A stretch of DNA of 64,000 bases from contig NZ_VOQF01000004.1 in assembly GCF_007994985.1 (NCBI RefSeq), positions 124,001-188,000 of the forward strand, in the 5' to 3' direction. This document shows positions 1-64,000 of this stretch, in pieces; the first letter of the stretch is position 1; every line of letters starts with the position of its first letter. Under the pieces are notes generated by a model. It made no database searches. It had not been told where the DNA came from and saw only the letters and a list, made by a program, of their open reading frames with translations. The DNA comes from Metabacillus litoralis (GTDB lineage Bacteria > Bacillota > Bacilli > Bacillales > Bacillaceae). Position numbers and translations under genes: made by a program.

Positions 1-342
1 TTAAAACAATCCTTTGAATTTGAAAAGATTCGTAAGGTATTAACCGTTGTTTTTAATACATTATCTGATAGAAGTGATGACTTAATAAGTCCTATTGCAT
101 TCTATGAGTTATACGCTAAAATATTATCATCACTTGATGTTTTACCATCTTTAATTATTGGCAATGATCAAAAACTGAAGCATTTTATCACTAAAAAAAT
201 TGATGCTCTACCAAAGCCTTTACCAGAATTATCAATAAAACAGTGGGAAACAATTAAAAACGTCTTAGTTATTGCCGTTCTATCTGTTTTATCATCCCAT
301 ATGCAGACACTTGCGCAGATCCATTTATCCGAGCACTTATAA
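1..342 (+). CDS. 3' end of an unrecognised protein (truncated by window edge)
   Basis: The first reading frame is open from base 1 to a TAA at 340-342, giving 113 C-terminal residues with no start in the window. The visible part is predicted helical and mildly hydrophobic, with a short hydrophobic stretch (KNVLVIAVLSVLSSHMQTL) near the end. I do not recognise the family. It is followed by a monocistronic spore-protein gene, and the 125-base gap between them holds no clear terminator. Codon use is ordinary for the window, so this is probably a real gene tail rather than a chance frame. Confidence 0.6.
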   Translation, partial: LKQSFEFEKIRKVLTVVFNTLSDRSDDLISPIAFYELYAKILSSLDVLPSLIIGNDQKLKHFITKKIDALPKPLPELSIKQWETIKNVLVIAVLSVLSSHMQTLAQIHLSEHL

Positions 343-467
343 GGACATATGTATGCATACTGTTCTCTAAACATTTCCAGTATAGAATATGTCTGTTATT
401 GATAACTTATATGTAAGGCTGTAGGATAAAATCAGCTTTAATTATTAAATTAAAGGAGTGTCTTATT

Positions 468-668
468 ATGAGTAGAAGCAGCAATAAATTACTTGTTCCA
501 GGGATTGAACAAGCACTGGATCAAATTAAATATGAAATCGCACAGGAATTTGGTGTTAATTTAGGTTCAGATACAGTATCACGTGCAAATGGTTCGGTTG
601 GTGGAGAAATCACTAAACGTTTGGTAGCTCAAGCACAATCACAACTAAATGGCGGTAAAACAGAATAA
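468..668 (+). CDS. alpha/beta-type small acid-soluble spore protein
   Basis: This 66-residue protein is a classic alpha/beta SASP, which coats and protects spore DNA and is degraded by the GPR protease at germination. The family landmarks are visible: the N-terminal segment [18 protein letters not shown], the GPR region EIAQEFGV near residues 23-30, and the DNA-binding [16 protein letters not shown] block near 42-57. Length is normal (60-75). A good ribosome site (AAAGGAG) sits 8 bases before the ATG. It is monocistronic, closed by a strong hairpin. SASP genes are normally transcribed in the forespore by sigma G; a GAATA element near 371 is compatible with this, but the -10 is poor. Confidence 0.96.
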
Positions 669-673
669 AAGAA

Positions 674-699
674 AAGTCTGATCAGTTTTGATCAGACTT
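674..699. terminator. bidirectional terminator between SASP gene and rsgI
   Basis: A perfect 11-bp stem (674-684 with 689-699) closes on a 4-base loop. It has A-rich sequence on one side and a T-rich run on the other, and lies between convergent genes, so it can serve both. Confidence 0.85.
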
Positions 700-701
700 C
701 T

Positions 702-1838
702 TTAGTCATCTTCTTTATCATGTTTGTCATTATCATATTCATCTCTATCTCTTTCGTCGTTATCGTCATCATCGTTGTCATCATCTTGTTTATGATGATT
801 TCTTTCGTTATTTCTCATATCTTTTTTATTTTCTCTTTTTTCATTCCTTTGTCTCTCTCTATCCGCTTTTCTCTCTGCTTTTTCATTTTTTCTAACTTCT
901 TTACTTTTGTCTATATGTTCTTCTTTTACTTCATTCCACTTTTCAGGTTTCGAATTTTCTTTTATTTTATTTTGTGTTTCTTTAAGTCTTTCTTTTGTTT
1001 CGTTCTTCCATTCAGAATTATTATTAACTTTTGGTTGAACTGGTACCGGGGTATTATCAATCTCTTTTTGAGTACTTGTTGTTTCTTCCTGGTGATTACT
1101 CTTTGGCTTAACAAAGTCTTCTTTTTTATCTTCAACTTCTTTATCGTTAGTTAATTCTAAATACTTACCAGTTGATATCCCTTGTTTTTTAGCTTTTTCC
1201 CTAGTTTCAGAATCAGTCTCAATCGTTTTAACGATCATTTCATCATCTTCCATAGAATGACGAATTTGCTCTATATTGTCTGTTAGTTTTTCTTCTATCT
1301 TTTTATCTTCTTGATTAACAACAGTTGCAATAAGGATTTCTTTACCTGGATACACATAGCCCTCAGATTTCGACTGAGTTACAATCGTGTTAACAACTTC
1401 TACAAAAGATTTCCCTTCCCAATTAGGGAGCTCTATCATTAGCTTTTCAGCTTCTTCATTAATTGGATCTAAAGAAAGTACTTTTAATTTCTGATCTATT
1501 TTAACTTCAAAACTAGGGTTTATATCAATTGACATGTAGGCATATGCTTTATTTTGATTTAAACCTGGTAAAAAACTAAAAATAAACACCATGATTGCTA
1601 AAAAGGATAAAGCACCTACTCGTGTTCTTTTTAAACTTAAAGCAGATAAAACTCTATTTTTCAATAATTTTGATTCTCTAGTAGCAGCTTCCTCAAGCTT
1701 ATCAACTAAAGGAAAAAAAGTAATTTCTTCACCTATCTCATACATACCCTTTTCATTATTTGCTTTTAAAAATTGCCCTTCCGGGGTAAGCAATGTAATA
1801 AAGTCATCATTTCTATCTACGACGACCCCTCTTTTCAT
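702..1838 (-). CDS. rsgI: anti-sigma-I factor RsgI
   Basis: RsgI is the membrane anti-sigma factor that holds sigma I inactive. The 378-residue protein has the family order: a cytoplasmic RsgI N-terminal domain (about 1-55, MKRGVVVDRNDDFITLLTPEG), one membrane helix (about 73-92), then the extracytoplasmic AYMSIDINPSFEV segment (about 100-112) and its alpha/beta domain. From about residue 235 the tail is low-complexity, very rich in K, E, D, R and N, and ends in an Asp/Asn/His-rich run. It has no carbohydrate-binding module of the kind found in clostridial RsgI proteins. Its start overlaps the sigI stop by 4 bases, so the pair is translationally coupled. Confidence 0.93.
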   Translation of the reverse strand: MKRGVVVDRNDDFITLLTPEGQFLKANNEKGMYEIGEEITFFPLVDKLEEAATRESKLLKNRVLSALSLKRTRVGALSFLAIMVFIFSFLPGLNQNKAYAYMSIDINPSFEVKIDQKLKVLSLDPINEEAEKLMIELPNWEGKSFVEVVNTIVTQSKSEGYVYPGKEILIATVVNQEDKKIEEKLTDNIEQIRHSMEDDEMIVKTIETDSETREKAKKQGISTGKYLELTNDKEVEDKKEDFVKPKSNHQEETTSTQKEIDNTPVPVQPKVNNNSEWKNETKERLKETQNKIKENSKPEKWNEVKEEHIDKSKEVRKNEKAERKADRERQRNEKRENKKDMRNNERNHHKQDDDNDDDDNDERDRDEYDNDKHDKEDD

Positions 1839-2581
1839 GAATCTATCACCTCTTTAACATAATCTTTTAAATAGACAAAATCCCCTGATAGAATGATAGC
1901 CATGGCAATGATGTATTTTCTGTTTCTCTCGATCGTTTTTCGGCTAACTTGAACTTTTCCTTCTAGATGCTTAACAGGTAATTGTTTTTTATGAAATAGA
2001 AAATTTCTCAATTCTTCATCTTCAACCAATTTCCTAGCCACTAATAAAGCATTTTGCCTTGCATCATAATGTTTAGGAGATTGTTCAACAATTTCATTAA
2101 ATGTTAATTTAAATTCTTTTAAACGGTGTTGAAAATACCCTATCTCTTCCTTACGATGTTCTTGTTCAATCTTTTTCCTATAGTCATCTGTTGATAAATC
2201 TGATTCTACTTTACTTTGAGAAGTTTCATTTTCCTCATTTTCATTTAGATCTAAGTGAACGGTATATGGTTGACGTGCTTCTTTGCGAATATAGTCTATA
2301 ACTTTACGTTTAATCACAAGTTCTGCAAAAGCTAATAAGGAACTTCCTTTATCTGTTGAGTACTTTTCTATTGCATCATTAAAAGCAATTAATCCGATAC
2401 TAAATTCATCGTCATTTTCACTTATATATCGTTTACAAACTGATGATACAGCCTTAGCAACAAATGGTTTGTACTGATCAATTAATTCATTCTGTAATTC
2501 ACGATCACCTTTTTGAATTAATAAAACTGTTTCTTCTAATGTATGTTTCTTCTTACCTAGTCTAAACAAAAGGCTAAGCAT
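1835..2581 (-). CDS. sigI: RNA polymerase sigma factor SigI
   Basis: This 248-residue protein is an alternative sigma factor of the SigI group, linked in B. subtilis to heat shock and envelope homeostasis. The region 2 block is visible near residues 25-100 (LIDQYKPFVAKAVSSVCKRY, DEFSIGLIAFNDAIEKY, AFAELVIKRKVIDYIRKEAR). The C-terminal SigI-C region contains a helix-turn-helix-like VSRKTIERNRKYIIAM segment used for promoter recognition. It is the first gene of a two-gene operon with rsgI, matching the B. subtilis order. A possible sigma-I-type autoregulatory promoter lies about 265 bases upstream. Confidence 0.94.
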   Translation of the reverse strand: MLSLLFRLGKKKHTLEETVLLIQKGDRELQNELIDQYKPFVAKAVSSVCKRYISENDDEFSIGLIAFNDAIEKYSTDKGSSLLAFAELVIKRKVIDYIRKEARQPYTVHLDLNENEENETSQSKVESDLSTDDYRKKIEQEHRKEEIGYFQHRLKEFKLTFNEIVEQSPKHYDARQNALLVARKLVEDEELRNFLFHKKQLPVKHLEGKVQVSRKTIERNRKYIIAMAIILSGDFVYLKDYVKEVIDS

Positions 2582-2850
2582 CTTAGTTTCACCTCTGTTT
2601 CCCCTATATTACTTTGTCTATCATAGCTAAATCATATAGGGATCGCAAAGGAAGATATATGAAAATTTCTTTCTATTATTTCTAGAAATAATACAAGTGT
2701 TACAAAACATATGTCTAAAGTCCTAAGAGTGAAGCAATTTACCAATCCGTAACATTTTACAGTTTCTGATGTAAGATGATTGTAAATGAGAAGGAAATTA
2801 CAAGAAAAATAAGCACCCCTCTTTCTAATTTTTCATTTACACTATATAGT

Positions 2851-2879
2851 TTCGCTGTACTTAATATAGGTAAGGGTGT
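2851..2879 (-). promoter_or_regulatory. possible sigma-I promoter of sigI-rsgI
   Basis: On the minus strand a CACCCT element (2874-2879) lies 18 bases before CGAA (2851-2854). This resembles the ACCCCC / CGAA consensus reported for sigma I, which autoregulates in B. subtilis. The -35 match is imperfect and the leader would be about 265 bases, so this is a weak call. The rest of the 716-base gap (2582-3297) is AT-rich and holds no convincing gene. Confidence 0.3.
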
Positions 2880-3223
2880 TGATTTGAAATTCTTTTTAAA
2901 AATCTCCATATGAGTATATAGAACTAAAAATTGTTACAAAAATGACATTAAATAGTTTTCTTTCTATCCATTTTTTGCTGTGTTAAGGATTATCTTTCCT
3001 TGAGCACTTAAAATAATTGATACAAAACCATCTAATGTTAGGTAGGCCATAAAAGTAAATATGAAGTCATATCAAAGGCTTGAGTCTCATTAGAACTTCT
3101 ATAAGTAATCATTAAAAATACATATCGATTTTTAGTTTTAGTTAATCATAGACAATATATAAAAATGGAACTTACTTGAATCCCACGTTATCTACTTTAG
3201 GGATCACATAAACACAAAAAAAA

Positions 3224-3257
3224 GGAAGTGGAGCCCATCTTTCTCCACTCCACTTCC
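3224..3257 (-). terminator. terminator of the TerC-family gene
   Basis: A 10-bp stem (3224-3233 with 3248-3257) is followed, on the minus strand, by a run of about eight T. It sits 40 bases beyond the stop of the meeY-like gene. Confidence 0.85.
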
Positions 3258-3297
3258 CTTACTTTATAGAACTGCTTGAGATTACTATTTTTTAATA

Positions 3298-4107
3298 TTA
3301 ATTGCTTTCTACTTTTCTTAGATTTGGCTCTTGATCTATTTCGTTCACAAGCGACTCTTCTGTTACTTCCTTTGATAAGAACCAGCCACTAATTGCAATT
3401 CCTGCTAAAACAATCCAGAATATTAACTTCCATGTTGGTGATTCAATAAAATGTTTTGAAACAATATTGATTTCTGGATGTGCTAAGGTATACAATGCAA
3501 GCTTTACACCTACCCAACCAACAATAACAAATGCCGCTGTTTCAAGAGAAGGTTTTTTCTTAAGAATCTTCACAAAATAGGTTGCTGCAAATCTCATTAT
3601 AATAATTCCTATGATACCACCGGCAAGAATGACTAAAAACTGTCCTCCATCTATTCCGCCAATAGCAGGAAGGTTTGTTGCAGGTAACGTTACTGCCAGA
3701 GCAACTGCTGCAAGAATTGAATCAACTGCAAACGCCATATCTGCTAACTCAACCTTGAAAACTGTTCCCCAGAACCCAGATTCTTTTTTTGGTTTTTTAA
3801 GATGCTCATTTTTCTTAAATACATATTTTTTGAAAATATGATTTATAGAAATATATAGTAAATAAATTGCACCAATAGCTTGCACTTGCCATACATTTAC
3901 TAAGAAAGAAATTAAGAATAAAGCTCCGAACCTTAATACAAATGCACCTGCTAATCCATAAAATAATGCCTTTTTCCTTTGGTCTTCAGGTAAATGCTTA
4001 ACCATAACAGCCATTACAAGTGCATTATCAGCAGCTAAAATTCCTTCTAAAGCAATTAATACTAGAAGCACCCAGCCGTACTCTAATAATAAAGTCACAT
4101 CCATCAT
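3298..4107 (-). CDS. meeY: TerC-family membrane protein, probable Mn2+ exporter (YkoY/MeeY-like)
   Basis: This 269-residue polytopic membrane protein has the TerC family signature: acidic residues inside membrane helices (LEGILAADNALVMAVMV near 19-35, and ELADMAFAVDSILAAVALAV near 119-138). Its B. subtilis relatives YkoY/MeeY and YceF/MeeF export Mn2+ and help load secreted enzymes with metal. A yybP-ykoY-type Mn2+ riboswitch immediately upstream supports the same substrate here. About seven membrane helices are predicted, with a Lys-rich cytoplasmic loop near 96-108. The start follows an AGGAGG-like site. The gene stands alone between its riboswitch and its terminator. Confidence 0.9.
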   Translation of the reverse strand: MMDVTLLLEYGWVLLVLIALEGILAADNALVMAVMVKHLPEDQRKKALFYGLAGAFVLRFGALFLISFLVNVWQVQAIGAIYLLYISINHIFKKYVFKKNEHLKKPKKESGFWGTVFKVELADMAFAVDSILAAVALAVTLPATNLPAIGGIDGGQFLVILAGGIIGIIIMRFAATYFVKILKKKPSLETAAFVIVGWVGVKLALYTLAHPEINIVSKHFIESPTWKLIFWIVLAGIAISGWFLSKEVTEESLVNEIDQEPNLRKVESN

Positions 4108-4189
4108 TTTTTCCTCCTATGCTCTTAAGATCTCATTACATTCTTTTCCACCAGAAACTCTAGTTCCTAAGTTAGCAATAGGAAAACAT

Positions 4190-4336
4190 AAAAAAGACCT
4201 TTGCCAACTTAGGCAAAGGTCTTGCTGAGCATGTTAAACACCGATCATGCCAACAAAGCCGATGGATATAAATCCATGGAATGACGACTTTGTTTTCAGG
4301 AAAGAATTCCTGAACGCTACTCCCCTTTGAGAAGAA
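4190..4336 (-). ncRNA. yybP-ykoY family Mn2+ riboswitch with expression-platform terminator
   Basis: Reading the minus strand from about 4336, the leader opens with the hallmark AAAGGGGAGTAGCG segment (4314-4327). Stem-loops follow, then a 12-bp hairpin (4194-4205 with 4212-4223) ending in a T-run, the usual terminator-type expression platform. The gene 85 bases downstream encodes a TerC-family protein, the classic partner of this riboswitch. In known members Mn2+ binding prevents termination and turns the exporter on. Confidence 0.9.
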
Positions 4337-4440
4337 GAATATTAAGTTATATCCATCATACTTTCAGTCAATGGTAAATGTCAACATTTTTTCCTTAAAT
4401 TATATTAACCTACCATATTAACCTTAGTGTTGCTACATTT

Positions 4441-5088
4441 TCATGAACGATTATTTTTTGATGATATATACTCAAATGTTTCTTCATCAATTGATTTTCG
4501 CTTTTTTCGTGTAATAATTTTATATGCAATAAAAATAAACAAAACGGTTAAGCCAATTGGTAAAATATATTTATTTGCTAATGCTCCTACATCTTCCCAT
4601 CTTTCTCCAAGCTTAAAACCTAGATAAACATAAATAAATGTAATAGGTAACATAGCAATAAAAGTATATATTGAGAATATCCAAACATTCATTTTAGCCA
4701 TTCCACACGGTATAGATATGAGTGTTCGTATACCTGGAAGAAATCTAGCTGTGAATGCAACCATTGCACCATTTCTCTCAAAAAACTCATCTGATTTAAT
4801 GAGTTTTTCTTCATTAATAAAGAAATACTTGCCATACTTCAAAAGAAATGGTCTTCCTCCATATCTTCCAACAGCATATAAGGTTAGTGGTCCAAGTGTT
4901 CCACCTACAGTTCCAGCCAGTACTGTTCCCCAAAGCGTCATATCTCCTTCATATACCCAAAAGCCAGCAAGTGGTAAAACAAGTTCTGCTGGTACAAATT
5001 CAATTGTTAAAGCAAGCATGATTCCAAAATAAGAAAGCTCTTTAAAGTTTTCTACCAATGTTAAAATTAACTCTTCCAATTTGATCAC
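4441..5088 (-). CDS. DedA-family membrane protein
   Basis: DedA proteins are polytopic membrane proteins; some members (UptA type) recycle undecaprenyl phosphate across the membrane. I start it at the GTG at 5088 (VIKLEELILTLVENF), giving 215 residues as usual for the family; the longer frame to 5196 would run through the upstream region and adds no DedA sequence. Visible motifs are EFVPAELVLPLAGF near the N terminus and ARFLPGIRTLISIPCGM near the middle, the latter matching the family F-x-x-R-x-x-P-G-x-R signature. The C terminus is lysine-rich. It is divergent from uppP, with 85 bases between the starts. Confidence 0.9.
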   Translation of the reverse strand: MIKLEELILTLVENFKELSYFGIMLALTIEFVPAELVLPLAGFWVYEGDMTLWGTVLAGTVGGTLGPLTLYAVGRYGGRPFLLKYGKYFFINEEKLIKSDEFFERNGAMVAFTARFLPGIRTLISIPCGMAKMNVWIFSIYTFIAMLPITFIYVYLGFKLGERWEDVGALANKYILPIGLTVLFIFIAYKIITRKKRKSIDEETFEYISSKNNRS

Positions 5089-5173
5089 CAATTTTCCAAG
5101 ATGTGTTCTACAAGCATATATAATACACATATTCATATATACAGACAAGCATGATTTTAAGGAGGGAGCAAGT

Positions 5174-5953
5174 ATGGATTGGCTAGAAGCGATCATTCTA
5201 GGAATTATTCAAGGTTTAACTGAATTTATTCCTATTAGTAGTACCGGACATCTATACCTAGGAAGAAATTTTTTCGGCCTTGAAGAAGCAGGTTTATATT
5301 TAGATACTATGTTACACCTAGGAACACTTATTGCTTTATTTGTTTTTTATAAAGATATCTTATTAAAGCTTATTAAAAATCCATTTAGTCGTATAGGTTT
5401 TTTATTAATTGTTGGCACGATCCCTGCTGTCATTGCTGGGTTATTGTTCAACGATTATTTCGAAGCCATCTCTAAAACAGGTGTAACTATTGGATGGGAA
5501 TTCCTTGTAACAGGCCTATTTCTCTGGTTTGCAGATTCAATTAAAAATGGAGCAAAAAAGGTAGAGGATATTACATTTTTCGATTCTTTCTTTATCGGTA
5601 GTTTTCAAGCTATCGCCATCTTCCCTGCCATTTCCAGATCTGGTATGACAATTGTAGGTGCACTTATTAGAAAAATGGACAAAGAAGCAGCAGCCTACTT
5701 TTCCTTTCTTCTCTCAATACCAGCAATTTGTGGTGGAGTGATATTCCAATTAAAAGATATTATGATAGGTAATGTTCCCCAAATTAGTTTTACATCAATG
5801 TTAGTAGCAACACTCGCATCAGCCATATTTGGTTATATAGCAGTAAAATTCATGATCTCATTTGTCAAAAATAAGTCACTTAAACTTTTTGCTATCTATG
5901 TTTGGCTACTCGGAGGAACAATTTTAATTTTACAGCAATTAGAGATTTTTTAA
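5174..5953 (+). CDS. uppP: undecaprenyl-diphosphatase UppP (BacA)
   Basis: UppP removes a phosphate from undecaprenyl diphosphate to regenerate the lipid carrier for wall synthesis, and also gives bacitracin resistance. The true start is the ATG at 5174 (MDWLEAIILGI), preceded by AAGGAGGG; the frame extends further upstream but with no family sequence. The 259-residue protein shows both catalytic motifs: GLTEFIPISSTGHL (about 15-28) and the ISRSGMT segment (about 158-164). About seven or eight membrane helices are predicted. It faces a DedA-family gene, whose family also includes undecaprenyl-phosphate flippases, so a shared role in carrier recycling is plausible. Confidence 0.95.
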   Translation: MDWLEAIILGIIQGLTEFIPISSTGHLYLGRNFFGLEEAGLYLDTMLHLGTLIALFVFYKDILLKLIKNPFSRIGFLLIVGTIPAVIAGLLFNDYFEAISKTGVTIGWEFLVTGLFLWFADSIKNGAKKVEDITFFDSFFIGSFQAIAIFPAISRSGMTIVGALIRKMDKEAAAYFSFLLSIPAICGGVIFQLKDIMIGNVPQISFTSMLVATLASAIFGYIAVKFMISFVKNKSLKLFAIYVWLLGGTILILQQLEIF

Positions 5954-6068
5954 ATCCATGATCAGATCCTTTAACATAATTGGTATGTATTGCTACTTAT
6001 TAAATTGTTGGATAAACCCTATCCTAATAGATAAATTCAGGAAATTTTTTGATAAGGCAGGGATTTAT

Positions 6069-6971
6069 ATGCATACAATGTGGAAAGGATCCATTAGTTT
6101 TGGACTTGTAAATATACCAATAAAGCTCTATGCAGCAACAGAGGATAAAGATATCAAACTTAGAACCCTCCATAAAAAATGCCACACTCCTATTCAATAC
6201 GAAAAGAAATGCCCTAATTGTGATGAAGAAATCTCAAATGATGAAATTGTAAAGGGATATGAATATGTAAAAGGAAAATATGTTGTTTTAACTGATGAAG
6301 AATTAAAAGAGATTAAAGATGAACATGAAGATAAAACAGTTGAGATTATTGATTTCGTCAAGATGGAAGATATTGATCCTATTTATTTTAACCGATCATA
6401 TTTTATTGGACCAGGAGAAAACGGTGGTAAAGCCTATGGACTATTACGTGAATCATTAAATAAATCCGGTAAAATCGGTATTGCAGAAATAACAATTCGT
6501 TCAAAACAACAGCTTGCAATTGTTCGTGTTTATCAAAACTGCATCGTAATGGAAACTGTTCATTATCCAGATGAAGTAAGAAACGTTAAAGAAGTTCCTA
6601 GTGTGCCTGAGCAAGTTGATGTAGGATCAAAAGAGCTAGAAACAGCAATAATGTTAATTGACCAATTAACAACAACATTTGAACCTGAAAAGTATAAAGA
6701 TGACTATCGTCTAGCTCTTCAAGAATTAATTGAACGTAAAGTTAATCAAGATGAAGGCAAGACTCCTTCTGAAGCTGCTCCAAGACAAAATGTAGTTGAT
6801 TTAATGAGTGCATTACAAGCTAGTATTGAAAAAACAAAAAAGCCTCAAGCAAAAGGAAAAGCAACACCAAAAACTCAACAACCTAAAGTAGTTGGTGGAG
6901 ATGATACCAATGAAAAAGGAACAGAAGCATCGACAGCTAAAAAAACAAAAACTGTTAGAAAAAAAGCATAA
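6069..6971 (+). CDS. ku: non-homologous end-joining protein Ku
   Basis: Bacterial Ku binds DNA ends as a homodimer and recruits LigD for repair, which in Bacillus matters for dormant and germinating spores. I start at ATG 6069 (MHTMWKGSISFGLVNIPIKL), the canonical Ku N terminus; the frame upstream to 5958 has no Ku-like sequence. The core beta-barrel domain spans about 1-240. The C terminus (about 255-300) is a Lys/Ala/Thr-rich tail of the kind that helps Ku slide on DNA. A CHTPIQYEKKCPNCDEE segment (about 35-51) carries three cysteines. Its partner ligD lies 8 kb away (14897) instead of adjacent. Confidence 0.96.
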   Translation: MHTMWKGSISFGLVNIPIKLYAATEDKDIKLRTLHKKCHTPIQYEKKCPNCDEEISNDEIVKGYEYVKGKYVVLTDEELKEIKDEHEDKTVEIIDFVKMEDIDPIYFNRSYFIGPGENGGKAYGLLRESLNKSGKIGIAEITIRSKQQLAIVRVYQNCIVMETVHYPDEVRNVKEVPSVPEQVDVGSKELETAIMLIDQLTTTFEPEKYKDDYRLALQELIERKVNQDEGKTPSEAAPRQNVVDLMSALQASIEKTKKPQAKGKATPKTQQPKVVGGDDTNEKGTEASTAKKTKTVRKKA

Positions 6972-6977
6972 ACATCT

Positions 6978-7017
6978 AAAAGCGAGGAAATCTTATTAGT
7001 GAGATTTCCTCGCTTTT
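6978..7017 (+). terminator. terminator of ku
   Basis: A 16-bp stem (6978-6993 with 7002-7017) with a T-rich tail begins six bases after the ku stop codon. Confidence 0.9.
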
Positions 7018-7039
7018 CTTTTCAAGAATAAAATAAAAA

Positions 7040-7070
7040 GCTTGATAGCAGGAAACACCCACTATCAAGC
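7040..7070 (-). terminator. terminator of the amylopullulanase gene
   Basis: A 9-bp stem (7040-7048 with 7062-7070) is followed on the minus strand by a T-rich stretch, 13 bases past the amylopullulanase stop. Confidence 0.8.
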
Positions 7071-7082
7071 AAAAAGTTAATC

Positions 7083-10000
7083 TTATTTTTCTACATGAAT
7101 CTTTCTTCTTTGAACAAATACATACGCCCCACCGATAGAGATCACGATGAATCCAATTATTAACCAGTTATAGCTTGAAGTAGCTGTTGAAGGAAGCTCA
7201 TAGCCTTCTTTAGAAGGTTCAGAGATCTTTTCTACATCATCAACTTTTGCAACTTCTACTACTGCGAAGATACTGAAATGTGGAGTACGAACAGTTACTT
7301 TACCATCTTTATAAACAGCACCTGGTACGATCTCCCATTTCTCTGTTTCTTCATTGAAGTAGATTACTTCAATATTTTCTGGGTTTTTAACGTTTTTCGG
7401 ATTTACATCAAATACTAGCTCAATCTCTTCATTAAAGTTGTGAATAGACTTTCCATCAACAAGTAGTGAGAAATCATACACACCGCTAATGAAACTGTCA
7501 TCTTCCATATCCGCTAGACGCTTAACAACGAGATCAGCACCTTCAAGGATAAGCGAAATTGGCACATTCATAGCAACTGCTAAGTCTTTAGGAGCTAGAG
7601 TTACTGTCTCTACACCTTTTTCTTTTAATAGTGAGATATTTTCTTTTGTTAAAGTAAATCTTGCTTCAGCAGACTTGTTACCTTTTAGTTCAATGATAAC
7701 TTTGTCGCCTTTGTTAACTTTCTCAAGGTCTTTGTTGTCAACTGTTACTTTACCATCTTTTACTTTTGGTTTTACAACAACTAATTTTGATTTTTTATTG
7801 TTTTCTTTACCAGGTTTTGGTTCTGGCTTCGGCTCAGGTTTTGGTTCTGGCTTCGGCTCAGGTTTTGGTTCTGGCTTCGGCTCAGGCTTTGGTTCTGGCT
7901 TTGGCTCTGGCTTTGGCTCTACCTTCTCAGCAGCAAGGATAAACGTACCACCATCAACACTACCAGGTAAGTCAACAGTTACTTCTTGATTTGCATTTAC
8001 AACGTATTCTTTGTTGTTGTATAAGTCAAATAATTTTGTATCAGCAGCAAAGTCTACTGCAAATGTTGCTTGTGTATCTGCTTCTGCAGTGTTTAAACCA
8101 ACTAATACTTGCTCACCTTCATACTCTCTTTCAAATACTAAATATCCTTCTTCATCTCCACCAGCTACTTTTTCACGAGTACCTTTAGAGAATACTTTTG
8201 AGTAATCAGCACGGATGTTTAGTAAAGTTGAGTAATGATTGTGTAGTGCCATTGCTTCAGGGTCTTCATTTTCATAAAGCTCCCAAGGCATAGAATCACG
8301 GTTTTGACCAAATGCTAGAATATTTCCATTTTCATCTTTCTTCCAGTCAGATGTACCAGAGTTACCTAGTTCTTCACCATAGTAAATAACGGGTTGGCCT
8401 TTAGAAGTGATTTGAAGTGCCGCAGCTACTTTTAATTTCGCTCGGTCTCCACCTACATATTCTGTTAAGAAGCCGTTTTGGTCATGACTGCTTAGGAATT
8501 GTCCTAAAGTAGCATTGTTATTAATGCGTCCATTACGGTCTTGTAAATATGTCTCAACACTATCAATGCTTCCATCAACAAATGATTTTGCTTTTTCTTT
8601 GAAATCAAAGTCTAATAGAGAATCCATTTGACCTGTTCCTAAATAGCCTCCATCATTGTCAACACTTGCACCCCAATATTCGCCAATCATTTTGAAATTA
8701 GGATCAACTTCAATCAAGCCATTTTTCAATGCTTGCCATGTTGCATCTTCAACGTGCTTAACTGTATCAATACGGAAGAAATCAATCGTATCTCCACGAT
8801 CTGTTCTTGCTCTTTCTAACCAAGCAGTTTGCCACTCAACTAATTGTTGACGAACGGCTGGGTCTTCAGTTTTGAAGTCAGGAAGATTATCAAGCTCACC
8901 TTTCACTTCGTGACCAGGAAGCTCTTCATCACCCATACGTAGCATACCCTTTAATCTATCAATCGCTTCTTTCGATGGAAGATTTGCTTCATCTTTTAAC
9001 CAATCATCTTGACCTTCTTCTGTGTCTACCTCACCTTTCATACCATAACCAGCGTGGTTGACAACAACGTCTAGCATAATTTTAATACCTTTATCATGTG
9101 CTTTTTCAATTAATTCTTGGAATTTCTCAATGTCACCTAAGTGTGCATCAAGCTTCTCGAAATCTTCTGCCCAATAGCCATGATATGCATATTGCTTCGC
9201 TTCTAAATCACCGCTTGTTGTAAAATCAAGACCTTTATTAAAGTCAATATTATCAACAATTGGAGTGATCCAAAGTGTATTAATACCAAGATCATCAATG
9301 TAATCTAACTCATCGATAATACCTTGGAAGTCACCACCATGATAAGCTTCTTTATGGTTTGGATCATATTCATCTAACTTACCATCTTCGCCACCGTTAT
9401 TAGAAGGATCTCCATCTTTGAAACGGTCCGTAAGCATGAAATAAATTCTTGCTTCATCCCAATCAAATGAAAGCTCGTCGCCTACTATTTGTTGTGGCTT
9501 AACAGTTACTTTAATTGTTTTAGTATGTTTGTTACCAAACTCATCTAGTGCTGTAATCACAAGTTCTTTTTCCCCAGCACCTATTGTGTCACTTGCACCG
9601 ATCGCAACTGAACCAACAGTTTGATCAATAACTACCTTACTCTTACCACCAAGTGGTTCAAGATTTACAGATAATTCTTCAATATTTACTTCTTCTTCTG
9701 TTGTTGCACTTGCTGATAATAATGCATTTTCACCGTACGTAAATTCTCCCGGTGATACATTCGCTTCAATATTTACATCTGGACGATTGTACGTAATTGT
9801 AGACTTACCATCTTTTGTGTTATAAGGATCTGTAACCTCAGTTGTTTCACCGTCTTTAGTTACTAGGAATGTGTACTCATGAGTACCTTCTGCTAAGTCT
9901 GATAACTTATAAGAGAAGTATTCATTTTCAGCACTATACTCCATATCATACTCAACGTCGTCTACTTTCACTTTCACAGAATCGATTGTATCCATAGCAT

Positions 10001-13000
10001 CGTTTTTGAATAGATCTTCATCACGATAGAAGAATGTTACTTCTCCATCTGCTAATACCGGTCCACCAACATGTGGTACTTGAGTATGACCAGCTACACC
10101 AGTTACAACCGTTACTTTTGTAAGAATCGCGTCACGATCAATTTTCACATTATGGTCATCACTATCAGGTGCGACCTTAGCCGTTGCCCAATCCTCACCT
10201 TTACGGACTAGAAATCCAATTGATTCTGTTTCAGGAGCAATTTCAACATTCGCAATTGCTGTATCACCTTCAAATGATTCAAAGTTAATTTGATCATTCT
10301 TAACGCCTGTGTTCCAAACCCATAAGTTCCACTCACCAAAATCACCAGTAAAGTCACCATCAGGTCTCACATATTTAATGCGTACATAACGCTTCACATT
10401 TTCTTTAACTGTCATGTCTAAAGTAGCTTCTGCGTCACCAGATTTTGCCGTAATCACGACATTTCCTGGTTTCACACCAGTTACTTGACCTTGACTGTTA
10501 ACTGTTGCAATTGTGTTATCGCTTGAAGACCAAGTTACTTTTGCACCAAGCATATCTTGAGCAAATTGGTCTTGTACTAGAGCTGATAGCTGTGTTGAAT
10601 ATGTTGCAAACACAGAGTTGTTTCCTGAAATCATAATTTCATTAGCAACAAGCTCTTCAACAGTTACTTCGATCATCTTTTCAATGTCGCCTACTTTAGC
10701 TGTAATTGTAGCCGATCCTTCAGCTAAACCTTTTACTTTACCGTTAGAAACCGTTGCAACAGTTTCATCAGAAGAAGACCAAGTTACTTCTTCACCAAGC
10801 ATTACACGATCTTTTTGATCTTTTACATAAGCTGCTACTGTTTTCGTTTCACCAGGGTTGATTGCTAGTGAATCAGGATTAACTGTAATACTAGTTGCTT
10901 CTGGAGTATAAGCTGCTTCAGATTGATCGTAAAGAACCATCATTGAAAGTCCTTCAACTGATACTTTATCTGAAATTACCGTTCTAATTGTTTCTGTACC
11001 AGCAGTCGTATGATCAACTACTACGTTCCAGTTACCGTTAGCAGGTAGGCTTACTTCCTTTGCTTCTTTATTTGCGTTGTAGATCACAACAATATTTTTC
11101 CATGTATCATTGTTTGCATTGTCTTTTAATTGATAAGCAACAATGTTTTCATCCTGCTTTAATACTTCAAAATGTTCATTTACTTCTGCTTTTGTATCCA
11201 TTTTAAATGCAGAATGGTTTTTTCTTAAATCAATTAAACCTTTGTAATAATTGAATACAGATTGATATTGATCTTTTAATTCCCAACGAATCATGTTGAT
11301 ATTGTCAGGGCTCTTATAGCTATTATGATTACCGTATTTACTTCTTAGCATTTCTTCACCAGCGTGTAGGAAAGGAATACCTTGAGAAGTTAACACAATG
11401 CCATTAGCTAATAAGCTACGTTTTACCAACTCATTATCTAGTGGGTCTTCTTCAGTGATAACAGCATGCGGATTTTCACTTGCATCCTCACCAGCTACTG
11501 CCATTAACTTATCCCAAAGGTTTAAGTTATCATGCGCTGTTACATATGTGATTGTTTCTTGCGGATCATTAGCAAATTGATCAATCGCACCTTTAACACC
11601 TGCTACGATATCGCCTTCTTTACCAGTTGAGCCTGTAGCAAATCCAGTACTATTATCGTCACTTCCGCCTTTAATCGCACCACGAATATTATCATTGAAT
11701 ACTGCGTATCCTTGATCTTTTTGCGTTCCTTTAAAGTGTTGCATAGATGCAGGAAGACTTGTTGATCCACCTGTCCATGGCTCACCGTAAATTAATACAT
11801 TAGGATCTACTTCATTTTTCAATTCTCTTGTTAGCTCTTGCATTGTTTTTTGATCGATTAATCCCATTAAGTCAAAACGGAATCCATCAATACCAAATTC
11901 TGTTGCCCAATAGTGAACAGAATCTTTAATGTATTTACGTACCATTGGACGCTCTGAAGCTACTTCATTACCAGTACCAGATCCGTTTGTAATTTTACCA
12001 GTATCATCTGTACGGTAGTAGTAACCAGGAACGATCGCATCAAAAGGTGATTTCCCTTCAAGCTGTGTTGATTCATTCATATACGTATGATTGTATACAA
12101 CATCGGCTATAACACGAATTCCATTATCATGTAAAGATTGAACCATTTGCTTGTATTCTTTAATTCTACTAGTTGGATCAGTAGGATCAGTAGAATAAGA
12201 GCCTTCTGGTACGTTAAAGTGTATTGGGTCATAGCCCCAGTTGAATTTCACTTCATCAGAGTTTGGATCATCCACTTTTAATTCATTTACAGAACCAAAG
12301 TCATAAGTTGGAAGTAAATGAACATAGTTAACTCCTAATTCTTTTAAAGAATCAACACCAGTCTTTACACCACTAGGACTAGTTGTTCCCTCTTCTGTAA
12401 ACGCTAAATACTTACCTTTATTGTCCATTCCTGAATCTTCATTAATTGAAAAATCACGAACATGTAATTCATAGATAATTGCATCAGCAGGTGAAACGAT
12501 AGCAGGCTTGTCCATTGGGTCAAATCCACTTGGATCTGTGCTATCTAAATCTACGATTGCTGTTCTTTGTCCATTTGCTGAAGTTGAAACAGCATAAGGA
12601 TCAACTGCATAATTTACATCACCATTTGCAAACTCTACTTTGTACATATAATATTTGTTTTTAAGATCTTCATTGACTTCTAGAGACCAAATACCGTTAT
12701 CTGAACGGTTCATTTCAGTTTCTTCACCATCTGTATGATCAGGTACAAAAGCACCTTCATAAGTTCCTGCATCATCATAGATTGCTAGACTTACTTTTGT
12801 AGCTGTTGGTGCCCAAAGTTTAAATGATGTTTTGATAGAAGAATAGTTATAGCCTAAGTCTCCATCATAGAAGAATTGATCATCATTTAATACATTACGC
12901 ATTGTTACAACTTTACCTTCAGAATTCCCTACTGATACTTCATAAAGCTTTCTTACATCTACATTCACATTGTCTGCTAATGTAATTTTCGCTTTTGTAT

Positions 13001-14111
13001 CAGAGATTTTTGTTGTTGTTGATTCAATAACTTCATTTGCTTCAACATCTGTTACAACTAGCTCTTGGTCACCAAAAGCTTTGTTAGTTGTTACTAGAAT
13101 CTCAGATAGAGAGTCCATTAATGCTGATTGAACATTTATTGGCTCTGGTGATTCGATTACTAATAATGAGTTACCATCCTTAGTCTCAGTGTTTAAAGGA
13201 TCTGTAATCTCTAGGTCATTCCATTTACGTTCGTTTCTCAAAAATTTGTATTGATATTCGCCTGGTGCTACATTTTCTACTGTTACAGAGAAAACACCCT
13301 TATCATTTAACTTCAATTCATAAGCTGTTTCTGTGCTCCATTCATTTAATGAACCGATTAGATAAACAGCTGTTTCGTTATCTTCTGATTGCTTGTAATT
13401 AAACGTTACACTACCATCTTCATTAATGACAGGACTTTGAATAACTTCAACTGTAAACGTTGAGTTACCATCTGCTAAAGGATTTTTATTAGCAGGATCT
13501 GTCATCCATTCTCCATCCACAATATACTTATATTGATAGTCTGCATTTGGAAGTTTCTTAGTTAGCTCCCATATTCCTTCAGACTTCTCAGTCATCTCTA
13601 GAGCTCCTGTTCCCCACTCAGTAAAGCTTCCAGCTACTTTTACTGATTCAGCTGCTCCTTCATAAGTAAAAGTCACACTGCCGTCGCTTCCAATTACAGG
13701 ACTTTCAACAGTTGGAGCTGGTGGTGGCTCTACCTCACCTTTTGTAAACACTGAATTTCCATCAGCTTGGTTCGGATTATTAGGATCTAATTCCCAATCT
13801 TCTTTGTTATCCACAATAAACTTATACTGATAAGTTCCATCGTCTAACGGAGTAGTTAGCTTCCAAATACTCTCTGTCTCTTCAGTCATATCAAGAGCAC
13901 CTGTTCCCCACTCAGTAAAACTTCCAGCAACTTTAACTGTAGTAGCTTCACCTTCATAAGTAAATGTAACAGTACCGTCATCATTTACTACGGGATTCGT
14001 CACTTCTGCGCTAACGCTTGCATAAGGTACTAATCCTGATAAAAGCTGTAACACTAATGAAAATATTATCAGCATCGATAGCGCTTTCCTATTTTGTTTT
14101 TTCAACACCAT
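7083..14111 (-). CDS. cell-wall-anchored amylopullulanase with two GH13 domains
   Basis: This 2342-residue secreted enzyme should cut both alpha-1,6 and alpha-1,4 bonds of starch, glycogen or pullulan. In order: signal peptide (1-36); three starch-binding-type beta-sandwich repeats (about 40-320; two contain VKVAGSFTEWGTGAL); a pullulanase-type CBM48 (about 415-520); a pullulanase GH13 domain (about 535-1060) with FNWGYDP (about 620), GFRFDLMGLID (about 742), YGEPW (about 774) and TAHDN; two Big_2 Ig-like repeats (about 1070-1238); a CBM41-like domain (about 1239-1340); E-set domains; an amylase-type GH13 domain (about 1550-1990) with DVVVNH, FFRIDTVKH, IGEYWG and SSHDQNG; an (EPKP)n linker (about 2065-2100); and a C-terminal domain ending in LPSTA (about 2304), a membrane helix and a basic tail. 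This is a sortase signal of the LPxTA kind. Both catalytic triads look intact. A GGGGGG-type ribosome site and cre-like sites lie upstream. Confidence 0.95.
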   Translation of the reverse strand: MVLKKQNRKALSMLIIFSLVLQLLSGLVPYASVSAEVTNPVVNDDGTVTFTYEGEATTVKVAGSFTEWGTGALDMTEETESIWKLTTPLDDGTYQYKFIVDNKEDWELDPNNPNQADGNSVFTKGEVEPPPAPTVESPVIGSDGSVTFTYEGAAESVKVAGSFTEWGTGALEMTEKSEGIWELTKKLPNADYQYKYIVDGEWMTDPANKNPLADGNSTFTVEVIQSPVINEDGSVTFNYKQSEDNETAVYLIGSLNEWSTETAYELKLNDKGVFSVTVENVAPGEYQYKFLRNERKWNDLEITDPLNTETKDGNSLLVIESPEPINVQSALMDSLSEILVTTNKAFGDQELVVTDVEANEVIESTTTKISDTKAKITLADNVNVDVRKLYEVSVGNSEGKVVTMRNVLNDDQFFYDGDLGYNYSSIKTSFKLWAPTATKVSLAIYDDAGTYEGAFVPDHTDGEETEMNRSDNGIWSLEVNEDLKNKYYMYKVEFANGDVNYAVDPYAVSTSANGQRTAIVDLDSTDPSGFDPMDKPAIVSPADAIIYELHVRDFSINEDSGMDNKGKYLAFTEEGTTSPSGVKTGVDSLKELGVNYVHLLPTYDFGSVNELKVDDPNSDEVKFNWGYDPIHFNVPEGSYSTDPTDPTSRIKEYKQMVQSLHDNGIRVIADVVYNHTYMNESTQLEGKSPFDAIVPGYYYRTDDTGKITNGSGTGNEVASERPMVRKYIKDSVHYWATEFGIDGFRFDLMGLIDQKTMQELTRELKNEVDPNVLIYGEPWTGGSTSLPASMQHFKGTQKDQGYAVFNDNIRGAIKGGSDDNSTGFATGSTGKEGDIVAGVKGAIDQFANDPQETITYVTAHDNLNLWDKLMAVAGEDASENPHAVITEEDPLDNELVKRSLLANGIVLTSQGIPFLHAGEEMLRSKYGNHNSYKSPDNINMIRWELKDQYQSVFNYYKGLIDLRKNHSAFKMDTKAEVNEHFEVLKQDENIVAYQLKDNANNDTWKNIVVIYNANKEAKEVSLPANGNWNVVVDHTTAGTETIRTVISDKVSVEGLSMMVLYDQSEAAYTPEATSITVNPDSLAINPGETKTVAAYVKDQKDRVMLGEEVTWSSSDETVATVSNGKVKGLAEGSATITAKVGDIEKMIEVTVEELVANEIMISGNNSVFATYSTQLSALVQDQFAQDMLGAKVTWSSSDNTIATVNSQGQVTGVKPGNVVITAKSGDAEATLDMTVKENVKRYVRIKYVRPDGDFTGDFGEWNLWVWNTGVKNDQINFESFEGDTAIANVEIAPETESIGFLVRKGEDWATAKVAPDSDDHNVKIDRDAILTKVTVVTGVAGHTQVPHVGGPVLADGEVTFFYRDEDLFKNDAMDTIDSVKVKVDDVEYDMEYSAENEYFSYKLSDLAEGTHEYTFLVTKDGETTEVTDPYNTKDGKSTITYNRPDVNIEANVSPGEFTYGENALLSASATTEEEVNIEELSVNLEPLGGKSKVVIDQTVGSVAIGASDTIGAGEKELVITALDEFGNKHTKTIKVTVKPQQIVGDELSFDWDEARIYFMLTDRFKDGDPSNNGGEDGKLDEYDPNHKEAYHGGDFQGIIDELDYIDDLGINTLWITPIVDNIDFNKGLDFTTSGDLEAKQYAYHGYWAEDFEKLDAHLGDIEKFQELIEKAHDKGIKIMLDVVVNHAGYGMKGEVDTEEGQDDWLKDEANLPSKEAIDRLKGMLRMGDEELPGHEVKGELDNLPDFKTEDPAVRQQLVEWQTAWLERARTDRGDTIDFFRIDTVKHVEDATWQALKNGLIEVDPNFKMIGEYWGASVDNDGGYLGTGQMDSLLDFDFKEKAKSFVDGSIDSVETYLQDRNGRINNNATLGQFLSSHDQNGFLTEYVGGDRAKLKVAAALQITSKGQPVIYYGEELGNSGTSDWKKDENGNILAFGQNRDSMPWELYENEDPEAMALHNHYSTLLNIRADYSKVFSKGTREKVAGGDEEGYLVFEREYEGEQVLVGLNTAEADTQATFAVDFAADTKLFDLYNNKEYVVNANQEVTVDLPGSVDGGTFILAAEKVEPKPEPKPEPKPEPKPEPKPEPKPEPKPEPKPEPKPGKENNKKSKLVVVKPKVKDGKVTVDNKDLEKVNKGDKVIIELKGNKSAEARFTLTKENISLLKEKGVETVTLAPKDLAVAMNVPISLILEGADLVVKRLADMEDDSFISGVYDFSLLVDGKSIHNFNEEIELVFDVNPKNVKNPENIEVIYFNEETEKWEIVPGAVYKDGKVTVRTPHFSIFAVVEVAKVDDVEKISEPSKEGYELPSTATSSYNWLIIGFIVISIGGAYVFVQRRKIHVEK

Positions 14112-14137
14112 TTTCCCCCCTAAGTAAAATTACAATT

Positions 14138-14153
14138 TGCGAAAACGTTTGCA
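14138..14153. promoter_or_regulatory. LacI-family/CcpA-type palindromic operator upstream of amylopullulanase
   Basis: TGCGAAAACGTTTGCA is a near-palindrome centred on CG, 27 bases before the amylopullulanase start. It matches the general form of LacI-family operators and is close to the cre consensus. It could be a site for CcpA or for a maltose regulator of that family. Confidence 0.55.
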
Positions 14154-14212
14154 CAAAGACTAAAATAGTAAAGACTTCTATAAAGGAAATCTTTTGTCCA
14201 TTTTTGTAATAT

Positions 14213-14226
14213 TGTAATCGTTTTCA
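14213..14226. promoter_or_regulatory. catabolite-responsive element (cre)
   Basis: TGTAATCGTTTTCA fits the cre consensus TGWAANCGNTNWCA at every defined position. It lies about 100 bases upstream of the amylopullulanase start, where CcpA could control a starch-degrading gene. Confidence 0.65.
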
Positions 14227-14278
14227 ACAAATCTACATATTTAGAATATCACCTTCTGTAATTAGACGCAACAAAAAA

Positions 14279-14306
14279 ATGTAACCGTTTTTATATCAGG
14301 TTACAT
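14279..14306 (-). terminator. terminator overlapping the end of the HAD phosphatase gene
   Basis: An 8-bp stem (14279-14286 with 14299-14306) overlaps the stop codon at 14296-14298 and is followed by a T-run on the minus strand. It is flanked by A and T runs and could act in both directions. Confidence 0.7.
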
Positions 14307-14820
14307 TTTTTATTATCCAAGCAGCCGCTTCATACAGTGTTTCAAATTGAAAATCTGCTAAACCCTCCTCATCCCCAATTAGAATCGTTTTTGTTCCTGC
14401 TTGTTTTCCAGCCGTTATGTCAACATCTCGATCGCCAACCATAAAACTTTCCTTTAAGCTTACCTGGTGTTTTCTAGCTAATTGGTGAAGCATTTCTGGT
14501 TCAGGTTTTCGACAAGCACATCCTGCATGTGGCTTATGTGGACAATATATGATATCGTCAATTTTCCCTCCGTATTCTTCAATATCTGTTTTCATTTTTT
14601 CATGAACCTTTAGAAGCATTTCCTCCTTCATATAACCTAAACCAACTCCACCTTGGTTTGTTACAACAAAAACTTGATATCCCGCATCATTTAATAGTTT
14701 TATCCCCTCTCCTACTCCTTCTAACAAGTACATTTGTTCAGGTTTATTGACAAATTTCACTCTATTACTTAATACTTCGTTAATGACACCATCACGATCT
14801 AGAAATACCGCTTTATTCAT
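14296..14820 (-). CDS. HAD-IIIA phosphatase, GmhB-like
   Basis: The 174-residue protein belongs to the HAD-IIIA family that includes D-glycero-D-manno-heptose 1,7-bisphosphate 7-phosphatase and histidinol-phosphatase. The motifs are complete: DRDGV (motif I, residues 8-12) with the two catalytic Asp, VTNQGG (motif II), the zinc-binding loop CPHKPHAGCACRKP (about 93-106) and GDRDVDI (motif III/IV). Length is normal for GmhB. No other heptose genes are visible, so the true substrate in this Gram-positive is uncertain. It is divergent from ligD, with 76 bases between starts. Confidence 0.88.
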   Translation of the reverse strand: MNKAVFLDRDGVINEVLSNRVKFVNKPEQMYLLEGVGEGIKLLNDAGYQVFVVTNQGGVGLGYMKEEMLLKVHEKMKTDIEEYGGKIDDIIYCPHKPHAGCACRKPEPEMLHQLARKHQVSLKESFMVGDRDVDITAGKQAGTKTILIGDEEGLADFQFETLYEAAAWIIKNVT

Positions 14821-14896
14821 TCTTTACAAACTCCTTTCATGAATTAGTGAAAATCTGTTCATATTAAAAACAATGACATATATAAGGATGATCAAC

Positions 14897-16726
14897 TTGA
14901 AACCAATGCTACCGACCTTAAATACTGAAATTCCTAAAGGCTCAGATTGGGTTTATGAAACCAAATATGATGGTTTTCGAGCAATTCTTACTATTACTCA
15001 GGATTCAATCCAATTAACTAGTCGAAATGAGAAATCATTAAACGATAGCTTTCCTGAAATTATTTCAGAGGTAAAAGATCAATTTGAAAAGCTCAAACCC
15101 TATTTACCTTTATCAATGGATGGAGAGGTTACTTTTCTTACTTCAAAATATTACTCAGACTTTGAAAAATTACAAATTAGAGGAAGATTAAAAAACTCAG
15201 AAAAAATTGCACATTCATCCATCTCATATCCTTGTAGATTTCTTGCTTTCGACATAATAGAAACAAATAATGCTTTATTAGTTGGAAAACCATTTGAAGA
15301 AAGGAAAAAACAGCTTCATGAGCTATTTGTTGAACTTGAGTTTCCTACACAAATTGATCCTTCTAACCATAATATTTTACAGTATGTTCCATATACAACG
15401 AACTATACAGAGTTATGGGAAGAAATACGCCTTGAAGATGGTGAAGGAATTATTGCCAAGCATCTTAATAGTAGATGGGAAAGTGGTGTTCGCTCAAAAC
15501 AATGGTTAAAAATTAAGAATTATAAAAAAGCACTTTTTTTTATTACAGGCTATGATAAGGAAAATGGATATTTCCATGTAGGAGTTTTAAAAAGTGATAA
15601 CATCATTCCAGTTGGGATTTTTTCACATGGAATTTCTAGTACTGAACGTGATGCTCTTATTACTATTTTGAAAGAAAACAAAACAACTGAAACCGCAACT
15701 TTTATTGAAATATCTCCTGCTATTATTGTTGAATTACAGTTTCTTTCTTTATATAAAAATCAATTACGTGAGCCTTCTTTTTTTACCTTTCGTTTCGAAA
15801 AGCAGATTGAGGAATGCACATGGGATATGTTACTTCTATCAACTGCACCTTTACACAAGGAGTTATCAATTACTCATCCCGATAAACCTCTATGGGAAAC
15901 AATGGATGTTAAGAAGGAGAACTTTCTAAGCTATTTATATCAAGTTTCTAAGTTTATGCTTCCATTTTTAGAAGATAAATTATTAACAGTTATCAGGTTT
16001 CCTCATGGAATGTTTGGAGAAGCCTTTTATCAAAAGAATTGCCCGGATTATGCACCAGAATTTATCCAAACAGAAATTCATGATGATATAAAATATATTA
16101 TTTGTAATAACTTATCAACCTTACTTTGGCTCGGAAACCAGTTAGCATTTGAGTTTCACATTCCATTTCAGACACTAGATACAGAACATCCTACAGAAAT
16201 CGTGTTTGATCTTGATCCACCATCAAGAGAATATTTTCACTTAGCAGTTAAAGCCGCTGTAGAAATGAAGAAAGTTTTTGATCAGTTTAATTTGCTTACA
16301 TTTCCTAAGCTTTCAGGAAATAAAGGCTTGCAAATTCATATACCGCTATCTAAAAATTCATTGTCATATGATGAAACAAGGATATTTACTGCCTTTATTG
16401 CTGAATACCTTGTGACAAGCTTTCCTGAAGATTTTACAATTGAAAGAATGAAGAAAAATCGCGGTAAAAGACTATATGTTGATTATATTCAACATGCAGA
16501 AGGTAAAACAATTATTGCTCCATATTCACTTCGTGGAAAAAAAGAAGGTGCCTACATCGCAGCTCCATTATTATGGGAAGAAATTAACGAATACCTTACT
16601 GTTGAAAATTTCACAATTGATAATGTTTTAAAGAGACTCGATACCATTGGATGTCCCTTTAATAAATACTTCACAAGACCACAGGATGAAACACTCAAAA
16701 CACTCATTAACGGTTTAACAAAATAA
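14897..16726 (+). CDS. ligD: ATP-dependent DNA ligase LigD (ligase-polymerase)
   Basis: LigD seals double-strand breaks bound by Ku. The ligase domain comes first (about 1-300), with the adenylated lysine in ETKYDGFR (Lys23) and the DGEVTFL and DGEGIIAK motifs. The primase/polymerase domain follows (about 315-609), with IVFDLDPPS as the metal-binding Asp motif. There is no phosphoesterase domain, as in B. subtilis YkoU. I prefer the TTG at 14897, because AAGGATGA sits 5 bases before it and it gives 609 residues, close to the 611 of YkoU; in-frame ATGs at 14873 and 14888 lack a spaced ribosome site. Downstream lies repeat copy A, which may end transcription. Confidence 0.94.
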   Translation: MKPMLPTLNTEIPKGSDWVYETKYDGFRAILTITQDSIQLTSRNEKSLNDSFPEIISEVKDQFEKLKPYLPLSMDGEVTFLTSKYYSDFEKLQIRGRLKNSEKIAHSSISYPCRFLAFDIIETNNALLVGKPFEERKKQLHELFVELEFPTQIDPSNHNILQYVPYTTNYTELWEEIRLEDGEGIIAKHLNSRWESGVRSKQWLKIKNYKKALFFITGYDKENGYFHVGVLKSDNIIPVGIFSHGISSTERDALITILKENKTTETATFIEISPAIIVELQFLSLYKNQLREPSFFTFRFEKQIEECTWDMLLLSTAPLHKELSITHPDKPLWETMDVKKENFLSYLYQVSKFMLPFLEDKLLTVIRFPHGMFGEAFYQKNCPDYAPEFIQTEIHDDIKYIICNNLSTLLWLGNQLAFEFHIPFQTLDTEHPTEIVFDLDPPSREYFHLAVKAAVEMKKVFDQFNLLTFPKLSGNKGLQIHIPLSKNSLSYDETRIFTAFIAEYLVTSFPEDFTIERMKKNRGKRLYVDYIQHAEGKTIIAPYSLRGKKEGAYIAAPLLWEEINEYLTVENFTIDNVLKRLDTIGCPFNKYFTRPQDETLKTLINGLTK

Positions 16727-16737
16727 AAAATAGAAAA

Positions 16738-16972
16738 AGGCTAGGACATAAGCATTTAAGCTAATGATAAACTCGAATTAATAGGTGATCGTTCAATTAA
16801 ACAATCGCCAATTAATTCGAGTCTTTTTATGCTGTCTTCAATAGATTTGTGTCTTCAGGGAAATGGAACGAACTTGTTTTTCCTGCTTAATAAAAACAGT
16901 ATTATCTATTGAATAGTTATAAATACTTTAGATGTATTTGTCTCTATGATGATTTCTTTCAATATATTTTAG
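16738..16972 (+). repeat. dispersed repeat family 1, copy A
   Basis: The element starts with AGGCTAGGACATAA and shares an ordered series of blocks with copies at 33110-33480 and, inverted, 43568-43880. Near its left end is a hairpin (16771-16822) like those in the other copies. The middle third is missing and the right terminal repeat is degraded. It lies between the convergent ligD and RND genes. Confidence 0.75.
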
Positions 16973-16984
16973 TATATTTTTTGG

Positions 16985-19900
16985 TTATTTTTTATCTTTT
17001 ACAATATCAATAATTTGTTCAAGCATAGTAACCATGTCTTGTTTTTCGAACTTAGAGGTTGATTCTGGTGGTGCAGGTAATTGTTCCTTGTCTTCATTTT
17101 CTAACCGCATGTCTTCCTCTTCTTTTATTAGTCTGTCTTCCAATAAATATGCTGGAATAAGCTGTCCATCTGGTGTTACATATTTCTTGTTCATTCTTCT
17201 CGTTTCTTTATCAAATACGCTGTAGACGATCGGAATGACAAATAGTGTTAGAAAAGTACTTGAGATTAACCCACCAATAACTGTTATTCCCATTGGCCTG
17301 TTAATTTCTGTTCCCTCACCCAAGCCTAATGCTAACGGCACTAGCCCTAAAATTGTTGTTAAAGCTGTCATTAAAATCGGTCTAAACCTTACCTTTACTG
17401 CCTCAATTAAAGCATCATGTGTTTTGAATCCTTGTGCTTTCTTCTGATTAATATAATCTACTATAACAATTGCATTGTTTACAACAATCCCTGCTAAAAC
17501 GATAATACCTATAACTACTGTTAAGCTAATTGGTGAATTGGTTAATACTAGTGCAATTCCTACACCAATTATCATCAGTGGAACTGTAAACATAATAACT
17601 AATGGATATTTAAATGACTCAAATTGTGCAGCCATAACAATATATATAAAGATTATCGCTAACACAAAGGCTAACAGCATATCATCTAATGAAGATTCAA
17701 GTAGATCTCTGTCTCCTCCAAATGTTATCTCTGTATCATCAGATAGATCTAATTCTTCAATTTTTTCATCAACCAAATTGGATATTTCACCCAAATTTGT
17801 TGAGTTATTAAATCTTAGATCATACTGAACCGCAACTTGTTTATCAATACGTTGAATGGATACTGGCCCTTCTCCAACTTCAATTGCTGCTACTTCACCT
17901 AATTCAACAAAGCTGTTATCAGGTTTTTTTATAAGCAGTTTTCTAAGTGAATCTATGTTTTCTCTTACCGAATCATCATAACGAACATTAACACTATAAA
18001 TTTCATTATTATCTGCATTTGTGATTTGAATAGCATCAGTACCACGTGTTACATCATTAACAACCATTCCTATTTGAGCAGGACTTAAACCATTATTAAG
18101 TGCTTTCTCCCGATCAATGATAATTTGGATTTCTTCAATCGTTTCTTGAAGATCATTACTTAATTCTTCTACATCATCCAACTCTAATAATGCTTCATCT
18201 ATTTTATTTATAGATTCTTTTAATCTTTCTTCATTCGTATCCTTCACATTAAATGTTAATGTATTAGGAGTTGAACCTGTAGAAGATTGAGTGTTAAACG
18301 ATAATTCTGTTGTTTTGTTAATAGAATTCGCTTCCTGCTCGAGAGACTTTTTAATATCATCAATAAAGTCAAAAGTAGAAACATCCCGGTTATCAAGATC
18401 TTTCAGTTTGACATAAATCTCTGCTATATTTGTACTCCCTGTTCCACGAAACGACTCCTCTTGTGTGGATCCAATTAAACTTACATATAGCTCAATGTTC
18501 TCCTCATTCTCTAGTTCATTTTCAAGCGCTTCAACAACCTTACTTGTTTCAGAGAGTGCTGTTCCATTTTCCAACTCAACATCAATAGTGAAGAAACCTT
18601 CATCTGTATTTGGTAAAAATACAGATCCAACTCGGGATATACCGTAGATACTCCCCAAAAATAATAGAAGTGTTAAAATCAAAACTAACGCTCTGTTTCG
18701 TAAAGCCCATCTTATTGATTGATCTAAAGATTTCATAAAAGAAGATTCCCGACGAATCTCCTCTTTATTTTCACGTGGTTTTCTTAACAGCTGACTTGCT
18801 AGCATTGGGACTATAGTTAATGCCACAAATAATGAGGCAAATAAACTAAATGCAATGGTTAGAGCAAACTCTTTAAAAAGATCTCCAATAATACCTGAAA
18901 TAAACACTACTGGAATAAACACGGCTACCGTTGTTAAGGTTGAAGCAATAATCGCGGGACCCATTTCCTTTGCCCCTTCATATGCAGCTTCCTTCGGGTT
19001 TTTCCCCATTGATAGATGTCGATATATATTTTCAATAACTACAATTGCATTATCTACAAGCATTCCAATTCCGAGTGCTAGACCACCTAATGTCATGATA
19101 TTTAATGTGAAGTTAGAGAAATACATCAATACAAACGTCACAATAACTGAATAAGGAATAGCTACACCAATAATTAATGGACTTTTTACACTTCTCAAGA
19201 AAACAAAAAGAATAAGCATTGCAAGTAGTCCACCAACAATTAACGTATTAACCATATTGCCTATTGCTTGATCAACATATTCACCTTGATCAAAGATGAT
19301 ATCTGCACTTATTGAATCATATCTTTCTTCTTCAAGCATTTCAGTTAGCTTTTCCTGAAAAGCATCTGATACTGCAGCTGTATTTGCATCAGATTGCTGT
19401 AATACACTTACTAGTAATGAAGCTTCTTGGTTTGCACGGGTAATTGTATTTGATTTTTGTGGTGTAATTTTCACCTGAGCTACTTCTTGTAAGGAGATAT
19501 TTTCTCCATTTGCAGGGTCCTGTTTCACCACAATATTTTTTAGCACATCAAGAGAATCAATTGTACTCATGACCCTTGTTGTTAATTGCTTTCCTTCTGT
19601 AACAACAGTATCCCCAGGAGTAGTTACAGAATTTGCTCTTATCACATCAACTATCTCAGATTGGCTAATTTTGTATTCCTTTAACTTCTCTTGATCAAGA
19701 GTAACACTGATCTCATCTGTCGTTAATCCAGAAAGATTTACACTTGCTACTCCCTCTGTTTTCGTTAACTCTTGTTCTAACTCTTCTGCAAGTATCTGAA
19801 GTTGTTTAGCACTTTCAGCAGATGTTAATGAAAGTTGAATGATTGGGAATTGAGATGGATCAAATTTCAAAAAACGCGGATCTCCAGCATCATCAGGAAG

Positions 19901-20248
19901 TGGAGCATCCTCCATTTTTGTTCTAATCTCGTCTTGAACATCATCTATCTTTGTTGTCCAAGAAAATTGCATTAACACTAAACTAGCATTTTCCTGTGAA
20001 GTCGAGGTAATAGTGTCAATTCCTTGAACAGTTGACAGCGCTTCTTCTAAAGGTTTAGAAACTTTTTCTACAACTTCATTTGGACCTGCTCCTTGATAGT
20101 TTGTAACAACCACTCCAATTGGAGGATTAATTTCAGGAATTAATTTTAATGGGATATTTAATACTGAAACAGCTCCTAATATTAACACAAGTAACATCGT
20201 TACAATCGTAAATACAGGTCTCCTTATTGAAAAATTACTTATTTTCAT
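16985..20248 (-). CDS. swrC: RND-family efflux transporter, SwrC/AcrB-like
   Basis: This 1087-residue proton-driven exporter resembles B. subtilis SwrC (YerP), which exports surfactin and other amphiphiles. Features include the N-terminal FSIRRPVFTIVTMLLVLILG helix, two large extracytoplasmic porter loops (about 35-330 and 545-850), and two bundles of membrane helices. The ALGIGMLVDNAIVVIENIYR segment (helix 4, near 390) carries the Asp of the proton relay. The C-terminal tail beyond the last helix is cytoplasmic and charged. No membrane-fusion or outer-membrane partner is present, as expected in a Gram-positive. The MarR-type regulator upstream, transcribed the same way after a 560-base gap, may control it, but that is only positional. 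Confidence 0.92.
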   Translation of the reverse strand: MKISNFSIRRPVFTIVTMLLVLILGAVSVLNIPLKLIPEINPPIGVVVTNYQGAGPNEVVEKVSKPLEEALSTVQGIDTITSTSQENASLVLMQFSWTTKIDDVQDEIRTKMEDAPLPDDAGDPRFLKFDPSQFPIIQLSLTSAESAKQLQILAEELEQELTKTEGVASVNLSGLTTDEISVTLDQEKLKEYKISQSEIVDVIRANSVTTPGDTVVTEGKQLTTRVMSTIDSLDVLKNIVVKQDPANGENISLQEVAQVKITPQKSNTITRANQEASLLVSVLQQSDANTAAVSDAFQEKLTEMLEEERYDSISADIIFDQGEYVDQAIGNMVNTLIVGGLLAMLILFVFLRSVKSPLIIGVAIPYSVIVTFVLMYFSNFTLNIMTLGGLALGIGMLVDNAIVVIENIYRHLSMGKNPKEAAYEGAKEMGPAIIASTLTTVAVFIPVVFISGIIGDLFKEFALTIAFSLFASLFVALTIVPMLASQLLRKPRENKEEIRRESSFMKSLDQSIRWALRNRALVLILTLLLFLGSIYGISRVGSVFLPNTDEGFFTIDVELENGTALSETSKVVEALENELENEENIELYVSLIGSTQEESFRGTGSTNIAEIYVKLKDLDNRDVSTFDFIDDIKKSLEQEANSINKTTELSFNTQSSTGSTPNTLTFNVKDTNEERLKESINKIDEALLELDDVEELSNDLQETIEEIQIIIDREKALNNGLSPAQIGMVVNDVTRGTDAIQITNADNNEIYSVNVRYDDSVRENIDSLRKLLIKKPDNSFVELGEVAAIEVGEGPVSIQRIDKQVAVQYDLRFNNSTNLGEISNLVDEKIEELDLSDDTEITFGGDRDLLESSLDDMLLAFVLAIIFIYIVMAAQFESFKYPLVIMFTVPLMIIGVGIALVLTNSPISLTVVIGIIVLAGIVVNNAIVIVDYINQKKAQGFKTHDALIEAVKVRFRPILMTALTTILGLVPLALGLGEGTEINRPMGITVIGGLISSTFLTLFVIPIVYSVFDKETRRMNKKYVTPDGQLIPAYLLEDRLIKEEEDMRLENEDKEQLPAPPESTSKFEKQDMVTMLEQIIDIVKDKK

Positions 20249-20585
20249 TTAGTTACCCCTCTCAAATATGTATGTCTACTAAACAGAGAAACAAATTGAT
20301 CAATAGTACATAAATAATTTTAATTATAAAGTGTAGGTTATTTGTTTTAAAAACTTACTAAGTGATAATCAGATAATAAAGTTTATATATAGCATTTACA
20401 AGTTTTAACATGTTTCTATTCTTTCATTCCAAGATTGATACACTATGCATAACTAGCATATCTACAAGGAATTTTGAATACAAATAAATTGCTCATTAAT
20501 AAGAAGGTCTATAATAAAAGTGCACACCAAGCAATTTAATCATTACATAAAAAACAATAACTAATATCCATAGAAACACAAAAAG

Positions 20586-20604
20586 ACTCATAAAATATGA
20601 GTCT
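20586..20604. terminator. hairpin, possible terminator
   Basis: An 8-bp stem (20586-20593 with 20597-20604) with an AAA loop is preceded by an A-run, so on the minus strand it resembles a terminator for the MarR gene. It is part of a 190-base block with a direct repeat (see the repeat at 20588-20779). Confidence 0.45.
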
Positions 20605-20779
20605 CAGTTTGTAGACAAAGTATGTTTACAAGCCTCTCTGACAACTGAAAACGCTTAACATTTATTGTTCAAGCCCAATGATGAACGGTGTTACCTAGTT
20701 GTTGTAAGCAACACTAGAGCAAGGTGTGAGTATCGAAGAAAACAAGGTTTTTTCAACCTCTGAAGCTCATAAAATATGA
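20588..20779. repeat. 192-base block bounded by a 14-bp direct repeat
   Basis: CTCATAAAATATGA occurs at 20588-20601 and again at 20766-20779. The block between is richer in G+C than its surroundings and contains small inverted repeats (for example AGGTTTTTTCAACCT near 20743) but no gene. It may be a remnant of a mobile or intergenic element. The remainder of the gap 20249-20809 is AT-rich and shows nothing. Confidence 0.4.
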
Positions 20780-20809
20780 AACCTATGTTTATGCGTTTTA
20801 GCTGTTTTT

Positions 20810-21268
20810 TTATCTGAATAATAGGTGTTGTGAATGGATGCCCGCCTTCTTTAAAAGCGCTTTCAAATCTTCCTGTTCTTTAGAAGATAATCCAGAAAAT
20901 GCACGAGCAATTCGAATTGCATGAATTGGATATACCTGATCTAAATATTCCTGGCCTTTTTCTGTTAATTTTGCGTAAATGGATCGTTTATCTTTCGGAT
21001 CCTGTTCACGATAAATGAAGCCATTTTTTTCAAGCTTATCAATAACATATGTGACATTTCCACTTACTAATAGCAATCTTGATCCAATTTGCTGTAGTTT
21101 TTGCGGTCCCCTTGTGAACAATAATTCTAATACCGCAAATTCTGTAGGATTAAAGCCATGTTCCTTGCTATCACGTATCGAATGCTCTGAAATGCTTTTA
21201 AATGCTCTAGCAAAAACACGAAACAAATCCAATGCATTCTGTAACTCTTCCTCATTATAAGATCTCAT
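20810..21268 (-). CDS. MarR-family transcriptional regulator
   Basis: This 152-residue protein is a winged-helix MarR-type repressor. The recognition region is visible at about 45-105: NPTEFAVLELLFTRGPQKLQ, then IGSRLLLVSGNVTYVIDKLE as the DNA-reading helix, and the wing REQDPKDKRSIYAKLTEKG. N- and C-terminal helices form the dimer interface. It resembles the B. subtilis MhqR/YkvE group, repressors of quinone-responsive genes, but I cannot assign the ligand. It is the nearest regulator upstream of the RND exporter. There are no cysteines, so thiol sensing is unlikely. Confidence 0.88.
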   Translation of the reverse strand: MRSYNEEELQNALDLFRVFARAFKSISEHSIRDSKEHGFNPTEFAVLELLFTRGPQKLQQIGSRLLLVSGNVTYVIDKLEKNGFIYREQDPKDKRSIYAKLTEKGQEYLDQVYPIHAIRIARAFSGLSSKEQEDLKALLKKAGIHSQHLLFR

Positions 21269-21412
21269 ACCATCGCCCTCTTAACTACGTCTTTTAAAAA
21301 GAAATTTTCCACACATTGTTAATTTTACTATTCTTTTATCAATATTTAAAGGATATAAATAAGAAAAAGTGGAAGAATATAAAATACTTAATGTATTTTG
21401 GAGGAGAATCGA

Positions 21413-22165
21413 TTGGAATCAAGAATTCGCATAAAATTACAGGGTCTCGAAAAAAATCATAATATAAGGATTTTATATGCATGTGAAGCTGGTAGTAGAG
21501 CATGGGGGATTTCATCTCCTAATAGTGATTATGATGTGAGGTTTGTATATACGCATCAAGAAAATTGGTATCTACAACTTTATGAAGGAAAAGATGTGAT
21601 TGAATACACCTGTGAAGAAAATAGGCTTGAACTAAATGGGTGGGACATAAAAAAGACGCTAAAATTGCTAAATAAATCAAACCCCTCTCTTTTTGAATGG
21701 CTTCAATCACCCATTACTTACTGTATAGACGAAGTATTTTTTAATCAGCTAATTGATCTAACATCAAAAGCATTTTCACCTGACATAGCTTTATATCATT
21801 ATCTTAATATCGCAAAACAAAATAACAAGCTCTTAATGAAGAAGCCAACAACAAAAGGATATCTAGCAACATTAAAGCCAATAATCTCTTGTCAATGGAT
21901 AATTCAACATAGAAACATCCCGCCTTTTGGAGACAGGATGCTTTTTTTCCATTATATTGAGGATAATCTTATAGAGGATCAAATAGAATTATTATTAAAG
22001 AAGAAGCAAGTAGGAGTAAAACAATTTTCTTCTTACCTATTAGATAACTACATATGCATTACTTTAGAAAGGATTGAGAATTGTTTAAAAAAACCAATTA
22101 AAAATTCATATCATTTAACGGACCAGCTCACTAAGCTTTTCATCAGTACAGTCAAGGGCTTTTAA
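21413..22165 (+). CDS. YcgL-type nucleotidyltransferase-fold protein
   Basis: The 250-residue product belongs to the YcgL/RlaP group of DNA-polymerase-beta-like nucleotidyltransferases. The active-site signature is GSRAWGISSPNSDYDVRFVY (about 26-45), with the G-S and paired Asp that bind nucleotide and metal. The substrate is unknown; related RlaP proteins are associated with RNA repair. I place the start at TTG 21413, because GGAGGAG ends 6 bases before it; the TTG at 21398 would lie upstream of that site. The gene stands alone, convergent with a small FbpA-like gene. Confidence 0.85.
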   Translation: MESRIRIKLQGLEKNHNIRILYACEAGSRAWGISSPNSDYDVRFVYTHQENWYLQLYEGKDVIEYTCEENRLELNGWDIKKTLKLLNKSNPSLFEWLQSPITYCIDEVFFNQLIDLTSKAFSPDIALYHYLNIAKQNNKLLMKKPTTKGYLATLKPIISCQWIIQHRNIPPFGDRMLFFHYIEDNLIEDQIELLLKKKQVGVKQFSSYLLDNYICITLERIENCLKKPIKNSYHLTDQLTKLFISTVKGF

Positions 22166-22189
22166 AAAACGTATCTCACCACTTTTTAA

Positions 22190-22369
22190 TTAGCTAGAGC
22201 TTTTACGTTCGAGCTTTGGTACATTGTGATAAAAATAATTGTATTCATTCTTTAATTCTGTAAGTGTCATTTTAGTCATCACTTGTTTATTATAAACTCC
22301 TATAGCCAATAACTTCTGAGAATAATATTTTCTTTGTTCTTCAAGTGCATTTTGCAACATTTTACTCAT
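22190..22369 (-). CDS. FbpA-like small protein (Fur-regulated basic protein family)
   Basis: The 59-residue protein matches the small Fur-regulated basic protein FbpA pattern: LQNALEEQRKYYSQKLLAIG followed by a short linker and MTLTELKNEYNYFY. In B. subtilis FbpA cooperates with the FsrA small RNA in the iron-sparing response. The ATG at 22369 follows GGAG by 9 bases; a TTG 15 bases upstream is less likely. I see no convincing Fur box in the 130 bases upstream, so iron control here is not shown by sequence. Confidence 0.7.
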   Translation of the reverse strand: MSKMLQNALEEQRKYYSQKLLAIGVYNKQVMTKMTLTELKNEYNYFYHNVPKLERKSSS

Positions 22370-22542
22370 GGCGTTCAACTCCAATTAATTTTTTTGTTAT
22401 CTACAATTTACTTCATAATTGTTATAGAACGATTAACAGAATGTTAAGATTCTCTTTCATGTTATTAAATTTATTTAAATTTGATTAAGCTATTGTAATA
22501 TTGTCAAAACTAATTTCAACTTTAATAGGAGTTGAAAAGAAA

Positions 22543-22800
22543 TTGATAAAAGTAATAGCTATGAAAGAGACCCCATCAAATATGACTGTTTATTTCCTCA
22601 ATTTGACTGAACCAAAGGCATTTCAGTTAAATATGGTTAAGTTCACTCAACAAAAAATAGATATTCTCGCAACTTATAATACCGAGGAAGACCGATTTGA
22701 AGAAGTGACTTTGTTATTTACTAAAAGGTATTTAGATCATCTTATGAAACAATTAACCGCACAAATACATCCATATCATTCAAATGTAAAAGCTCTATAA
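22543..22800 (+). CDS. small protein of unknown function
   Basis: An 85-residue frame (from TTG 22543; TTG 22501 is the longer alternative, without a ribosome site) reads IKVIAMKETPSNMTVYFLNL and so on. The predicted fold is alternating beta strands followed by a C-terminal helix, with no membrane segment or signal peptide. I do not recognise the family. The ribosome site (TAGGAG) is 11 bases from the TTG, a long spacing, so the start is uncertain. Codon use is normal and the frame is free of stops, which favours a real gene. Confidence 0.6.
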   Translation: MIKVIAMKETPSNMTVYFLNLTEPKAFQLNMVKFTQQKIDILATYNTEEDRFEEVTLLFTKRYLDHLMKQLTAQIHPYHSNVKAL

Positions 22801-22963
22801 ACACCTTTTCTTCCCAAATTTTCACTTTTTATTCTTCTTTGACTTAAATCAGTTTATGAAGATCCTTCCTTAATATTTACAACTTCATTTTATAACATCC
22901 AATTTTAAAACTCCTTTCTTTTGTTACAAATACTAACACTGTATATTTAATTCAAACTTTTTA

Positions 22964-22980
22964 TGTGAGATTTCCTGACA
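22964..22980 (+). promoter_or_regulatory. TnrA box of tnrA (autoregulation)
   Basis: TGTGAGATTTCCTGACA matches the TnrA/GlnR consensus TGTNANAWWWTMTNACA with one mismatch. Its centre (22972) lies about 50 bases before the start point predicted from the TATACT -10 at 23010-23015, the spacing typical of TnrA-activated promoters. Confidence 0.75.
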
Positions 22981-23009
22981 ATAAATATGTCATTTTTAAA
23001 AATACAAGG

Positions 23010-23015
23010 TATACT
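23010..23015 (+). promoter_or_regulatory. -10 element of the tnrA promoter
   Basis: TATACT lies 35 bases before the tnrA start codon. The corresponding -35 is poor, as expected for an activator-dependent promoter with the TnrA box at about -50. Confidence 0.6.
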
Positions 23016-23050
23016 TTTATAAAGAGTTCACGTAAAAGGGGTGGAATTAA

Positions 23051-23389
23051 ATGAATCATCAAGACCGCTCTTACAAGGATAAGAAGGTCATCTCAATTGG
23101 AACAGTTAGTGAATTAACAGGATTGACTTTAAGACAAATTCGATATTATGAAGAAAGAAAATTGATTGCTCCATACCGAAATGAACGAGGAACTCGAAAA
23201 TATTCTTTTATTGATATTGAAACGCTAATGGATATTGCAGATAAACGAGAGGACGGTGTGCAAACAACTGAAATACTTAAAGAAATGAAATTAAAGGAAA
23301 AACAAAGAGAAAGCGATGCAGAAGTTCGCAAAAAAATGTTAAGAGGTCAGCTTAATGCACAATTCAATATCGGACGTGAAAGAAATTAA
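23051..23389 (+). CDS. tnrA: nitrogen regulator TnrA
   Basis: TnrA is the MerR-family global regulator active under nitrogen limitation. The 112-residue protein has the MerR helix-turn-helix ISIGTVSELTGLTLRQIRYYE (about 14-34), the wing RNERGTRKYSFIDIE (about 43-57), and the short C-terminal tail (EVRKKMLRGQLNAQF) that binds feedback-inhibited glutamine synthetase. Length matches TnrA (110) rather than GlnR (135), and TnrA genes typically stand alone as here. A ribosome site GGGGTGG precedes the ATG. A TnrA box at -50 suggests autoregulation. A likely target operon, glnK-amtB, is in the same window at 49.5-51.2 kb. Confidence 0.94.
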   Translation: MNHQDRSYKDKKVISIGTVSELTGLTLRQIRYYEERKLIAPYRNERGTRKYSFIDIETLMDIADKREDGVQTTEILKEMKLKEKQRESDAEVRKKMLRGQLNAQFNIGRERN

Positions 23390-23396
23390 TCAGTCT

Positions 23397-23433
23397 AACC
23401 GCTACAGATAGCCATAACGGTGCTGTAGCGGTT
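23397..23433 (+). terminator. terminator of tnrA
   Basis: A perfect 11-bp GC-rich stem (23397-23407 with 23423-23433) starts 8 bases after the tnrA stop. The T-tract is weak. Confidence 0.7.
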
Positions 23434-23693
23434 ACTAATCTTGCTTTATAAAGATTAATTTGGAAAAATTAAATTTATCAAATATAAGCAACCATCAACT
23501 TCTATGTACATTCTCCGTTAATAAATATACATTTTCTCCACAAAAAAAACTAAACCCATTATTAATTTACATTTTTTTCATAAAAATATGATAAAAAACC
23601 TCTTAAACCCTTTACAATAGGGAAAAATATACGATAATAGAGTTACTAGGGTTATTATACTAGTAATGCTTAAATGCGAGGTGTTCAATATAT

Positions 23694-23861
23694 ATGAAAT
23701 CAATAGATACAGTTATCGAAGAATACCGCAACAGATTATTTATAATAGCTAAAGAAGACGGCATCGACTCGCATCGAACATTGATTGCCAGCCAACATTT
23801 AGATGAATTATTAAACATGAAAATGTTTGAAAATCAACCTCCATTACATGAAGAAAAATAA
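23694..23861 (+). CDS. Spo0E-family aspartyl-phosphate phosphatase
   Basis: This 55-residue ORF, too short for many gene callers, carries the Spo0E signature: TLIASQHLDELLNMKMF (about 29-45), where the S-Q-x-L-D-x-L core contains the catalytic Asp. Spo0E-type phosphatases dephosphorylate Spo0A~P (or related response regulators) and so delay sporulation. The N-terminal helix (DTVIEEYRNRLFIIAKEDG) and the second helix form the family hairpin. GAGGTG lies about 10 bases before the ATG. It is monocistronic. Which response regulator it acts on cannot be told from sequence. Confidence 0.85.
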   Translation: MKSIDTVIEEYRNRLFIIAKEDGIDSHRTLIASQHLDELLNMKMFENQPPLHEEK

Positions 23862-23980
23862 AATAACTAATAAAAAAATAAATATGACCCAACTTAAGAG
23901 ACCAACTCAATAAAATACGAAATCCTGTTTATAATAATAGAGTTTCGTAAATTTTTGAGGATGTCTCTCTTTTAGTTTTT

Positions 23981-24210
23981 GGCTCTGTTAAACTTTGTTG
24001 TTGATTTCCGTTACAGGCATTCGCTTTCCTGGGAAAAAAGCACCTTTTTTCCTAGGGAAGAATAAGGATAATTCTTCCTAGGTCCGGGAGCCTCCTCGTA
24101 AGCTGCGCGCCTGTGGGGTCTCCCTTTGACACGCTTCTCTAAGCAGGAGTCTCATATATTCACCTCCAATCAACAAAGTGTTAAAAACAACATTAAGCTT
24201 TAACATAGCC
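23981..24210. mobile_element. MITE-like element, family 2, full copy
   Basis: This 230-bp non-coding element starts with GGCTCTGTTAAACTTTGTTG and ends with CTTTAACATAGCC, forming terminal inverted repeats. It is flanked by a perfect 8-bp direct repeat TAGTTTTT (23973-23980 and 24211-24218), the mark of transposition. An internally deleted copy lies at 35470-35551. It encodes no protein; an 8-bp duplication and GG ends are typical of ISL3-family transposases, so that family may have moved it. Confidence 0.8.
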
Positions 24211-24240
24211 TAGTTTTTCAAGAAAAAAGGAAGTGATTTT

Positions 24241-24891
24241 ATGGCCTTTCAATTGGTATGGCTTAGTAAAGGTAAACCTACAACTCTTACTTTTAAAGGA
24301 AAGGAATTTCGATCTGGAATAAGTAAAAATCAAGTGGATTATCTAGAGGTAACAAAAAATGGGATTATCGGTGATGATGTACAAAATCATGAATTCCATG
24401 GAGGATCTGAACGCGTTATTTGTGTTTATCCATATGAGCATTATTCATTTTGGGAAAACATGTATCAAACTCCACTTACTCAGGCTGCGTTTGGTGAAAA
24501 TCTAACATTAACTGGTATGAAAGAAACCGATATACATATTGGAGATATTATAGAAATCGGAGATATCATTTTACAGGTATCACAGGGGCGTTTTCCTTGT
24601 TCAACTATCAATAAATATACAAATATTAATACGCTTCTTAATAAAATTGTCGAACACGGATATACTGGTTATTTTTTCAGAGTTCTTCAAGAAGGTAAAA
24701 TAGAAAGTAATTCAAAAATTAATATCATTGAAAAGCACCACCAAAAAATATCTGTTGCAAATGTCCATCATACCTATTTCCATAATAAAAAGGATATGAA
24801 ACAAATTGAAGAAATACTTTCACTTGAGGAATTATCACTTGAATGGAAAGAAAGATTTGAAAAATTGTATCTTCAACAAACAAAAAAATAA
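24241..24891 (+). CDS. MOSC-domain protein (YflK/YiiM-like)
   Basis: The 216-residue protein is a stand-alone MOSC domain with the C-terminal helical extension (3-alpha domain) of the YiiM/YflK group. These enzymes bind a molybdenum cofactor and reduce N-hydroxylated compounds. Key segments are GIIGDDVQNHEFHGGSERVI (about 42-61), FGENLTLTGM (about 83-92) and GRFPCSTINKY (about 117-127), the last with the conserved cysteine that ligates molybdenum. A good site (AAGGAAGTG) precedes the ATG. The MITE-like element just upstream ends only 30 bases before the start and may have displaced or replaced the original promoter. Confidence 0.88.
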   Translation: MAFQLVWLSKGKPTTLTFKGKEFRSGISKNQVDYLEVTKNGIIGDDVQNHEFHGGSERVICVYPYEHYSFWENMYQTPLTQAAFGENLTLTGMKETDIHIGDIIEIGDIILQVSQGRFPCSTINKYTNINTLLNKIVEHGYTGYFFRVLQEGKIESNSKINIIEKHHQKISVANVHHTYFHNKKDMKQIEEILSLEELSLEWKERFEKLYLQQTKK

Positions 24892-24895
24892 CATG

Positions 24896-24944
24896 TTTTA
24901 CTTTCGTTCATATTTAAGTAATTAATTATCGAACGGAAGTAAAA
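24896..24944 (+). terminator. terminator of the MOSC gene
   Basis: A 14-base stem with one mismatch (24896-24909 with 24931-24944) brackets an AT-rich loop, starting just after the stop codon. Confidence 0.65.
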
Positions 24945-24966
24945 ACATAAAATAGATAAGATAGTG

Positions 24967-25078
24967 CTATTCTTCGGAAAAATCTTCTAACGTCCTCCTT
25001 AAAACAATATCTTCTCGACCACCCCACCATTCACGCTAGAACATTATTATTATATTCATCTACATTTTGAATCTTCAT
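24967..25078 (-). pseudogene. short frameshifted ORF of unknown origin
   Basis: On the minus strand an ATG at 25076-25078 has a good ribosome site (GGGAGTG) and reads MKIQNVDEYNNNVL, then hits TGA. Dropping one base restores a frame that continues REWWGGREDIVLRRTLEDF to a stop at 24967-24969. The combined peptide would be only about 36 residues. It could be a frameshifted, truncated gene remnant, perhaps of an acetyltransferase, but the family is not recognisable. Confidence 0.4.
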
Positions 25079-25225
25079 AGAATCACTCCCTATCTTAGAT
25101 AAGCTTAATATACCATTATTTGTATAATGGACACTGTTTTTTATTTGATTAATTGGCTCCTATCCTCTTTATAAGATCTTTTACTAAACTAAGTAGATTA
25201 AATTTGAATCATTAAAATATTCCGT

Positions 25226-25253
25226 TGACTTGTAAATGATATGTGTTATGATA
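25226..25253 (+). promoter_or_regulatory. sigma-A promoter of the thiC leader
   Basis: TTGACT (25226-25231), a 16-base spacer and TATGAT (25248-25253) lie just upstream of the TPP riboswitch. Confidence 0.75.
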
Positions 25254-25281
25254 AAACTGAATTAAATAGAAATTACCAATT

Positions 25282-25383
25282 TCTACTAGGGGAGTCCATT
25301 AGCCTGGACTGAGAGAAGAACGCGTTAGAAGTTCTTTGACCCTTTGAACCTGATCTGGATGATACCAGCGTAGGGAAGTAGTA
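25282..25383 (+). ncRNA. TPP (THI) riboswitch of thiC
   Basis: The leader carries the conserved THI-box blocks in order: CTAGGGGAG, CTGAGAGAAG, GACCCTTTGAACCTGATCTGG and GCGTAGGGAAG, closed by a P1 stem between 25283-25287 and 25377-25381. A terminator follows and thiC is downstream, so TPP is expected to switch thiC off. Confidence 0.96.
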
Positions 25384-25443
25384 ACAGTTGTAGTAAGGAC
25401 TTCCTCTACTGTCCCTTATTTACAATTTTTACCTACATCCTTT

Positions 25444-25472
25444 AAACGGGTTCTGAAAATCAGAACCCGTTT
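25444..25472 (+). terminator. riboswitch-controlled terminator before thiC
   Basis: A perfect 13-bp stem (25444-25456 with 25460-25472) runs into a T-rich tail 70 bases before thiC. It forms the expression platform of the TPP riboswitch. Confidence 0.9.
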
Positions 25473-25532
25473 TTATTTTGCCTTCCCCTGATATTTCGCT
25501 GAATCAAAAAGATTTTTAGTACTTATTAATAA

Positions 25533-27302
<1,770 letters not shown>

Positions 27303-27342
27303 AAGTACTTTGAGGGATGGAATTCACTTCCTCCCTCTACTT

Positions 27343-27741
27343 CTAATTTTGAAATAGAAATGGGTCATACCCAACCGTTTCAAATGTATTACCTTTAAAA
27401 TTATGATCATGTTTAGGTCGTTCTTCCTCAGAATACAGAACTCCACCAAATTCCACTTCTAATGGTTGATCATAATTATAATAAGTTCGATTTTCAATGA
27501 GGTGGTAATGATCACCATTTTCCATGGGAATAGCAGGACCTGTTTTACCATAATAGCGATGATAATGGTTATTTTCATAAGAGGTAATACCTCTAAACAA
27601 ATGAAAATGTTGATCAAGTGCATTCCCATTTACCATTCTAGTAAAACCTTCAACAAAATGATAATGCCCATTATCTATTGTTGTTCTTGTAAAATAACGA
27701 TGTGCATGATGTGGTTTTATCTGTCCTATTCTCATATTCAT
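27343..27741 (-). CDS. ymaF: YmaF-family histidine-rich protein
   Basis: This 132-residue protein matches the YmaF family, which consists of repeated His-x-His units alternating with short strands: PHHAHRYFTRT, NGHYHFVEGFT, DQHFHLFRGIT, NNHYHRYYGKT and NGDHYHLIENRT. The spacing suggests a beta structure with clustered histidines that could bind metal, although the function is unknown. Length agrees with B. subtilis YmaF (137). GGAGGAAAAG precedes the ATG. It is convergent with thiC, with only 40 bases between stop codons, containing an imperfect hairpin. Confidence 0.88.
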   Translation of the reverse strand: MNMRIGQIKPHHAHRYFTRTTIDNGHYHFVEGFTRMVNGNALDQHFHLFRGITSYENNHYHRYYGKTGPAIPMENGDHYHLIENRTYYNYDQPLEVEFGGVLYSEEERPKHDHNFKGNTFETVGYDPFLFQN

Positions 27742-27813
27742 TCTTTTCCTCCAACTACCATCCTACTTTCTTTTTATGTTGGTCGCGGGAGGTTTGTTAG
27801 TTGTACAAAAAAA

Positions 27814-28953
27814 TTATTCTGGTAATTCTTCTTCATCATGTATCACACCAACATGATCCATTTCAGCTGTAACATTTATATCAAATTCTAAATTTGAATA
27901 GATGTTATTCCATGTTTCTATCTTTTCAGACTCTTTACCTTTATTCATTGCTCGATATTTTAACCCAAATCCAATTGGATCAACTTTTTCCTTTTGTAAT
28001 TGCATAAGTAAGTCAAGTATTTTACTTTCTAACTGTTTTTCTAGTAACTTTTCATATTCTTTTATTTTTGTATCCTCTAAATCATCAAATGCTTCCTCAA
28101 CAACTCCATTAACTTTTATTTTATAGGAAATTTTACTTGGAGATTTTTCATTCACAATTAGATCGTAGTTTGCTTTCACATTATCTGTTGAAAAAATAAA
28201 ATAAGGGCTATTGTCTTCATTATCTACTCTAATATCAAATTTCGATACATGTACCATTAACATATTAAGAAATTTCGTCTGTTCCTTTTCTAACACCAAA
28301 GCTACCTTCATATTTGAAAATATACTAATTGTATTAATAGCTAGTTCATTTTCTTCTGTTTTTATTATTGGTAAAATAGGGCTAACACCACGTTCTACTT
28401 GTTTTCTTGTAAAATCAAATAAATAAACAGTATGTATATAAGGAGTTTCCGTTCCAGCGGAACTAAAAGTTAAAAAAAGTGAATTTGATGGAATTCGTTC
28501 CCCCACTGGTTTTGCTTCTAAAACCTCTAAAGCTGTTGGACTTCCAATTGCTGCCCATGCTATATCCTTTATATCACGACGCCTTTCAAACCAATCAAAT
28601 ATATGTTCAAGGTCTTCTCCCTTTGCAAGTTCTTCACCAAAAACAATTACTTTTGCATGACTAAAATCAAACTCTTTATCAACTTTTGACTTCATTAATC
28701 GTACTGCTTCTGATATTGATTGGGCCGATTCTGTAATAATTTTTGCTTCATCACTTCCTGATTTTGATTCATTTGAAGGAACTGCAAGCTTTAATGTAAC
28801 ATCATACTTGTTTTCCTCTTTAGATTTATCAACACCAATTGACACGACAAAAAAACGTTTATCTATATCTTTATAACCACAACCAGAAGTAAGAAACAAT
28901 AACAAGACAATGGTCAATAAAAGCAACCTTCTTATCATTTTAGCTTTGACCAT
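27814..28953 (-). CDS. Ger(x)C-family germinant receptor lipoprotein (C subunit)
   Basis: This 379-residue protein is the lipoprotein subunit of a spore germinant receptor in the inner spore membrane. It has a signal peptide with lipobox LTSGC (Cys about 25), then the N-terminal GerAC domain beginning YKDIDKRFFVVSIGVDK and the C-terminal domain ending in the YRAMNKGKESEKIETWNNIYSNLE segment. It is the last gene of an A-B-C operon (A at 31377, B at 30034) and its start overlaps the B gene by 14 bases. Sigma-G control is expected for the family. Sequence features do not reveal the germinant. Confidence 0.92.
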   Translation of the reverse strand: MVKAKMIRRLLLLTIVLLLFLTSGCGYKDIDKRFFVVSIGVDKSKEENKYDVTLKLAVPSNESKSGSDEAKIITESAQSISEAVRLMKSKVDKEFDFSHAKVIVFGEELAKGEDLEHIFDWFERRRDIKDIAWAAIGSPTALEVLEAKPVGERIPSNSLFLTFSSAGTETPYIHTVYLFDFTRKQVERGVSPILPIIKTEENELAINTISIFSNMKVALVLEKEQTKFLNMLMVHVSKFDIRVDNEDNSPYFIFSTDNVKANYDLIVNEKSPSKISYKIKVNGVVEEAFDDLEDTKIKEYEKLLEKQLESKILDLLMQLQKEKVDPIGFGLKYRAMNKGKESEKIETWNNIYSNLEFDINVTAEMDHVGVIHDEEELPE

Positions 28954-30034
28954 CCTTTCTTTTTAAAATCCACTTTAACAAAAGTAAGCCTATTATTTGT
29001 GCGGGTAAAAGAAAAAGGAGCCATAGTTTCGCAAGGCTGCTAACAAATATCTCTTCTACAAATAGTTGAAAAATGATAGCAACAACTGAAAATACACTTG
29101 CGATGAGCAGAGGCATAATATTTCTTTTCTTTATTTCAAGCTTCGGAACAACTGATTTGATTTGTTCAAGAGCAACATGCCAATGAAGAATAACACTTGC
29201 AAGTGATACATTTATATATAATCCCAAAAATAAAATACTTACCCGTTCAATTATCCACAATTCTATTCTTATTGCATCTGTCGTTGCGATCCATGGATAG
29301 GTAAAGGATGCTACCCCATCGAAACCATGCAGACCGATAGGAATGAAATAAGTTGTAACTAAGGTAATAAGTCCAAGAAGTGCTACTAACCATAAATATT
29401 TTAATTTAACATCTTTATAATACCGATTAAAAATAACTAAATTTGCATAACCACTAAACACAAATAATGCAGTAGACAATGTTTGTATATTTGGTATTTC
29501 CCAAAAGTAGGTTACCGCTATTTGGATAGACTCCCACATCATATATTCATTTGTATAAGACTTGTAAATCACAAAAGCTATTAAAGGTAAATTAACTAAT
29601 AAGATGATTTCCGTTGCAAAGAGAACCTTTTTCGATTCCATAACAACACCAAAGATAATGAGAAACAAAAAAGCAGATATGATTAAAAGCTCATTCATAT
29701 CAGGGTTAATAAATTGTTTTGAAATACTTGTAAATGCTAACAAAGTGATTAGTCCAGCTATAAACCATAAACTCCCTTGTGCAACTAAGTATGTAATTCG
29801 GAACCATTTTGATGTGTATTTTTCTAATATTTCAGGTAAACCCATATATGGAAATTCACTTAAATATTTTGTATACAGGTAGATAATTATCATTCCTACT
29901 GGAACCGCTAAAAGAATTGCTAAAATTGATCCACTTGTTCTCTGTTCAAGCAACATTTTAGGAACATACGCTACGATGTTTGTTAGCATGTTTAAGATAA
30001 GCATCATATAAATATATCTTTTTGACATAATCAA
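28940..30034 (-). CDS. GerAB-type germinant receptor permease (B subunit)
   Basis: The 364-residue protein has ten predicted membrane helices and belongs to the APC-superfamily endospore germination permeases. In B. subtilis GerAB binds the amino-acid germinant in this subunit. Typical segments are QRTSGSILAILLAVPVGMII near the N terminus and the ERVSILFLGLYINVSLAS helix near 265-282. Starts and stops overlap neighbours (4 bases with A, 14 with C), indicating tight coupling. The gene could start at the second Met (MSKRYIYMM), six bases later. Confidence 0.93.
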   Translation of the reverse strand: MIMSKRYIYMMLILNMLTNIVAYVPKMLLEQRTSGSILAILLAVPVGMIIIYLYTKYLSEFPYMGLPEILEKYTSKWFRITYLVAQGSLWFIAGLITLLAFTSISKQFINPDMNELLIISAFLFLIIFGVVMESKKVLFATEIILLVNLPLIAFVIYKSYTNEYMMWESIQIAVTYFWEIPNIQTLSTALFVFSGYANLVIFNRYYKDVKLKYLWLVALLGLITLVTTYFIPIGLHGFDGVASFTYPWIATTDAIRIELWIIERVSILFLGLYINVSLASVILHWHVALEQIKSVVPKLEIKKRNIMPLLIASVFSVVAIIFQLFVEEIFVSSLAKLWLLFLLPAQIIGLLLLKWILKRKDGQS

Positions 30035-31377
30035 CTTCCTATTTTTGATTCTTTCATTTCTTCTCGAAGAAATAATTGTAAATACGGTTTTCCAAAGCTA
30101 TTCAAGTTAACTAGATAATAAATAATTGCTAGTAACCCAATAAGTACACCTACTAATCCAAGAATAGTAGCTAAAACTAATAACAAATATTTAATAACAC
30201 GCATCGCAAAGCTCATTTCATTAATAGGTATAACAAAATTTGAAATGGCTACCGCCGAAACAATGATAATCATAATATTACTAACAAGTCCTGCTTCTGT
30301 AGCAGCTTGTCCTAAAATAAGTCCACCTACTGTAGTAGCAGTTGGTCCAATCGCTTTTGGTAATCGTAAACTCGCTTCTGTTAATAATTCCATCATAATT
30401 AACATAAATAACACTTCAATATAAGCTGGAAAAGGAACAGCTGCCCTGCTACCAGCAATTGATAATGCAAGTTGTACCCGAAACAACTCAGGGTTATAGG
30501 CAGTCATTCCTACATAAATTGCAGGCAATAATATGGCTACACCTAAACCAAAATACCGTAAAACAAGCAGGAATTTGGTAATCCAATAAGGCTGGTAAAT
30601 ATCATCCATCGAGCTCATAAAATCAAAGAATACTGATGGAATAACAAGCGCAAACCTCGTTCCTTCAAGCATAATAATGATTTTCCCTTTAGATAAATTA
30701 TAAGCAATTCGATCAGGGCGTTCCGTAATCACTATTGTTGGAAATAACGTGGTTTTTCTAACACTCATTAATCTAGATAATTGACCCGCAGACTGAATGA
30801 CATCAACCTTTGAAGAGTCTAGCTTTTTTTTGACTTCTTTTAATACGCTTTGATCAACCTCTTTAGAATCATAAATGATTTTTATCCCCGTTTGTGATTT
30901 CTCCCCAATGATCGCATCCTCAAAAGCTAAAGTTACTTGATGATAACGATTTCTCAAGATATTTATATTTGTTTCTAAATCTTCACTTAAACCTGTTTGA
31001 GGTCCCTGAATTGTTGTTTCAATTGTAGTATCTGGTATTGTTTTATTTACAAATTGCTTTACTTCTAGAGTTAAGATTTCAGATTGGAAAAATAGTAGCA
31101 TTGAACCTCTTATTAGTAACTCAGTTGGATCGTCCTTTTCCTTTAATACCTTTACCCCTGCTAATGATTTGATATAAGTTTTATATTCTTTTATATTTTC
31201 TTCTTCAAAAAAGGGTGTAAATATATCTTGATGAATTTTTTGTTTATCGCAAATGCTGCTTAAATAACAAAATTCACAGAATGAAGTGTTAGATTCAAGT
31301 TTTTGAAACACTAAATCTGTTGAATTCTTAAATTTTCTTTGAATAGATTCCTTTATATCCACTCTCTTATCGCTCAT
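30031..31377 (-). CDS. GerAA-type germinant receptor protein (A subunit)
   Basis: This A subunit has a soluble N-terminal part (about 1-225) and a C-terminal membrane region with about five helices, beginning TRFALVIPSVFFDFMSSMDD. The conserved PFPAYIEVLFMLIMMELLTE and LGQAATEAGLVS segments are present. I start at ATG 31377 (MSDKRVDIKES), which follows GGAGAGG by 7 bases; the upstream GTG at 31392 lies inside that site. At 448 residues it is shorter than most GerAA proteins because the N-terminal domain is compact. A cysteine cluster near residues 33-43 (CEFCYLSSICD) is unusual. It heads the A-B-C operon. Confidence 0.93.
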   Translation of the reverse strand: MSDKRVDIKESIQRKFKNSTDLVFQKLESNTSFCEFCYLSSICDKQKIHQDIFTPFFEEENIKEYKTYIKSLAGVKVLKEKDDPTELLIRGSMLLFFQSEILTLEVKQFVNKTIPDTTIETTIQGPQTGLSEDLETNINILRNRYHQVTLAFEDAIIGEKSQTGIKIIYDSKEVDQSVLKEVKKKLDSSKVDVIQSAGQLSRLMSVRKTTLFPTIVITERPDRIAYNLSKGKIIIMLEGTRFALVIPSVFFDFMSSMDDIYQPYWITKFLLVLRYFGLGVAILLPAIYVGMTAYNPELFRVQLALSIAGSRAAVPFPAYIEVLFMLIMMELLTEASLRLPKAIGPTATTVGGLILGQAATEAGLVSNIMIIIVSAVAISNFVIPINEMSFAMRVIKYLLLVLATILGLVGVLIGLLAIIYYLVNLNSFGKPYLQLFLREEMKESKIGS

Positions 31378-31515
31378 AAAAAACCTCTCCACCGTATACG
31401 TCTTTTACCTATCGTTAACTGCTACATAAATATTCATACCTCAATATCAAGAATAATTTACTTATCCCTATCAAATAATACCAAAGGTACATAACTTAAA
31501 TCGGAGGTTCCTACC

Positions 31516-32475
31516 ATGAAGAAATTATTACTTATAACAGGTTTATTATTACTATTTGGCTTCCAAACAGTACATGCAGCTCCGCCAGAATCAGAAGTTA
31601 ATTCACTCTTAGAAGATCTAGGATGGACAGAAGAAGAATTAACTACTTACCTAAAAGAAACATACGATCTAACATTAGAAGAAATTGAAACAACAGAAGA
31701 GTTAACATTGCTTTTAGGAACACCAATTACGCCTGAGAATTTAGAACAACTTTTAACTGACTATGAATTAACCAGACCTGAGTTAGATGTTTTATTATCT
31801 GAATTTGGTGAAACTGTTGAAGATTACGTATTTATTGAAGATCTTGATCTTGCAATTAGCTTTTACAGTGATCATGATAGTGAAATATCAGAAATTGAAG
31901 ATTTTCTAGCACTCATAGGGTTAACAGATGAGGAAGTTGAAACATTATTTACACATTTTATGGAGCTTGATCAAGAGAAACTAGAGCAACAAATGGAGGA
32001 AATTGTAGCTAGACTTGATCCATTTTTAGCAATGGATGGTATGGAAGAGTTAACACCAGCACAAGAAGATGAGTTAGTTACCATACTTCAAAATATGATG
32101 ACCGCTCTACAGCTTAAACCACAATTTTATTTAAAAGACAATAATGGTGTAGAAACAGCTGTTACTTTTAAAGAATTAATTAGTATGGATGAATTGTATG
32201 GAAATCAGCTTGTTATCAATCTATACAACACAAGTGGTGAGCTATTATTAGACATGCAATTTTCTGAAGATATGTTAAGCTCTGAGTTCCTTATTGAATC
32301 TGGTATTGAATTTGCTGAACTTGGGGATATAGCTGGAGAATTAACTGCATTACAACATAACCGTTTACCAGACACTGCATCCTCTTTATGGTTAAATATG
32401 TTGCTCGGGGTTTTAATTATAGCTGTTGGATTAATTGGATTCTTCTATCCTAAACGAACAATAAAGGAACAGTAA
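31516..32475 (+). CDS. processed acidic surface protein with LPDTA sorting signal
   Basis: The 319-residue protein is very acidic and fits the processed acidic surface protein family that accompanies class D sortases. It has a signal peptide (about 1-22, ending VHA), then helical repeats rich in Glu and Leu with related motifs (LGWTEEELTTYLKETYDLTL, LTDYELTRPELDVLLSEFG, LALIGLTDEEVETLFTHFM). The end is a sortase signal: LPDTA (about 284-288), a membrane helix and the tail YPKRTIKEQ. GGAGG precedes the ATG. The sortase gene begins at the base after its stop codon, so the two are one transcription unit and the protein is the obvious substrate. Confidence 0.9.
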   Translation: MKKLLLITGLLLLFGFQTVHAAPPESEVNSLLEDLGWTEEELTTYLKETYDLTLEEIETTEELTLLLGTPITPENLEQLLTDYELTRPELDVLLSEFGETVEDYVFIEDLDLAISFYSDHDSEISEIEDFLALIGLTDEEVETLFTHFMELDQEKLEQQMEEIVARLDPFLAMDGMEELTPAQEDELVTILQNMMTALQLKPQFYLKDNNGVETAVTFKELISMDELYGNQLVINLYNTSGELLLDMQFSEDMLSSEFLIESGIEFAELGDIAGELTALQHNRLPDTASSLWLNMLLGVLIIAVGLIGFFYPKRTIKEQ

Positions 32476-33066
32476 ATGAGTAAACGTCTGTCTATCTTTC
32501 TAATTGTTATCGGAATTGCCTTTTTATCTTATCAACTTTATTGGATTTTATATGGTTTAAAGGCTGAAGAAAATGACAATATAAAAATCGTTAACAATAT
32601 AATAGAAAATCCAAATCAAGCTCAATCAGTTGATGTAACTGCTCAAGTTTTTCAAGAAGGAGAAAAACTTGGTTCATTAATAATTCCTAAGCTTGATCAA
32701 ACAATCGCTATATTTGAGGGAGATAGTAAAGAGATTTTAAAAAAGGGAATTGGTCATGTTATAACAACTCCTTTACCAGGGGAGGAAAATAATTCTGTTT
32801 TAGCAGGTCATCGTGATACTTTTTTTCGTAATCTTGACAAATTAGAAATTGGCGACAAACTTCTTATCGAAAGAAGTGATATTTATTTCATTTATAAAAT
32901 CAAGAAAATTCGAATTGTTGATAAAGATGACAAAACAGTCATTGTTCCGCGTCCTAGAAGCACGTTAACACTTACAACCTGTTACCCTTTTACTTATATC
33001 GGACCGGCGCCACAAAGATATATTATTGAAGCTGAATTAATAAAGAAGCCAAAAATAGAGCTGTAG
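32476..33066 (+). CDS. class D sortase
   Basis: The 196-residue transpeptidase attaches LPxTA/LPxTS-type proteins to peptidoglycan. It has one N-terminal membrane anchor (about 5-27) and a sortase domain with catalytic His in LAGHRDTFF (about 112), Cys in LTLTTCYPF (about 173) and Arg in GPAPQRYIIEA (about 186). The T-L-T-T-C-Y-P-F form is typical of class D, as is coupling with an acidic LPxTA protein. The gene follows that protein with no gap and uses an AAAGGA site inside the upstream coding end. The amylopullulanase with LPSTA at 7.1 kb is a second potential substrate. Confidence 0.92.
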   Translation: MSKRLSIFLIVIGIAFLSYQLYWILYGLKAEENDNIKIVNNIIENPNQAQSVDVTAQVFQEGEKLGSLIIPKLDQTIAIFEGDSKEILKKGIGHVITTPLPGEENNSVLAGHRDTFFRNLDKLEIGDKLLIERSDIYFIYKIKKIRIVDKDDKTVIVPRPRSTLTLTTCYPFTYIGPAPQRYIIEAELIKKPKIEL

Positions 33067-33109
33067 GGATTATTTAATACATGCAAAAATATTGTAGCTA
33101 ATACAGAGT

Positions 33110-33480
33110 TGAGGCTGAGACATAAGTATATAAGCTAATAATAAACCCGAATTATTAGGTGATATTTCAATTAATCGTTCTCCTAATAATTCGGGTCTTT
33201 ATTTGCTGTTTTCAATAGATTTTTGATTTTGCTACTATTTTTAAGAACTAGTGGAATGGAGTGGAAGACACTAAGACTCCTTCGGGGATAGAGGAAGTGC
33301 TAAAGACATGAGGACTTAGCTTCCGCTCGGGTGAATCTTATGTCTGCAGCACAACGGAACAAGCTTGTTTTTCCAGCTTAACTGATTAAATAGATAACAG
33401 TATTATATATTAAAATATTTTAGATTAATTTAGATTTACTCGTTTTTATGGATGATCTTTTCAAATTATGTCCCACCTCA
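33110..33480 (+). repeat. dispersed repeat family 1, copy B (most complete)
   Basis: This 371-bp element is bounded by terminal inverted repeats TGAGGCTGAGACATAA and TTATGTCCCACCTCA. Near its left end is a long hairpin (33145-33196). The internal blocks match copies A and C in the same order. It fills the gap between the convergent sortase and PLD genes and contains no ORF. Confidence 0.85.
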
Positions 33481-33486
33481 TTTTAA

Positions 33487-34929
33487 TTAATATGTTGTAA
33501 AAGCAAATAGTTTCTGAATTAGGTATAAAACATATTTAAATAGTGGTAGTTTATCTTGATATTCTTCATAATCTAATGTGTATGTTCCGTTAGAATTATT
33601 CCATAATCTACTAAAATAGTCTTTCACTTCCTTTATAACTTCTTCATTATGAGTTGAGGTAATTTTTAAATTAGTTTCTAAGTTATAATTATCTAAATTT
33701 CGTTCGGTAAAATTTGCAGAGCCGCCGATTATGATATTTTCATTACTTTTTTCTATAAAAATCAATTTAGAGTGAAATTGTTCTTTACCTGTATTATACC
33801 AACGAATATTTATTTTCCCTTGTGATAATTGAGTTAGCTCTGCTGCCACAGGCAAATTAGGTAGTCCCATCTTTTCTGAACCAAATGCATTTTGATTCGG
33901 ATCGAGAATAAGATTTATAATAACACCACGTTTAGCTGCAGATTTTAATGCCTCAAGCACTTCTGTATCTGCTAAATAAAACATCGCCATCCAAATAGTA
34001 TCTTTATCTTTTGTATCATTAAGATCTTTAATAAGGTGTTTTTGAATTTTCCCTTCAGTTAACAGCTGCACGGATAAACGTCCATCATCCTTATTGTTAT
34101 ACACACTTTGCGGAAATTGTTTATCACCGCCTGAAAAATTGGCTACTGCTTGTTCTGTTTTGAGAACCTCATTAACTATTGCTCCGTTTACCTTAAAAGC
34201 TATATTAGAATGAAAGCCGCTAGCGTTATGAGCATTTGCTGACGTGATAATGACTGAATTTTCAGTAGCAATAACTTTTCTATGATTTGCTTTTATATTC
34301 ATCAATTTTAAATAAGACCTTAGCGTAACATCAGGAGCTTCCTCTGCTAATGGGTTAGGAAGCCAGCCTATCCCCTCTTGTCCAAACCATTGAAAAGTAG
34401 TTCTCCATATTCCTGAAAAAATAGGATTTGGATCTCTTAATTTATTCAAGTTTGTATAAATAACAGTCATATTATTTTCTTTTAACAATTGATGTTGCTT
34501 TACGACATGTGAACTATAACTTGTATTAATTTTATCTGTTATAACCACAATCTCTATGTCGGGGTTTTTTCTCTTATGGTTAATAAGTTCATTTATAAGA
34601 TTTTCACTTAGTTTAGGAAAATCCTGACCTTCATCTACATAGCTATTTAATAAAAACATATCAATCACTATAAAATCTTTTGCTTCTCTTATTGTTTCAT
34701 TAATTTTACTGAATATTGATTGATCAATCACTTGATGATTATTTTTATCTTTATACGTAAGGTCATAAATAAATTCAACATCATCAACTTTATATGTTGG
34801 ACTTTCGTATGAGATACCTCTTGGTAAAGTTTTGTATGTATGGTATATGCTCACAGATGTGACTGTCAAAGCTAAAATGATAAAAAGCCAAATCCATTTC
34901 CGATTTAATAAGGTTTTAATTTTCTTCAT
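33487..34929 (-). CDS. phospholipase D-like membrane-anchored protein
   Basis: The 480-residue protein has an N-terminal membrane anchor (about 12-30) and two phospholipase D-type domains. The catalytic-type motifs are NHRKVIATENSVIITSANAH (about 214-233) and HSKLIFIEKSNENIIIGGSAN (from about 395). Each keeps H-x-K, the trailing S-A-N and a Glu where classic PLDs have Asp. The fold resembles cardiolipin synthases, but length and anchor suggest an extracytoplasmic enzyme of unknown substrate. It is monocistronic, convergent with the sortase operon across repeat copy B. Membrane lipid remodelling is an inference only. Confidence 0.82.
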   Translation of the reverse strand: MKKIKTLLNRKWIWLFIILALTVTSVSIYHTYKTLPRGISYESPTYKVDDVEFIYDLTYKDKNNHQVIDQSIFSKINETIREAKDFIVIDMFLLNSYVDEGQDFPKLSENLINELINHKRKNPDIEIVVITDKINTSYSSHVVKQHQLLKENNMTVIYTNLNKLRDPNPIFSGIWRTTFQWFGQEGIGWLPNPLAEEAPDVTLRSYLKLMNIKANHRKVIATENSVIITSANAHNASGFHSNIAFKVNGAIVNEVLKTEQAVANFSGGDKQFPQSVYNNKDDGRLSVQLLTEGKIQKHLIKDLNDTKDKDTIWMAMFYLADTEVLEALKSAAKRGVIINLILDPNQNAFGSEKMGLPNLPVAAELTQLSQGKINIRWYNTGKEQFHSKLIFIEKSNENIIIGGSANFTERNLDNYNLETNLKITSTHNEEVIKEVKDYFSRLWNNSNGTYTLDYEEYQDKLPLFKYVLYLIQKLFAFTTY

Positions 34930-35059
34930 TGCCCGTCCACTACCTCCACTATCAGTAAAGAAAAATCAACTTGTACTAATATCATTTTTTATAATAGTCC
35001 ATAGAAAAAAGCTACAATTGTAAAACCGTTGAATGTTGAATGGTAGAAATCAAAAAAAG

Positions 35060-35091
35060 TAGGGAACTCACTTTTAACCATGAGATCCCTA
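35060..35091 (-). terminator. terminator of the DUF3243 gene
   Basis: An 11-base stem with one mismatch (35060-35070 with 35081-35091) is followed on the minus strand by a T-run, 22 bases past the stop. Confidence 0.7.
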
Positions 35092-35113
35092 GCTATTTGC
35101 TCTTGATTATTCT

Positions 35114-35446
35114 TTAATCTCTAACTAATTTTACTAACATATGTGATAGCATATGCTGTTCTTCTTCGGAACCCACTAACCACAGTTCTTGAAGTAATTT
35201 TTCTTCTCGATTTCTTGCTTGTTCATGCTTTGAGAGAAAGTTCCCCACTTTTTGTGCAGCAATTGCCAGTTGCTCTTCGGTTAATCCCATTTTCTTCCCC
35301 ATAACAACTTTATCACCTAAAAATTCTTTAAATGATTCAAAATTCTTTAAAATTTCATCTATCTTTTCTTCTCCAAGGCTATTTACCGCTTGCTCTACTT
35401 GATTTATTTTTGCTGATTTTTCTTCAGTACTTTTATGTTCCATCAT
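35114..35446 (-). CDS. DUF3243-family protein (YmfJ-like)
   Basis: The 110-residue cytoplasmic protein matches the DUF3243/YmfJ family through its C-terminal part: FKEFLGDKVVMGKKMGLTEE, then VGNFLSKHEQARNREEKLLQ and ELWLVGSEEEQHMLSHMLVK. B. subtilis YmfJ is about 85 residues; this one has about 25 extra N-terminal residues rich in Glu and Lys. The function is unknown. GGAGAG lies just before the ATG; the second Met is equally possible. A short MITE-like element lies 24 bases upstream of the start, between this gene and the broken ytxH. Confidence 0.85.
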   Translation of the reverse strand: MMEHKSTEEKSAKINQVEQAVNSLGEEKIDEILKNFESFKEFLGDKVVMGKKMGLTEEQLAIAAQKVGNFLSKHEQARNREEKLLQELWLVGSEEEQHMLSHMLVKLVRD

Positions 35447-35469
35447 TATCTCTCCTTTTTTAAATTTAT

Positions 35470-35551
35470 GGCTCTGTTAAACTTTGTTGTTGATTTCCGT
35501 TACAGGCATTCAACAAAGTGCTAATAATCAACATTAAGCTTTAACATAGCC
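35470..35551. mobile_element. MITE-like element, family 2, internally deleted copy
   Basis: This 82-bp sequence repeats the first 41 bases and last 40 or so bases of the 23981-24210 element almost exactly, but lacks the GC-rich centre. The flanks AAATTTAT and TAATTTAT agree at 7 of 8 bases, which is consistent with an 8-bp target duplication. Confidence 0.8.
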
Positions 35552-35558
35552 TAATTTA

Positions 35559-36028
35559 TTAATAGTGATTTAGATTAGCGTTTAACTCAGCTTGAGATTT
35601 TGGTTTGAGATCTTTCGATTCAGTCAAAGAAGTACCTGTATTTTTCAGATCAGATTTAATACCCTTAAGATCTTCTTTGGCTTCCTCAGCAAATGAAGTA
35701 GCCTCATCCGTCACTTCTTTCGCGTCCTCAACAACTTCAGAATTAATTTTATTCACTAGTTTTCTTGCTTCCTGAATCGTGTTTTTTAACGTATCTGAAA
35801 CCTGTTTTGTTTGGTCAAGAAGCTGTTCCTTCACTTCAGCAGGATTTTCTTTCACATGTGTGATTACATTTTTGGAAGTTTCTTCAAGTTAGTTGTGTTC
35901 TCTGACACATTTTTCCTGGTACTTTTATCTAGTAAAGAAATACAACCTCCAATAGCACCTCCAACGATCATACCTTTTAATAGTTTACTATTGTTTTGCT
36001 TCTTCCTGTCTAATATAGCTTGTCTCAT
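35559..36028 (-). pseudogene. YtxH-family envelope protein gene, frameshifted
   Basis: The intact N terminus starts at ATG 36028 after AGGAGG: MRQAILDRKKQNNSKLLKG, then the glycine-rich membrane segment MIVGGAIGGCISLLDKSTRK typical of YtxH proteins. After NVSENTTN the frame turns into KKLPKM and a stop. In the next frame the sequence continues LEETSKNVITHVKENPAEV and runs open to a TAA at 35559, as a helical acidic tail of about 110 residues. Losing one base around 35889-35893, in an AA/AAA context, explains it. The downstream half has its own GTG (35855) but no ribosome site. Confidence 0.85.
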
Positions 36029-36304
36029 ATAGAACCTTCCTCCTAACTCTTCGTTAGTAGACTTATTCCCATTGTAATTAGATGATAAACTTATTATTTA
36101 AGTATCAAGAATCATTACTAGTTTTAATAAATTTTCATTTCCTAAATTCTCATATTGATTTTTCCAGTTGAATTCTATATAATTTTAAACTGTTTGTGAA
36201 ATCATATTTTTAAAAAAATCTATGCTTTAACAAACTTAAAAGAAAATGAATAGGATAATTTTAACTAACTTTAAATTCAACAATTAGGGAAGGAGTAGAA
36301 ATCG

Positions 36305-36826
36305 ATGTTTAGTAAATTGCTTGAAGAAGATACACGCACAAACGACCCTGAAGAACTAAAGGAAGAATTAGAGGATTTGGAATTTCAGGTATTTCGATTG
36401 CAGGATAACTTGAAAGAAATCGCAAAAAAAAGTAAGATTCTAGGTGTTGACCAAACAAAAGATGATAAATTAGTCATTGTCTACACACCTGAAGACGACC
36501 AATCATGTAAAATCATGTTATGTGATTGTGAAAGTTCATATAGAGGAAATTGGGATTTTTCCATTCACGCCTCATTTACTGATGAAAAAACAATTCATAT
36601 TGGAGATATAAAAGGTCCTGCTAACAAGGGCTATGGATCGATTTGTATGGATTATCTAAAGGAATTAGCTACACAGCAAAACATACCAAAAATTACAGGA
36701 GATATTGCTAAAAGAGATTGGGACCATGTAGAAAGACTTGTCCATTTCTATGAAAAACACGATTTCAATGTTGATGTGGATTATGAAGATCAATCAGGTG
36801 AAATCAAATGGGTTAGTAACGAATAA
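36305..36826 (+). CDS. GNAT-like protein with N-terminal coiled coil
   Basis: The 173-residue protein starts with an acidic coiled-coil helix (about 10-45, ELKEELEDLEFQVFRLQDNL) and ends in a segment that resembles the core of a GNAT acetyltransferase. GPANKGYGSICMDYLKELAT (about 110-129) would be the acetyl-CoA loop and helix, and VERLVHFYEKHDFNVD (about 148-163) the motif-B region. It may therefore be an acyltransferase, but the acceptor is unknown and the GNAT assignment is tentative. GAAGGAG lies 9 bases before the ATG. It is monocistronic with its own terminator. Confidence 0.75.
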   Translation: MFSKLLEEDTRTNDPEELKEELEDLEFQVFRLQDNLKEIAKKSKILGVDQTKDDKLVIVYTPEDDQSCKIMLCDCESSYRGNWDFSIHASFTDEKTIHIGDIKGPANKGYGSICMDYLKELATQQNIPKITGDIAKRDWDHVERLVHFYEKHDFNVDVDYEDQSGEIKWVSNE

Positions 36827-36838
36827 AAATAGATAATG

Positions 36839-36883
36839 GATCATTTTGAATCAGTTACCGTCTTCAACTGAATCAAAATGATC
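36839..36883 (+). terminator. terminator of the GNAT-like gene
   Basis: An 18-bp stem with one mismatch (36839-36856 with 36866-36883) is followed by a T-run. Confidence 0.85.
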
Positions 36884-37094
36884 TATTTTTATGGCTTATT
36901 TCTGATTGTTTGTTACCATCATCAGATCTCCTTCTTGTTGGAAAAACAAATCTTTAATGAATTATTAATTATGTTCTTGTCTAAATAAAATAAATACCTT
37001 ACTATTAAGCAAGATAATGAAACTTTTTCATAGCATTATCGTATTATTAATGTTGAGCAAACATTATCGCATTTATTTAGGAGGAACTCACATC

Positions 37095-37529
37095 ATGTTA
37101 AAGAAATTATTTTCAGCAATGCTCGTAACAACATTACTATTCACACCAGTTGGAGGATTTTTACTTGGAGATCAAATAACTACTGTTAGTGCGAAAGGCT
37201 ATAAATCTGGTAAAAAATCATTTAACTCTAATACAAATAATAATACAAACAGTCCGTCATTATTTAAGAAACAAGATTCATCTAAAACTAATCAAAACAG
37301 TGCAACAACAAAACCAAAAACTGGTAGTCTTATGAAGGGTTTATTTTTAGGAGGACTAGCTGGTTTATTACTTGGTGGACTTCTTAGTAACTTAGGAATT
37401 CTAGGTTCTATTATCGGTCTTTTTGTTAATGTTTTAGCTATTTTTGCTGTTATTTTTATCATTCGTAAAATCTTTACTTATTATAAAAACAAACGTAAAT
37501 CTGAGGAAAATACAGCATGGGGAAAATAA
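37095..37529 (+). CDS. small secreted or membrane protein with glycine-rich segment
   Basis: I start at ATG 37095 (MLKKLFSAMLVTTLLFTPVG), preceded by TAGGAGGAAC; the frame upstream is AT-rich and has no ribosome site. The 144-residue product has a signal peptide or anchor (about 1-33), a Ser/Asn/Thr/Lys-rich linker, then a glycine-rich hydrophobic pair of helices (MKGLFLGGLAGLLLGGLLSN and the following stretch) and a basic tail. This pattern occurs in small Tim44-like envelope proteins, whose function is unknown. Its last codons overlap the start of the DUF2653 gene, so the two are co-translated. Confidence 0.78.
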   Translation: MLKKLFSAMLVTTLLFTPVGGFLLGDQITTVSAKGYKSGKKSFNSNTNNNTNSPSLFKKQDSSKTNQNSATTKPKTGSLMKGLFLGGLAGLLLGGLLSNLGILGSIIGLFVNVLAIFAVIFIIRKIFTYYKNKRKSEENTAWGK

Positions 37530-37807
37530 AGATAACTGAGCAGGAAATTATAAATGCTTTATGCTTACACATCGCACACAAACGAGAGATTAAACCTCAA
37601 GAAGTAGAAGTTGAGCTTATGTATGACGATGATTACGGCTTTTCTGCTGAGGCATATGTGAATGACCGTAAGCAAGTATTAATAACAGCTAATATGATCG
37701 AAGCACTTCGTTTCTATCTTGAAACACAATTAAATATTGATCCTTATTCAGCAGCTTTAGAGCTGGTTCTTGATGAAAATGAAGGAATTATCGCTTTTGC
37801 TGAATAA
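37517..37807 (+). CDS. DUF2653 family protein (YxcD-like)
   Basis: This 96-residue soluble protein matches YxcD/DUF2653: ITEQEIINALCLHIAHKREI, then EVEVELMYDDDYGFSAEAYV, as in the B. subtilis protein of 97 residues. The function is unknown. Its ATG lies inside the end of the preceding membrane-protein gene (13-base overlap), so the two probably act together at the envelope. A strong terminator follows. Confidence 0.88.
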   Translation: MGKIKITEQEIINALCLHIAHKREIKPQEVEVELMYDDDYGFSAEAYVNDRKQVLITANMIEALRFYLETQLNIDPYSAALELVLDENEGIIAFAE

Positions 37808-37820
37808 AAATTACTAAAAG

Positions 37821-37848
37821 ACCGAGTGGATATATAACCCCACTCGGT
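37821..37848 (+). terminator. terminator after the DUF2653 gene
   Basis: A 9-bp GC-rich stem (37821-37829 with 37840-37848) runs directly into a T-rich tail. Confidence 0.88.
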
Positions 37849-37921
37849 TTTATTATTTCCTAGGTTAAGGATATACTTATGTTAATTATAGTTGTAAGAA
37901 ATCACAAAAGGAGTGTTACGG

Positions 37922-38089
37922 ATGAGATCACCAAAAGTATTACTTATTGGATCAGTCATTACTGACATAGCTATCATTATATATTTAGTAACATTAATAG
38001 ATGAGATGGGTATTGGATTTGTTATCTTATTGTCTGCTTTATTACTGGGGGCAACTTTTTTCACGTATAGAATCATGTCCAAAATATAA
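37922..38089 (+). CDS. small two-helix membrane protein
   Basis: A 55-residue ORF (MRSPKVLLIGSVITDIAIII and on) has two predicted membrane helices separated by LIDEMG and a short basic end (YRIMSKI). AAAGGAG sits 8 bases before the ATG, and a hairpin follows the stop, so it looks like a real monocistronic gene despite its size. I do not recognise the family. Confidence 0.68.
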   Translation: MRSPKVLLIGSVITDIAIIIYLVTLIDEMGIGFVILLSALLLGATFFTYRIMSKI

Positions 38090-38107
38090 TGTAACAAAGT
38101 TACCCAC

Positions 38108-38139
38108 AATGAACACCTAATTTAATTATGGTGTTCATT
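38108..38139. terminator. bidirectional terminator before phzF-like gene
   Basis: A perfect 10-bp stem (38108-38117 with 38130-38139) with an AT loop lies between two convergent genes. Confidence 0.65.
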
Positions 38140-38143
38140 GTGT

Positions 38144-39004
38144 TCAGTACCATTCTCCTTTAGCTATATTCACTACCTTTCCACCAACATGAATGGAATA
38201 TTCTTCATCAACCATCTCAGCTTTTATATGAATAAGAGATTCCCTTTGAATTTCATAACCTTGCTCTACCTTTATATCTATCATCTTATTCTTTAAAAAG
38301 TCGTGTTTTAATAGATAAGCCGCTAAACATCCATTTGCACTCCCTGTTGCAGGATCTTCTGGTATCCCGAATATATCAACAAAAACACGAGCATTTAAAT
38401 GATGTTCTTCATTATATGTATCACGACTAAATACAAGAATTGCTTTAGCTCTTGTATGTTGAGTTAGTAAAACTAATTTCTCTTGATTAACTTTTGCTTT
38501 TTTTACAGCTTCTAGGTTTTTTAATGGAACGATAATAAATGGAAAACCTGTTGATACATCTTGAATCGGATAGTTGAAATCAAAGTCTCCTTCCTCTAGT
38601 TGTAGGACTTGACTAACTTCAACCCATGAAAACTCTTTTGCAAAATCTGGTTGATTTTGCTTCATCCAAATAATAGAATCATCAAATGTAACTGGAATAT
38701 CTCCTACCTTTAACTTTAATGTTACTCGATTCTGCGATTTCTTCATTAATTCTTTTCTTATAATGTAAGAAGTACCAAGAGTTGGATGACCAGCAAATGG
38801 CACCTCTTCATTAGGAGTAAAGATTCTTACATGATAACCTCCATCTTTATCTACCCCACTAATAAACGTTGTTTCAGAAAAATTTGTTTCCTTTGCAATT
38901 TGCTGCATTTCTTCACTTGTCAAATCACCAATTTCATTGAAGACAGCCAATTGATTTCCTTTATATTTTTCTTCAGCAAACACATCTACGATATAGTAAA
39001 TCAT
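38144..39004 (-). CDS. PhzF-family isomerase
   Basis: The 286-residue protein belongs to the PhzF/YddE family, which has the diaminopimelate-epimerase fold with two similar halves. The N-terminal YIVDVFAEEKYKGNQLAVF, the NFSETTFI catalytic-acid region (Glu about 45) and the C-terminal DPATGSANGCLAAYLL (about 208-223) are all typical. No phenazine genes are nearby, so it is one of the many stand-alone PhzF proteins of unknown substrate. AGGAGG precedes the ATG. The gene stands alone. Confidence 0.9.
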   Translation of the reverse strand: MIYYIVDVFAEEKYKGNQLAVFNEIGDLTSEEMQQIAKETNFSETTFISGVDKDGGYHVRIFTPNEEVPFAGHPTLGTSYIIRKELMKKSQNRVTLKLKVGDIPVTFDDSIIWMKQNQPDFAKEFSWVEVSQVLQLEEGDFDFNYPIQDVSTGFPFIIVPLKNLEAVKKAKVNQEKLVLLTQHTRAKAILVFSRDTYNEEHHLNARVFVDIFGIPEDPATGSANGCLAAYLLKHDFLKNKMIDIKVEQGYEIQRESLIHIKAEMVDEEYSIHVGGKVVNIAKGEWY

Positions 39005-39339
39005 AAGTAATCCTCCTTAAATATTCCTACTAGAAAAATAATCTATTACCATAATCAAAAACACAAAATAAACCAATTATATTTTTGTATCTATTTTAAT
39101 TTAATCATGCCTACAGAATTAAAGGTGTCTGTGTTAAATCATATTCTATATCTCCATTTCTTTTTCCTCTTTAATTCATTTCCAAGAATTAAATTGTTCA
39201 AATCAGAATTTATACTATCTTTACTAAAAATGAACTTCACTTAAAACCACTGTTACCTCATCAACGAGTTGTTTTAACCTATCATAAAACAAAATAGTAT
39301 AAAAAGATGAGTAATTCTTTCCAAAATGTACAAAATAAC

Positions 39340-39346
39340 CATACTA
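39340..39346 (+). promoter_or_regulatory. possible sigma-G -10 element of the gerK-type operon
   Basis: CATACTA matches the forespore sigma (F/G) -10 consensus CATWMTA exactly and would place the start point about 20 bases before gerKA. The -35 region is poor. The rest of the gap 39005-39372 is AT-rich and shows nothing else. Confidence 0.35.
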
Positions 39347-39372
39347 AACTTTAAAAATGGATTTGATTACAA

Positions 39373-40965
39373 ATGAAAAAAACACCAAGGCCACTTATTC
39401 CGCTAAGCAAATGGAAGTCAAATGAAAAAGATAATAAAAATCATGCAAAGCAAAAAAGCGAAAAATCTCATCTCCTTTCAGAATCGTTAGCAAAAATTAA
39501 AAAAGATATTGGACATAGTCCAGATATTATTATAAGAGAAGTGAAAATTGGTACAGTTGAAATCGTTCTTGCGGCTGTAATATATGTTGATGGCTTAGCG
39601 GACAAAGACCTTATTCATCACACAATATTACAAAATCTCATGATCGATCTTCGTGAAACAAGATTACAGGAAGAAATAACGTCTCAGAAAATTATTCAAC
39701 AGATTAAAGAGTTTTCATTATCTGCTGGAGAATTAGAAATTATTAAGAATTATCAAACAGATTACGAAAAAGTGTATGAAACGATTTTATCTGGTGATTC
39801 GGTTATCTTAATTGATGGCTCATCAGAAGCATATAAAATCGGAACGAAAGGCTGGGAAGGAAGAGGTGTTGAAGAGCCTACCTCAGAACAGCTTGTTCGA
39901 GGACCTAAAGATGGATTCACAGAGAATATTCGAACAAATACATCATTAATTAGGCGACGAATTAATGATATTAACCTTGTATTTGAACCTATTAAAGTAG
40001 GAAAAAGATCTAAAACAGAAATTGCGATTACATATATAAAAGAGATAGCCAATGACAAGATCGTAGATGAAGTTCGTGAGAGATTAGAAAGAATTGATAT
40101 TGATGCCATTTTGGAAAGTGGCTATGTGGAAAGTTTAATCCAGGATGAAACTTATACTCCTTTCCCAACTGTATACAATACCGAAAGACCTGATGCTGTT
40201 GTTGGGGGACTTTTAGAAGGAAGAGTCGCAATATTAGTTGATGGTACGCCTTTTGTTTTAGTTGTACCAGCTTTATTTATCCATTTTATGCAATCTAGTG
40301 AAGACTACTACCAACGAGCCGATATTTCTACATTGATTAGGCTCCTAAGAGTTGGGGCATTCTTACTTTCTCTATTAACACCAGCTGCTTATATTGCAGT
40401 GACAACGTATCATCAGGAAATGCTACCAACAACATTATTAGTAAGTCTTACTGCACAAAGAGAAGGAGTACCCTTCCCTGCATTTATAGAAGCTGTTTTT
40501 ATGGAATTAACATTCGAAATCTTACGTGAAGCAGGAATTCGAATGCCTAGAGCTGTTGGAGCAGCTATTTCAATTGTTGGAGCACTAGTTTTAGGACAAG
40601 CAGCTGTTGAAGCTGGATTAGTGTCTGCTACAATGGTCATTGTTGTTTCTTTAACAGCCATAGCAAGCTTTGTAACCCCTAAATTCAATATGGCCATATC
40701 CGTTAGAATGCTTCGTTTTGGGTTTATGATTTTGGCAGCAACCTTTGGTTTATTCGGAATTATTCTCGGTTTAATCATCTTAATTGCTCATTTATGCAGC
40801 TTAAGATCGTTCGGAGTACCCTATCTCCTGCCATTTGCACCCTTTGTTCTTAAAGATCAAAAAGATGGGATTATTCGTCTCTCACTGTGGAGTTTGAAAA
40901 CTAGACCTAAATTAGTTAGTGGAAAAGATAATGTAAGAGAAAACACTCCTAAACCATCACCTTAA
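39373..40965 (+). CDS. gerKA: GerKA/GerAA-type germinant receptor protein (A subunit)
   Basis: The 530-residue A subunit has a soluble N-terminal domain (about 1-265) with a lysine-rich start, then the membrane domain starting GTPFVLVVPALFIHFMQSSE. The family blocks TTYHQEMLPTTLLVSLTAQR, GVPFPAFIEAVFMELTFEIL and LGQAAVEAGLVSATM are intact. The order A-C-D-B in this operon matches gerK of B. subtilis (A-C-B), so I use the gerK names, but the germinant cannot be inferred. The ribosome site is weak (GGATTTG), and a perfect sigma-G-type -10 lies just upstream. Confidence 0.93.
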   Translation: MKKTPRPLIPLSKWKSNEKDNKNHAKQKSEKSHLLSESLAKIKKDIGHSPDIIIREVKIGTVEIVLAAVIYVDGLADKDLIHHTILQNLMIDLRETRLQEEITSQKIIQQIKEFSLSAGELEIIKNYQTDYEKVYETILSGDSVILIDGSSEAYKIGTKGWEGRGVEEPTSEQLVRGPKDGFTENIRTNTSLIRRRINDINLVFEPIKVGKRSKTEIAITYIKEIANDKIVDEVRERLERIDIDAILESGYVESLIQDETYTPFPTVYNTERPDAVVGGLLEGRVAILVDGTPFVLVVPALFIHFMQSSEDYYQRADISTLIRLLRVGAFLLSLLTPAAYIAVTTYHQEMLPTTLLVSLTAQREGVPFPAFIEAVFMELTFEILREAGIRMPRAVGAAISIVGALVLGQAAVEAGLVSATMVIVVSLTAIASFVTPKFNMAISVRMLRFGFMILAATFGLFGIILGLIILIAHLCSLRSFGVPYLLPFAPFVLKDQKDGIIRLSLWSLKTRPKLVSGKDNVRENTPKPSP

Positions 40966-40989
40966 ACCAACAAAATGGAGGGAAAACAC

Positions 40990-42180
40990 TTGTTCAAAAA
41001 ATTAATATTTATCTCACTAATTTTCTCTCTATTATCTGGTTGCTGGAGTGCTAAAGAATTAACTGATTTAGCTATTGTTTCTGCAATGGGAATTGAGAAA
41101 TCTGGTGATGATTATATATTGACGGTTCAAATTATTAACCCGGGAGATATTGCTGGAAAAACCCAAACAACCAGGGTCGCTGTTTCTACATATTCTATTA
41201 AAGGCAGATCTATTTTTGAAGCAATTAGAAAACTTTCTAAACATGCTCCAAGAAAATTATATTTTGCTCACCTACGACTTGTGGTAATTGGCAAGGAATT
41301 AGCCAAAGAAGGGATAAGTAAAGCATTAGAATTAATGTCTAGAGATCATGAATTTCGTACAGACTTTTACCTTTTAGTTTCTAAGAAAAACACACCTTCA
41401 GAAATACTGAATGTTTTAACACCGATTGAAAAAAATCCATCCAATAAAGTTTTTAATACGATAGAAGTTTCTTATAAAAACTGGGCTCCTACAGCAAGAG
41501 TAAATTTAGATGAACTCATTAATAAACTAACAGCTACCGGAAATAATCCAGTATTAACAGGAATCATTATTGAAGGTAACAAAAACATTTCTGGGTCACT
41601 TGAAAATGTTGAAAGTATTCCTTCCTCCGCTAATCTAATGCTTGATAATCTTGCAATCTTTCAAGATGAAAAATTAGTTGGCTGGCTTGATCAAGAAGAA
41701 AGCAAAGGCTATAACTACATTACAGATAATGTCATCAATACAGTAGCAGTTCTTGATTGGCAAGATGGAAATATCACTCTTGAATTTACAAATTCCTCCA
41801 CAAAAGTAACAGTGGTCAACAGTGGAAACAATAGACCAAAAATAATGGTAGATGTATTTCCTGAAGCTCAAATTGGAGAGGTTCAGGCAGATATCGATTT
41901 AACTAAAGAAGAAATTATTAAAGAAGTAGAACAAGTAACGAACGAAAGAGGACATAAAGTTTTAACGGATGTTATTAAAAAAGCACAGAACTTACAAACT
42001 GATATATTCGGCTTTGGTGAAGCTATCCACCGAGCAGATCCCAAAACATGGAATAAATTAGAGGAAAAATGGAATGAAGAGGGTTTTCCAGAATTAGAAG
42101 TAGAAATAAATTTCCAAACCACAATACGTAGATTAGGAACAACAAACGAGTCCTTTCTTAACGAGATGGAGGGTAAGTAG
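40990..42180 (+). CDS. gerKC: GerKC-type germinant receptor lipoprotein (C subunit)
   Basis: The 396-residue lipoprotein begins FKKLIFISLIFSLLSGCWS with lipobox LLSGC. The GerAC N-terminal domain (WSAKELTDLAIVSAMGIEKS) and C-terminal domain (ending FQTTIRRLGTTNESF) follow. I start at TTG 40990, which lies 7 bases after GGAGGG; the ATG at 40975 is part of that site. The stop codon overlaps the GTG of the small D gene by one base. Confidence 0.93.
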   Translation: MFKKLIFISLIFSLLSGCWSAKELTDLAIVSAMGIEKSGDDYILTVQIINPGDIAGKTQTTRVAVSTYSIKGRSIFEAIRKLSKHAPRKLYFAHLRLVVIGKELAKEGISKALELMSRDHEFRTDFYLLVSKKNTPSEILNVLTPIEKNPSNKVFNTIEVSYKNWAPTARVNLDELINKLTATGNNPVLTGIIIEGNKNISGSLENVESIPSSANLMLDNLAIFQDEKLVGWLDQEESKGYNYITDNVINTVAVLDWQDGNITLEFTNSSTKVTVVNSGNNRPKIMVDVFPEAQIGEVQADIDLTKEEIIKEVEQVTNERGHKVLTDVIKKAQNLQTDIFGFGEAIHRADPKTWNKLEEKWNEEGFPELEVEINFQTTIRRLGTTNESFLNEMEGK

Positions 42181-42428
42181 TGACAATAAAAATAATTTTT
42201 TATCTACTTATTGTTTCAGGATTAAGCTATTGGGAAGCCGGAAAAATGAGGAAAAATAAACAAATGAAAGAAATGTATACCTATTTGGTCATCATCGGAA
42301 TAACTAGTATCATCTATATCGCTCACACATTAAAATTCCCTATCCCTAACCCATTAGAAGGAATTAGGTTTATATTTGAACCGGTTGGAAAATTTGTCGA
42401 TCAAATTCTTGGAGGTGGTGCAACTTGA
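42180..42428 (+). CDS. small D-type subunit of a germinant receptor operon
   Basis: The 82-residue protein has two predicted membrane helices (about 2-18 and 33-50) and a C-terminal IRFIFEPVGKFVDQILGGG segment. Small two-helix D genes of this kind occur inside or next to GerA-type operons, and in other Bacillus species they modulate germinant response. It starts with GTG overlapping the gerKC stop, and its end overlaps the TTG start of gerKB by 4 bases, so it is embedded in the operon. Gene callers often miss it. Confidence 0.8.
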   Translation: MTIKIIFYLLIVSGLSYWEAGKMRKNKQMKEMYTYLVIIGITSIIYIAHTLKFPIPNPLEGIRFIFEPVGKFVDQILGGGAT

Positions 42429-43522
42429 AAAAAGAAGTTGTTCTTTCTTCCTTCCAATTCAGTATCTTAATTATTTTATTCGTATTGGGTAGCTCTGTTT
42501 TATTTTTGCCGGCTATGCTTACAGGTATCGCTAAACAAGATGCTAGTTTTTCTGTGATAATCGGATCTATTTCTGGTGTATTAATAGCATACTTCTATGC
42601 TCATTTTGGTAGATACTTTCACAATAAAAGTTATATTGAAGCGATAAAAGACACTTTCGGTTCTAAAATCGGAGTATTTTTTGTTCTCTTTACCTTTTCC
42701 TACCTAATATTTCTTTGTTCCATTCTTATATGGGATATTGGTGATTTTATCATTACTCAGATTCTACCTGGAACACCCATTCAATCAATTTATATATTAT
42801 TTTTAATTGTTGTGGTCTATGTAACTAGATTAGGAATTGAAACTCTCGCAAGAACAGCTGAAATCTTTCTGCCATGGGTTTTTTTATTATTCTTAATCTT
42901 AATTATCCTTCTTTTCCCTGAGCTCGAATGGTCAAATGCGCTGCCGATTTTTGAGAATGGAATAAAACCATCTTTATATGGTGCTTATTACATGATTGGT
43001 TTTCCGTTTCTCGAATTATTTACTTTATTAATGTTCACTCCTTATATAAAAAGTAAAGATAAATTATCTAACACTTTCTTAATAGGCGTAACTGTTGGGT
43101 CAGTTGCTTTAATCATTTTAACAGCTTATTGTGTGCTTATTTTAGGTCCTGGCATTACAACTAGACAAGAATACCCTATTTATGTTCTTGGGAAAAAAAT
43201 TAGTTTGGGTAATTTTCTTGAGCGATTAGAAATAATTGTAGCGATTATGTGGTTTATTAGTATTTTCTTTAAACTTACTCTTACTTTTTATGCGCTATGT
43301 CTTGGCATATCTCAATTTTTAAACTTGAAAAGTTATAAGGTAGTGACAATTCCATCTGCCATTTTCTTCTTTGTAATAACCCTTATTTTGATACCAAATT
43401 CCGTTTATATTAAAGAGTATTCCAAATATACGAACACACCATATATCATAACAGTCGGATTAATAATACCAGCCTTGGTTTACATAACTGCTCTTCTTAA
43501 GCAGAAGTTCAAGAGTCCATAA
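42425..43522 (+). CDS. gerKB: GerKB-type germinant receptor permease (B subunit)
   Basis: The 365-residue protein has ten predicted membrane helices of the endospore germination permease family (KKEVVLSSFQFSILIILFVL at the N terminus). It starts at TTG, with GGAGGTG 7 bases upstream inside the D gene. It ends the A-C-D-B operon. Repeat copy C, with its hairpin, begins 46 bases after the stop and may terminate the operon. Confidence 0.93.
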   Translation: MKKEVVLSSFQFSILIILFVLGSSVLFLPAMLTGIAKQDASFSVIIGSISGVLIAYFYAHFGRYFHNKSYIEAIKDTFGSKIGVFFVLFTFSYLIFLCSILIWDIGDFIITQILPGTPIQSIYILFLIVVVYVTRLGIETLARTAEIFLPWVFLLFLILIILLFPELEWSNALPIFENGIKPSLYGAYYMIGFPFLELFTLLMFTPYIKSKDKLSNTFLIGVTVGSVALIILTAYCVLILGPGITTRQEYPIYVLGKKISLGNFLERLEIIVAIMWFISIFFKLTLTFYALCLGISQFLNLKSYKVVTIPSAIFFFVITLILIPNSVYIKEYSKYTNTPYIITVGLIIPALVYITALLKQKFKSP

Positions 43523-43567
43523 TATATAATAACGATGCTTTTCTATTGACATTATGAAAAAATTAAA

Positions 43568-43880
43568 AGAGGCTAGGATATAATTATACACAAAGATAAT
43601 AGACCTAAATGCAGTTAAGCTGAAAAAACAAGTTCGTTCCATTGCGCTGCAGACATTGAGCCTCTCTCAGCTTCGCCTGCAAAGTTCTCAGCCTTTCCTC
43701 TATTTCCGTAGGTGACCTAGTATCTTCCGCACCATTCCACTAGTCCTTAAAAAATTGTAACAATATCTAATATCTATTGCAGACAGAAAAAGACCCGAAC
43801 TCCTAGGCGAAAGATTGATTGAAATATCACCTAATAGAACGGGTTTTTCATTAGCTTAAATATTTATGTCCCAGCCTCTT
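43568..43880 (-). repeat. dispersed repeat family 1, copy C (inverted)
   Basis: This 313-bp element has terminal inverted repeats AGAGGCTAGGATATAA and TTATGTCCCAGCCTCT. It is the reverse orientation of copies A and B, with the hairpin at 43793-43844. It fills the gap between the convergent gerKB and M42 peptidase genes and encodes nothing. Confidence 0.83.
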
Positions 43881-43892
43881 CTATTCGTACTT

Positions 43893-44939
43893 TTATGTTG
43901 TCATCTCAGATTGAACATAATAGTAAAGCAAGTTAGCTGTATGTTCAAGTGAAGTATAGTGGGTCCGTTCAAAAGCATGTGAAGCATCAATACCTGGTCC
44001 TATTAAGCCGTGAACTAGATCGTGTCCAGAGCGAATAGCAGCAGAGGCATCTGAGCCATAGTATGGATATATGTCTACTTTGTACGCGATATTATTTTGC
44101 TTAGCAAGTTCAATTAGTTTTTTTCGCAAACCATAATGATAAGGACCACTTGAATCCTTAGCACAAATTGACACCGTAAATTCATCTGTTCTTTGCCCAT
44201 CACCGATAGCACCCATATCAACAGCTAAATATTCAACTGTTTCAGAAGGGATATTTGAGTTGCCTCCATATCCAATTTCCTCGTTATTTGAGATTAGAAA
44301 ATGAGTTGTGTATGGGAGGTTCATCTCTTCTATTGTTATTTTTTTTATTAAATTTAATAATAATGCAACACTAGCTTTATCATCTAAATGGCGTGATTTG
44401 ATAAAACCACTTTTTGTTATTTCAGCTCTAGGGTTAAAGGAGATAAAATCACCAACCTCAATTCCAAGCTTTCTTACATCATCTGCATTATGTACCTTTT
44501 CATCAATTCTTACTTCAATATTCTTTTGATTTCTTTCTAATTTTCCTGCATCCTTATAAACATGGACAGATGTTTGATGCATGAGAATTGTTCCTGAATA
44601 AACTTCACCATTAATGGTCTCGATTTGGCAATACTCTCCCTCAATCGAGTTATAAGTAAATCCACCTATTAAATCAATCATTAGTCTTCCTGTTGATTTG
44701 ATTTCCTTCACAATTGCCCCTAAGGTATCAACATGTGCAGTTAACATTCTATGTTGATTTTTGTTTTCTCCAGGAATTGTTACAAGTAAGCCACCTTTAT
44801 GGTTTCTCTTCATTTCAACATGAAAATCTTTTAAATAGTTCTCTACAAATGAGATAACTTCAGTCGTATGACCTGAAGGACTAGGGATTTCCACTAATTC
44901 TTTTATAAGCTGCATTGTTTCTGACGTTATTGATTTCAT
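43893..44939 (-). CDS. M42-family metallo-aminopeptidase
   Basis: The 348-residue cytosolic peptidase belongs to the M42 (YsdC/YtoP/FrvX) family of cobalt- or zinc-dependent aminopeptidases. Metal and catalytic motifs are visible: TAHVDTLGAIV (His about 69), SRHLDDKASVALLLN (Asp about 183), NNEEIGYGG (the two Glu, about 216), and HAFERTHYTSLEHT near the C terminus for the last ligand. It stands alone on the minus strand, with AAGGAG before the ATG. Confidence 0.93.
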   Translation of the reverse strand: MKSITSETMQLIKELVEIPSPSGHTTEVISFVENYLKDFHVEMKRNHKGGLLVTIPGENKNQHRMLTAHVDTLGAIVKEIKSTGRLMIDLIGGFTYNSIEGEYCQIETINGEVYSGTILMHQTSVHVYKDAGKLERNQKNIEVRIDEKVHNADDVRKLGIEVGDFISFNPRAEITKSGFIKSRHLDDKASVALLLNLIKKITIEEMNLPYTTHFLISNNEEIGYGGNSNIPSETVEYLAVDMGAIGDGQRTDEFTVSICAKDSSGPYHYGLRKKLIELAKQNNIAYKVDIYPYYGSDASAAIRSGHDLVHGLIGPGIDASHAFERTHYTSLEHTANLLYYYVQSEMTT

Positions 44940-45147
44940 AAGATCTCCTTAACAAATTTTTGATTTGTAGTTCTCTCATATTGTAGCTTACATAAAGGAG
45001 ATTTAAAAACAATAATCAAATCTATAGAGTGACTACTATAAATGAATAGGATAAACCCAAATTAATAGTTACATGTTTTCCTCTTATGTAGTATGTTCTT
45101 AATTAAGGTTCTTTAAATTCTAAAATAATTCTTAAGGAGATAGTAAG

Positions 45148-46287
45148 ATGAATAAAAAGGGTGTTTCGAGAAGATATGATTTAGACTGGTTAAAAGTCAT
45201 AGCTACTCTGTTTGTTTTTTTGTACCATTGCTCAATGTATTTCAATCCCTTTACTTGGCATGTCAAAAATAATCAACTTGATAACGGCATTATTTTAACT
45301 ATTTCTTTATTAATTGGAATTTGGATTATGCCGCTTTTCTTTGTATTGTCAGGAATTAGTACATCGTATTCCTTGAGTAAAAGAAATGCTAAATCATATT
45401 TACTTGAACGATTTATTCGATTAGGTATACCCTTACTTTTTGGGATATTTATTCTTTCACCACCACAAGTATATATTGAGCGGCTAGATCACAGTCAATT
45501 TTCAGGCTCATTTTTAGCATTTATTCCACATTATTTTAACGGATTTTATTTAGAAATTGGAGGTAGTGGGAATTTCGCTTTCGTTGGATTACATCTATGG
45601 TATCTTTTGGCCCTATTAATCTTCTCTATTATAACAATGCCTTTATTACTTAAATTTCAACCTATAAAGCAAGTATCATTTTACCAGTTTATATTTATTC
45701 CTATAGCCTTTACCCTTGTTTCTATATTTAGTATGACTGTAAATCTTGGGGGCTGGGATTTATTAGTTTACCTGATTTTATTTTTAGTAGGGTACTTCTT
45801 TTTTTCTAGCAATTCTATTTTACGCTTGATTCAGCAAAAATTTAGCTATCTGTTAATTATAAAGATCATTTCATTATCAACTTATATCTTTTGGTTTCAT
45901 TTAGGCGTTCCAGAGAAATCGAATAATAGTTATTTTATTTTTGTGTTTTTATCCGTGATTAGCAGTTGGAACCTTATTCTTATTTTTTATTATCTGACTT
46001 TTAAGTATTTATCTTTCACCAATACTACCCTTAAATATTGTAGTGAAGCAGCTATGCCGTTTTATGTTCTCCATCAACCTATCATTGTGTTGATTGGGTT
46101 TGTGATTAAAGATTTTCAATGGCCAATTTTAATAAAGTTTCCTGTTCTTATATTTGTTTCATTTATTTTAATAGGAACTATTTATCATTTTGTTATACGT
46201 CATTTTAACGTGTTAAGAATACTATTTGGAATGAAAGGGAAAGGAAATCCGAATAAAACTGTAAAAAGAAACAGTATTTTAGCATAA
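45148..46287 (+). CDS. acyltransferase-3 family membrane protein (OpgC-like)
   Basis: The 379-residue protein has about ten membrane helices and the acyltransferase-3 pattern: YDLDWLKVIATLFVFLYHCS (about 10-29) with the catalytic-type His, then PLFFVLSGISTSYSL and YLLERFIRLGIPLLFGI with conserved Arg residues. Family members transfer acyl or succinyl groups to sugars or lipids at the membrane; the nearest theme is OpgC/MdoC-type glucan modification. AAGGAGA precedes the ATG. No partner sugar genes are adjacent, so the acceptor is unknown. Confidence 0.88.
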   Translation: MNKKGVSRRYDLDWLKVIATLFVFLYHCSMYFNPFTWHVKNNQLDNGIILTISLLIGIWIMPLFFVLSGISTSYSLSKRNAKSYLLERFIRLGIPLLFGIFILSPPQVYIERLDHSQFSGSFLAFIPHYFNGFYLEIGGSGNFAFVGLHLWYLLALLIFSIITMPLLLKFQPIKQVSFYQFIFIPIAFTLVSIFSMTVNLGGWDLLVYLILFLVGYFFFSSNSILRLIQQKFSYLLIIKIISLSTYIFWFHLGVPEKSNNSYFIFVFLSVISSWNLILIFYYLTFKYLSFTNTTLKYCSEAAMPFYVLHQPIIVLIGFVIKDFQWPILIKFPVLIFVSFILIGTIYHFVIRHFNVLRILFGMKGKGNPNKTVKRNSILA

Positions 46288-46372
46288 ATAGGTTAAGGTT
46301 AGGTTTGCAGATTTAATATACTGCTATACATAATAGCTTCTCTTACACTTGTTAATTGAAGTGAGTTAAATA

Positions 46373-46426
46373 GCCTCCTAAAAAAAGCGTTTAAAAGCAC
46401 TACTTACGCTTTTTTCACGAGGAGGC
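46373..46426 (+). terminator. terminator after the acyltransferase gene
   Basis: An outer 7-bp stem (46373-46379 with 46420-46426) encloses an inner 10-bp stem (46381-46390 with 46406-46415). The other bases of the 314-base gap (46288-46601) hold only a repeat fragment at 46513-46538. Confidence 0.6.
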
Positions 46427-46512
46427 TTCCTTGTTCTATAAAAATTGCTTTCAACAGAATTAAACTAAACCAGTCACTTAAATACTCCTATAACAGTTAA
46501 TGCAATCTATTA

Positions 46513-46538
46513 GGAACAATCTTTCAGAAAAGAGCCTT
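46513..46538 (-). repeat. fragment related to the MITE-like element at 61296
   Basis: Read on the minus strand, AAGGCTCTTTTCTGAAAGATTGTTCC matches the left end of the 61296-61461 element at 24 of 26 bases. No matching right end is seen, so it is a relic or a solo end. Confidence 0.5.
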
Positions 46539-46601
46539 ACTTTATAGCAGAAATTCTGTTTCTTCCTTTTATGTGATACAATCACCTCTCTTAAAAACTT
46601 A

Positions 46602-46817
46602 TTATCCCCCAAAGAAAAGATCTAAAATATTCGAAGTAGTTGAAGCTTTTTTATTATAAAATTCAGAATAACCACAAGAATTACAATAGACAACGATAAA
46701 TTGGTTGTTTTGAACATCAAACATCTTTGATAACCCTGTACCTGTCATTGCCACTTCCTTTTTTCCAGCATCATGACTACCACATTTTATACATCCGTTA
46801 ACTTTCATTACCTTCAC
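46602..46817 (-). CDS. small zinc-ribbon protein
   Basis: The 71-residue protein is a single zinc ribbon with two knuckles: CIKCG (Cys 9 and 12) and YCNSCGYSEFY (Cys about 44 and 47). The long strand region between (GTGLSKMFDVQNNQFIVV) is typical of the zinc_ribbon_13/DUF2082 nucleic-acid-binding family. The C-terminal helix ends ILDLFFGG. A ribosome site (GAGGGAG) precedes the ATG. The function is unknown. Confidence 0.85.
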   Translation of the reverse strand: MKVMKVNGCIKCGSHDAGKKEVAMTGTGLSKMFDVQNNQFIVVYCNSCGYSEFYNKKASTTSNILDLFFGG

Positions 46818-47006
46818 TCCCTCAAACTTTACTTATCTATATTACGGATGACTACATCTAAACGTTTCATTATTCTCCATCAGTGTATGTATTTACATTA
46901 CTTCTAAAAGGTATCAAGAAGAAAATTACCACTACATACATTGTTTAATAGTAAAAATAGTAAAAAAACAAAAGGCCGCAAGCGACCTTTTGTTTACTTT
47001 GAGTCT

Positions 47007-47168
47007 TTATCCTAAATAAGCAGCTCCAACGATAATTAAAAGAATGAACAATACAACGATTAACGCGAAGCCTCTACCTCCACCTGCTACTGGTGCAGCA
47101 TATCCAGCACCGTAACCTGTGCCACAGCCGTAACCACCATAACCGTATCCACCAAATCCGTAACCCAT
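47007..47168 (-). CDS. YjcZ-family small spore protein
   Basis: The 53-residue peptide has a Gly/Tyr-rich head ([20 protein letters not shown]) and a C-terminal hydrophobic helix ([20 protein letters not shown]), the hallmark of YjcZ/YqcZ-type sporulation peptides. The true start is the ATG at 47168, with GGAGGAG before it; the long frame upstream belongs to the neighbouring gene region in another frame. It is the second of a tandem pair. Confidence 0.85.
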
Positions 47169-47209
47169 TATAACTCCTCCTTTATTTTTAATAAAAACCT
47201 TTACTTTTT

Positions 47210-47308
47210 TTAGTAACCAACGAAAGCCGAACCTACAATAATTAGTAGGATGAATAAAACAACGATTAACGCAAATCCACCGCCATATCCCGGAGTTGCA
47301 CCGCTCAT
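47210..47308 (-). CDS. YjcZ-family small spore protein (32 residues)
   Basis: This 32-residue ORF ([20 protein letters not shown] and on) shares the hydrophobic [15 protein letters not shown] helix with the peptide encoded immediately downstream (47007-47168), so the two arose by duplication. GGGAGGTG lies 7 bases before the ATG. It is too short for many gene callers. Small peptides of this family are found in spores; no mechanism is known. Confidence 0.85.
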
Positions 47309-47547
47309 CAACAACACCTCCCTTTCGTTGTAATACTACAATATGAAACTGGGGACTTGTCTGTAAGGGCATTCGCACAGTTATCAAAAAAAACTTTAAA
47401 ATTCGTCGTGACAGGCACCCCCCGAGTTTTGTCGATACTCGCATAACCTGTTTGCAAAATTGTAAGATTTGGTTTTGTTATAATGGGAGAATAAAATGTT
47501 ACAATGACAATAAAGAAAGGTAAGACTACAAAGGATCAGGTGATATA

Positions 47548-48153
47548 ATGAAGAAGTTTGTATTTTTTTTAATTTGTCTTTTATGCATGATACCAACAAT
47601 ATCTATTGCCCATACAAAGATTACGAATTCTACACCTAGCGACGGTGCAGTGGTTACAAGTGATTTATCTGAGTTATCAGTTGAATTTGCTGAAGAAATC
47701 GAAAACCAAAGTACATTGTTATTAACTAATGAAAATGGAGAAGAAATACCTCTTGATTCCATTACCGTAAATGATAATATCGTGACTGGAAATTTGAGCA
47801 CACCTTTAGAGAATGGAAATTACACAATAACATGGAAAATAGCTGCAAAGGATGGTCATGCGATTAGCGGGGAAATACCATTTACTGTTGAAGCTATTAC
47901 AAAAGAAGACTTAGATGAAGAAAATCCAAAAGAAACTGAAAATGTACAAACTGAGCAAGAAAATAAAGATGACAGCTCTAATTCGGCAAGCTCTATCACT
48001 GAAGAATTAAGTGAAGACTCAGAGTTAACTGAAGCAAATGAAACTGAAAATGTTCAAGAAAATAAGGCTTCATTACTACCAACAATTTCAGTTATTGTTT
48101 TAGTTGTATTATTAGGTGCTGGAATTTTAATTTTAATGCGTAAAAAGAGGTAA
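47548..48153 (+). CDS. CopC-domain secreted copper-binding protein
   Basis: The 201-residue protein has a signal peptide (about 1-21, ending SIA), a CopC beta-sandwich (about 22-120), an acidic Glu/Asn/Ser-rich linker and a C-terminal membrane anchor with tail RKKR. The copper-site residues are visible: the mature N-terminal His in AHTKITNSTPSDGAVV and GHAISGEIPF, with the DGH-type His. B. subtilis fuses this domain to CopD in YcnJ; here CopC and CopD are separate but adjacent (2-base gap). An extended -10 (TGTTATAAT, near 47476-47484) lies upstream. Confidence 0.88.
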   Translation: MKKFVFFLICLLCMIPTISIAHTKITNSTPSDGAVVTSDLSELSVEFAEEIENQSTLLLTNENGEEIPLDSITVNDNIVTGNLSTPLENGNYTITWKIAAKDGHAISGEIPFTVEAITKEDLDEENPKETENVQTEQENKDDSSNSASSITEELSEDSELTEANETENVQENKASLLPTISVIVLVVLLGAGILILMRKKR

Positions 48154-48155
48154 TT

Positions 48156-49238
48156 ATGCAGCAAATCATTCCAATAACACAATATGTATCATATATGCTT
48201 TTTTCTTATTTAGTTGGATATATTGTTTTACAATATGTTCCTGAATCAATGAAACCAAGCATTAAAATCTCAAAAGCCAGTCTTTTACTAGCAGTTTTAG
48301 GAATTATCATATTAACATTTTTACCAGTCGTTGAAGTTATTTTATTTTTTTCAACTGAAGGACTTTTTAGCTTAACAGCGTATTCAATCTTAACTGAGTT
48401 TCAGGTAGGCATCGCTTGGTTATACGGAAGCTTTTTTGCTGTATTATTATGGATGACCATATATGTTTCAGGCTCGAAATATTTACAATCTATATTTTTG
48501 CTCTTGATGATTTTATCTGTTGGTTATTCAAGTCACGCTTCAACACTAAACTTATGGTCTGGTCTATTTTCACACTCCCTTCATTTTCTTGTTGTTACGA
48601 TGTGGGTTGGCGTTCTAATACATGTTAGTTGGATCGCAAAGGGCAATGAAAATTGGTCTAATTTCTTAAAATGGTTTACTCCCTTTACAATTGGATTATT
48701 TTTAATTACAACAATCTCCGGAATATTTTTAATGCTTTTTGTTGTTCAGCCAGGAGATTATTTTAATTCCTGGGTTCTGCCTTATGGACAAATGATTTTA
48801 TTAAAACATATAAGTATTATTCCAATCTTAGCTTTTGCGTTAATCAATGGTTTTCTTGCTAAAAAAGCAGGACAGGATCCCCATTTCAACCCTATTAAAT
48901 GGGTACAAGCAGAAACTCTAATACTAATGCTCGTCTTTTTTATTACTGGTGTTCTAGGAACTTTACCACCTCCTCATCAAGTGAATGCGACTGTCATTCA
49001 GGAAGGACCAGCTTTTTGGTTGGAAAGTATTCTCAATTACGAAATCGTTGCTCCACTAACTGTTCAGTTTTCACCAGCCTTTGAAGGAATTTCATTACTT
49101 TTCATCGCCTTTATTTTTTTAGGTATGATTATTCTAAGCTTTTATAAAAGACTTTCACCATTCATAGCATTAGGTTTTGCTTTAACATTTATTGTGGCAA
49201 CATATTTAGGTCTTATGTTTTCGATTTTAATTAAGTAA
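48156..49238 (+). CDS. CopD-family copper import membrane protein
   Basis: The 360-residue protein has about nine membrane helices and belongs to the CopD/YcnJ permease group. Signature segments are the SLHFLVVTMWVGVLIHVSWI stretch (about 147-166), with the His and Trp typical of CopD, and the ILLKHISIIPILAFALINGF helix (about 213-232). Together with the upstream CopC protein it would bring copper across the membrane. It starts 2 bases after copC, so they form one operon, closed by a long terminator hairpin. Confidence 0.88.
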   Translation: MQQIIPITQYVSYMLFSYLVGYIVLQYVPESMKPSIKISKASLLLAVLGIIILTFLPVVEVILFFSTEGLFSLTAYSILTEFQVGIAWLYGSFFAVLLWMTIYVSGSKYLQSIFLLLMILSVGYSSHASTLNLWSGLFSHSLHFLVVTMWVGVLIHVSWIAKGNENWSNFLKWFTPFTIGLFLITTISGIFLMLFVVQPGDYFNSWVLPYGQMILLKHISIIPILAFALINGFLAKKAGQDPHFNPIKWVQAETLILMLVFFITGVLGTLPPPHQVNATVIQEGPAFWLESILNYEIVAPLTVQFSPAFEGISLLFIAFIFLGMIILSFYKRLSPFIALGFALTFIVATYLGLMFSILIK

Positions 49239-49287
49239 GACACAAGGGAATTTTGTTGTAGATTTCCTTTCTAGGTTTTTTCCGAGA

Positions 49288-49345
49288 AAAAAGGATGAAT
49301 CAATTTATCAGGGATACTTCCCCTAAAAATTGATTCATCCTTTTT
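49288..49345 (+). terminator. terminator of copC-copD
   Basis: A long, nearly perfect stem (about 49288-49306 with 49327-49345) ends in a T-run. It could also act for reverse-strand transcripts. Confidence 0.85.
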
Positions 49346-49502
49346 ATTATAGGCAGTGTGTTGCTTATAACAACTCTAAGAGTACAGCACAGTTATAGCC
49401 TCGTGATATCTTTTCTTCTAAAATCATGTCACTTTATGCTATAAATCAATGTTTACACCACTTAGTCTGGTATAATACAAAAACCTTTCAAAAAAACAGG
49501 TA

Positions 49503-50807
49503 TTAACCTACTATTTTCTTTTGCTCTGACCTGGCAACAGTTATTCCAGTTGATTCTTCAAAATTATAAAGGCTAGTTGGTAAATCTGTAAATCGTTCTA
49601 GTTCATTATAAGCAGGTATTCCATGATATGACATATCAAGACCTTCTTCTTCCTCTTCTTCTGTTGCTCTTAAACCAACAGTGATATCAGCTATTTTTGC
49701 AATAGCTACGCCTCCGACTAACCCCCAAACTGCAACTACTAATGCTCCAAGCACCTGTATTCCAAGAAGAGAAAAAGATCCAGTTGTAAATAAACCCTCT
49801 GTTGAATCAAATAATCCTACTGCAACCGTTCCAAAAATCCCATTAAATCCATGAACAGCAACTGCTCCTACAGGATCATCAATTTTCATATTATCTATTA
49901 ACAAAGTTGCATAGATAACAATAATTCCACTTATAGCGCCAATTATGATGGCACTCCATTGATCAACAAATGCACAGCCAGCTGTAATAGCTACTAAACC
50001 TGAAAGTACTCCATTAATCGTCATACTTGGATCTGCTTTTCCAAACTTATTCATTGTTAAAAGTAGTGTCACAGTTCCTCCACTAGCACCAGCAAGCATC
50101 GTATTGATTGCGATTGAAGCTAAAGATGCGTCAGAAGCATCTAATGTACTACCACTATTAAAAGCGAACCAACCAAACCACAAAATAAAAGCTCCACTCG
50201 ATGCTAATGGTATATTACTAGGTGCAAACACATTCACACTGCCATCATTGTTAAATCTACCTTTTCTAGCACCTAGTAATTTTGCTATAGCTAATGCGGC
50301 AAATCCTCCAACAGCATGAATAGCTGCTGATCCTGCAAAATCCTTCATTCCTAATTGCGCCAACCATCCGTCACTATTCCAAATCCAATGACCTGATATT
50401 GGATAAATAAGTAATGTGATAAGTGCTGCCGCAATAATATAAGCTTTAAAATTCATTCGTTCTGCAACTGCTCCAGAAACAATTGATACACAGGCAATAG
50501 CAAAACCCATTTGAAATAACACAAATGCTTCACTTGGCAATTCAAGTCCAAGATTAATTTTTTCAGGACTTCCAAAGAGGCTTGTACCGATTAAGCCGAA
50601 TGCATCTTCTCCAAACATAATCCCAAAGCCTATTAACCAAAATGCTAACGCTCCGATTGTTAAATCCACAAAAATCTTCATCGTAACATTTACAGCATTT
50701 TTCGTTCGAACGAGACCAGCCTCTAACAAACTGAAGCCTCCCTCCATGAATAATACCATCGCAGCTGCTATAACAATCCAAACGGTATTTAAATGAATAA
50801 GTTCCAT
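49503..50807 (-). CDS. amtB: ammonium transporter AmtB (NrgA)
   Basis: The 434-residue channel has eleven predicted membrane helices and typical Amt motifs: FMEGGFSLLEAGLVRTKNAV (about 21-40), FAGSAAIHAVGGFAALAIA with the pore His (about 155-173), and GAVAVHGFNGIFGTVAVGLF (about 311-330) with the twin-His partner. The cytoplasmic tail (about 390-434) is where GlnK docks. The gene follows glnK after 2 bases. This order, glnK then amtB, is the reverse of nrgA-nrgB in B. subtilis. Confidence 0.96.
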   Translation of the reverse strand: MELIHLNTVWIVIAAAMVLFMEGGFSLLEAGLVRTKNAVNVTMKIFVDLTIGALAFWLIGFGIMFGEDAFGLIGTSLFGSPEKINLGLELPSEAFVLFQMGFAIACVSIVSGAVAERMNFKAYIIAAALITLLIYPISGHWIWNSDGWLAQLGMKDFAGSAAIHAVGGFAALAIAKLLGARKGRFNNDGSVNVFAPSNIPLASSGAFILWFGWFAFNSGSTLDASDASLASIAINTMLAGASGGTVTLLLTMNKFGKADPSMTINGVLSGLVAITAGCAFVDQWSAIIIGAISGIIVIYATLLIDNMKIDDPVGAVAVHGFNGIFGTVAVGLFDSTEGLFTTGSFSLLGIQVLGALVVAVWGLVGGVAIAKIADITVGLRATEEEEEEGLDMSYHGIPAYNELERFTDLPTSLYNFEESTGITVARSEQKKIVG

Positions 50808-50809
50808 CT

Positions 50810-51172
50810 TTAGAAGCCTCCCTTCGTTGTTAGATCGTCAATCGTTATATCCGGCTCACCTGTTCGAATATTATATGCTTCAAGAATAGGGTAAACATAG
50901 ATTTTCCCGTCTCCATCTTCGCCTGTTTGTGCTGAATCAATAATTGTCTTAATTGTTAACTCAATCATGTGATCTGATAAAACAATTTCTAATTTTATTT
51001 TTGGATGTAGCGTTACATTGTAGTTTTTCCCTCTATATACACCTTTTGTATCCTTTTGCTTACCTCTTCCTACTACTTGTGAAACAGTAAAGCCTGTAAT
51101 CCCTATACTCTTTAACCCCTTTATCGTTTCAGTAATTTTTTGAGGTCTTATAATCGCTTCTATTTTCTTCAC
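50810..51172 (-). CDS. glnK: nitrogen regulatory PII protein GlnK (NrgB)
   Basis: GlnK is a trimeric PII signal protein that binds ATP and 2-oxoglutarate and regulates AmtB. The 120-residue product starts KKIEAIIRPQKITETIKGLK and has the T-loop VVGRGKQKDTKGVYRGKNYN (about 35-54) with a tyrosine at the loop tip, then the GEDGDGKIYVYPI ATP-binding segment. I start at GTG 51172, 6 bases after AAAGG, matching the usual M-K-K-I-E-A-I start; another GTG lies 9 bases upstream. Two TnrA/GlnR-type boxes overlap the promoter. Confidence 0.95.
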   Translation of the reverse strand: MKKIEAIIRPQKITETIKGLKSIGITGFTVSQVVGRGKQKDTKGVYRGKNYNVTLHPKIKLEIVLSDHMIELTIKTIIDSAQTGEDGDGKIYVYPILEAYNIRTGEPDITIDDLTTKGGF

Positions 51173-51189
51173 TTTAATCACCTTTTACT

Positions 51190-51206
51190 TGTTAGGTTTT
51201 CTAACA
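51190..51206. promoter_or_regulatory. TnrA/GlnR box, promoter-proximal copy at glnK
   Basis: TGTTAGGTTTTCTAACA matches TGTNANAWWWTMTNACA with one mismatch. It lies just downstream of the predicted start point of glnK-amtB. Confidence 0.7.
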
Positions 51207-51212
51207 TTATTA

Positions 51213-51229
51213 TGTTAAGTATTATAACA
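51213..51229. promoter_or_regulatory. TnrA/GlnR box overlapping the glnK -10
   Basis: TGTTAAGTATTATAACA matches the consensus with one mismatch and contains the glnK -10 element. It is 23 bases from the other box, so the two lie on nearly the same DNA face. Confidence 0.7.
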
Positions 51230-51248
51230 TCATTGAAGAAAGAGTCAA
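51221..51248 (-). promoter_or_regulatory. sigma-A promoter of glnK-amtB
   Basis: On the minus strand TTGACT (51243-51248), a 16-base spacer and a perfect TATAAT (51221-51226) make a strong core promoter upstream of glnK. Confidence 0.75.
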
Positions 51249-51346
51249 TACTTTAACAGATAAAAGTTTTCAGAAAAATAGAATAAATAATCAGGAGACT
51301 CATCAATACAATATTTTTATAAGAAAAGTTCAATAAAACTAAAAAA

Positions 51347-51379
51347 GTGTTCACAGGAATATCGATTCCTTGTGAACAC
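51347..51379 (-). terminator. terminator of proB-proA
   Basis: A 14/15-base near-perfect stem (51347-51360 with 51365-51379) is followed on the minus strand by a T-run, 18 bases past the proA stop. Confidence 0.85.
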
Positions 51380-51396
51380 CTTCTTCTAAAATATAA

Positions 51397-52659
51397 TTAT
51401 CTTATTTGACCATTACCACTCATCAAAAACTTAACAGTTGTTAATGCAGGTAAACCCATTGGACCACGAGCATGTAATTTTTGAGTAGATATACCAATTT
51501 CTGCACCAAATCCTAATGCACCGCCATCAGTAAAGCGCGTAGAAGCATTATGATATAAAGCTGAAGCATCAACTAAGCTCATAAATAATTTTGCAGTATC
51601 TTTATTCTCCGTTACAATAGCTTCAGAATGCTTCGTACCATATGCTTCAATATGATCAATAGCTTCTTCAACATTATTTACTGTTTTAACGGCAAGATCT
51701 AAGCTTAGATATTCATTTGCCCAGTCTTCTTCATTAGCTAAAACCGAGTTCGGGATATACTTCAAAGCAGTTTCGTCACCATGAACAGTAATTCCATGCT
51801 CTTTAAGTGTTTGAATTAATTTTTCACTGTTTTTCTCCAGCCATTCTTTGTGAATGATCGCTGTTTCAAGTGCATTACACACTGCTGGACGGTCCGTTTT
51901 TGCATTGACAAGAATGTTTAATGCTTTTTCAACATCTGCTTCAACATCAATATATAAATGACAATTCCCAACACCTGTTTCAAGAACAGGTACTGTTGCA
52001 TTATTTACAACTGCACTAATAAGTGATCCTCCACCCCTTGGAATTAACACATCAATATGCTCTTTCATAGTAAAAAGCTGTTGTGTAGCTTCACGGTCAG
52101 TGCTTGCAATAAATTGCACCGCATCTTTCGGGATTTTAGTATTACCTAGTGCTTCATGCATAACTTGCACGATCGCTTTGTTTGATGATAAAGCAGATGA
52201 TCCGCCTTTTAATACGATGGCATTTCCTGATTTAAGCGCAAGTCCTGTAGCGTCTACAGTAACATTTGGACGTGCTTCATAAATCATACCAATAACACCT
52301 AGAGGTACTGTTACCTTCTCAACAAGCAAGCCATTTTCAAGCGTCCAATTCGAGATTGTTTTCCCTGTAGGATCCTCTAAAGTAGCAACTTGACGAAGAC
52401 CATCAGCAAAGTCCGTAATTCGTTCTTTAGATAATGAAAGTCGATCCATATAAGCCTCTTCATATCCCTTATCTCGACCAACTTGAAGATCCTTTTCATT
52501 TTCATCTAAAATATATTGGAATTTTTGCTCTAAATGATCTGCTAAAACATGTAGTGCTTCATTTTTCTCTTCTGTTGATAATAAACTAACCTTTTTTGCT
52601 GCTTTTTTTGCTGCTATTGCTTGTGCTTCAACGTTTGTTTGTTCTTTTGTTACAGACAT
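51397..52659 (-). CDS. proA: gamma-glutamyl phosphate reductase ProA
   Basis: The 420-residue enzyme reduces gamma-glutamyl phosphate to glutamate semialdehyde in proline synthesis. The Rossmann-type aldehyde dehydrogenase fold is clear: VPLGVIGMIYEARPNVTVDA (about 112-131), the VLIPRGGGSLI loop, the catalytic Cys in KTDRPAVCNALETAI (about 260), and FTDGGALGFGAEIGISTQK near the C terminus. Length is normal. It follows proB by 14 bases and is the last gene of the proB-proA unit; proC precedes them on the same strand. Confidence 0.97.
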   Translation of the reverse strand: MSVTKEQTNVEAQAIAAKKAAKKVSLLSTEEKNEALHVLADHLEQKFQYILDENEKDLQVGRDKGYEEAYMDRLSLSKERITDFADGLRQVATLEDPTGKTISNWTLENGLLVEKVTVPLGVIGMIYEARPNVTVDATGLALKSGNAIVLKGGSSALSSNKAIVQVMHEALGNTKIPKDAVQFIASTDREATQQLFTMKEHIDVLIPRGGGSLISAVVNNATVPVLETGVGNCHLYIDVEADVEKALNILVNAKTDRPAVCNALETAIIHKEWLEKNSEKLIQTLKEHGITVHGDETALKYIPNSVLANEEDWANEYLSLDLAVKTVNNVEEAIDHIEAYGTKHSEAIVTENKDTAKLFMSLVDASALYHNASTRFTDGGALGFGAEIGISTQKLHARGPMGLPALTTVKFLMSGNGQIR

Positions 52660-52673
52660 GCAATTCCTCCTTT

Positions 52674-53804
52674 TTATACTCCAACAGGTAATGATAATTC
52701 AAGCTCGCAAACAAGATCATCAAAATGTACAACTTCTTGTTTCTTAGCTTCTTCACCCGTTTTATTCCTAATTTCTTCTAATTCTTCATTCGAATAATTG
52801 ACAACTCCAAGACCAATTCTCTCACCTTCATGATCAAGAATACGGATTACTGAACCTTTTTCGAATTGTCCATTTACTTGTTCTATATCTGAAGAGTAAA
52901 TACTATGCTTATGATCTGCAATCGACATCTTCACATGTTGATTGATTACAAGTTCACCTTCAGGACCGGAATGGAAGGCAATCCATTGCTTCTTCTGATT
53001 TAAGTTTACTGTTTCATTAGTTACTTCAAAATAAGTTCCTCTAGCCTCACCATTAACAGCATCACCTAAAATATTTGATACAGTAGCTTTACCTAAGAAT
53101 GTCGATATACCTGAAGCCATTGCAATCTTAACGGCATCAATTTTCGATTTCATTCCACCCGTACCAACATTACTTCCAGATTCTCCAGCTCCCTCTTCTA
53201 TCTCAGGGGTTATTTCATATACCTTTTCAAGCAGCTTTGCTTCATCATTTTTACGAGGATCTGAATCATATAAACCATCTATATCTGATAAAATGATCAA
53301 TTGATCAGCTTCTACTAACCCTGCAACTTTTGCTGATAAAGTATCATTATCACCAAACTTCAATCGATCAACTGTTACTGTGTCATTTTCATTAACAATC
53401 GGAATAATTCCACGCTCTAATAAAACATTTAATGTGTTTCTTACATTGTTATAGCGATATTCGTCAGAAAAGTCACTACGAGTAATTAAGATTTGTGATG
53501 CCACATAGCCATGCGATAAAAAGATTTCTGAATAAGCTTCAATTAATAATCCTTGACCAATCGAAGCTGCAGCTTGCTTTTCTGGTAATGACGTTGGTCG
53601 ATCAATACAACCTAATTTTCGATATCCTGCAGCAACTGCTCCTGAAGATACGAATACAATTTCATGACCTTCATCTTTTAACAATGCTATTTCATCTGCT
53701 AATTTCTCTAGTTTACGTCGACTGATTTCACCGTGTCGACTTGTTAAGGAACTGCTTCCTACTTTTATTACAACCCGTTTTTTCTCATTGTCTAGGGCCG
53801 TCAT
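52674..53804 (-). CDS. proB: glutamate 5-kinase ProB
   Basis: The 376-residue enzyme phosphorylates glutamate, the first step to proline. It has the amino-acid kinase domain (about 1-260: VIKVGSSSLTSRHGEIS, FVSSGAVAAGYRKL, NENDTV, DIDGLYDSDPR, GTGGMKSKIDAVKIA) and a C-terminal PUA domain (about 275-365). The full length with PUA fits feedback-controlled biosynthetic ProB rather than the shorter osmotic-stress type. It lies 61 bases after proC and 14 before proA. No T-box leader is visible. Confidence 0.96.
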   Translation of the reverse strand: MTALDNEKKRVVIKVGSSSLTSRHGEISRRKLEKLADEIALLKDEGHEIVFVSSGAVAAGYRKLGCIDRPTSLPEKQAAASIGQGLLIEAYSEIFLSHGYVASQILITRSDFSDEYRYNNVRNTLNVLLERGIIPIVNENDTVTVDRLKFGDNDTLSAKVAGLVEADQLIILSDIDGLYDSDPRKNDEAKLLEKVYEITPEIEEGAGESGSNVGTGGMKSKIDAVKIAMASGISTFLGKATVSNILGDAVNGEARGTYFEVTNETVNLNQKKQWIAFHSGPEGELVINQHVKMSIADHKHSIYSSDIEQVNGQFEKGSVIRILDHEGERIGLGVVNYSNEELEEIRNKTGEEAKKQEVVHFDDLVCELELSLPVGV

Positions 53805-53865
53805 TCTATCACTCCTGAGTTGTTTTTGTCTCTTTATCGTTAAAAATTCCGTTTAAACTTTTAAA

Positions 53866-54717
53866 CTATTTATTTGCACTAACCAATAAACTTTCCTGTA
53901 TTTGCTCACTAATTTCCTTTGAGCGTATTGCTGCATGTTCAACAGCTTTAGAGATTGCTAGACCTCCACCATTATCATCAAGTGCTTTTAATCCTGCAGC
54001 TGTTGTACCATTAGGAGACGTTACTTTCTCTCTAAGAACAGTCGGAGTTACATCTTGCTCTTGAATCATTTTAGCAGCACCTACTATCGTTTGAGCGATG
54101 ATTTGTCTTGTTGTTTCAACATCAAAACCAGCTTCTGAACCTTGCTTCTCCATATGCTCCATTAAATAGTAGAAGTATGCTGGACCACTTCCTGCAAGAC
54201 CTGTGAAGATATCCATATCCTTTTCTTTAATCGTATAAACTTCACCTATACAGCCTAGTAATTCTTGAGTTAAAATAATATTCTCATTTGATGTTGCATG
54301 ACCTGGGGAAATTGCTGTAGCTGATTCTCCGATTGTACTTGACGTATTCGGCATGACTCTCACTACCTGTTGGCCATTATGAAGGTTTTGTTCAAGATAT
54401 GTTGTTGTGATACCCGCTAGAACAGATAGTACGAGTTGATTTACTTCGATTTGACCAATCAAGTTATTTAAAGCTTTTTCCACATCTTTTGGTTTCATAG
54501 CTAAGATAAAAACATCTATTTGATCAAACTGTAACTGATCTAGTTTGATTCCTTTTATTCCATATTTAGCTTCTAAAACAGCTAGTCGTTCACCATTTGA
54601 ACGATTTGTTGCTATAATTTGATGTGCTGGAATCTTATTAGAATTTACTAAACCAGATATCATTGCTTCAGCCATCGAACCTGCACCTATAAACGCAACT
54701 GTCTTTTCGTGTAGCAT
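53866..54717 (-). CDS. proC: pyrroline-5-carboxylate reductase ProC
   Basis: The 283-residue enzyme makes proline from pyrroline-5-carboxylate with NAD(P)H. The start is the ATG at 54717 (MLHEKTVAFIGAGSMAEAMI), 5 bases after GGAGAG; the frame runs on upstream to 54855 but without ProC sequence. The NAD-binding FIGAGSMAEAM (about 9-19), VRVMPNTSSTIGESA (about 118-132) and the C-terminal LREKVTSPNGTTAAGLKALD signature (about 221-240) are present. It is the first gene of the proC-proB-proA cluster. Confidence 0.96.
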   Translation of the reverse strand: MLHEKTVAFIGAGSMAEAMISGLVNSNKIPAHQIIATNRSNGERLAVLEAKYGIKGIKLDQLQFDQIDVFILAMKPKDVEKALNNLIGQIEVNQLVLSVLAGITTTYLEQNLHNGQQVVRVMPNTSSTIGESATAISPGHATSNENIILTQELLGCIGEVYTIKEKDMDIFTGLAGSGPAYFYYLMEHMEKQGSEAGFDVETTRQIIAQTIVGAAKMIQEQDVTPTVLREKVTSPNGTTAAGLKALDDNGGGLAISKAVEHAAIRSKEISEQIQESLLVSANK

Positions 54718-54872
54718 CTCATCTCTCCAATATCGTTCGTATTTTTGTTCGTATTTTTGCTCACGATTTAATACTAACACGCTCAATTTTATAATCAAGG
54801 TATAAGCGTTATGTTGTGAGTATTTCTTCCAATTAGTGAGTGTAAGCGTTGCCATTCATACATATTTACTTC

Positions 54873-54901
54873 AAAAAGCGTCTCAGACCTGATAAACGCT
54901 T
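54873..54901 (-). terminator. possible terminator upstream of proC
   Basis: AAGCGTTT pairs with ACGCTT and is followed on the minus strand by TTTT. It could end transcription from the decayed epimerase gene. The rest of the gap 54718-55053 holds short direct repeats (TTCGTATTTTTG twice near 54740-54760). Confidence 0.45.
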
Positions 54902-55053
54902 CTCAACCCTTATTTTAAGGAAATTATTTAATTCAAATATTGAAAATGTTTATGATATTCACCTAAATTAACGAACGTGATATCATTCGAGTGTTTTTTC
55001 GGACAAAGCTCTATTCTTGTTTATCCTTTACTTTATCTAAAACAGGATCAAGC

Positions 55054-55326
55054 TTAAGCCAATGATCCCAAATGTATTTTTAAGCATCCTCTACCTTCAA
55101 ATGTGATCAAGCAATTAATCACATTTGAATAAACCGTCTCTCTTAACGCTAGTTCTAAATTTTCATATTTAAAATTAAACTCTTTATGTAATAATTTCAC
55201 TGGTGAACAGTTTCTTCCTGTTAAAGCCAAGCTAGACTCTGTTTTCATTTAATTTCTCCTATTAAACAAGCAGTGAGTTTCTCGCTAAAACCCGGAACCA
55301 CCTGCAAGTATAATTTTTTTCTTCAT
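55054..55326 (-). pseudogene. remnant of a TIGR01777-type NAD-dependent epimerase (YfhF-like)
   Basis: An ATG at 55326, with GGAGAG before it, reads MKKKIILAGGSGF, the exact kind of N terminus seen in TIGR01777/YfhF nucleotide-sugar epimerases, then hits a stop. About 70 bases further, another frame reads SLALTGRNCSPVKLLHKEFN followed by FKYENLELALRETV, which fits the C-terminal DUF1731 part of the same family (consensus like P-x-K-L-L-E-x-G-F-x-F-x-Y-P-T-L-E-x-A-L). About 230 central codons are therefore missing. The second part has its own ATG (55248) and a ribosome site, so a 64-residue product is possible but probably not functional. Confidence 0.72.
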
Positions 55327-55624
55327 CTTAATCTCTCCTCACTCAACTAATAGAAAAAAGCTTAAAAAAGGATCATTGAAAATTAGGCAACAAATACAAA
55401 ACTCAATAAACAACATTAAATTCTAACCTATCAAATAAAGAATCATGTTTCTTCCTATCTATTATGTCAATTCCAAATTTGTATAAGGTACATCGCTAGT
55501 TAATTTGATTTATTTTGTTGTTTCTTGTATTATTAGCTTTTAATATTGCTTCAATTGTTATACAATTCCAATTATGTACGCTTACATATATTGAGTCTTT
55601 TTAGATCTTGAAAGGGGAAAGAAA

Positions 55625-56380
55625 ATGAAAAAATTATTACTTACACTATTTATATCTCTATTAGCTCTATCTCTTGCTGCATGTAACAATGATGAAGAAA
55701 AGCAAGCAGATGATGCTAAAACGACGGAAAAGGTAGAGAAAACAGAAGAGGCTGCTGTTGACCAGGAAGAAATGCAAAAAAAGCTGGATAAACAAAAGGT
55801 TGAGGCTGATAGTGTTGTCGCAATTGTAAATGGACAAGAAATCAAAGGAACAGAATTTAATGATGCCCTTTCACTATTTCAATCAAATGCAATGAGCCAG
55901 GGACAAGATGTAACAAATGATGAGTTAGCAAAACAATTGAAAGATAGCTCGCTTGATTTTATTGTTGGACAAACCTTAATCATGCAGGAAGTAGATAAAA
56001 AAGGTTATACAGCTTCGGAGGAAGAAATTGATAAAGCGCTAGAAACTGAAAAAGCACGTTTTAAAACAGAAGAAGAATTTGAAGCAGCTTTAAAAGAAAG
56101 TGAGTTAACAGTAGAGGATCTTAAATCTCAAATCTCTGATAATGTTAAAATCACACAATACCTAGATAAAGACGTTAAAGTTGAAAAAGTAACAGATGAT
56201 GAAGTAAAGAAGTATTATGATTCCCTTGTCTCAGCTAATGGCGAATCAGAAGAAACACCAAAATTCGAAGACGTTAAAGAAACATTAAAAGCGAATCTTG
56301 AGCAACAAAAATCACAGCAAGAAATTAGTGCCAAAATTGAAGAACTACGTAAGGGCGCTGAAATAGATTTAAAAATATAA
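55625..56380 (+). CDS. SurA N-terminal-domain lipoprotein (foldase-like, no PPIase domain)
   Basis: The 251-residue lipoprotein has signal peptide and lipobox LSLAAC (Cys 20), an acidic/lysine linker, then a SurA/PrsA-type N-terminal chaperone domain: VVAIVNGQEIKGTEFNDALS (about 65-84), DFIVGQTLIMQEVDKKGYTA (about 117-136), and the helical C-terminal lobe. The parvulin-type prolyl isomerase domain of PrsA is absent. It is probably an extracytoplasmic chaperone for secreted proteins. GAAAGGGGAAAG precedes the ATG, and a strong terminator follows. Confidence 0.87.
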   Translation: MKKLLLTLFISLLALSLAACNNDEEKQADDAKTTEKVEKTEEAAVDQEEMQKKLDKQKVEADSVVAIVNGQEIKGTEFNDALSLFQSNAMSQGQDVTNDELAKQLKDSSLDFIVGQTLIMQEVDKKGYTASEEEIDKALETEKARFKTEEEFEAALKESELTVEDLKSQISDNVKITQYLDKDVKVEKVTDDEVKKYYDSLVSANGESEETPKFEDVKETLKANLEQQKSQQEISAKIEELRKGAEIDLKI

Positions 56381-56390
56381 TGCTACTATG

Positions 56391-56423
56391 TAAAAGGCTG
56401 TGTGTTTTTCACACAGCCTTTTA
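56391..56423 (+). terminator. terminator of the SurA-like gene
   Basis: A perfect 14-bp stem (56391-56404 with 56410-56423) closes on a T5 loop. Confidence 0.88.
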
Positions 56424-56444
56424 CATGTTGATTTATGAAATGGA

Positions 56445-56472
56445 TTCACTTTAAAATCAAACTTTCTATACA
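56445..56472 (+). promoter_or_regulatory. possible promoter for the tRNA-like RNA
   Basis: TTCACT (56445-56450), a 16-base spacer and TATACA (56467-56472) lie about 118 bases upstream of the tRNA-like sequence. A nearer, weaker candidate is TTGTAA / TACATA (about 56531-56558). Confidence 0.35.
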
Positions 56473-56590
56473 CAGGAATAACGTGCTTATCCCACTCTTT
56501 TAATCAACGACAACTATCTATCGCAATAGATTGTAAAAAGAATAAAATCTCATACATAAAAAGTAACGTAGTTGTTCATACTATCACTAA

Positions 56591-56677
56591 GGACTTGTAG
56601 CTCAACGTTTAGAGCAGTCAGTAGTAAAAGCACCTTTATTGCTGTACTTCTTGTGGGTTTAAATCCCACCAAGTCCT
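56591..56677 (+). ncRNA. orphan tRNA-like RNA with extended anticodon-position arm
   Basis: A cloverleaf can be drawn by eye: 7-bp acceptor stem (56591-56597 with 56670-56676, extendable to 9), T8-A9 linker, 4-bp D stem (56600-56603 with 56612-56615), a 13-bp arm with one bulge (56616-56628 with 56635-56648) and 6-base loop, a 4-base variable region, and a perfect 5-bp T stem with 7-base loop (56653-56669). The D loop has no GG and the T loop is TTTAAAT instead of TTCAAAT, so the elbow pairs of a working tRNA are missing. There is no CCA and no normal anticodon loop. It may be a pseudo-tRNA or a structured RNA of another kind. Confidence 0.65.
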
Positions 56678-56706
56678 TACATTACTCATAAAAGTTTTTT
56701 GAAATA

Positions 56707-56742
56707 AAATAACGTGCTTCGATGTAAGAAGCACGTTATTTA
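56707..56742. terminator. bidirectional terminator between tRNA-like RNA and thiY
   Basis: A perfect 14-bp stem (AAATAACGTGCTTC at 56707-56720, complement at 56729-56742) has A/T-rich flanks on both sides, 8 bases past the thiY stop. Confidence 0.85.
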
Positions 56743-56749
56743 CCGATTA

Positions 56750-57751
56750 CTATTCAACTATATTAACAAAAATGTCATCAACAACTGGTTCTTTTTCAAT
56801 TAATTCTGCTTCCTTCATCCAGCTTATTGTTTCTTCCCATTGTTTCTTATCTTGACTACCGAAACCTGATTCAGACTTCATTAAAGGTAATAAAATCTCC
56901 AAGCTTTGAACCTCAACTTCCTCAACTAGTGGAAAATTTGCTTCATCTTGATTGCTTAATAAAATCTCTAATGCTTCCTCTGGATTTTCAGCAGTAAATT
57001 CATATCCTTTAGTTGCTGCTCGCCAGAATGCTTTAATGTGCTCTTGCTCTTCTTCCCATGTTTGATCACTTGTTACAGCAACTAGTTCATAATAGCTTGG
57101 AATACCAAATTCTGTTGGGTTAATATTTCGAGTTTCATGACCCTCGTGCTTTAATACTGGTACTTCATGATTAATATACGCTCCAATTACAGCATCTACA
57201 TTATTACTCACAATTGAGGAACCTAGTTCAAAACCAACATCAATCATTTCAACATTTTCAGGATTACCACCATCATTTTTAACCATTGATTGAATAAGTG
57301 ATTCATTTAACGGAATACCAGGGAAGCCAACTTTTTTACCTTCTAAGTCTTTTGGAGACTGTATTTCACTATCTTCCATAAATATAACTCTATTTAAAGG
57401 AGAACGAACGATGGCTCCTACTGATTTTATTTTAACATCTTGATTTGCACGTGCTATTATAACATCTGGTTGATAAGAGATACCAAGTGTTACCTTTCCT
57501 GTTGCTGCTAAATTAATTGGATCTGTTGGATTTGCCGGAAATTGAATATCAACATTCAGTCCTTCTTCTTCAAAATATCCTTTTTCTTTAGCAATGTATA
57601 AATAACTATGAACAGCATTTGGATACCAATCCAGCATTATACTAACATCTTTTAACTGTTTCTTTTCTTCTCCACCTGTACTACTTTTTCCAGCACATGC
57701 AGTTAACATCCCAACTACTAAACATAACATCATTATCAATACTTTTTTCAT
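56750..57751 (-). CDS. thiY: thiamine-pyrimidine ABC transporter substrate-binding lipoprotein ThiY
   Basis: ThiY binds formylaminopyrimidine (a thiamine breakdown product) for import. The 333-residue protein has lipobox LTACA (Cys about 19), then an NMT1/THI5-like periplasmic-binding fold starting VSIMLDWYPNAVHSYLYIAK (about 37-56), with GKVTLGISYQPDVIIA and GFELGSSIVSNNVDAVIGAY further on. The ATG at 57751 follows GGAGG and overlaps the thiX stop (ATGA); the GTG upstream is inside thiX. It is the last gene of the salvage operon. Confidence 0.93.
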   Translation of the reverse strand: MKKVLIMMLCLVVGMLTACAGKSSTGGEEKKQLKDVSIMLDWYPNAVHSYLYIAKEKGYFEEEGLNVDIQFPANPTDPINLAATGKVTLGISYQPDVIIARANQDVKIKSVGAIVRSPLNRVIFMEDSEIQSPKDLEGKKVGFPGIPLNESLIQSMVKNDGGNPENVEMIDVGFELGSSIVSNNVDAVIGAYINHEVPVLKHEGHETRNINPTEFGIPSYYELVAVTSDQTWEEEQEHIKAFWRAATKGYEFTAENPEEALEILLSNQDEANFPLVEEVEVQSLEILLPLMKSESGFGSQDKKQWEETISWMKEAELIEKEPVVDDIFVNIVE

Positions 57752-58500
57752 TCTGTTTTCCTCCATTTTAATATCCTTTTTTCCACTGCACCAACAATTA
57801 CAAAAAGTAAAATTCCAATTGCTGATAAAATAACGATTGGTGCGAAAACGCCTGCACCATCAAATTGAGTCATCATCCGTCTACTAAAATAACCTAATCC
57901 TGCTTGTGCACCAATCCACTCACCTATTGCCGCTCCAATTACACTGAGTGTGACAGCTACCTTCAGTCCAGAAAAAAAGTTTGGAGCACTACCTGGAACT
58001 TGTAGCTTAAAGAAAATATCTTTTTTACTTGCACCCATTGTTAATAATAAATCTTTATATTCCTTATTCGTCGCACGTAATCCATCAAAGGTATTAACGG
58101 TAATTGGAAAAAACGTGATCAAAACGGTTACGATAACCTTGCTCCAAATTGAATATCCAAACCAAAGCACAAAAATTGGTGCTAATGCTATTATTGGAAT
58201 TGTTTGAGATGAGATGAGCAGCGGATAAAATGTCTTTTCTACTGTTTTATTCACACTCATCCAAACTGCAAGTCCAACACCAATAACAATTGATATAAAA
58301 AGTCCGATTAGTATTACCAAAGTTGTTGCTGGTAAGTGATTAAGAAACAAAGGCTCTCTTAACTCCCAAAGCTTTAATAAAATTTCAATAGGTGTTGGTA
58401 AAATAAAACCTAAATTAACAATACGAGCTCCAATTTCCCAAATACATAGAAGAATTACAACGAGTAAACATGAAGCTCCGTATTTTTGTATATATGTCAT
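57748..58500 (-). CDS. thiX: thiamine-pyrimidine ABC transporter permease ThiX
   Basis: The 250-residue permease has six membrane helices and the BPD-type EAA loop ATNKEYKDLLLTMGASKKDI (about 140-159), where the ATPase docks. It is of the SsuC/TauC/ThiX group, here tied to pyrimidine uptake by its neighbours. Its start overlaps the thiZ stop by 4 bases and its stop overlaps thiY, indicating coupled translation. Confidence 0.93.
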   Translation of the reverse strand: MTYIQKYGASCLLVVILLCIWEIGARIVNLGFILPTPIEILLKLWELREPLFLNHLPATTLVILIGLFISIVIGVGLAVWMSVNKTVEKTFYPLLISSQTIPIIALAPIFVLWFGYSIWSKVIVTVLITFFPITVNTFDGLRATNKEYKDLLLTMGASKKDIFFKLQVPGSAPNFFSGLKVAVTLSVIGAAIGEWIGAQAGLGYFSRRMMTQFDGAGVFAPIVILSAIGILLFVIVGAVEKRILKWRKTE

Positions 58501-59261
58501 AAATTCACCTTCGCTCGTAACTCATCTAGCAACATTTCTTTTAACTCAATCATTTTGGGATGATTTAAATCCTTTAAAGATCTTGGTCTTCCTAGTGGAA
58601 CGTTAACCTCCTTTAACTCTGTTACAGGCTTTTCCGTAAAAATAAAGATTCGATCTGATAAAAATAATGCTTCATTTACGTCATGAGTAATAAATAAGAT
58701 GGTATTTTTACGTTTCTGCCATTGAGTGACAAGCCATTCTTGTAAAGATAATCTCGTAATCGCATCAAGAGCACTAAAAGGCTCATCTAAAAGGAGGATT
58801 TGTGCACCACTTAAAATAGACCTTAAAAAAGATACACGCTGCCTCATTCCCCCTGATAATTCACTTGGAAATTTATCTTCTACCCCAGCTAAACCAAACT
58901 CTTCAAGCAAATTAACCACTTGAGTATATGCTTCTCTTTTCTTCATTCCTTTAATTTCTAGCGGAAGTAATGCATTTTCAACAATCGTTCTCCAAGGTAA
59001 CAACAAATCCTGTTGTGGCATATAACCTACTTGACCAAGTCGATTAGAAACAGATTTATTTTGTAATAAAATGGAACCTGAAGTTTGTTGTTCTAATCCT
59101 GTTACAAGCTTAAATAACGTACTTTTCCCTGAGCCACTAGGACCGATAACACTAACAAATTCACCTTTATTAATTTGTAAATCTAAGTTCTTTATTATTG
59201 GAATCGGCTCATTATTATACTGAAAAGTAACATTTTTAAACTGTAACGCATGATCATTCAT
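58497..59261 (-). CDS. thiZ: thiamine-pyrimidine ABC transporter ATPase ThiZ
   Basis: The 254-residue ATPase has Walker A GPSGSGKST (about 42-50), the signature LSGGMRQR (about 137-144) and Walker B ILLLDEPFSALD (about 155-166), then the switch His in FITHD. I start at ATG 59261 (MNDHALQFKNVTFQYN), which overlaps the end of tenA by 8 bases; the frame upstream lies wholly inside tenA. It powers uptake through ThiX. Confidence 0.93.
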   Translation of the reverse strand: MNDHALQFKNVTFQYNNEPIPIIKNLDLQINKGEFVSVIGPSGSGKSTLFKLVTGLEQQTSGSILLQNKSVSNRLGQVGYMPQQDLLLPWRTIVENALLPLEIKGMKKREAYTQVVNLLEEFGLAGVEDKFPSELSGGMRQRVSFLRSILSGAQILLLDEPFSALDAITRLSLQEWLVTQWQKRKNTILFITHDVNEALFLSDRIFIFTEKPVTELKEVNVPLGRPRSLKDLNHPKMIELKEMLLDELRAKVNL

Positions 59262-59928
59262 CTGTAGGCCACATCTTTTCGTTAAATGCCATATCCCAAA
59301 ACATATACTCAAAGCGAGTTGTATTTAAAAATATTTCCTCTAGCTTTTCTAACTCTACTTCTGGTTTACCTCCTGTTAATTCATCCATTAAATCAATACA
59401 CCATGTTGCAAGCTGACCAAATTCTTCTGAAGCGTACATACTAATCCACTCTCCATAAAATTCGTGCTCACTTGCTCCTTCACGACTATTTAAATCCTTA
59501 CCTATTTCCCAATAGCTCCACATACAAGGTAAAAGTGCTGCAACAAGTTCTGCAAGTGTCCCATTTTGACTAACATGTAGCATGTAGTGAGTATAAGCCA
59601 AGGTTGTTGGTGATGGTTTTGCTGCTTCAAGCTCCTCAAGCGTAACGGAAAATTTCTTCGCATATTGACGATGAAGCTCCATCTCTTCATTTAATGTCGA
59701 ATCCAATAATGTGGCAAACTTCCCCATTGTTTTAAGATCTGTTGCCTTAACAGCTCCTAATGCAAAAACCTTTGCATATTCTATTAAATACAAATAATCC
59801 TGAATCATATAAAAGCGAAATTTATTTTTATCTAATGACCCATCACCCATTCCTTGTACAAATGGATGCGCATGATTTTTTTGCCAAATTGGTAGTACAT
59901 TTTCATAAAGTCGTTCACTAAATTTCAT
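59254..59928 (-). CDS. tenA: aminopyrimidine aminohydrolase TenA (thiaminase II)
   Basis: TenA hydrolyses aminomethyl-pyrimidine to HMP, the last salvage step before phosphorylation. The 224-residue all-helical protein has the conserved FRFYMIQDYLYLIEYAKVFA (about 37-56), the catalytic Cys in AALLPCMWSYWEIGK (about 135) and FEYMFWDMAFNEKMW near the C terminus with the second catalytic Glu. Its position between ylmB and thiZXY matches the B. subtilis-type salvage pathway. Confidence 0.95.
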   Translation of the reverse strand: MKFSERLYENVLPIWQKNHAHPFVQGMGDGSLDKNKFRFYMIQDYLYLIEYAKVFALGAVKATDLKTMGKFATLLDSTLNEEMELHRQYAKKFSVTLEELEAAKPSPTTLAYTHYMLHVSQNGTLAELVAALLPCMWSYWEIGKDLNSREGASEHEFYGEWISMYASEEFGQLATWCIDLMDELTGGKPEVELEKLEEIFLNTTRFEYMFWDMAFNEKMWPTDE

Positions 59929-59993
59929 TCGGGGGTTACCTCCTCTTTATCATTGCAGAAAGCATTATGGAAGCTTGCTAGCTGCTATTTCTA

Positions 59994-61271
59994 CTATTCT
60001 CTTTTTGTATGACACCAATCATAAATAAACATTAATATAACTTTGGTATATTCTATTAGCTGATCGATTGATAGCTGTTCATTTACTGCATGAGCATGCT
60101 CTAGCCTACCTGGACCGTAGATAGCCGTCGGAATACCAGCCTCACCTAACCAACCTCCATCAGTTACAGTTGGTGAGACATCCACGATTGCTTCCTTATG
60201 CAAAACAGTATAATGTGCTTTAGCTAAATTCTTAACAGCAGAATGTTCTGAGTCTACCTCAAGTGAGGGGAAAATTTCACCTCTATCTACAATCATCGAC
60301 TTACCACCCCAAATAAACGTTGGAGGGTTTTCTTTTAACCACAAATCAGCTTTAGCTACAGATAAAATATGATCTTCAATTTCTTTTATAATTTGTTCAT
60401 GTGACTCATTTGGGTAATAGTGGACAGTTACCCATAGACGACATTCGTCTGCAACAAATGCTGCATGTCTTCCTCCTTCAATAACAGCTGGATTTATTGT
60501 ATTTGTTCCAGGTAAGAAACCTTTATAACTCTTTGTAATTGCCCAGTGACGTTCAAGCTCTTGCAGACCGTGGATAATTTTCACCATCTTTTCAATAGCA
60601 CTTGCAGCAAATAAATCTCCACCAGCATGAATCATTTGTCTTCTTGTTGCATCATGATAAGTCTGATTACTCTTTACAGTAATCCAACCCGTTATAACGC
60701 CACCTTGCCCTTGAATATGTAAATCACTTGTATCCACCACAACTGCAAAATCTGCTTTATAGCCTCTCTTACAGCATTCTAATGTTCCTGCTTCTCCTAC
60801 TTCTTCTCCAATGACAGATTGTAAAATTAAATCACCAGGTAATTCAATACCTGCTTCATGAAGTAGCTGGATGGCAAAAAGTGCACCTGCCAAGCCACCT
60901 TTCATATCTGCAGCACCACGCCCGATAATCACTCCATTTTTGACGATTGGAATAAAAGGATCTACATCCCACTGTTCACTCTCATCTACTTCTGCAACAT
61001 CAATATGCCCATTAATGATCAGGCTTTTATAGGTTTCTGCTTGTTTTCCCTTTAATACTCCAACAACATTAGGATCATTGTGATAAACATCCCACATATC
61101 AATCGAAAAACCTTTTTCTTCTAGAAAATCGGCTATGAATTTCTGTGCATCAGCTGTATTTCTAGCAGGAGGTGCTGGTGTTTTATATTCGATTAATGTT
61201 TTCAGCAACTCAATTAATTCATTCTTTCGTTCATCGATTTGATCAAGGATATGTTGTATTTTATGTTGCAA
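59994..61271 (-). CDS. ylmB: formylaminopyrimidine deformylase YlmB (ArgE/DapE family)
   Basis: YlmB deformylates N-formyl-aminomethylpyrimidine, the product imported by ThiXYZ, to give the TenA substrate. The 425-residue protein is an M20-type amidohydrolase with metal-site motifs INGHIDVAEVDESEQWDVDP (about 84-103), GRGAADMKGGLAGALFAI (about 116-133), and GEEVGEAGT (about 155). Length matches the family (426). It is first in the operon after the second TPP riboswitch. The name rests on family and context: many ArgE/DapE proteins look alike. Confidence 0.9.
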   Translation of the reverse strand: MQHKIQHILDQIDERKNELIELLKTLIEYKTPAPPARNTADAQKFIADFLEEKGFSIDMWDVYHNDPNVVGVLKGKQAETYKSLIINGHIDVAEVDESEQWDVDPFIPIVKNGVIIGRGAADMKGGLAGALFAIQLLHEAGIELPGDLILQSVIGEEVGEAGTLECCKRGYKADFAVVVDTSDLHIQGQGGVITGWITVKSNQTYHDATRRQMIHAGGDLFAASAIEKMVKIIHGLQELERHWAITKSYKGFLPGTNTINPAVIEGGRHAAFVADECRLWVTVHYYPNESHEQIIKEIEDHILSVAKADLWLKENPPTFIWGGKSMIVDRGEIFPSLEVDSEHSAVKNLAKAHYTVLHKEAIVDVSPTVTDGGWLGEAGIPTAIYGPGRLEHAHAVNEQLSIDQLIEYTKVILMFIYDWCHTKRE

Positions 61272-61295
61272 AAAAATTACCTCCTCTTATTTATT

Positions 61296-61461
61296 AAGGC
61301 TGTTTTCTGAAAGATTGTTGCTATGTAACCAAAATATCCAGTATTAACAGTGTATTTCCGCATATAAAGCTTCCATTTTAAAAATAAAAGATGCTACTAG
61401 ACTTACTACCTTGGTGATTTCTCGAGTATTCAAAAGCAACAAAGTTTACTAAAACAGCCTT
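61296..61461. mobile_element. MITE-like element inserted in the thiamine-salvage leader
   Basis: The 166-bp element has imperfect terminal inverted repeats of about 27 bases, starting AAGGCTGTTTTCTGAAAG and ending AAGTTTACTAAAACAGCCTT, with the outer 11 bases perfect. It lies between the riboswitch terminator and the ylmB start, so it is transcribed with the operon. Part of its right end resembles the family at 23981 (TAAACTTTGTTG). No clear target duplication is seen. Confidence 0.6.
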
Positions 61462-61479
61462 ATAAAAAGAACATAAAAA

Positions 61480-61504
61480 AACCACTTCTAAGAAAGAAGT
61501 GGTT
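61480..61504 (-). terminator. riboswitch-controlled terminator before ylmB
   Basis: A perfect 10-bp stem (61480-61489 with 61495-61504) is followed by a run of T on the minus strand, and lies about 80 bases downstream of the TPP aptamer. Confidence 0.85.
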
Positions 61505-61586
61505 TGAATGTACATGTTTATAACAATCCGCTTTTTAAAAAATAGATGATAGCGGGAGTATTCGTTATTTCACGTATATAGTCAAA

Positions 61587-61677
61587 CACCTCTTCCCTAC
61601 GCTAGTATTATCTAGATCAGGTAATAAGGGTCAAGGCATAATGCCTCTCTCAGCTTAAGAAAGCTCCCCTAGTGGTG
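61587..61677 (-). ncRNA. TPP (THI) riboswitch of the ylmB-tenA-thiZXY operon
   Basis: On the minus strand the THI-box blocks occur in order: CTAGGGGAG, GCTGAGAGAGG, GACCCTTATTACCTGATCTAG and GCGTAGGGAAG, closed by a CACC/GGTG-type P1. A terminator follows. TPP should repress the salvage operon. Confidence 0.95.
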
Positions 61678-61777
61678 AAAAGATTTATATTTAGTTTGTG
61701 ATTGATAGATTACATTATTTTTAACATATAATTCTATTTTTAGCAAACAAAATTAATAACTGCTCACATACACTCCC

Positions 61778-62746
61778 CTAAAGAGGTGTTGATAAATGAT
61801 TTATTTTATGGATTTGTTCTTTGTCAAAACGCTTAAATAACATACCAAAAATAGAGGCTAGAATTTGTTGAAACAACATACCAATAACAACAGGAACTGC
61901 AACTGCTGGAGGGAAATATTGAACCGCAATTACTGCTCCTGCACTAATATTTCTCATACCTCCAGTGAACATCATCGCAATTTTTGTTTCTCGATCTTTC
62001 TTTATCAGACAGCCAAACATCCATGCTAAAAGATATCCTATAGAAGCTAAAACAAAAACAGTCAAACTAATCAATAATAGTTCTAGATTTACCTTTTTAA
62101 TAAAAGGCGCAACAACTGCACCGTTTATCATAACAACTGATGATAAAGCCAATTTGGAAAATGGAGCTAATTTCTTAGAAGCTTGAACACTTCTTCCTTT
62201 TGTAAAATAATGAATAAGCATCCCTAAGAATGAAGGAATAACAACCATTAATAATAGACCATACATGATACTATATGCATCAATTTCTACATTTCTCCCA
62301 ACAAGAAACGATAAAATGGATGGAACCAGAAAAGGTGATAATATTGTATCTATTAATATAATAGAAAGTGCTAAAGCAATACTTCCTTTATAAATGTTTA
62401 CCCAGATAAAACTAGTTATTCCTGTAGGAATGACAGTAGCTAACACTAGCCCAGTTATTGTTAAATCATCTACAAAAAACAAATGACCAACAGACCAAGC
62501 AATTAGAGGCATGATTAGATGTAATAATAATAAAATCAAAATAAAAGACAATGGTTTTTGTACTGCTCCTTTTAATGCTTGAAAACTGGAGCTTAAACTA
62601 CCTGAAAACGTCATAAAAGCAAATATAAAAGGAATTAAAAATGCGAAAGGTAAAAGATGATCTGCTAGTACAATACCTATGATCACACTAATTGGTGTTA
62701 AAACTGGCATTAATTTTTCTAAAAGTCCATTAAAAGCTTCAAGCAT
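61778..62746 (-). CDS. bile acid:sodium symporter (BASS) family transporter
   Basis: The 322-residue protein has nine or ten membrane helices of the BASS fold. Typical segments are the ATVIPTGITSFIWVNIYKGS crossover region (about 103-122) and MMFTGGMRNISAGAVIAVQY (about 255-274), the second crossover, with Gly/Asn/Ser that bind sodium in homologues. Bacterial members carry various organic anions, so the substrate is open. It lies directly upstream of the TPP riboswitch on the same strand but has no visible THI element of its own, so a role in thiamine uptake is only a guess from position. Confidence 0.88.
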   Translation of the reverse strand: MLEAFNGLLEKLMPVLTPISVIIGIVLADHLLPFAFLIPFIFAFMTFSGSLSSSFQALKGAVQKPLSFILILLLLHLIMPLIAWSVGHLFFVDDLTITGLVLATVIPTGITSFIWVNIYKGSIALALSIILIDTILSPFLVPSILSFLVGRNVEIDAYSIMYGLLLMVVIPSFLGMLIHYFTKGRSVQASKKLAPFSKLALSSVVMINGAVVAPFIKKVNLELLLISLTVFVLASIGYLLAWMFGCLIKKDRETKIAMMFTGGMRNISAGAVIAVQYFPPAVAVPVVIGMLFQQILASIFGMLFKRFDKEQIHKINHLSTPL

Positions 62747-62918
62747 GAAACATTCTCCTAATCTTGGATTCTAGATGTATATACTACATAGTTCTATCTT
62801 TCATACATTGCAGTAGGAAAAGAAGGATATTTTAAAGCAAATAGCTAAGAGAATGCTGCAGTGATATGAAATTATCGTTTAAAGCAGAGCCATAAAGGTA
62901 AAATTGCTATGAACTTCC

Positions 62919-63548
62919 CTACTTTTGATCAACCACATTTTGAATGCTTCTCACAATGTTTTCTATATAATTTTTTTCATGTGGTACGAAGTTTTGTTTA
63001 GTAATCATTTTGTTAACAAACATTTTTTCTCGTTCTTCATTCTCTATAAAACCTTCACTTTTCATTTCTAGTTGATGATCATTCCACAGACTATAAAAGT
63101 GCTGTAACTTTGCTCTAAATATTCCAGAAACCTCTTCCTTTTGTAAGAAAAACGAATCGAATGAATGCGGTATTTCATATAAAAAAACATGACATAACTC
63201 ATTATCTAACAGCACTTCATCATTTAATTGTTCTTTGATGATTCCCAAAGATATTAGATCATTTAAAGAAAGATCAACTCCTATCTCCTCCTTCAATTCT
63301 CTTACACCATCTTCAACAGTTTCATTTGCTAGTAAATGACCAGCAGCTGTTATATCAAGCAGGTTAGGATAATCCTTTTTTTGCTCACATCTTAATTGGA
63401 AATACAAATAAACCTCTCCTTTATGGAGACTGATTAACCAACAATGAAATGTTTCATGCCATAGTCCCTTTTCATGAACTTCTTTTCTTGTGGCAATACC
63501 TTTTGGATTACCTTCCTGATCAAAAATTTTCAGTACTTCTTCACTCAT
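62919..63548 (-). CDS. Nudix hydrolase, YfcD/IPP-isomerase-like
   Basis: The 209-residue protein begins EEVLKIFDQEGNPKGIATRK, as do isopentenyl-diphosphate-isomerase-like Nudix proteins. The Nudix box is complete: GHLLANETVEDGVRELKEEI followed by GV (about 70-91), with the metal-binding R-E-L-x-x-E-E core. A C-terminal helical extension follows. I start at ATG 63548, 10 bases after GGAG; the ATGs at 63569 lie before that site. The substrate is unknown. The gene stands alone. Confidence 0.88.
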   Translation of the reverse strand: MSEEVLKIFDQEGNPKGIATRKEVHEKGLWHETFHCWLISLHKGEVYLYFQLRCEQKKDYPNLLDITAAGHLLANETVEDGVRELKEEIGVDLSLNDLISLGIIKEQLNDEVLLDNELCHVFLYEIPHSFDSFFLQKEEVSGIFRAKLQHFYSLWNDHQLEMKSEGFIENEEREKMFVNKMITKQNFVPHEKNYIENIVRSIQNVVDQK

Positions 63549-63659
63549 TCTATACAAACTCCTCATCATTCAATATCGAAGGCTCTCATCTTATGAATTA
63601 AAAATAATTATGCAGCGGAAACATTTTACAATCGAAAAGCTAGTAATCCAAGAAAAAAT

Positions 63660-63698
63660 GTAAGCTATATACAGTTCTATAAAAAATACACAGCTTAC
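63660..63698 (-). terminator. terminator of the CBO0543-type gene
   Basis: A 7-bp stem (63660-63666 with 63692-63698), extended by AT pairs, is followed by a T-run on the minus strand. Confidence 0.55.
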
Positions 63699-63708
63699 GA
63701 AAACAGCT

Positions 63709-64000
63709 TTACCGAAAGACCAATGATGGTACATCAAAAATATTCCAAAGAACTAAAATATAAAAAATTGACAGAACCCACGAGATAACTGGTCTAAAAT
63801 GGTGTATTGCCAATATTGAAAACATAACAATATTGAACGAGAACGACCACCATTCGTTCCATCCATTATAGTGCTTAATACCACCTAAGGCATGTGTAAT
63901 AAATTCATTAGTTGCATATATCATAACCCACATAGCTATATAAATGAACTGTTTAGAAAGCCTACCTGTTGGAAAATTCCCCAAGTAGATCAGAATTGTG
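63709..64000 (-). CDS. CBO0543-family membrane protein (5' end outside the window)
   Basis: The frame is open to the window edge (codons continue upstream of the TTG at 63984), so this is the C-terminal 96 or so residues. It has three membrane helices and the family-typical segments LSKQFIYIAMWVMIYATNEF, HYNGWNEWWSFSFNIVMFSI and RPVISWVLSIFYILVLW. The function of the family is unknown; several related genes often occur per genome in Bacillus. Confidence 0.75.
   Translation of the reverse strand, partial: TILIYLGNFPTGRLSKQFIYIAMWVMIYATNEFITHALGGIKHYNGWNEWWSFSFNIVMFSILAIHHFRPVISWVLSIFYILVLWNIFDVPSLVFR

Follow-up and report, generated by a model that had tools for sequence, protein, structure and literature searches.

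The window, a stretch of 64,000 nucleotides from Metabacillus litoralis, contains between a lipoprotein gene and thiY a cloverleaf of 87 nucleotides that resembles a tRNA but carries a long hairpin where the anticodon arm would be expected. Pseudo-tRNAs are commonly written off as debris. The question raised by this locus is whether the element is a tRNA in decay, a working tRNA of unusual build, or an RNA whose tRNA fold has been kept for something other than decoding.

The window copy and its fold

The cloverleaf lies on the forward strand at 56591-56677, between the lipoprotein gene (55625-56380, forward strand) and thiY (56750-57766, reverse strand), with which it is convergent. Its parts and the flanking signals are as follows.

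56553-56558, forward strand: -35 element TACATA of a predicted forespore (sigma-F/G-type) promoter, scored with a SASP-trained matrix; the same sequence is found at locus L038
56577-56583, forward strand: -10 element CATACTA of this predicted promoter; from the distance, the start is predicted at or next to G56591
56591-56597, forward strand: 5' strand of the acceptor stem, GGACUUG, from the fold; its pairs covary in the family
56600-56615, forward strand: D arm with stem GCUC/GAGC (56600-56603/56612-56615), the stem invariant in 40/40 members, the loop without GG here
56616-56648, forward strand: hairpin replacing the anticodon arm, with loop AGCACC (56629-56634) and a bulge at 56645; 11/11 modelled pairs change on both sides in the family
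56653-56669, forward strand: T arm (stem 56653-56657/56665-56669) with loop UUUAAAU, without C56 in the window copy
56670-56677, forward strand: 3' strand of the acceptor stem, CAAGUCC, and discriminator U; no CCA encoded
56713-56735, no strand assigned: terminator-like hairpin of -11.8 kcal/mol with a weak T run after it, a possible common terminator of the RNA and the convergent thiY

The unconstrained minimum-energy fold of 56591-56677 is exactly this cloverleaf, at -33.1 kcal/mol; 200 shuffles of the interval gave a mean of -16.7 (sd 3.1), none was as low, and the native sequence is thus about 16 kcal/mol better (z -5.36). The acceptor stem (56591-56597/56670-56676), the D and T stems, and the 13-bp middle arm with its single bulge at 56645 and loop AGCACC had all been drawn in an initial annotation made from the sequence, and each is present in the computed fold. 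That annotation had also named a tRNA covariance model as a check, and the Rfam tRNA model (release 15) matches 56591-56677 with 42.2 bits against a gathering threshold of 29 (E 1.4e-5 in 64 kb); ARAGORN, run on the window, reports no tRNA and no tmRNA at these positions. The D loop, AACGTTTA / AACGUUUA, is without GG, and the T loop, TTTAAAT (UUUAAAU), is without C56, so that both absences hold for the window copy as annotated.

Near the element, a direct repeat, ATAACGTGCTT, was seen by eye at about 56478-56489, upstream of the RNA, and at about 56709-56719, in the 5' half of the terminator-like hairpin; an upstream copy resembling it is also present in L002/L039, and the repeat is perhaps a local duplication or an alternative pairing partner for the hairpin. 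Elsewhere in the window, Rfam reports two TPP riboswitches and one manganese riboswitch, at 25278-25393 (forward strand), 61577-61680 (reverse strand) and 4184-4337 (reverse strand).

Family, covariation and the missing anticodon

The cloverleaf at 56591-56677 is a member of a conserved RNA family. A DNA search matched 13/60 genomes at E <= 1.1e-8, with the next best match at 0.04, and one genome of the same genus holds a copy 99% identical over the element. The covariance model R1, on which the family counts rest, was built from these 13 homologues. Homologues, to which the initial annotation had looked for a check, are present in 11/21 Metabacillus genomes (R1 scores of at least 91.9 bits) and in 35/397 genomes of the order. 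In the other 10 Metabacillus genomes the best R1 score, 46.3 bits, belongs to ordinary tRNAs, and among the 80 family genomes scored the RNA is absent from all 59 genomes of five other genera; owing to this patchiness, the RNA appears dispensable. The order-level count derives from 38 genomes that match R1 at 1e-10, with one match each, after three false matches were removed by hand (L095 and L097, which are another pseudo-tRNA, and L096, an ordinary tRNA-Arg). The remaining 35 span 18 genera and 13 families, and three of them are weak (55-62 bits); L091-L094 are the weakest members (55-64 bits). An exact pattern run over named genomes returned 19 stretches, from species that include Metabacillus litoralis, M. 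halosaccharovorans, M. niabensis, M. crassostreae, Rossellomorea marisflavi, several Domibacillus, a Cytobacillus, Litchfieldia salsa and Alkalihalobacillus deserti.

Among 512 genomes outside the order (272 of the same class, 240 of the same phylum), nothing exceeded ordinary tRNAs, the maximum being 59.8 bits with model R2 at lengths of mostly 72-75; R2 lies too near ordinary tRNAs, which score up to about 60 bits, and at this level weak members with short arms may go unnoticed among the tRNAs of genomes outside the order. A genome screen with the Rfam tRNA model gave 73 matches, the window element not among them, and absences in that screen are no proof. No match was found among 50,697 phage records, which were searched with a phage origin in mind. 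Of the false matches, L095 (1967-2035) and L097 (1951-2019) hold a different, 69-nt pseudo-tRNA, whose anticodon arm is replaced by a 4-bp stump with a 5-nt loop; in L097 a sigma-G-like box was seen by eye about 21 nt upstream of it. Additionally, the Rfam small RNA BsrC lies in L076 about 175 nt from the tRNA-like RNA (1761-1846).

The family was aligned with 40 members, the near-identical L033, L035, L039, L075 and L089 being left out. Standard pairs make up 97.2% of 1067 paired cells, and 21/27 pairs have changed on both sides, in 139 cells versus 39.1 (sd 7.2) in shuffles; structures slid along the alignment are only 34-44% paired. The two-sided changes include 11/11 pairs of the middle arm, 7/7 of the acceptor and 3/5 of the T stem, and the four D-stem pairs never vary. 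The 40-row alignment was fitted to the model and so favours the structure; in a first, model-free alignment, seven two-sided pairs were already found among 11 distinct sequences. RNAalifold predicts the same structure from the alignment, and 39/40 members, all except L093, adopt this kind of cloverleaf when each is folded by itself without constraint.

Since the pairs are kept and have changed on both sides, simple decay is excluded, as the initial annotation had argued from the perfect stems of one copy; the compensatory changes in the long arm that it had proposed as a test occur in every modelled pair. A decaying ordinary tRNA without function would account for the tRNA-like gene that Rfam and ARAGORN see in many members and for the patchy presence, but it is scarcely credible in view of compensatory changes spread over 18 genera and of a promoter that stands at a fixed distance in most members (see below). 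A local tRNA as the source was also considered and rejected: in the genome of the window the best other DNA match covers 57 bases at 74% (E 0.08), and no near copy occurs among 68 distinct ARAGORN strings, compared by rough scores on unevenly trimmed 3' tails.

The D stem GCUC/GAGC, which is also common in ordinary tRNAs, is invariant in 40/40 members together with U8, A9, A14 and A15. The length of the arm (6 to 14 pairs, counted by eye), its loop, the acceptor pairs and the discriminator (U, A or G) all vary, and CCA is mostly not encoded. Arm loops such as CACCGU or CAUCGU recur in several genera, and the loop is otherwise poorly conserved.

With such an arm, decoding is hard to envisage. 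A working tRNA that decodes some codon despite its unusual arm might explain why ARAGORN calls a tRNA at 21/40 members; however, 10 of these calls are of undetermined identity and 11 are scattered over Thr, Ser, Ile, Asn and Val, the length and loop of the arm vary, the promoter is of the sporulation type, and the ordinary tRNAs of the window genome already cover all 20 amino acids (70 were counted in the stretches fetched). The Rfam tRNA cut-off is reached at 15/20 members tested. No family-wide combination of a 5-bp anticodon stem, a 7-nt loop and one anticodon was found, nor the Trp anticodon described for tRNAOther (PMC3399842), the window copy being without an anticodon loop. As modelled, the middle arm makes a decoding role very unlikely, and a working tRNA is accordingly a far-fetched reading.

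The same variation bears on aminoacylation. The RNA might be an amino-acid donor, charged by an anticodon-blind synthetase and handing its amino acid to a non-ribosomal forespore reaction such as wall, lipid or peptide modification. The acceptor and T stems are kept, and the absence of GG and C56 is reminiscent of staphylococcal cell-wall tRNA-Gly. Against this stands the drift of acceptor identity, which makes a fixed aminoacylation unlikely: pairs 1-7 all change on both sides, the discriminator is U, A or G, CCA is mostly not encoded, and hence no single synthetase identity is visible; furthermore, no transferase gene is a constant neighbour. A donor role is thus improbable.

Promoter, elbow contact and genomic context

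The homologues and the covariation bear out the earlier reading of a conserved, non-decoding pseudo-tRNA, but that reading had missed a sporulation promoter. SASP genes are sigma-G genes, and a sigma-G-like matrix was trained on 23 non-redundant leaders out of 30 (L125 and L128, too short or misplaced, were excluded, and the others were redundant), starting from a sigma-G consensus; it is imperfect, in that some training picks lie inside leaders and L119 was cut on the wrong strand. The matrix was applied to 36 non-redundant upstream regions out of 45, over which its scores sum to 255.6, as against 97.1 (sd 18.9, maximum 148.7) in 200 shuffles. Most members have upstream GTATA or GAATA, a spacer of 16 to 18 nt, and CATACTA or a sequence near it. 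The promoter of the window copy, TACATA-18-CATACTA, placed 7 nt before base 1, scores 9.4, which for this copy alone is reached in 4% of shuffles.

In 27/36 members the distance from the end of the best -10 box to base 1 is 4-9 nt, and the RNA therefore probably starts at its own first base. When the position is locked, 17/36 members reach a score of 6, versus 39/2160 random flank windows and 23/1010 AT-rich windows, and 19/36 stay below it; the upstream windows of the members are AT-richer (75%) than the random ones (63%). Over 32 members, L091-L094 being also dropped, sigma-factor consensuses give z values of 17.3 for G, 15.5 for F, 4.4 for E, 2.6 for H and B, 0.5 for A and 0.0 for K. A single upstream column exceeds the 95% level in an unsupervised column test. 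At the level of the family, -35 and -10 elements of the forespore (sigma-F/G) type are thus found at the correct spacing; judged by promoter type and distance, synthesis of the RNA probably takes place in the forespore, with its start at or next to base 1.

The start may also illuminate the tertiary elbow. Joint loss of its two sides, which the initial annotation had stressed, is true of the window copy but is not a feature of the family: among 36 non-redundant members, 21 keep GG and C56, 6 are without GG only, 9 are without both and none is without C56 only, so that the loss is lineage-specific. The two losses are associated (p 5e-5 over the 36 members, in a statistic that ignores kinship). 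The elbow is intact in 9/9 members whose best promoter match lies at least 16 nt away, versus 12/27 with a near promoter (p 0.005, likewise ignoring kinship); only L076, L078, L079 and L081 among the nine match well, and L080 and L091-L094 score under 7. RNase P reads the elbow stack G19-C56. A transcript that starts at or next to acceptor base 1 would not need RNase P for its 5' end, and the elbow contact may for this reason be lost. This suggests a testable rule: if transcription of a tRNA-like RNA begins at its first base, RNase P becomes dispensable and G19-C56 is free to go.

The surroundings of the RNA change between genera. In Metabacillus its neighbours are the lipoprotein gene (11/11) and thiY (10/11), and in other genera the neighbours differ. 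All 10 Metabacillus genomes without the RNA have thiY; the lipoprotein gene lies within 450 nt of it in L230, L231, L234 and L238, where the model search finds no element, and at about 0.9-1 kb in L236, L237 and L239, and was not found within 1.5 kb of thiY in L232, L233 and L240. A cis element of a neighbouring gene, or a tie to thiamine, was considered and rejected, since the neighbours change between genera and thiY persists without the RNA. Given that thiY, and in four genomes also the lipoprotein gene close to it, persist in its absence, the element is best regarded as an independent, dispensable gene that, most simply, would act in trans. A downstream hairpin of -10 kcal/mol or better within about 60 nt is found in only 8/40 members.

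Plasmids carry the RNA as well: 31/72,556 plasmid records match the exact pattern, from Priestia megaterium or aryabhattai (20 of the 31 among the matches listed), and two Priestia plasmid records (L244, L245) score 73.6 and 73.0 bits. The copy with 73.0 bits belongs to P. megaterium ATCC 14581, a species in laboratory use. In Priestia the RNA sits on large plasmids and adjoins a gene annotated as a plasmid stabilization protein; L085, L089 and L090 have the same neighbours as L087. PLSDB gives no feature at the RNA site of two plasmid records, where a locus-tag number is skipped, and the original plasmid annotation probably has an RNA gene there. Occurring on Priestia plasmids, the RNA can travel with them.

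Possible roles and relation to known RNAs

Taken as a description of what the element is, a conserved, non-decoding RNA expressed in the forespore is very probably correct, the expression being read from the promoter. What it does is a matter of lesser confidence. The best explanation overall, which we propose tentatively and at somewhat short of an even chance, is a trans-acting tRNA mimic of about 87 nt, expressed in the forespore of spore-forming Bacillaceae. A free-standing small RNA gene would be transcribed by sigma-G (or F) and would yield a tRNA-like L whose lower limb, a hairpin with 6 to 14 pairs and no anticodon, could not decode. Action in trans is suggested by the change of gene neighbours between genera while the fold is kept. 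The RNA would then occupy a site on a protein or the ribosome that reads the general tRNA shape through the invariant D-arm core, as a competitor or a scaffold, at the time when the forespore makes its last proteins and enters dormancy. Shape mimicry, preferred because only the D-arm core and the overall fold stay fixed, is a plausible mode of action, held with a little more reserve than the explanation as a whole.

A base-pairing small RNA, in which the tRNA scaffold offers its arm or loop to target mRNAs, has a precedent in the forespore small RNA Bvs196, reported in PMC9147052 to interact with mRNAs. However, the arm of the tRNA-like RNA is double-stranded, and arm sequence and loop are poorly conserved despite the recurrence of CACCGU/CAUCGU; pairing through a loop that drifts is unlikely, and the reading as a whole is a good deal less likely than mimicry.

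A second tRNA-like element is found in the 5' leaders of alpha/beta SASP genes. It is a cloverleaf of the form GGGUUA...UAACCC, after which A(A)CCA usually stands. Its D arm is small, a free hairpin replaces the anticodon arm, and a T arm is present; the hairpin is missing in the short Metabacillus form. A strict pattern finds it in 67/397 order genomes of 32 genera, and a reversed control pattern in one genome (G260). In 30/30 of the loci fetched (30 of 67) a SASP start codon lies at most 50 nt from the pattern end (recognised by motif in 28 and by eye in 2), and each of the 30 gives three hairpins inside an outer stem when folded, a structure that the pattern itself fixes in part. The element was reported neither by Rfam (20 loci) nor by ARAGORN (30 loci). 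The loci are listed below.

L118, L119, L126, L127, L136, L137, L140, L142-L146 and L200-L229: SASP-leader loci, by pattern and fold
L126 1391-1440, and L216 at G000:C74:122426-122482: SASP leader of the window genome

The leader of the window genome stands behind a sigma-G-like TGTATA/CATAATA, seen by eye. The leader element and the window RNA share kind and promoter class, not sequence. Their coexistence allows a circuit in which the RNA competes with SASP mRNA leaders for one shared binding factor, thereby tuning the synthesis of SASP. In its favour, SASP leaders of the same genomes hold a cloverleaf, and the leader pattern occurs in 11/35 RNA-positive versus 56/362 RNA-negative genomes (Fisher p 0.03, from hand counts that ignore kinship); yet the two elements differ in sequence, the co-occurrence is weak, and 24/35 RNA-positive genomes are without the strict pattern, which misses the short Metabacillus form. 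Such a circuit is doubtful. Similarly unlikely is the wider reading of a forespore programme of tRNA mimicry, in which SASP leaders and the leaderless sigma-G-made RNA would compete for one tRNA-reading factor, for which RNase P, the CCA-adding enzyme, EF-Tu or the ribosome would be candidates. If true, the programme would link the making of SASP, or the shutdown of translation, to the maturation of the spore and would represent a new class of regulatory RNA, partly plasmid-borne.

Apart from these readings, the compensatory change, the stage-specific promoter and the lack of an anticodon make the family a clear instance of a tRNA fold under selection for something besides decoding, and the forespore-made tRNA mimic that we propose is a directly testable candidate for a part in shutting down translation and RNA turnover in the forespore.

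The open-access literature searched yielded no conserved family of anticodon-less tRNA-like RNAs under a sporulation promoter, and Rfam showed no separate family for it; several known RNAs share some of its features. The cell-wall tRNA-Gly species of staphylococci are variant tRNAs with altered D and T loops and a use outside translation, and in these loops they resemble the window RNA; unlike it, they have retained an anticodon arm, and their identity is fixed. tmRNA combines the upper half of a tRNA with a long helix that replaces the anticodon stem, as in the window RNA. However, the latter is a closed cloverleaf of 87 nt in which an mRNA-like or tag domain was not found, and ARAGORN reports no tmRNA.

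Among forespore small RNAs, CsfG and Bvs196 are described in PMC9147052 as free-standing and controlled by sigma-F/G in the forespore, which is also the arrangement and promoter type predicted for the window RNA. Bvs196, however, is 294 nt long, in contrast to about 87 nt here; the term tRNA is absent from the text of that article, whereas the tRNA family is the only one that Rfam reports at the window RNA.

Pseudo-tRNAs with non-translational roles are already known from tRNAOther of Bacillus cereus, to which the initial annotation had compared the element. According to PMC3399842, the anticodon of tRNAOther is that of Trp, and the RNA is embedded in a longer transcript whose 5' ends lie 349 and 565 nt upstream; it is poorly charged in vitro, is not found in polysomes, responds to iron and has a role outside translation. 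Compared by description, the two are of the same kind, that is, pseudo-tRNAs of Bacillaceae with a role outside translation, which for the window RNA we infer. They differ in that tRNAOther has an anticodon, a long transcript and an iron response, whereas the window RNA has no anticodon, a forespore-type promoter and a predicted start at its own first base.
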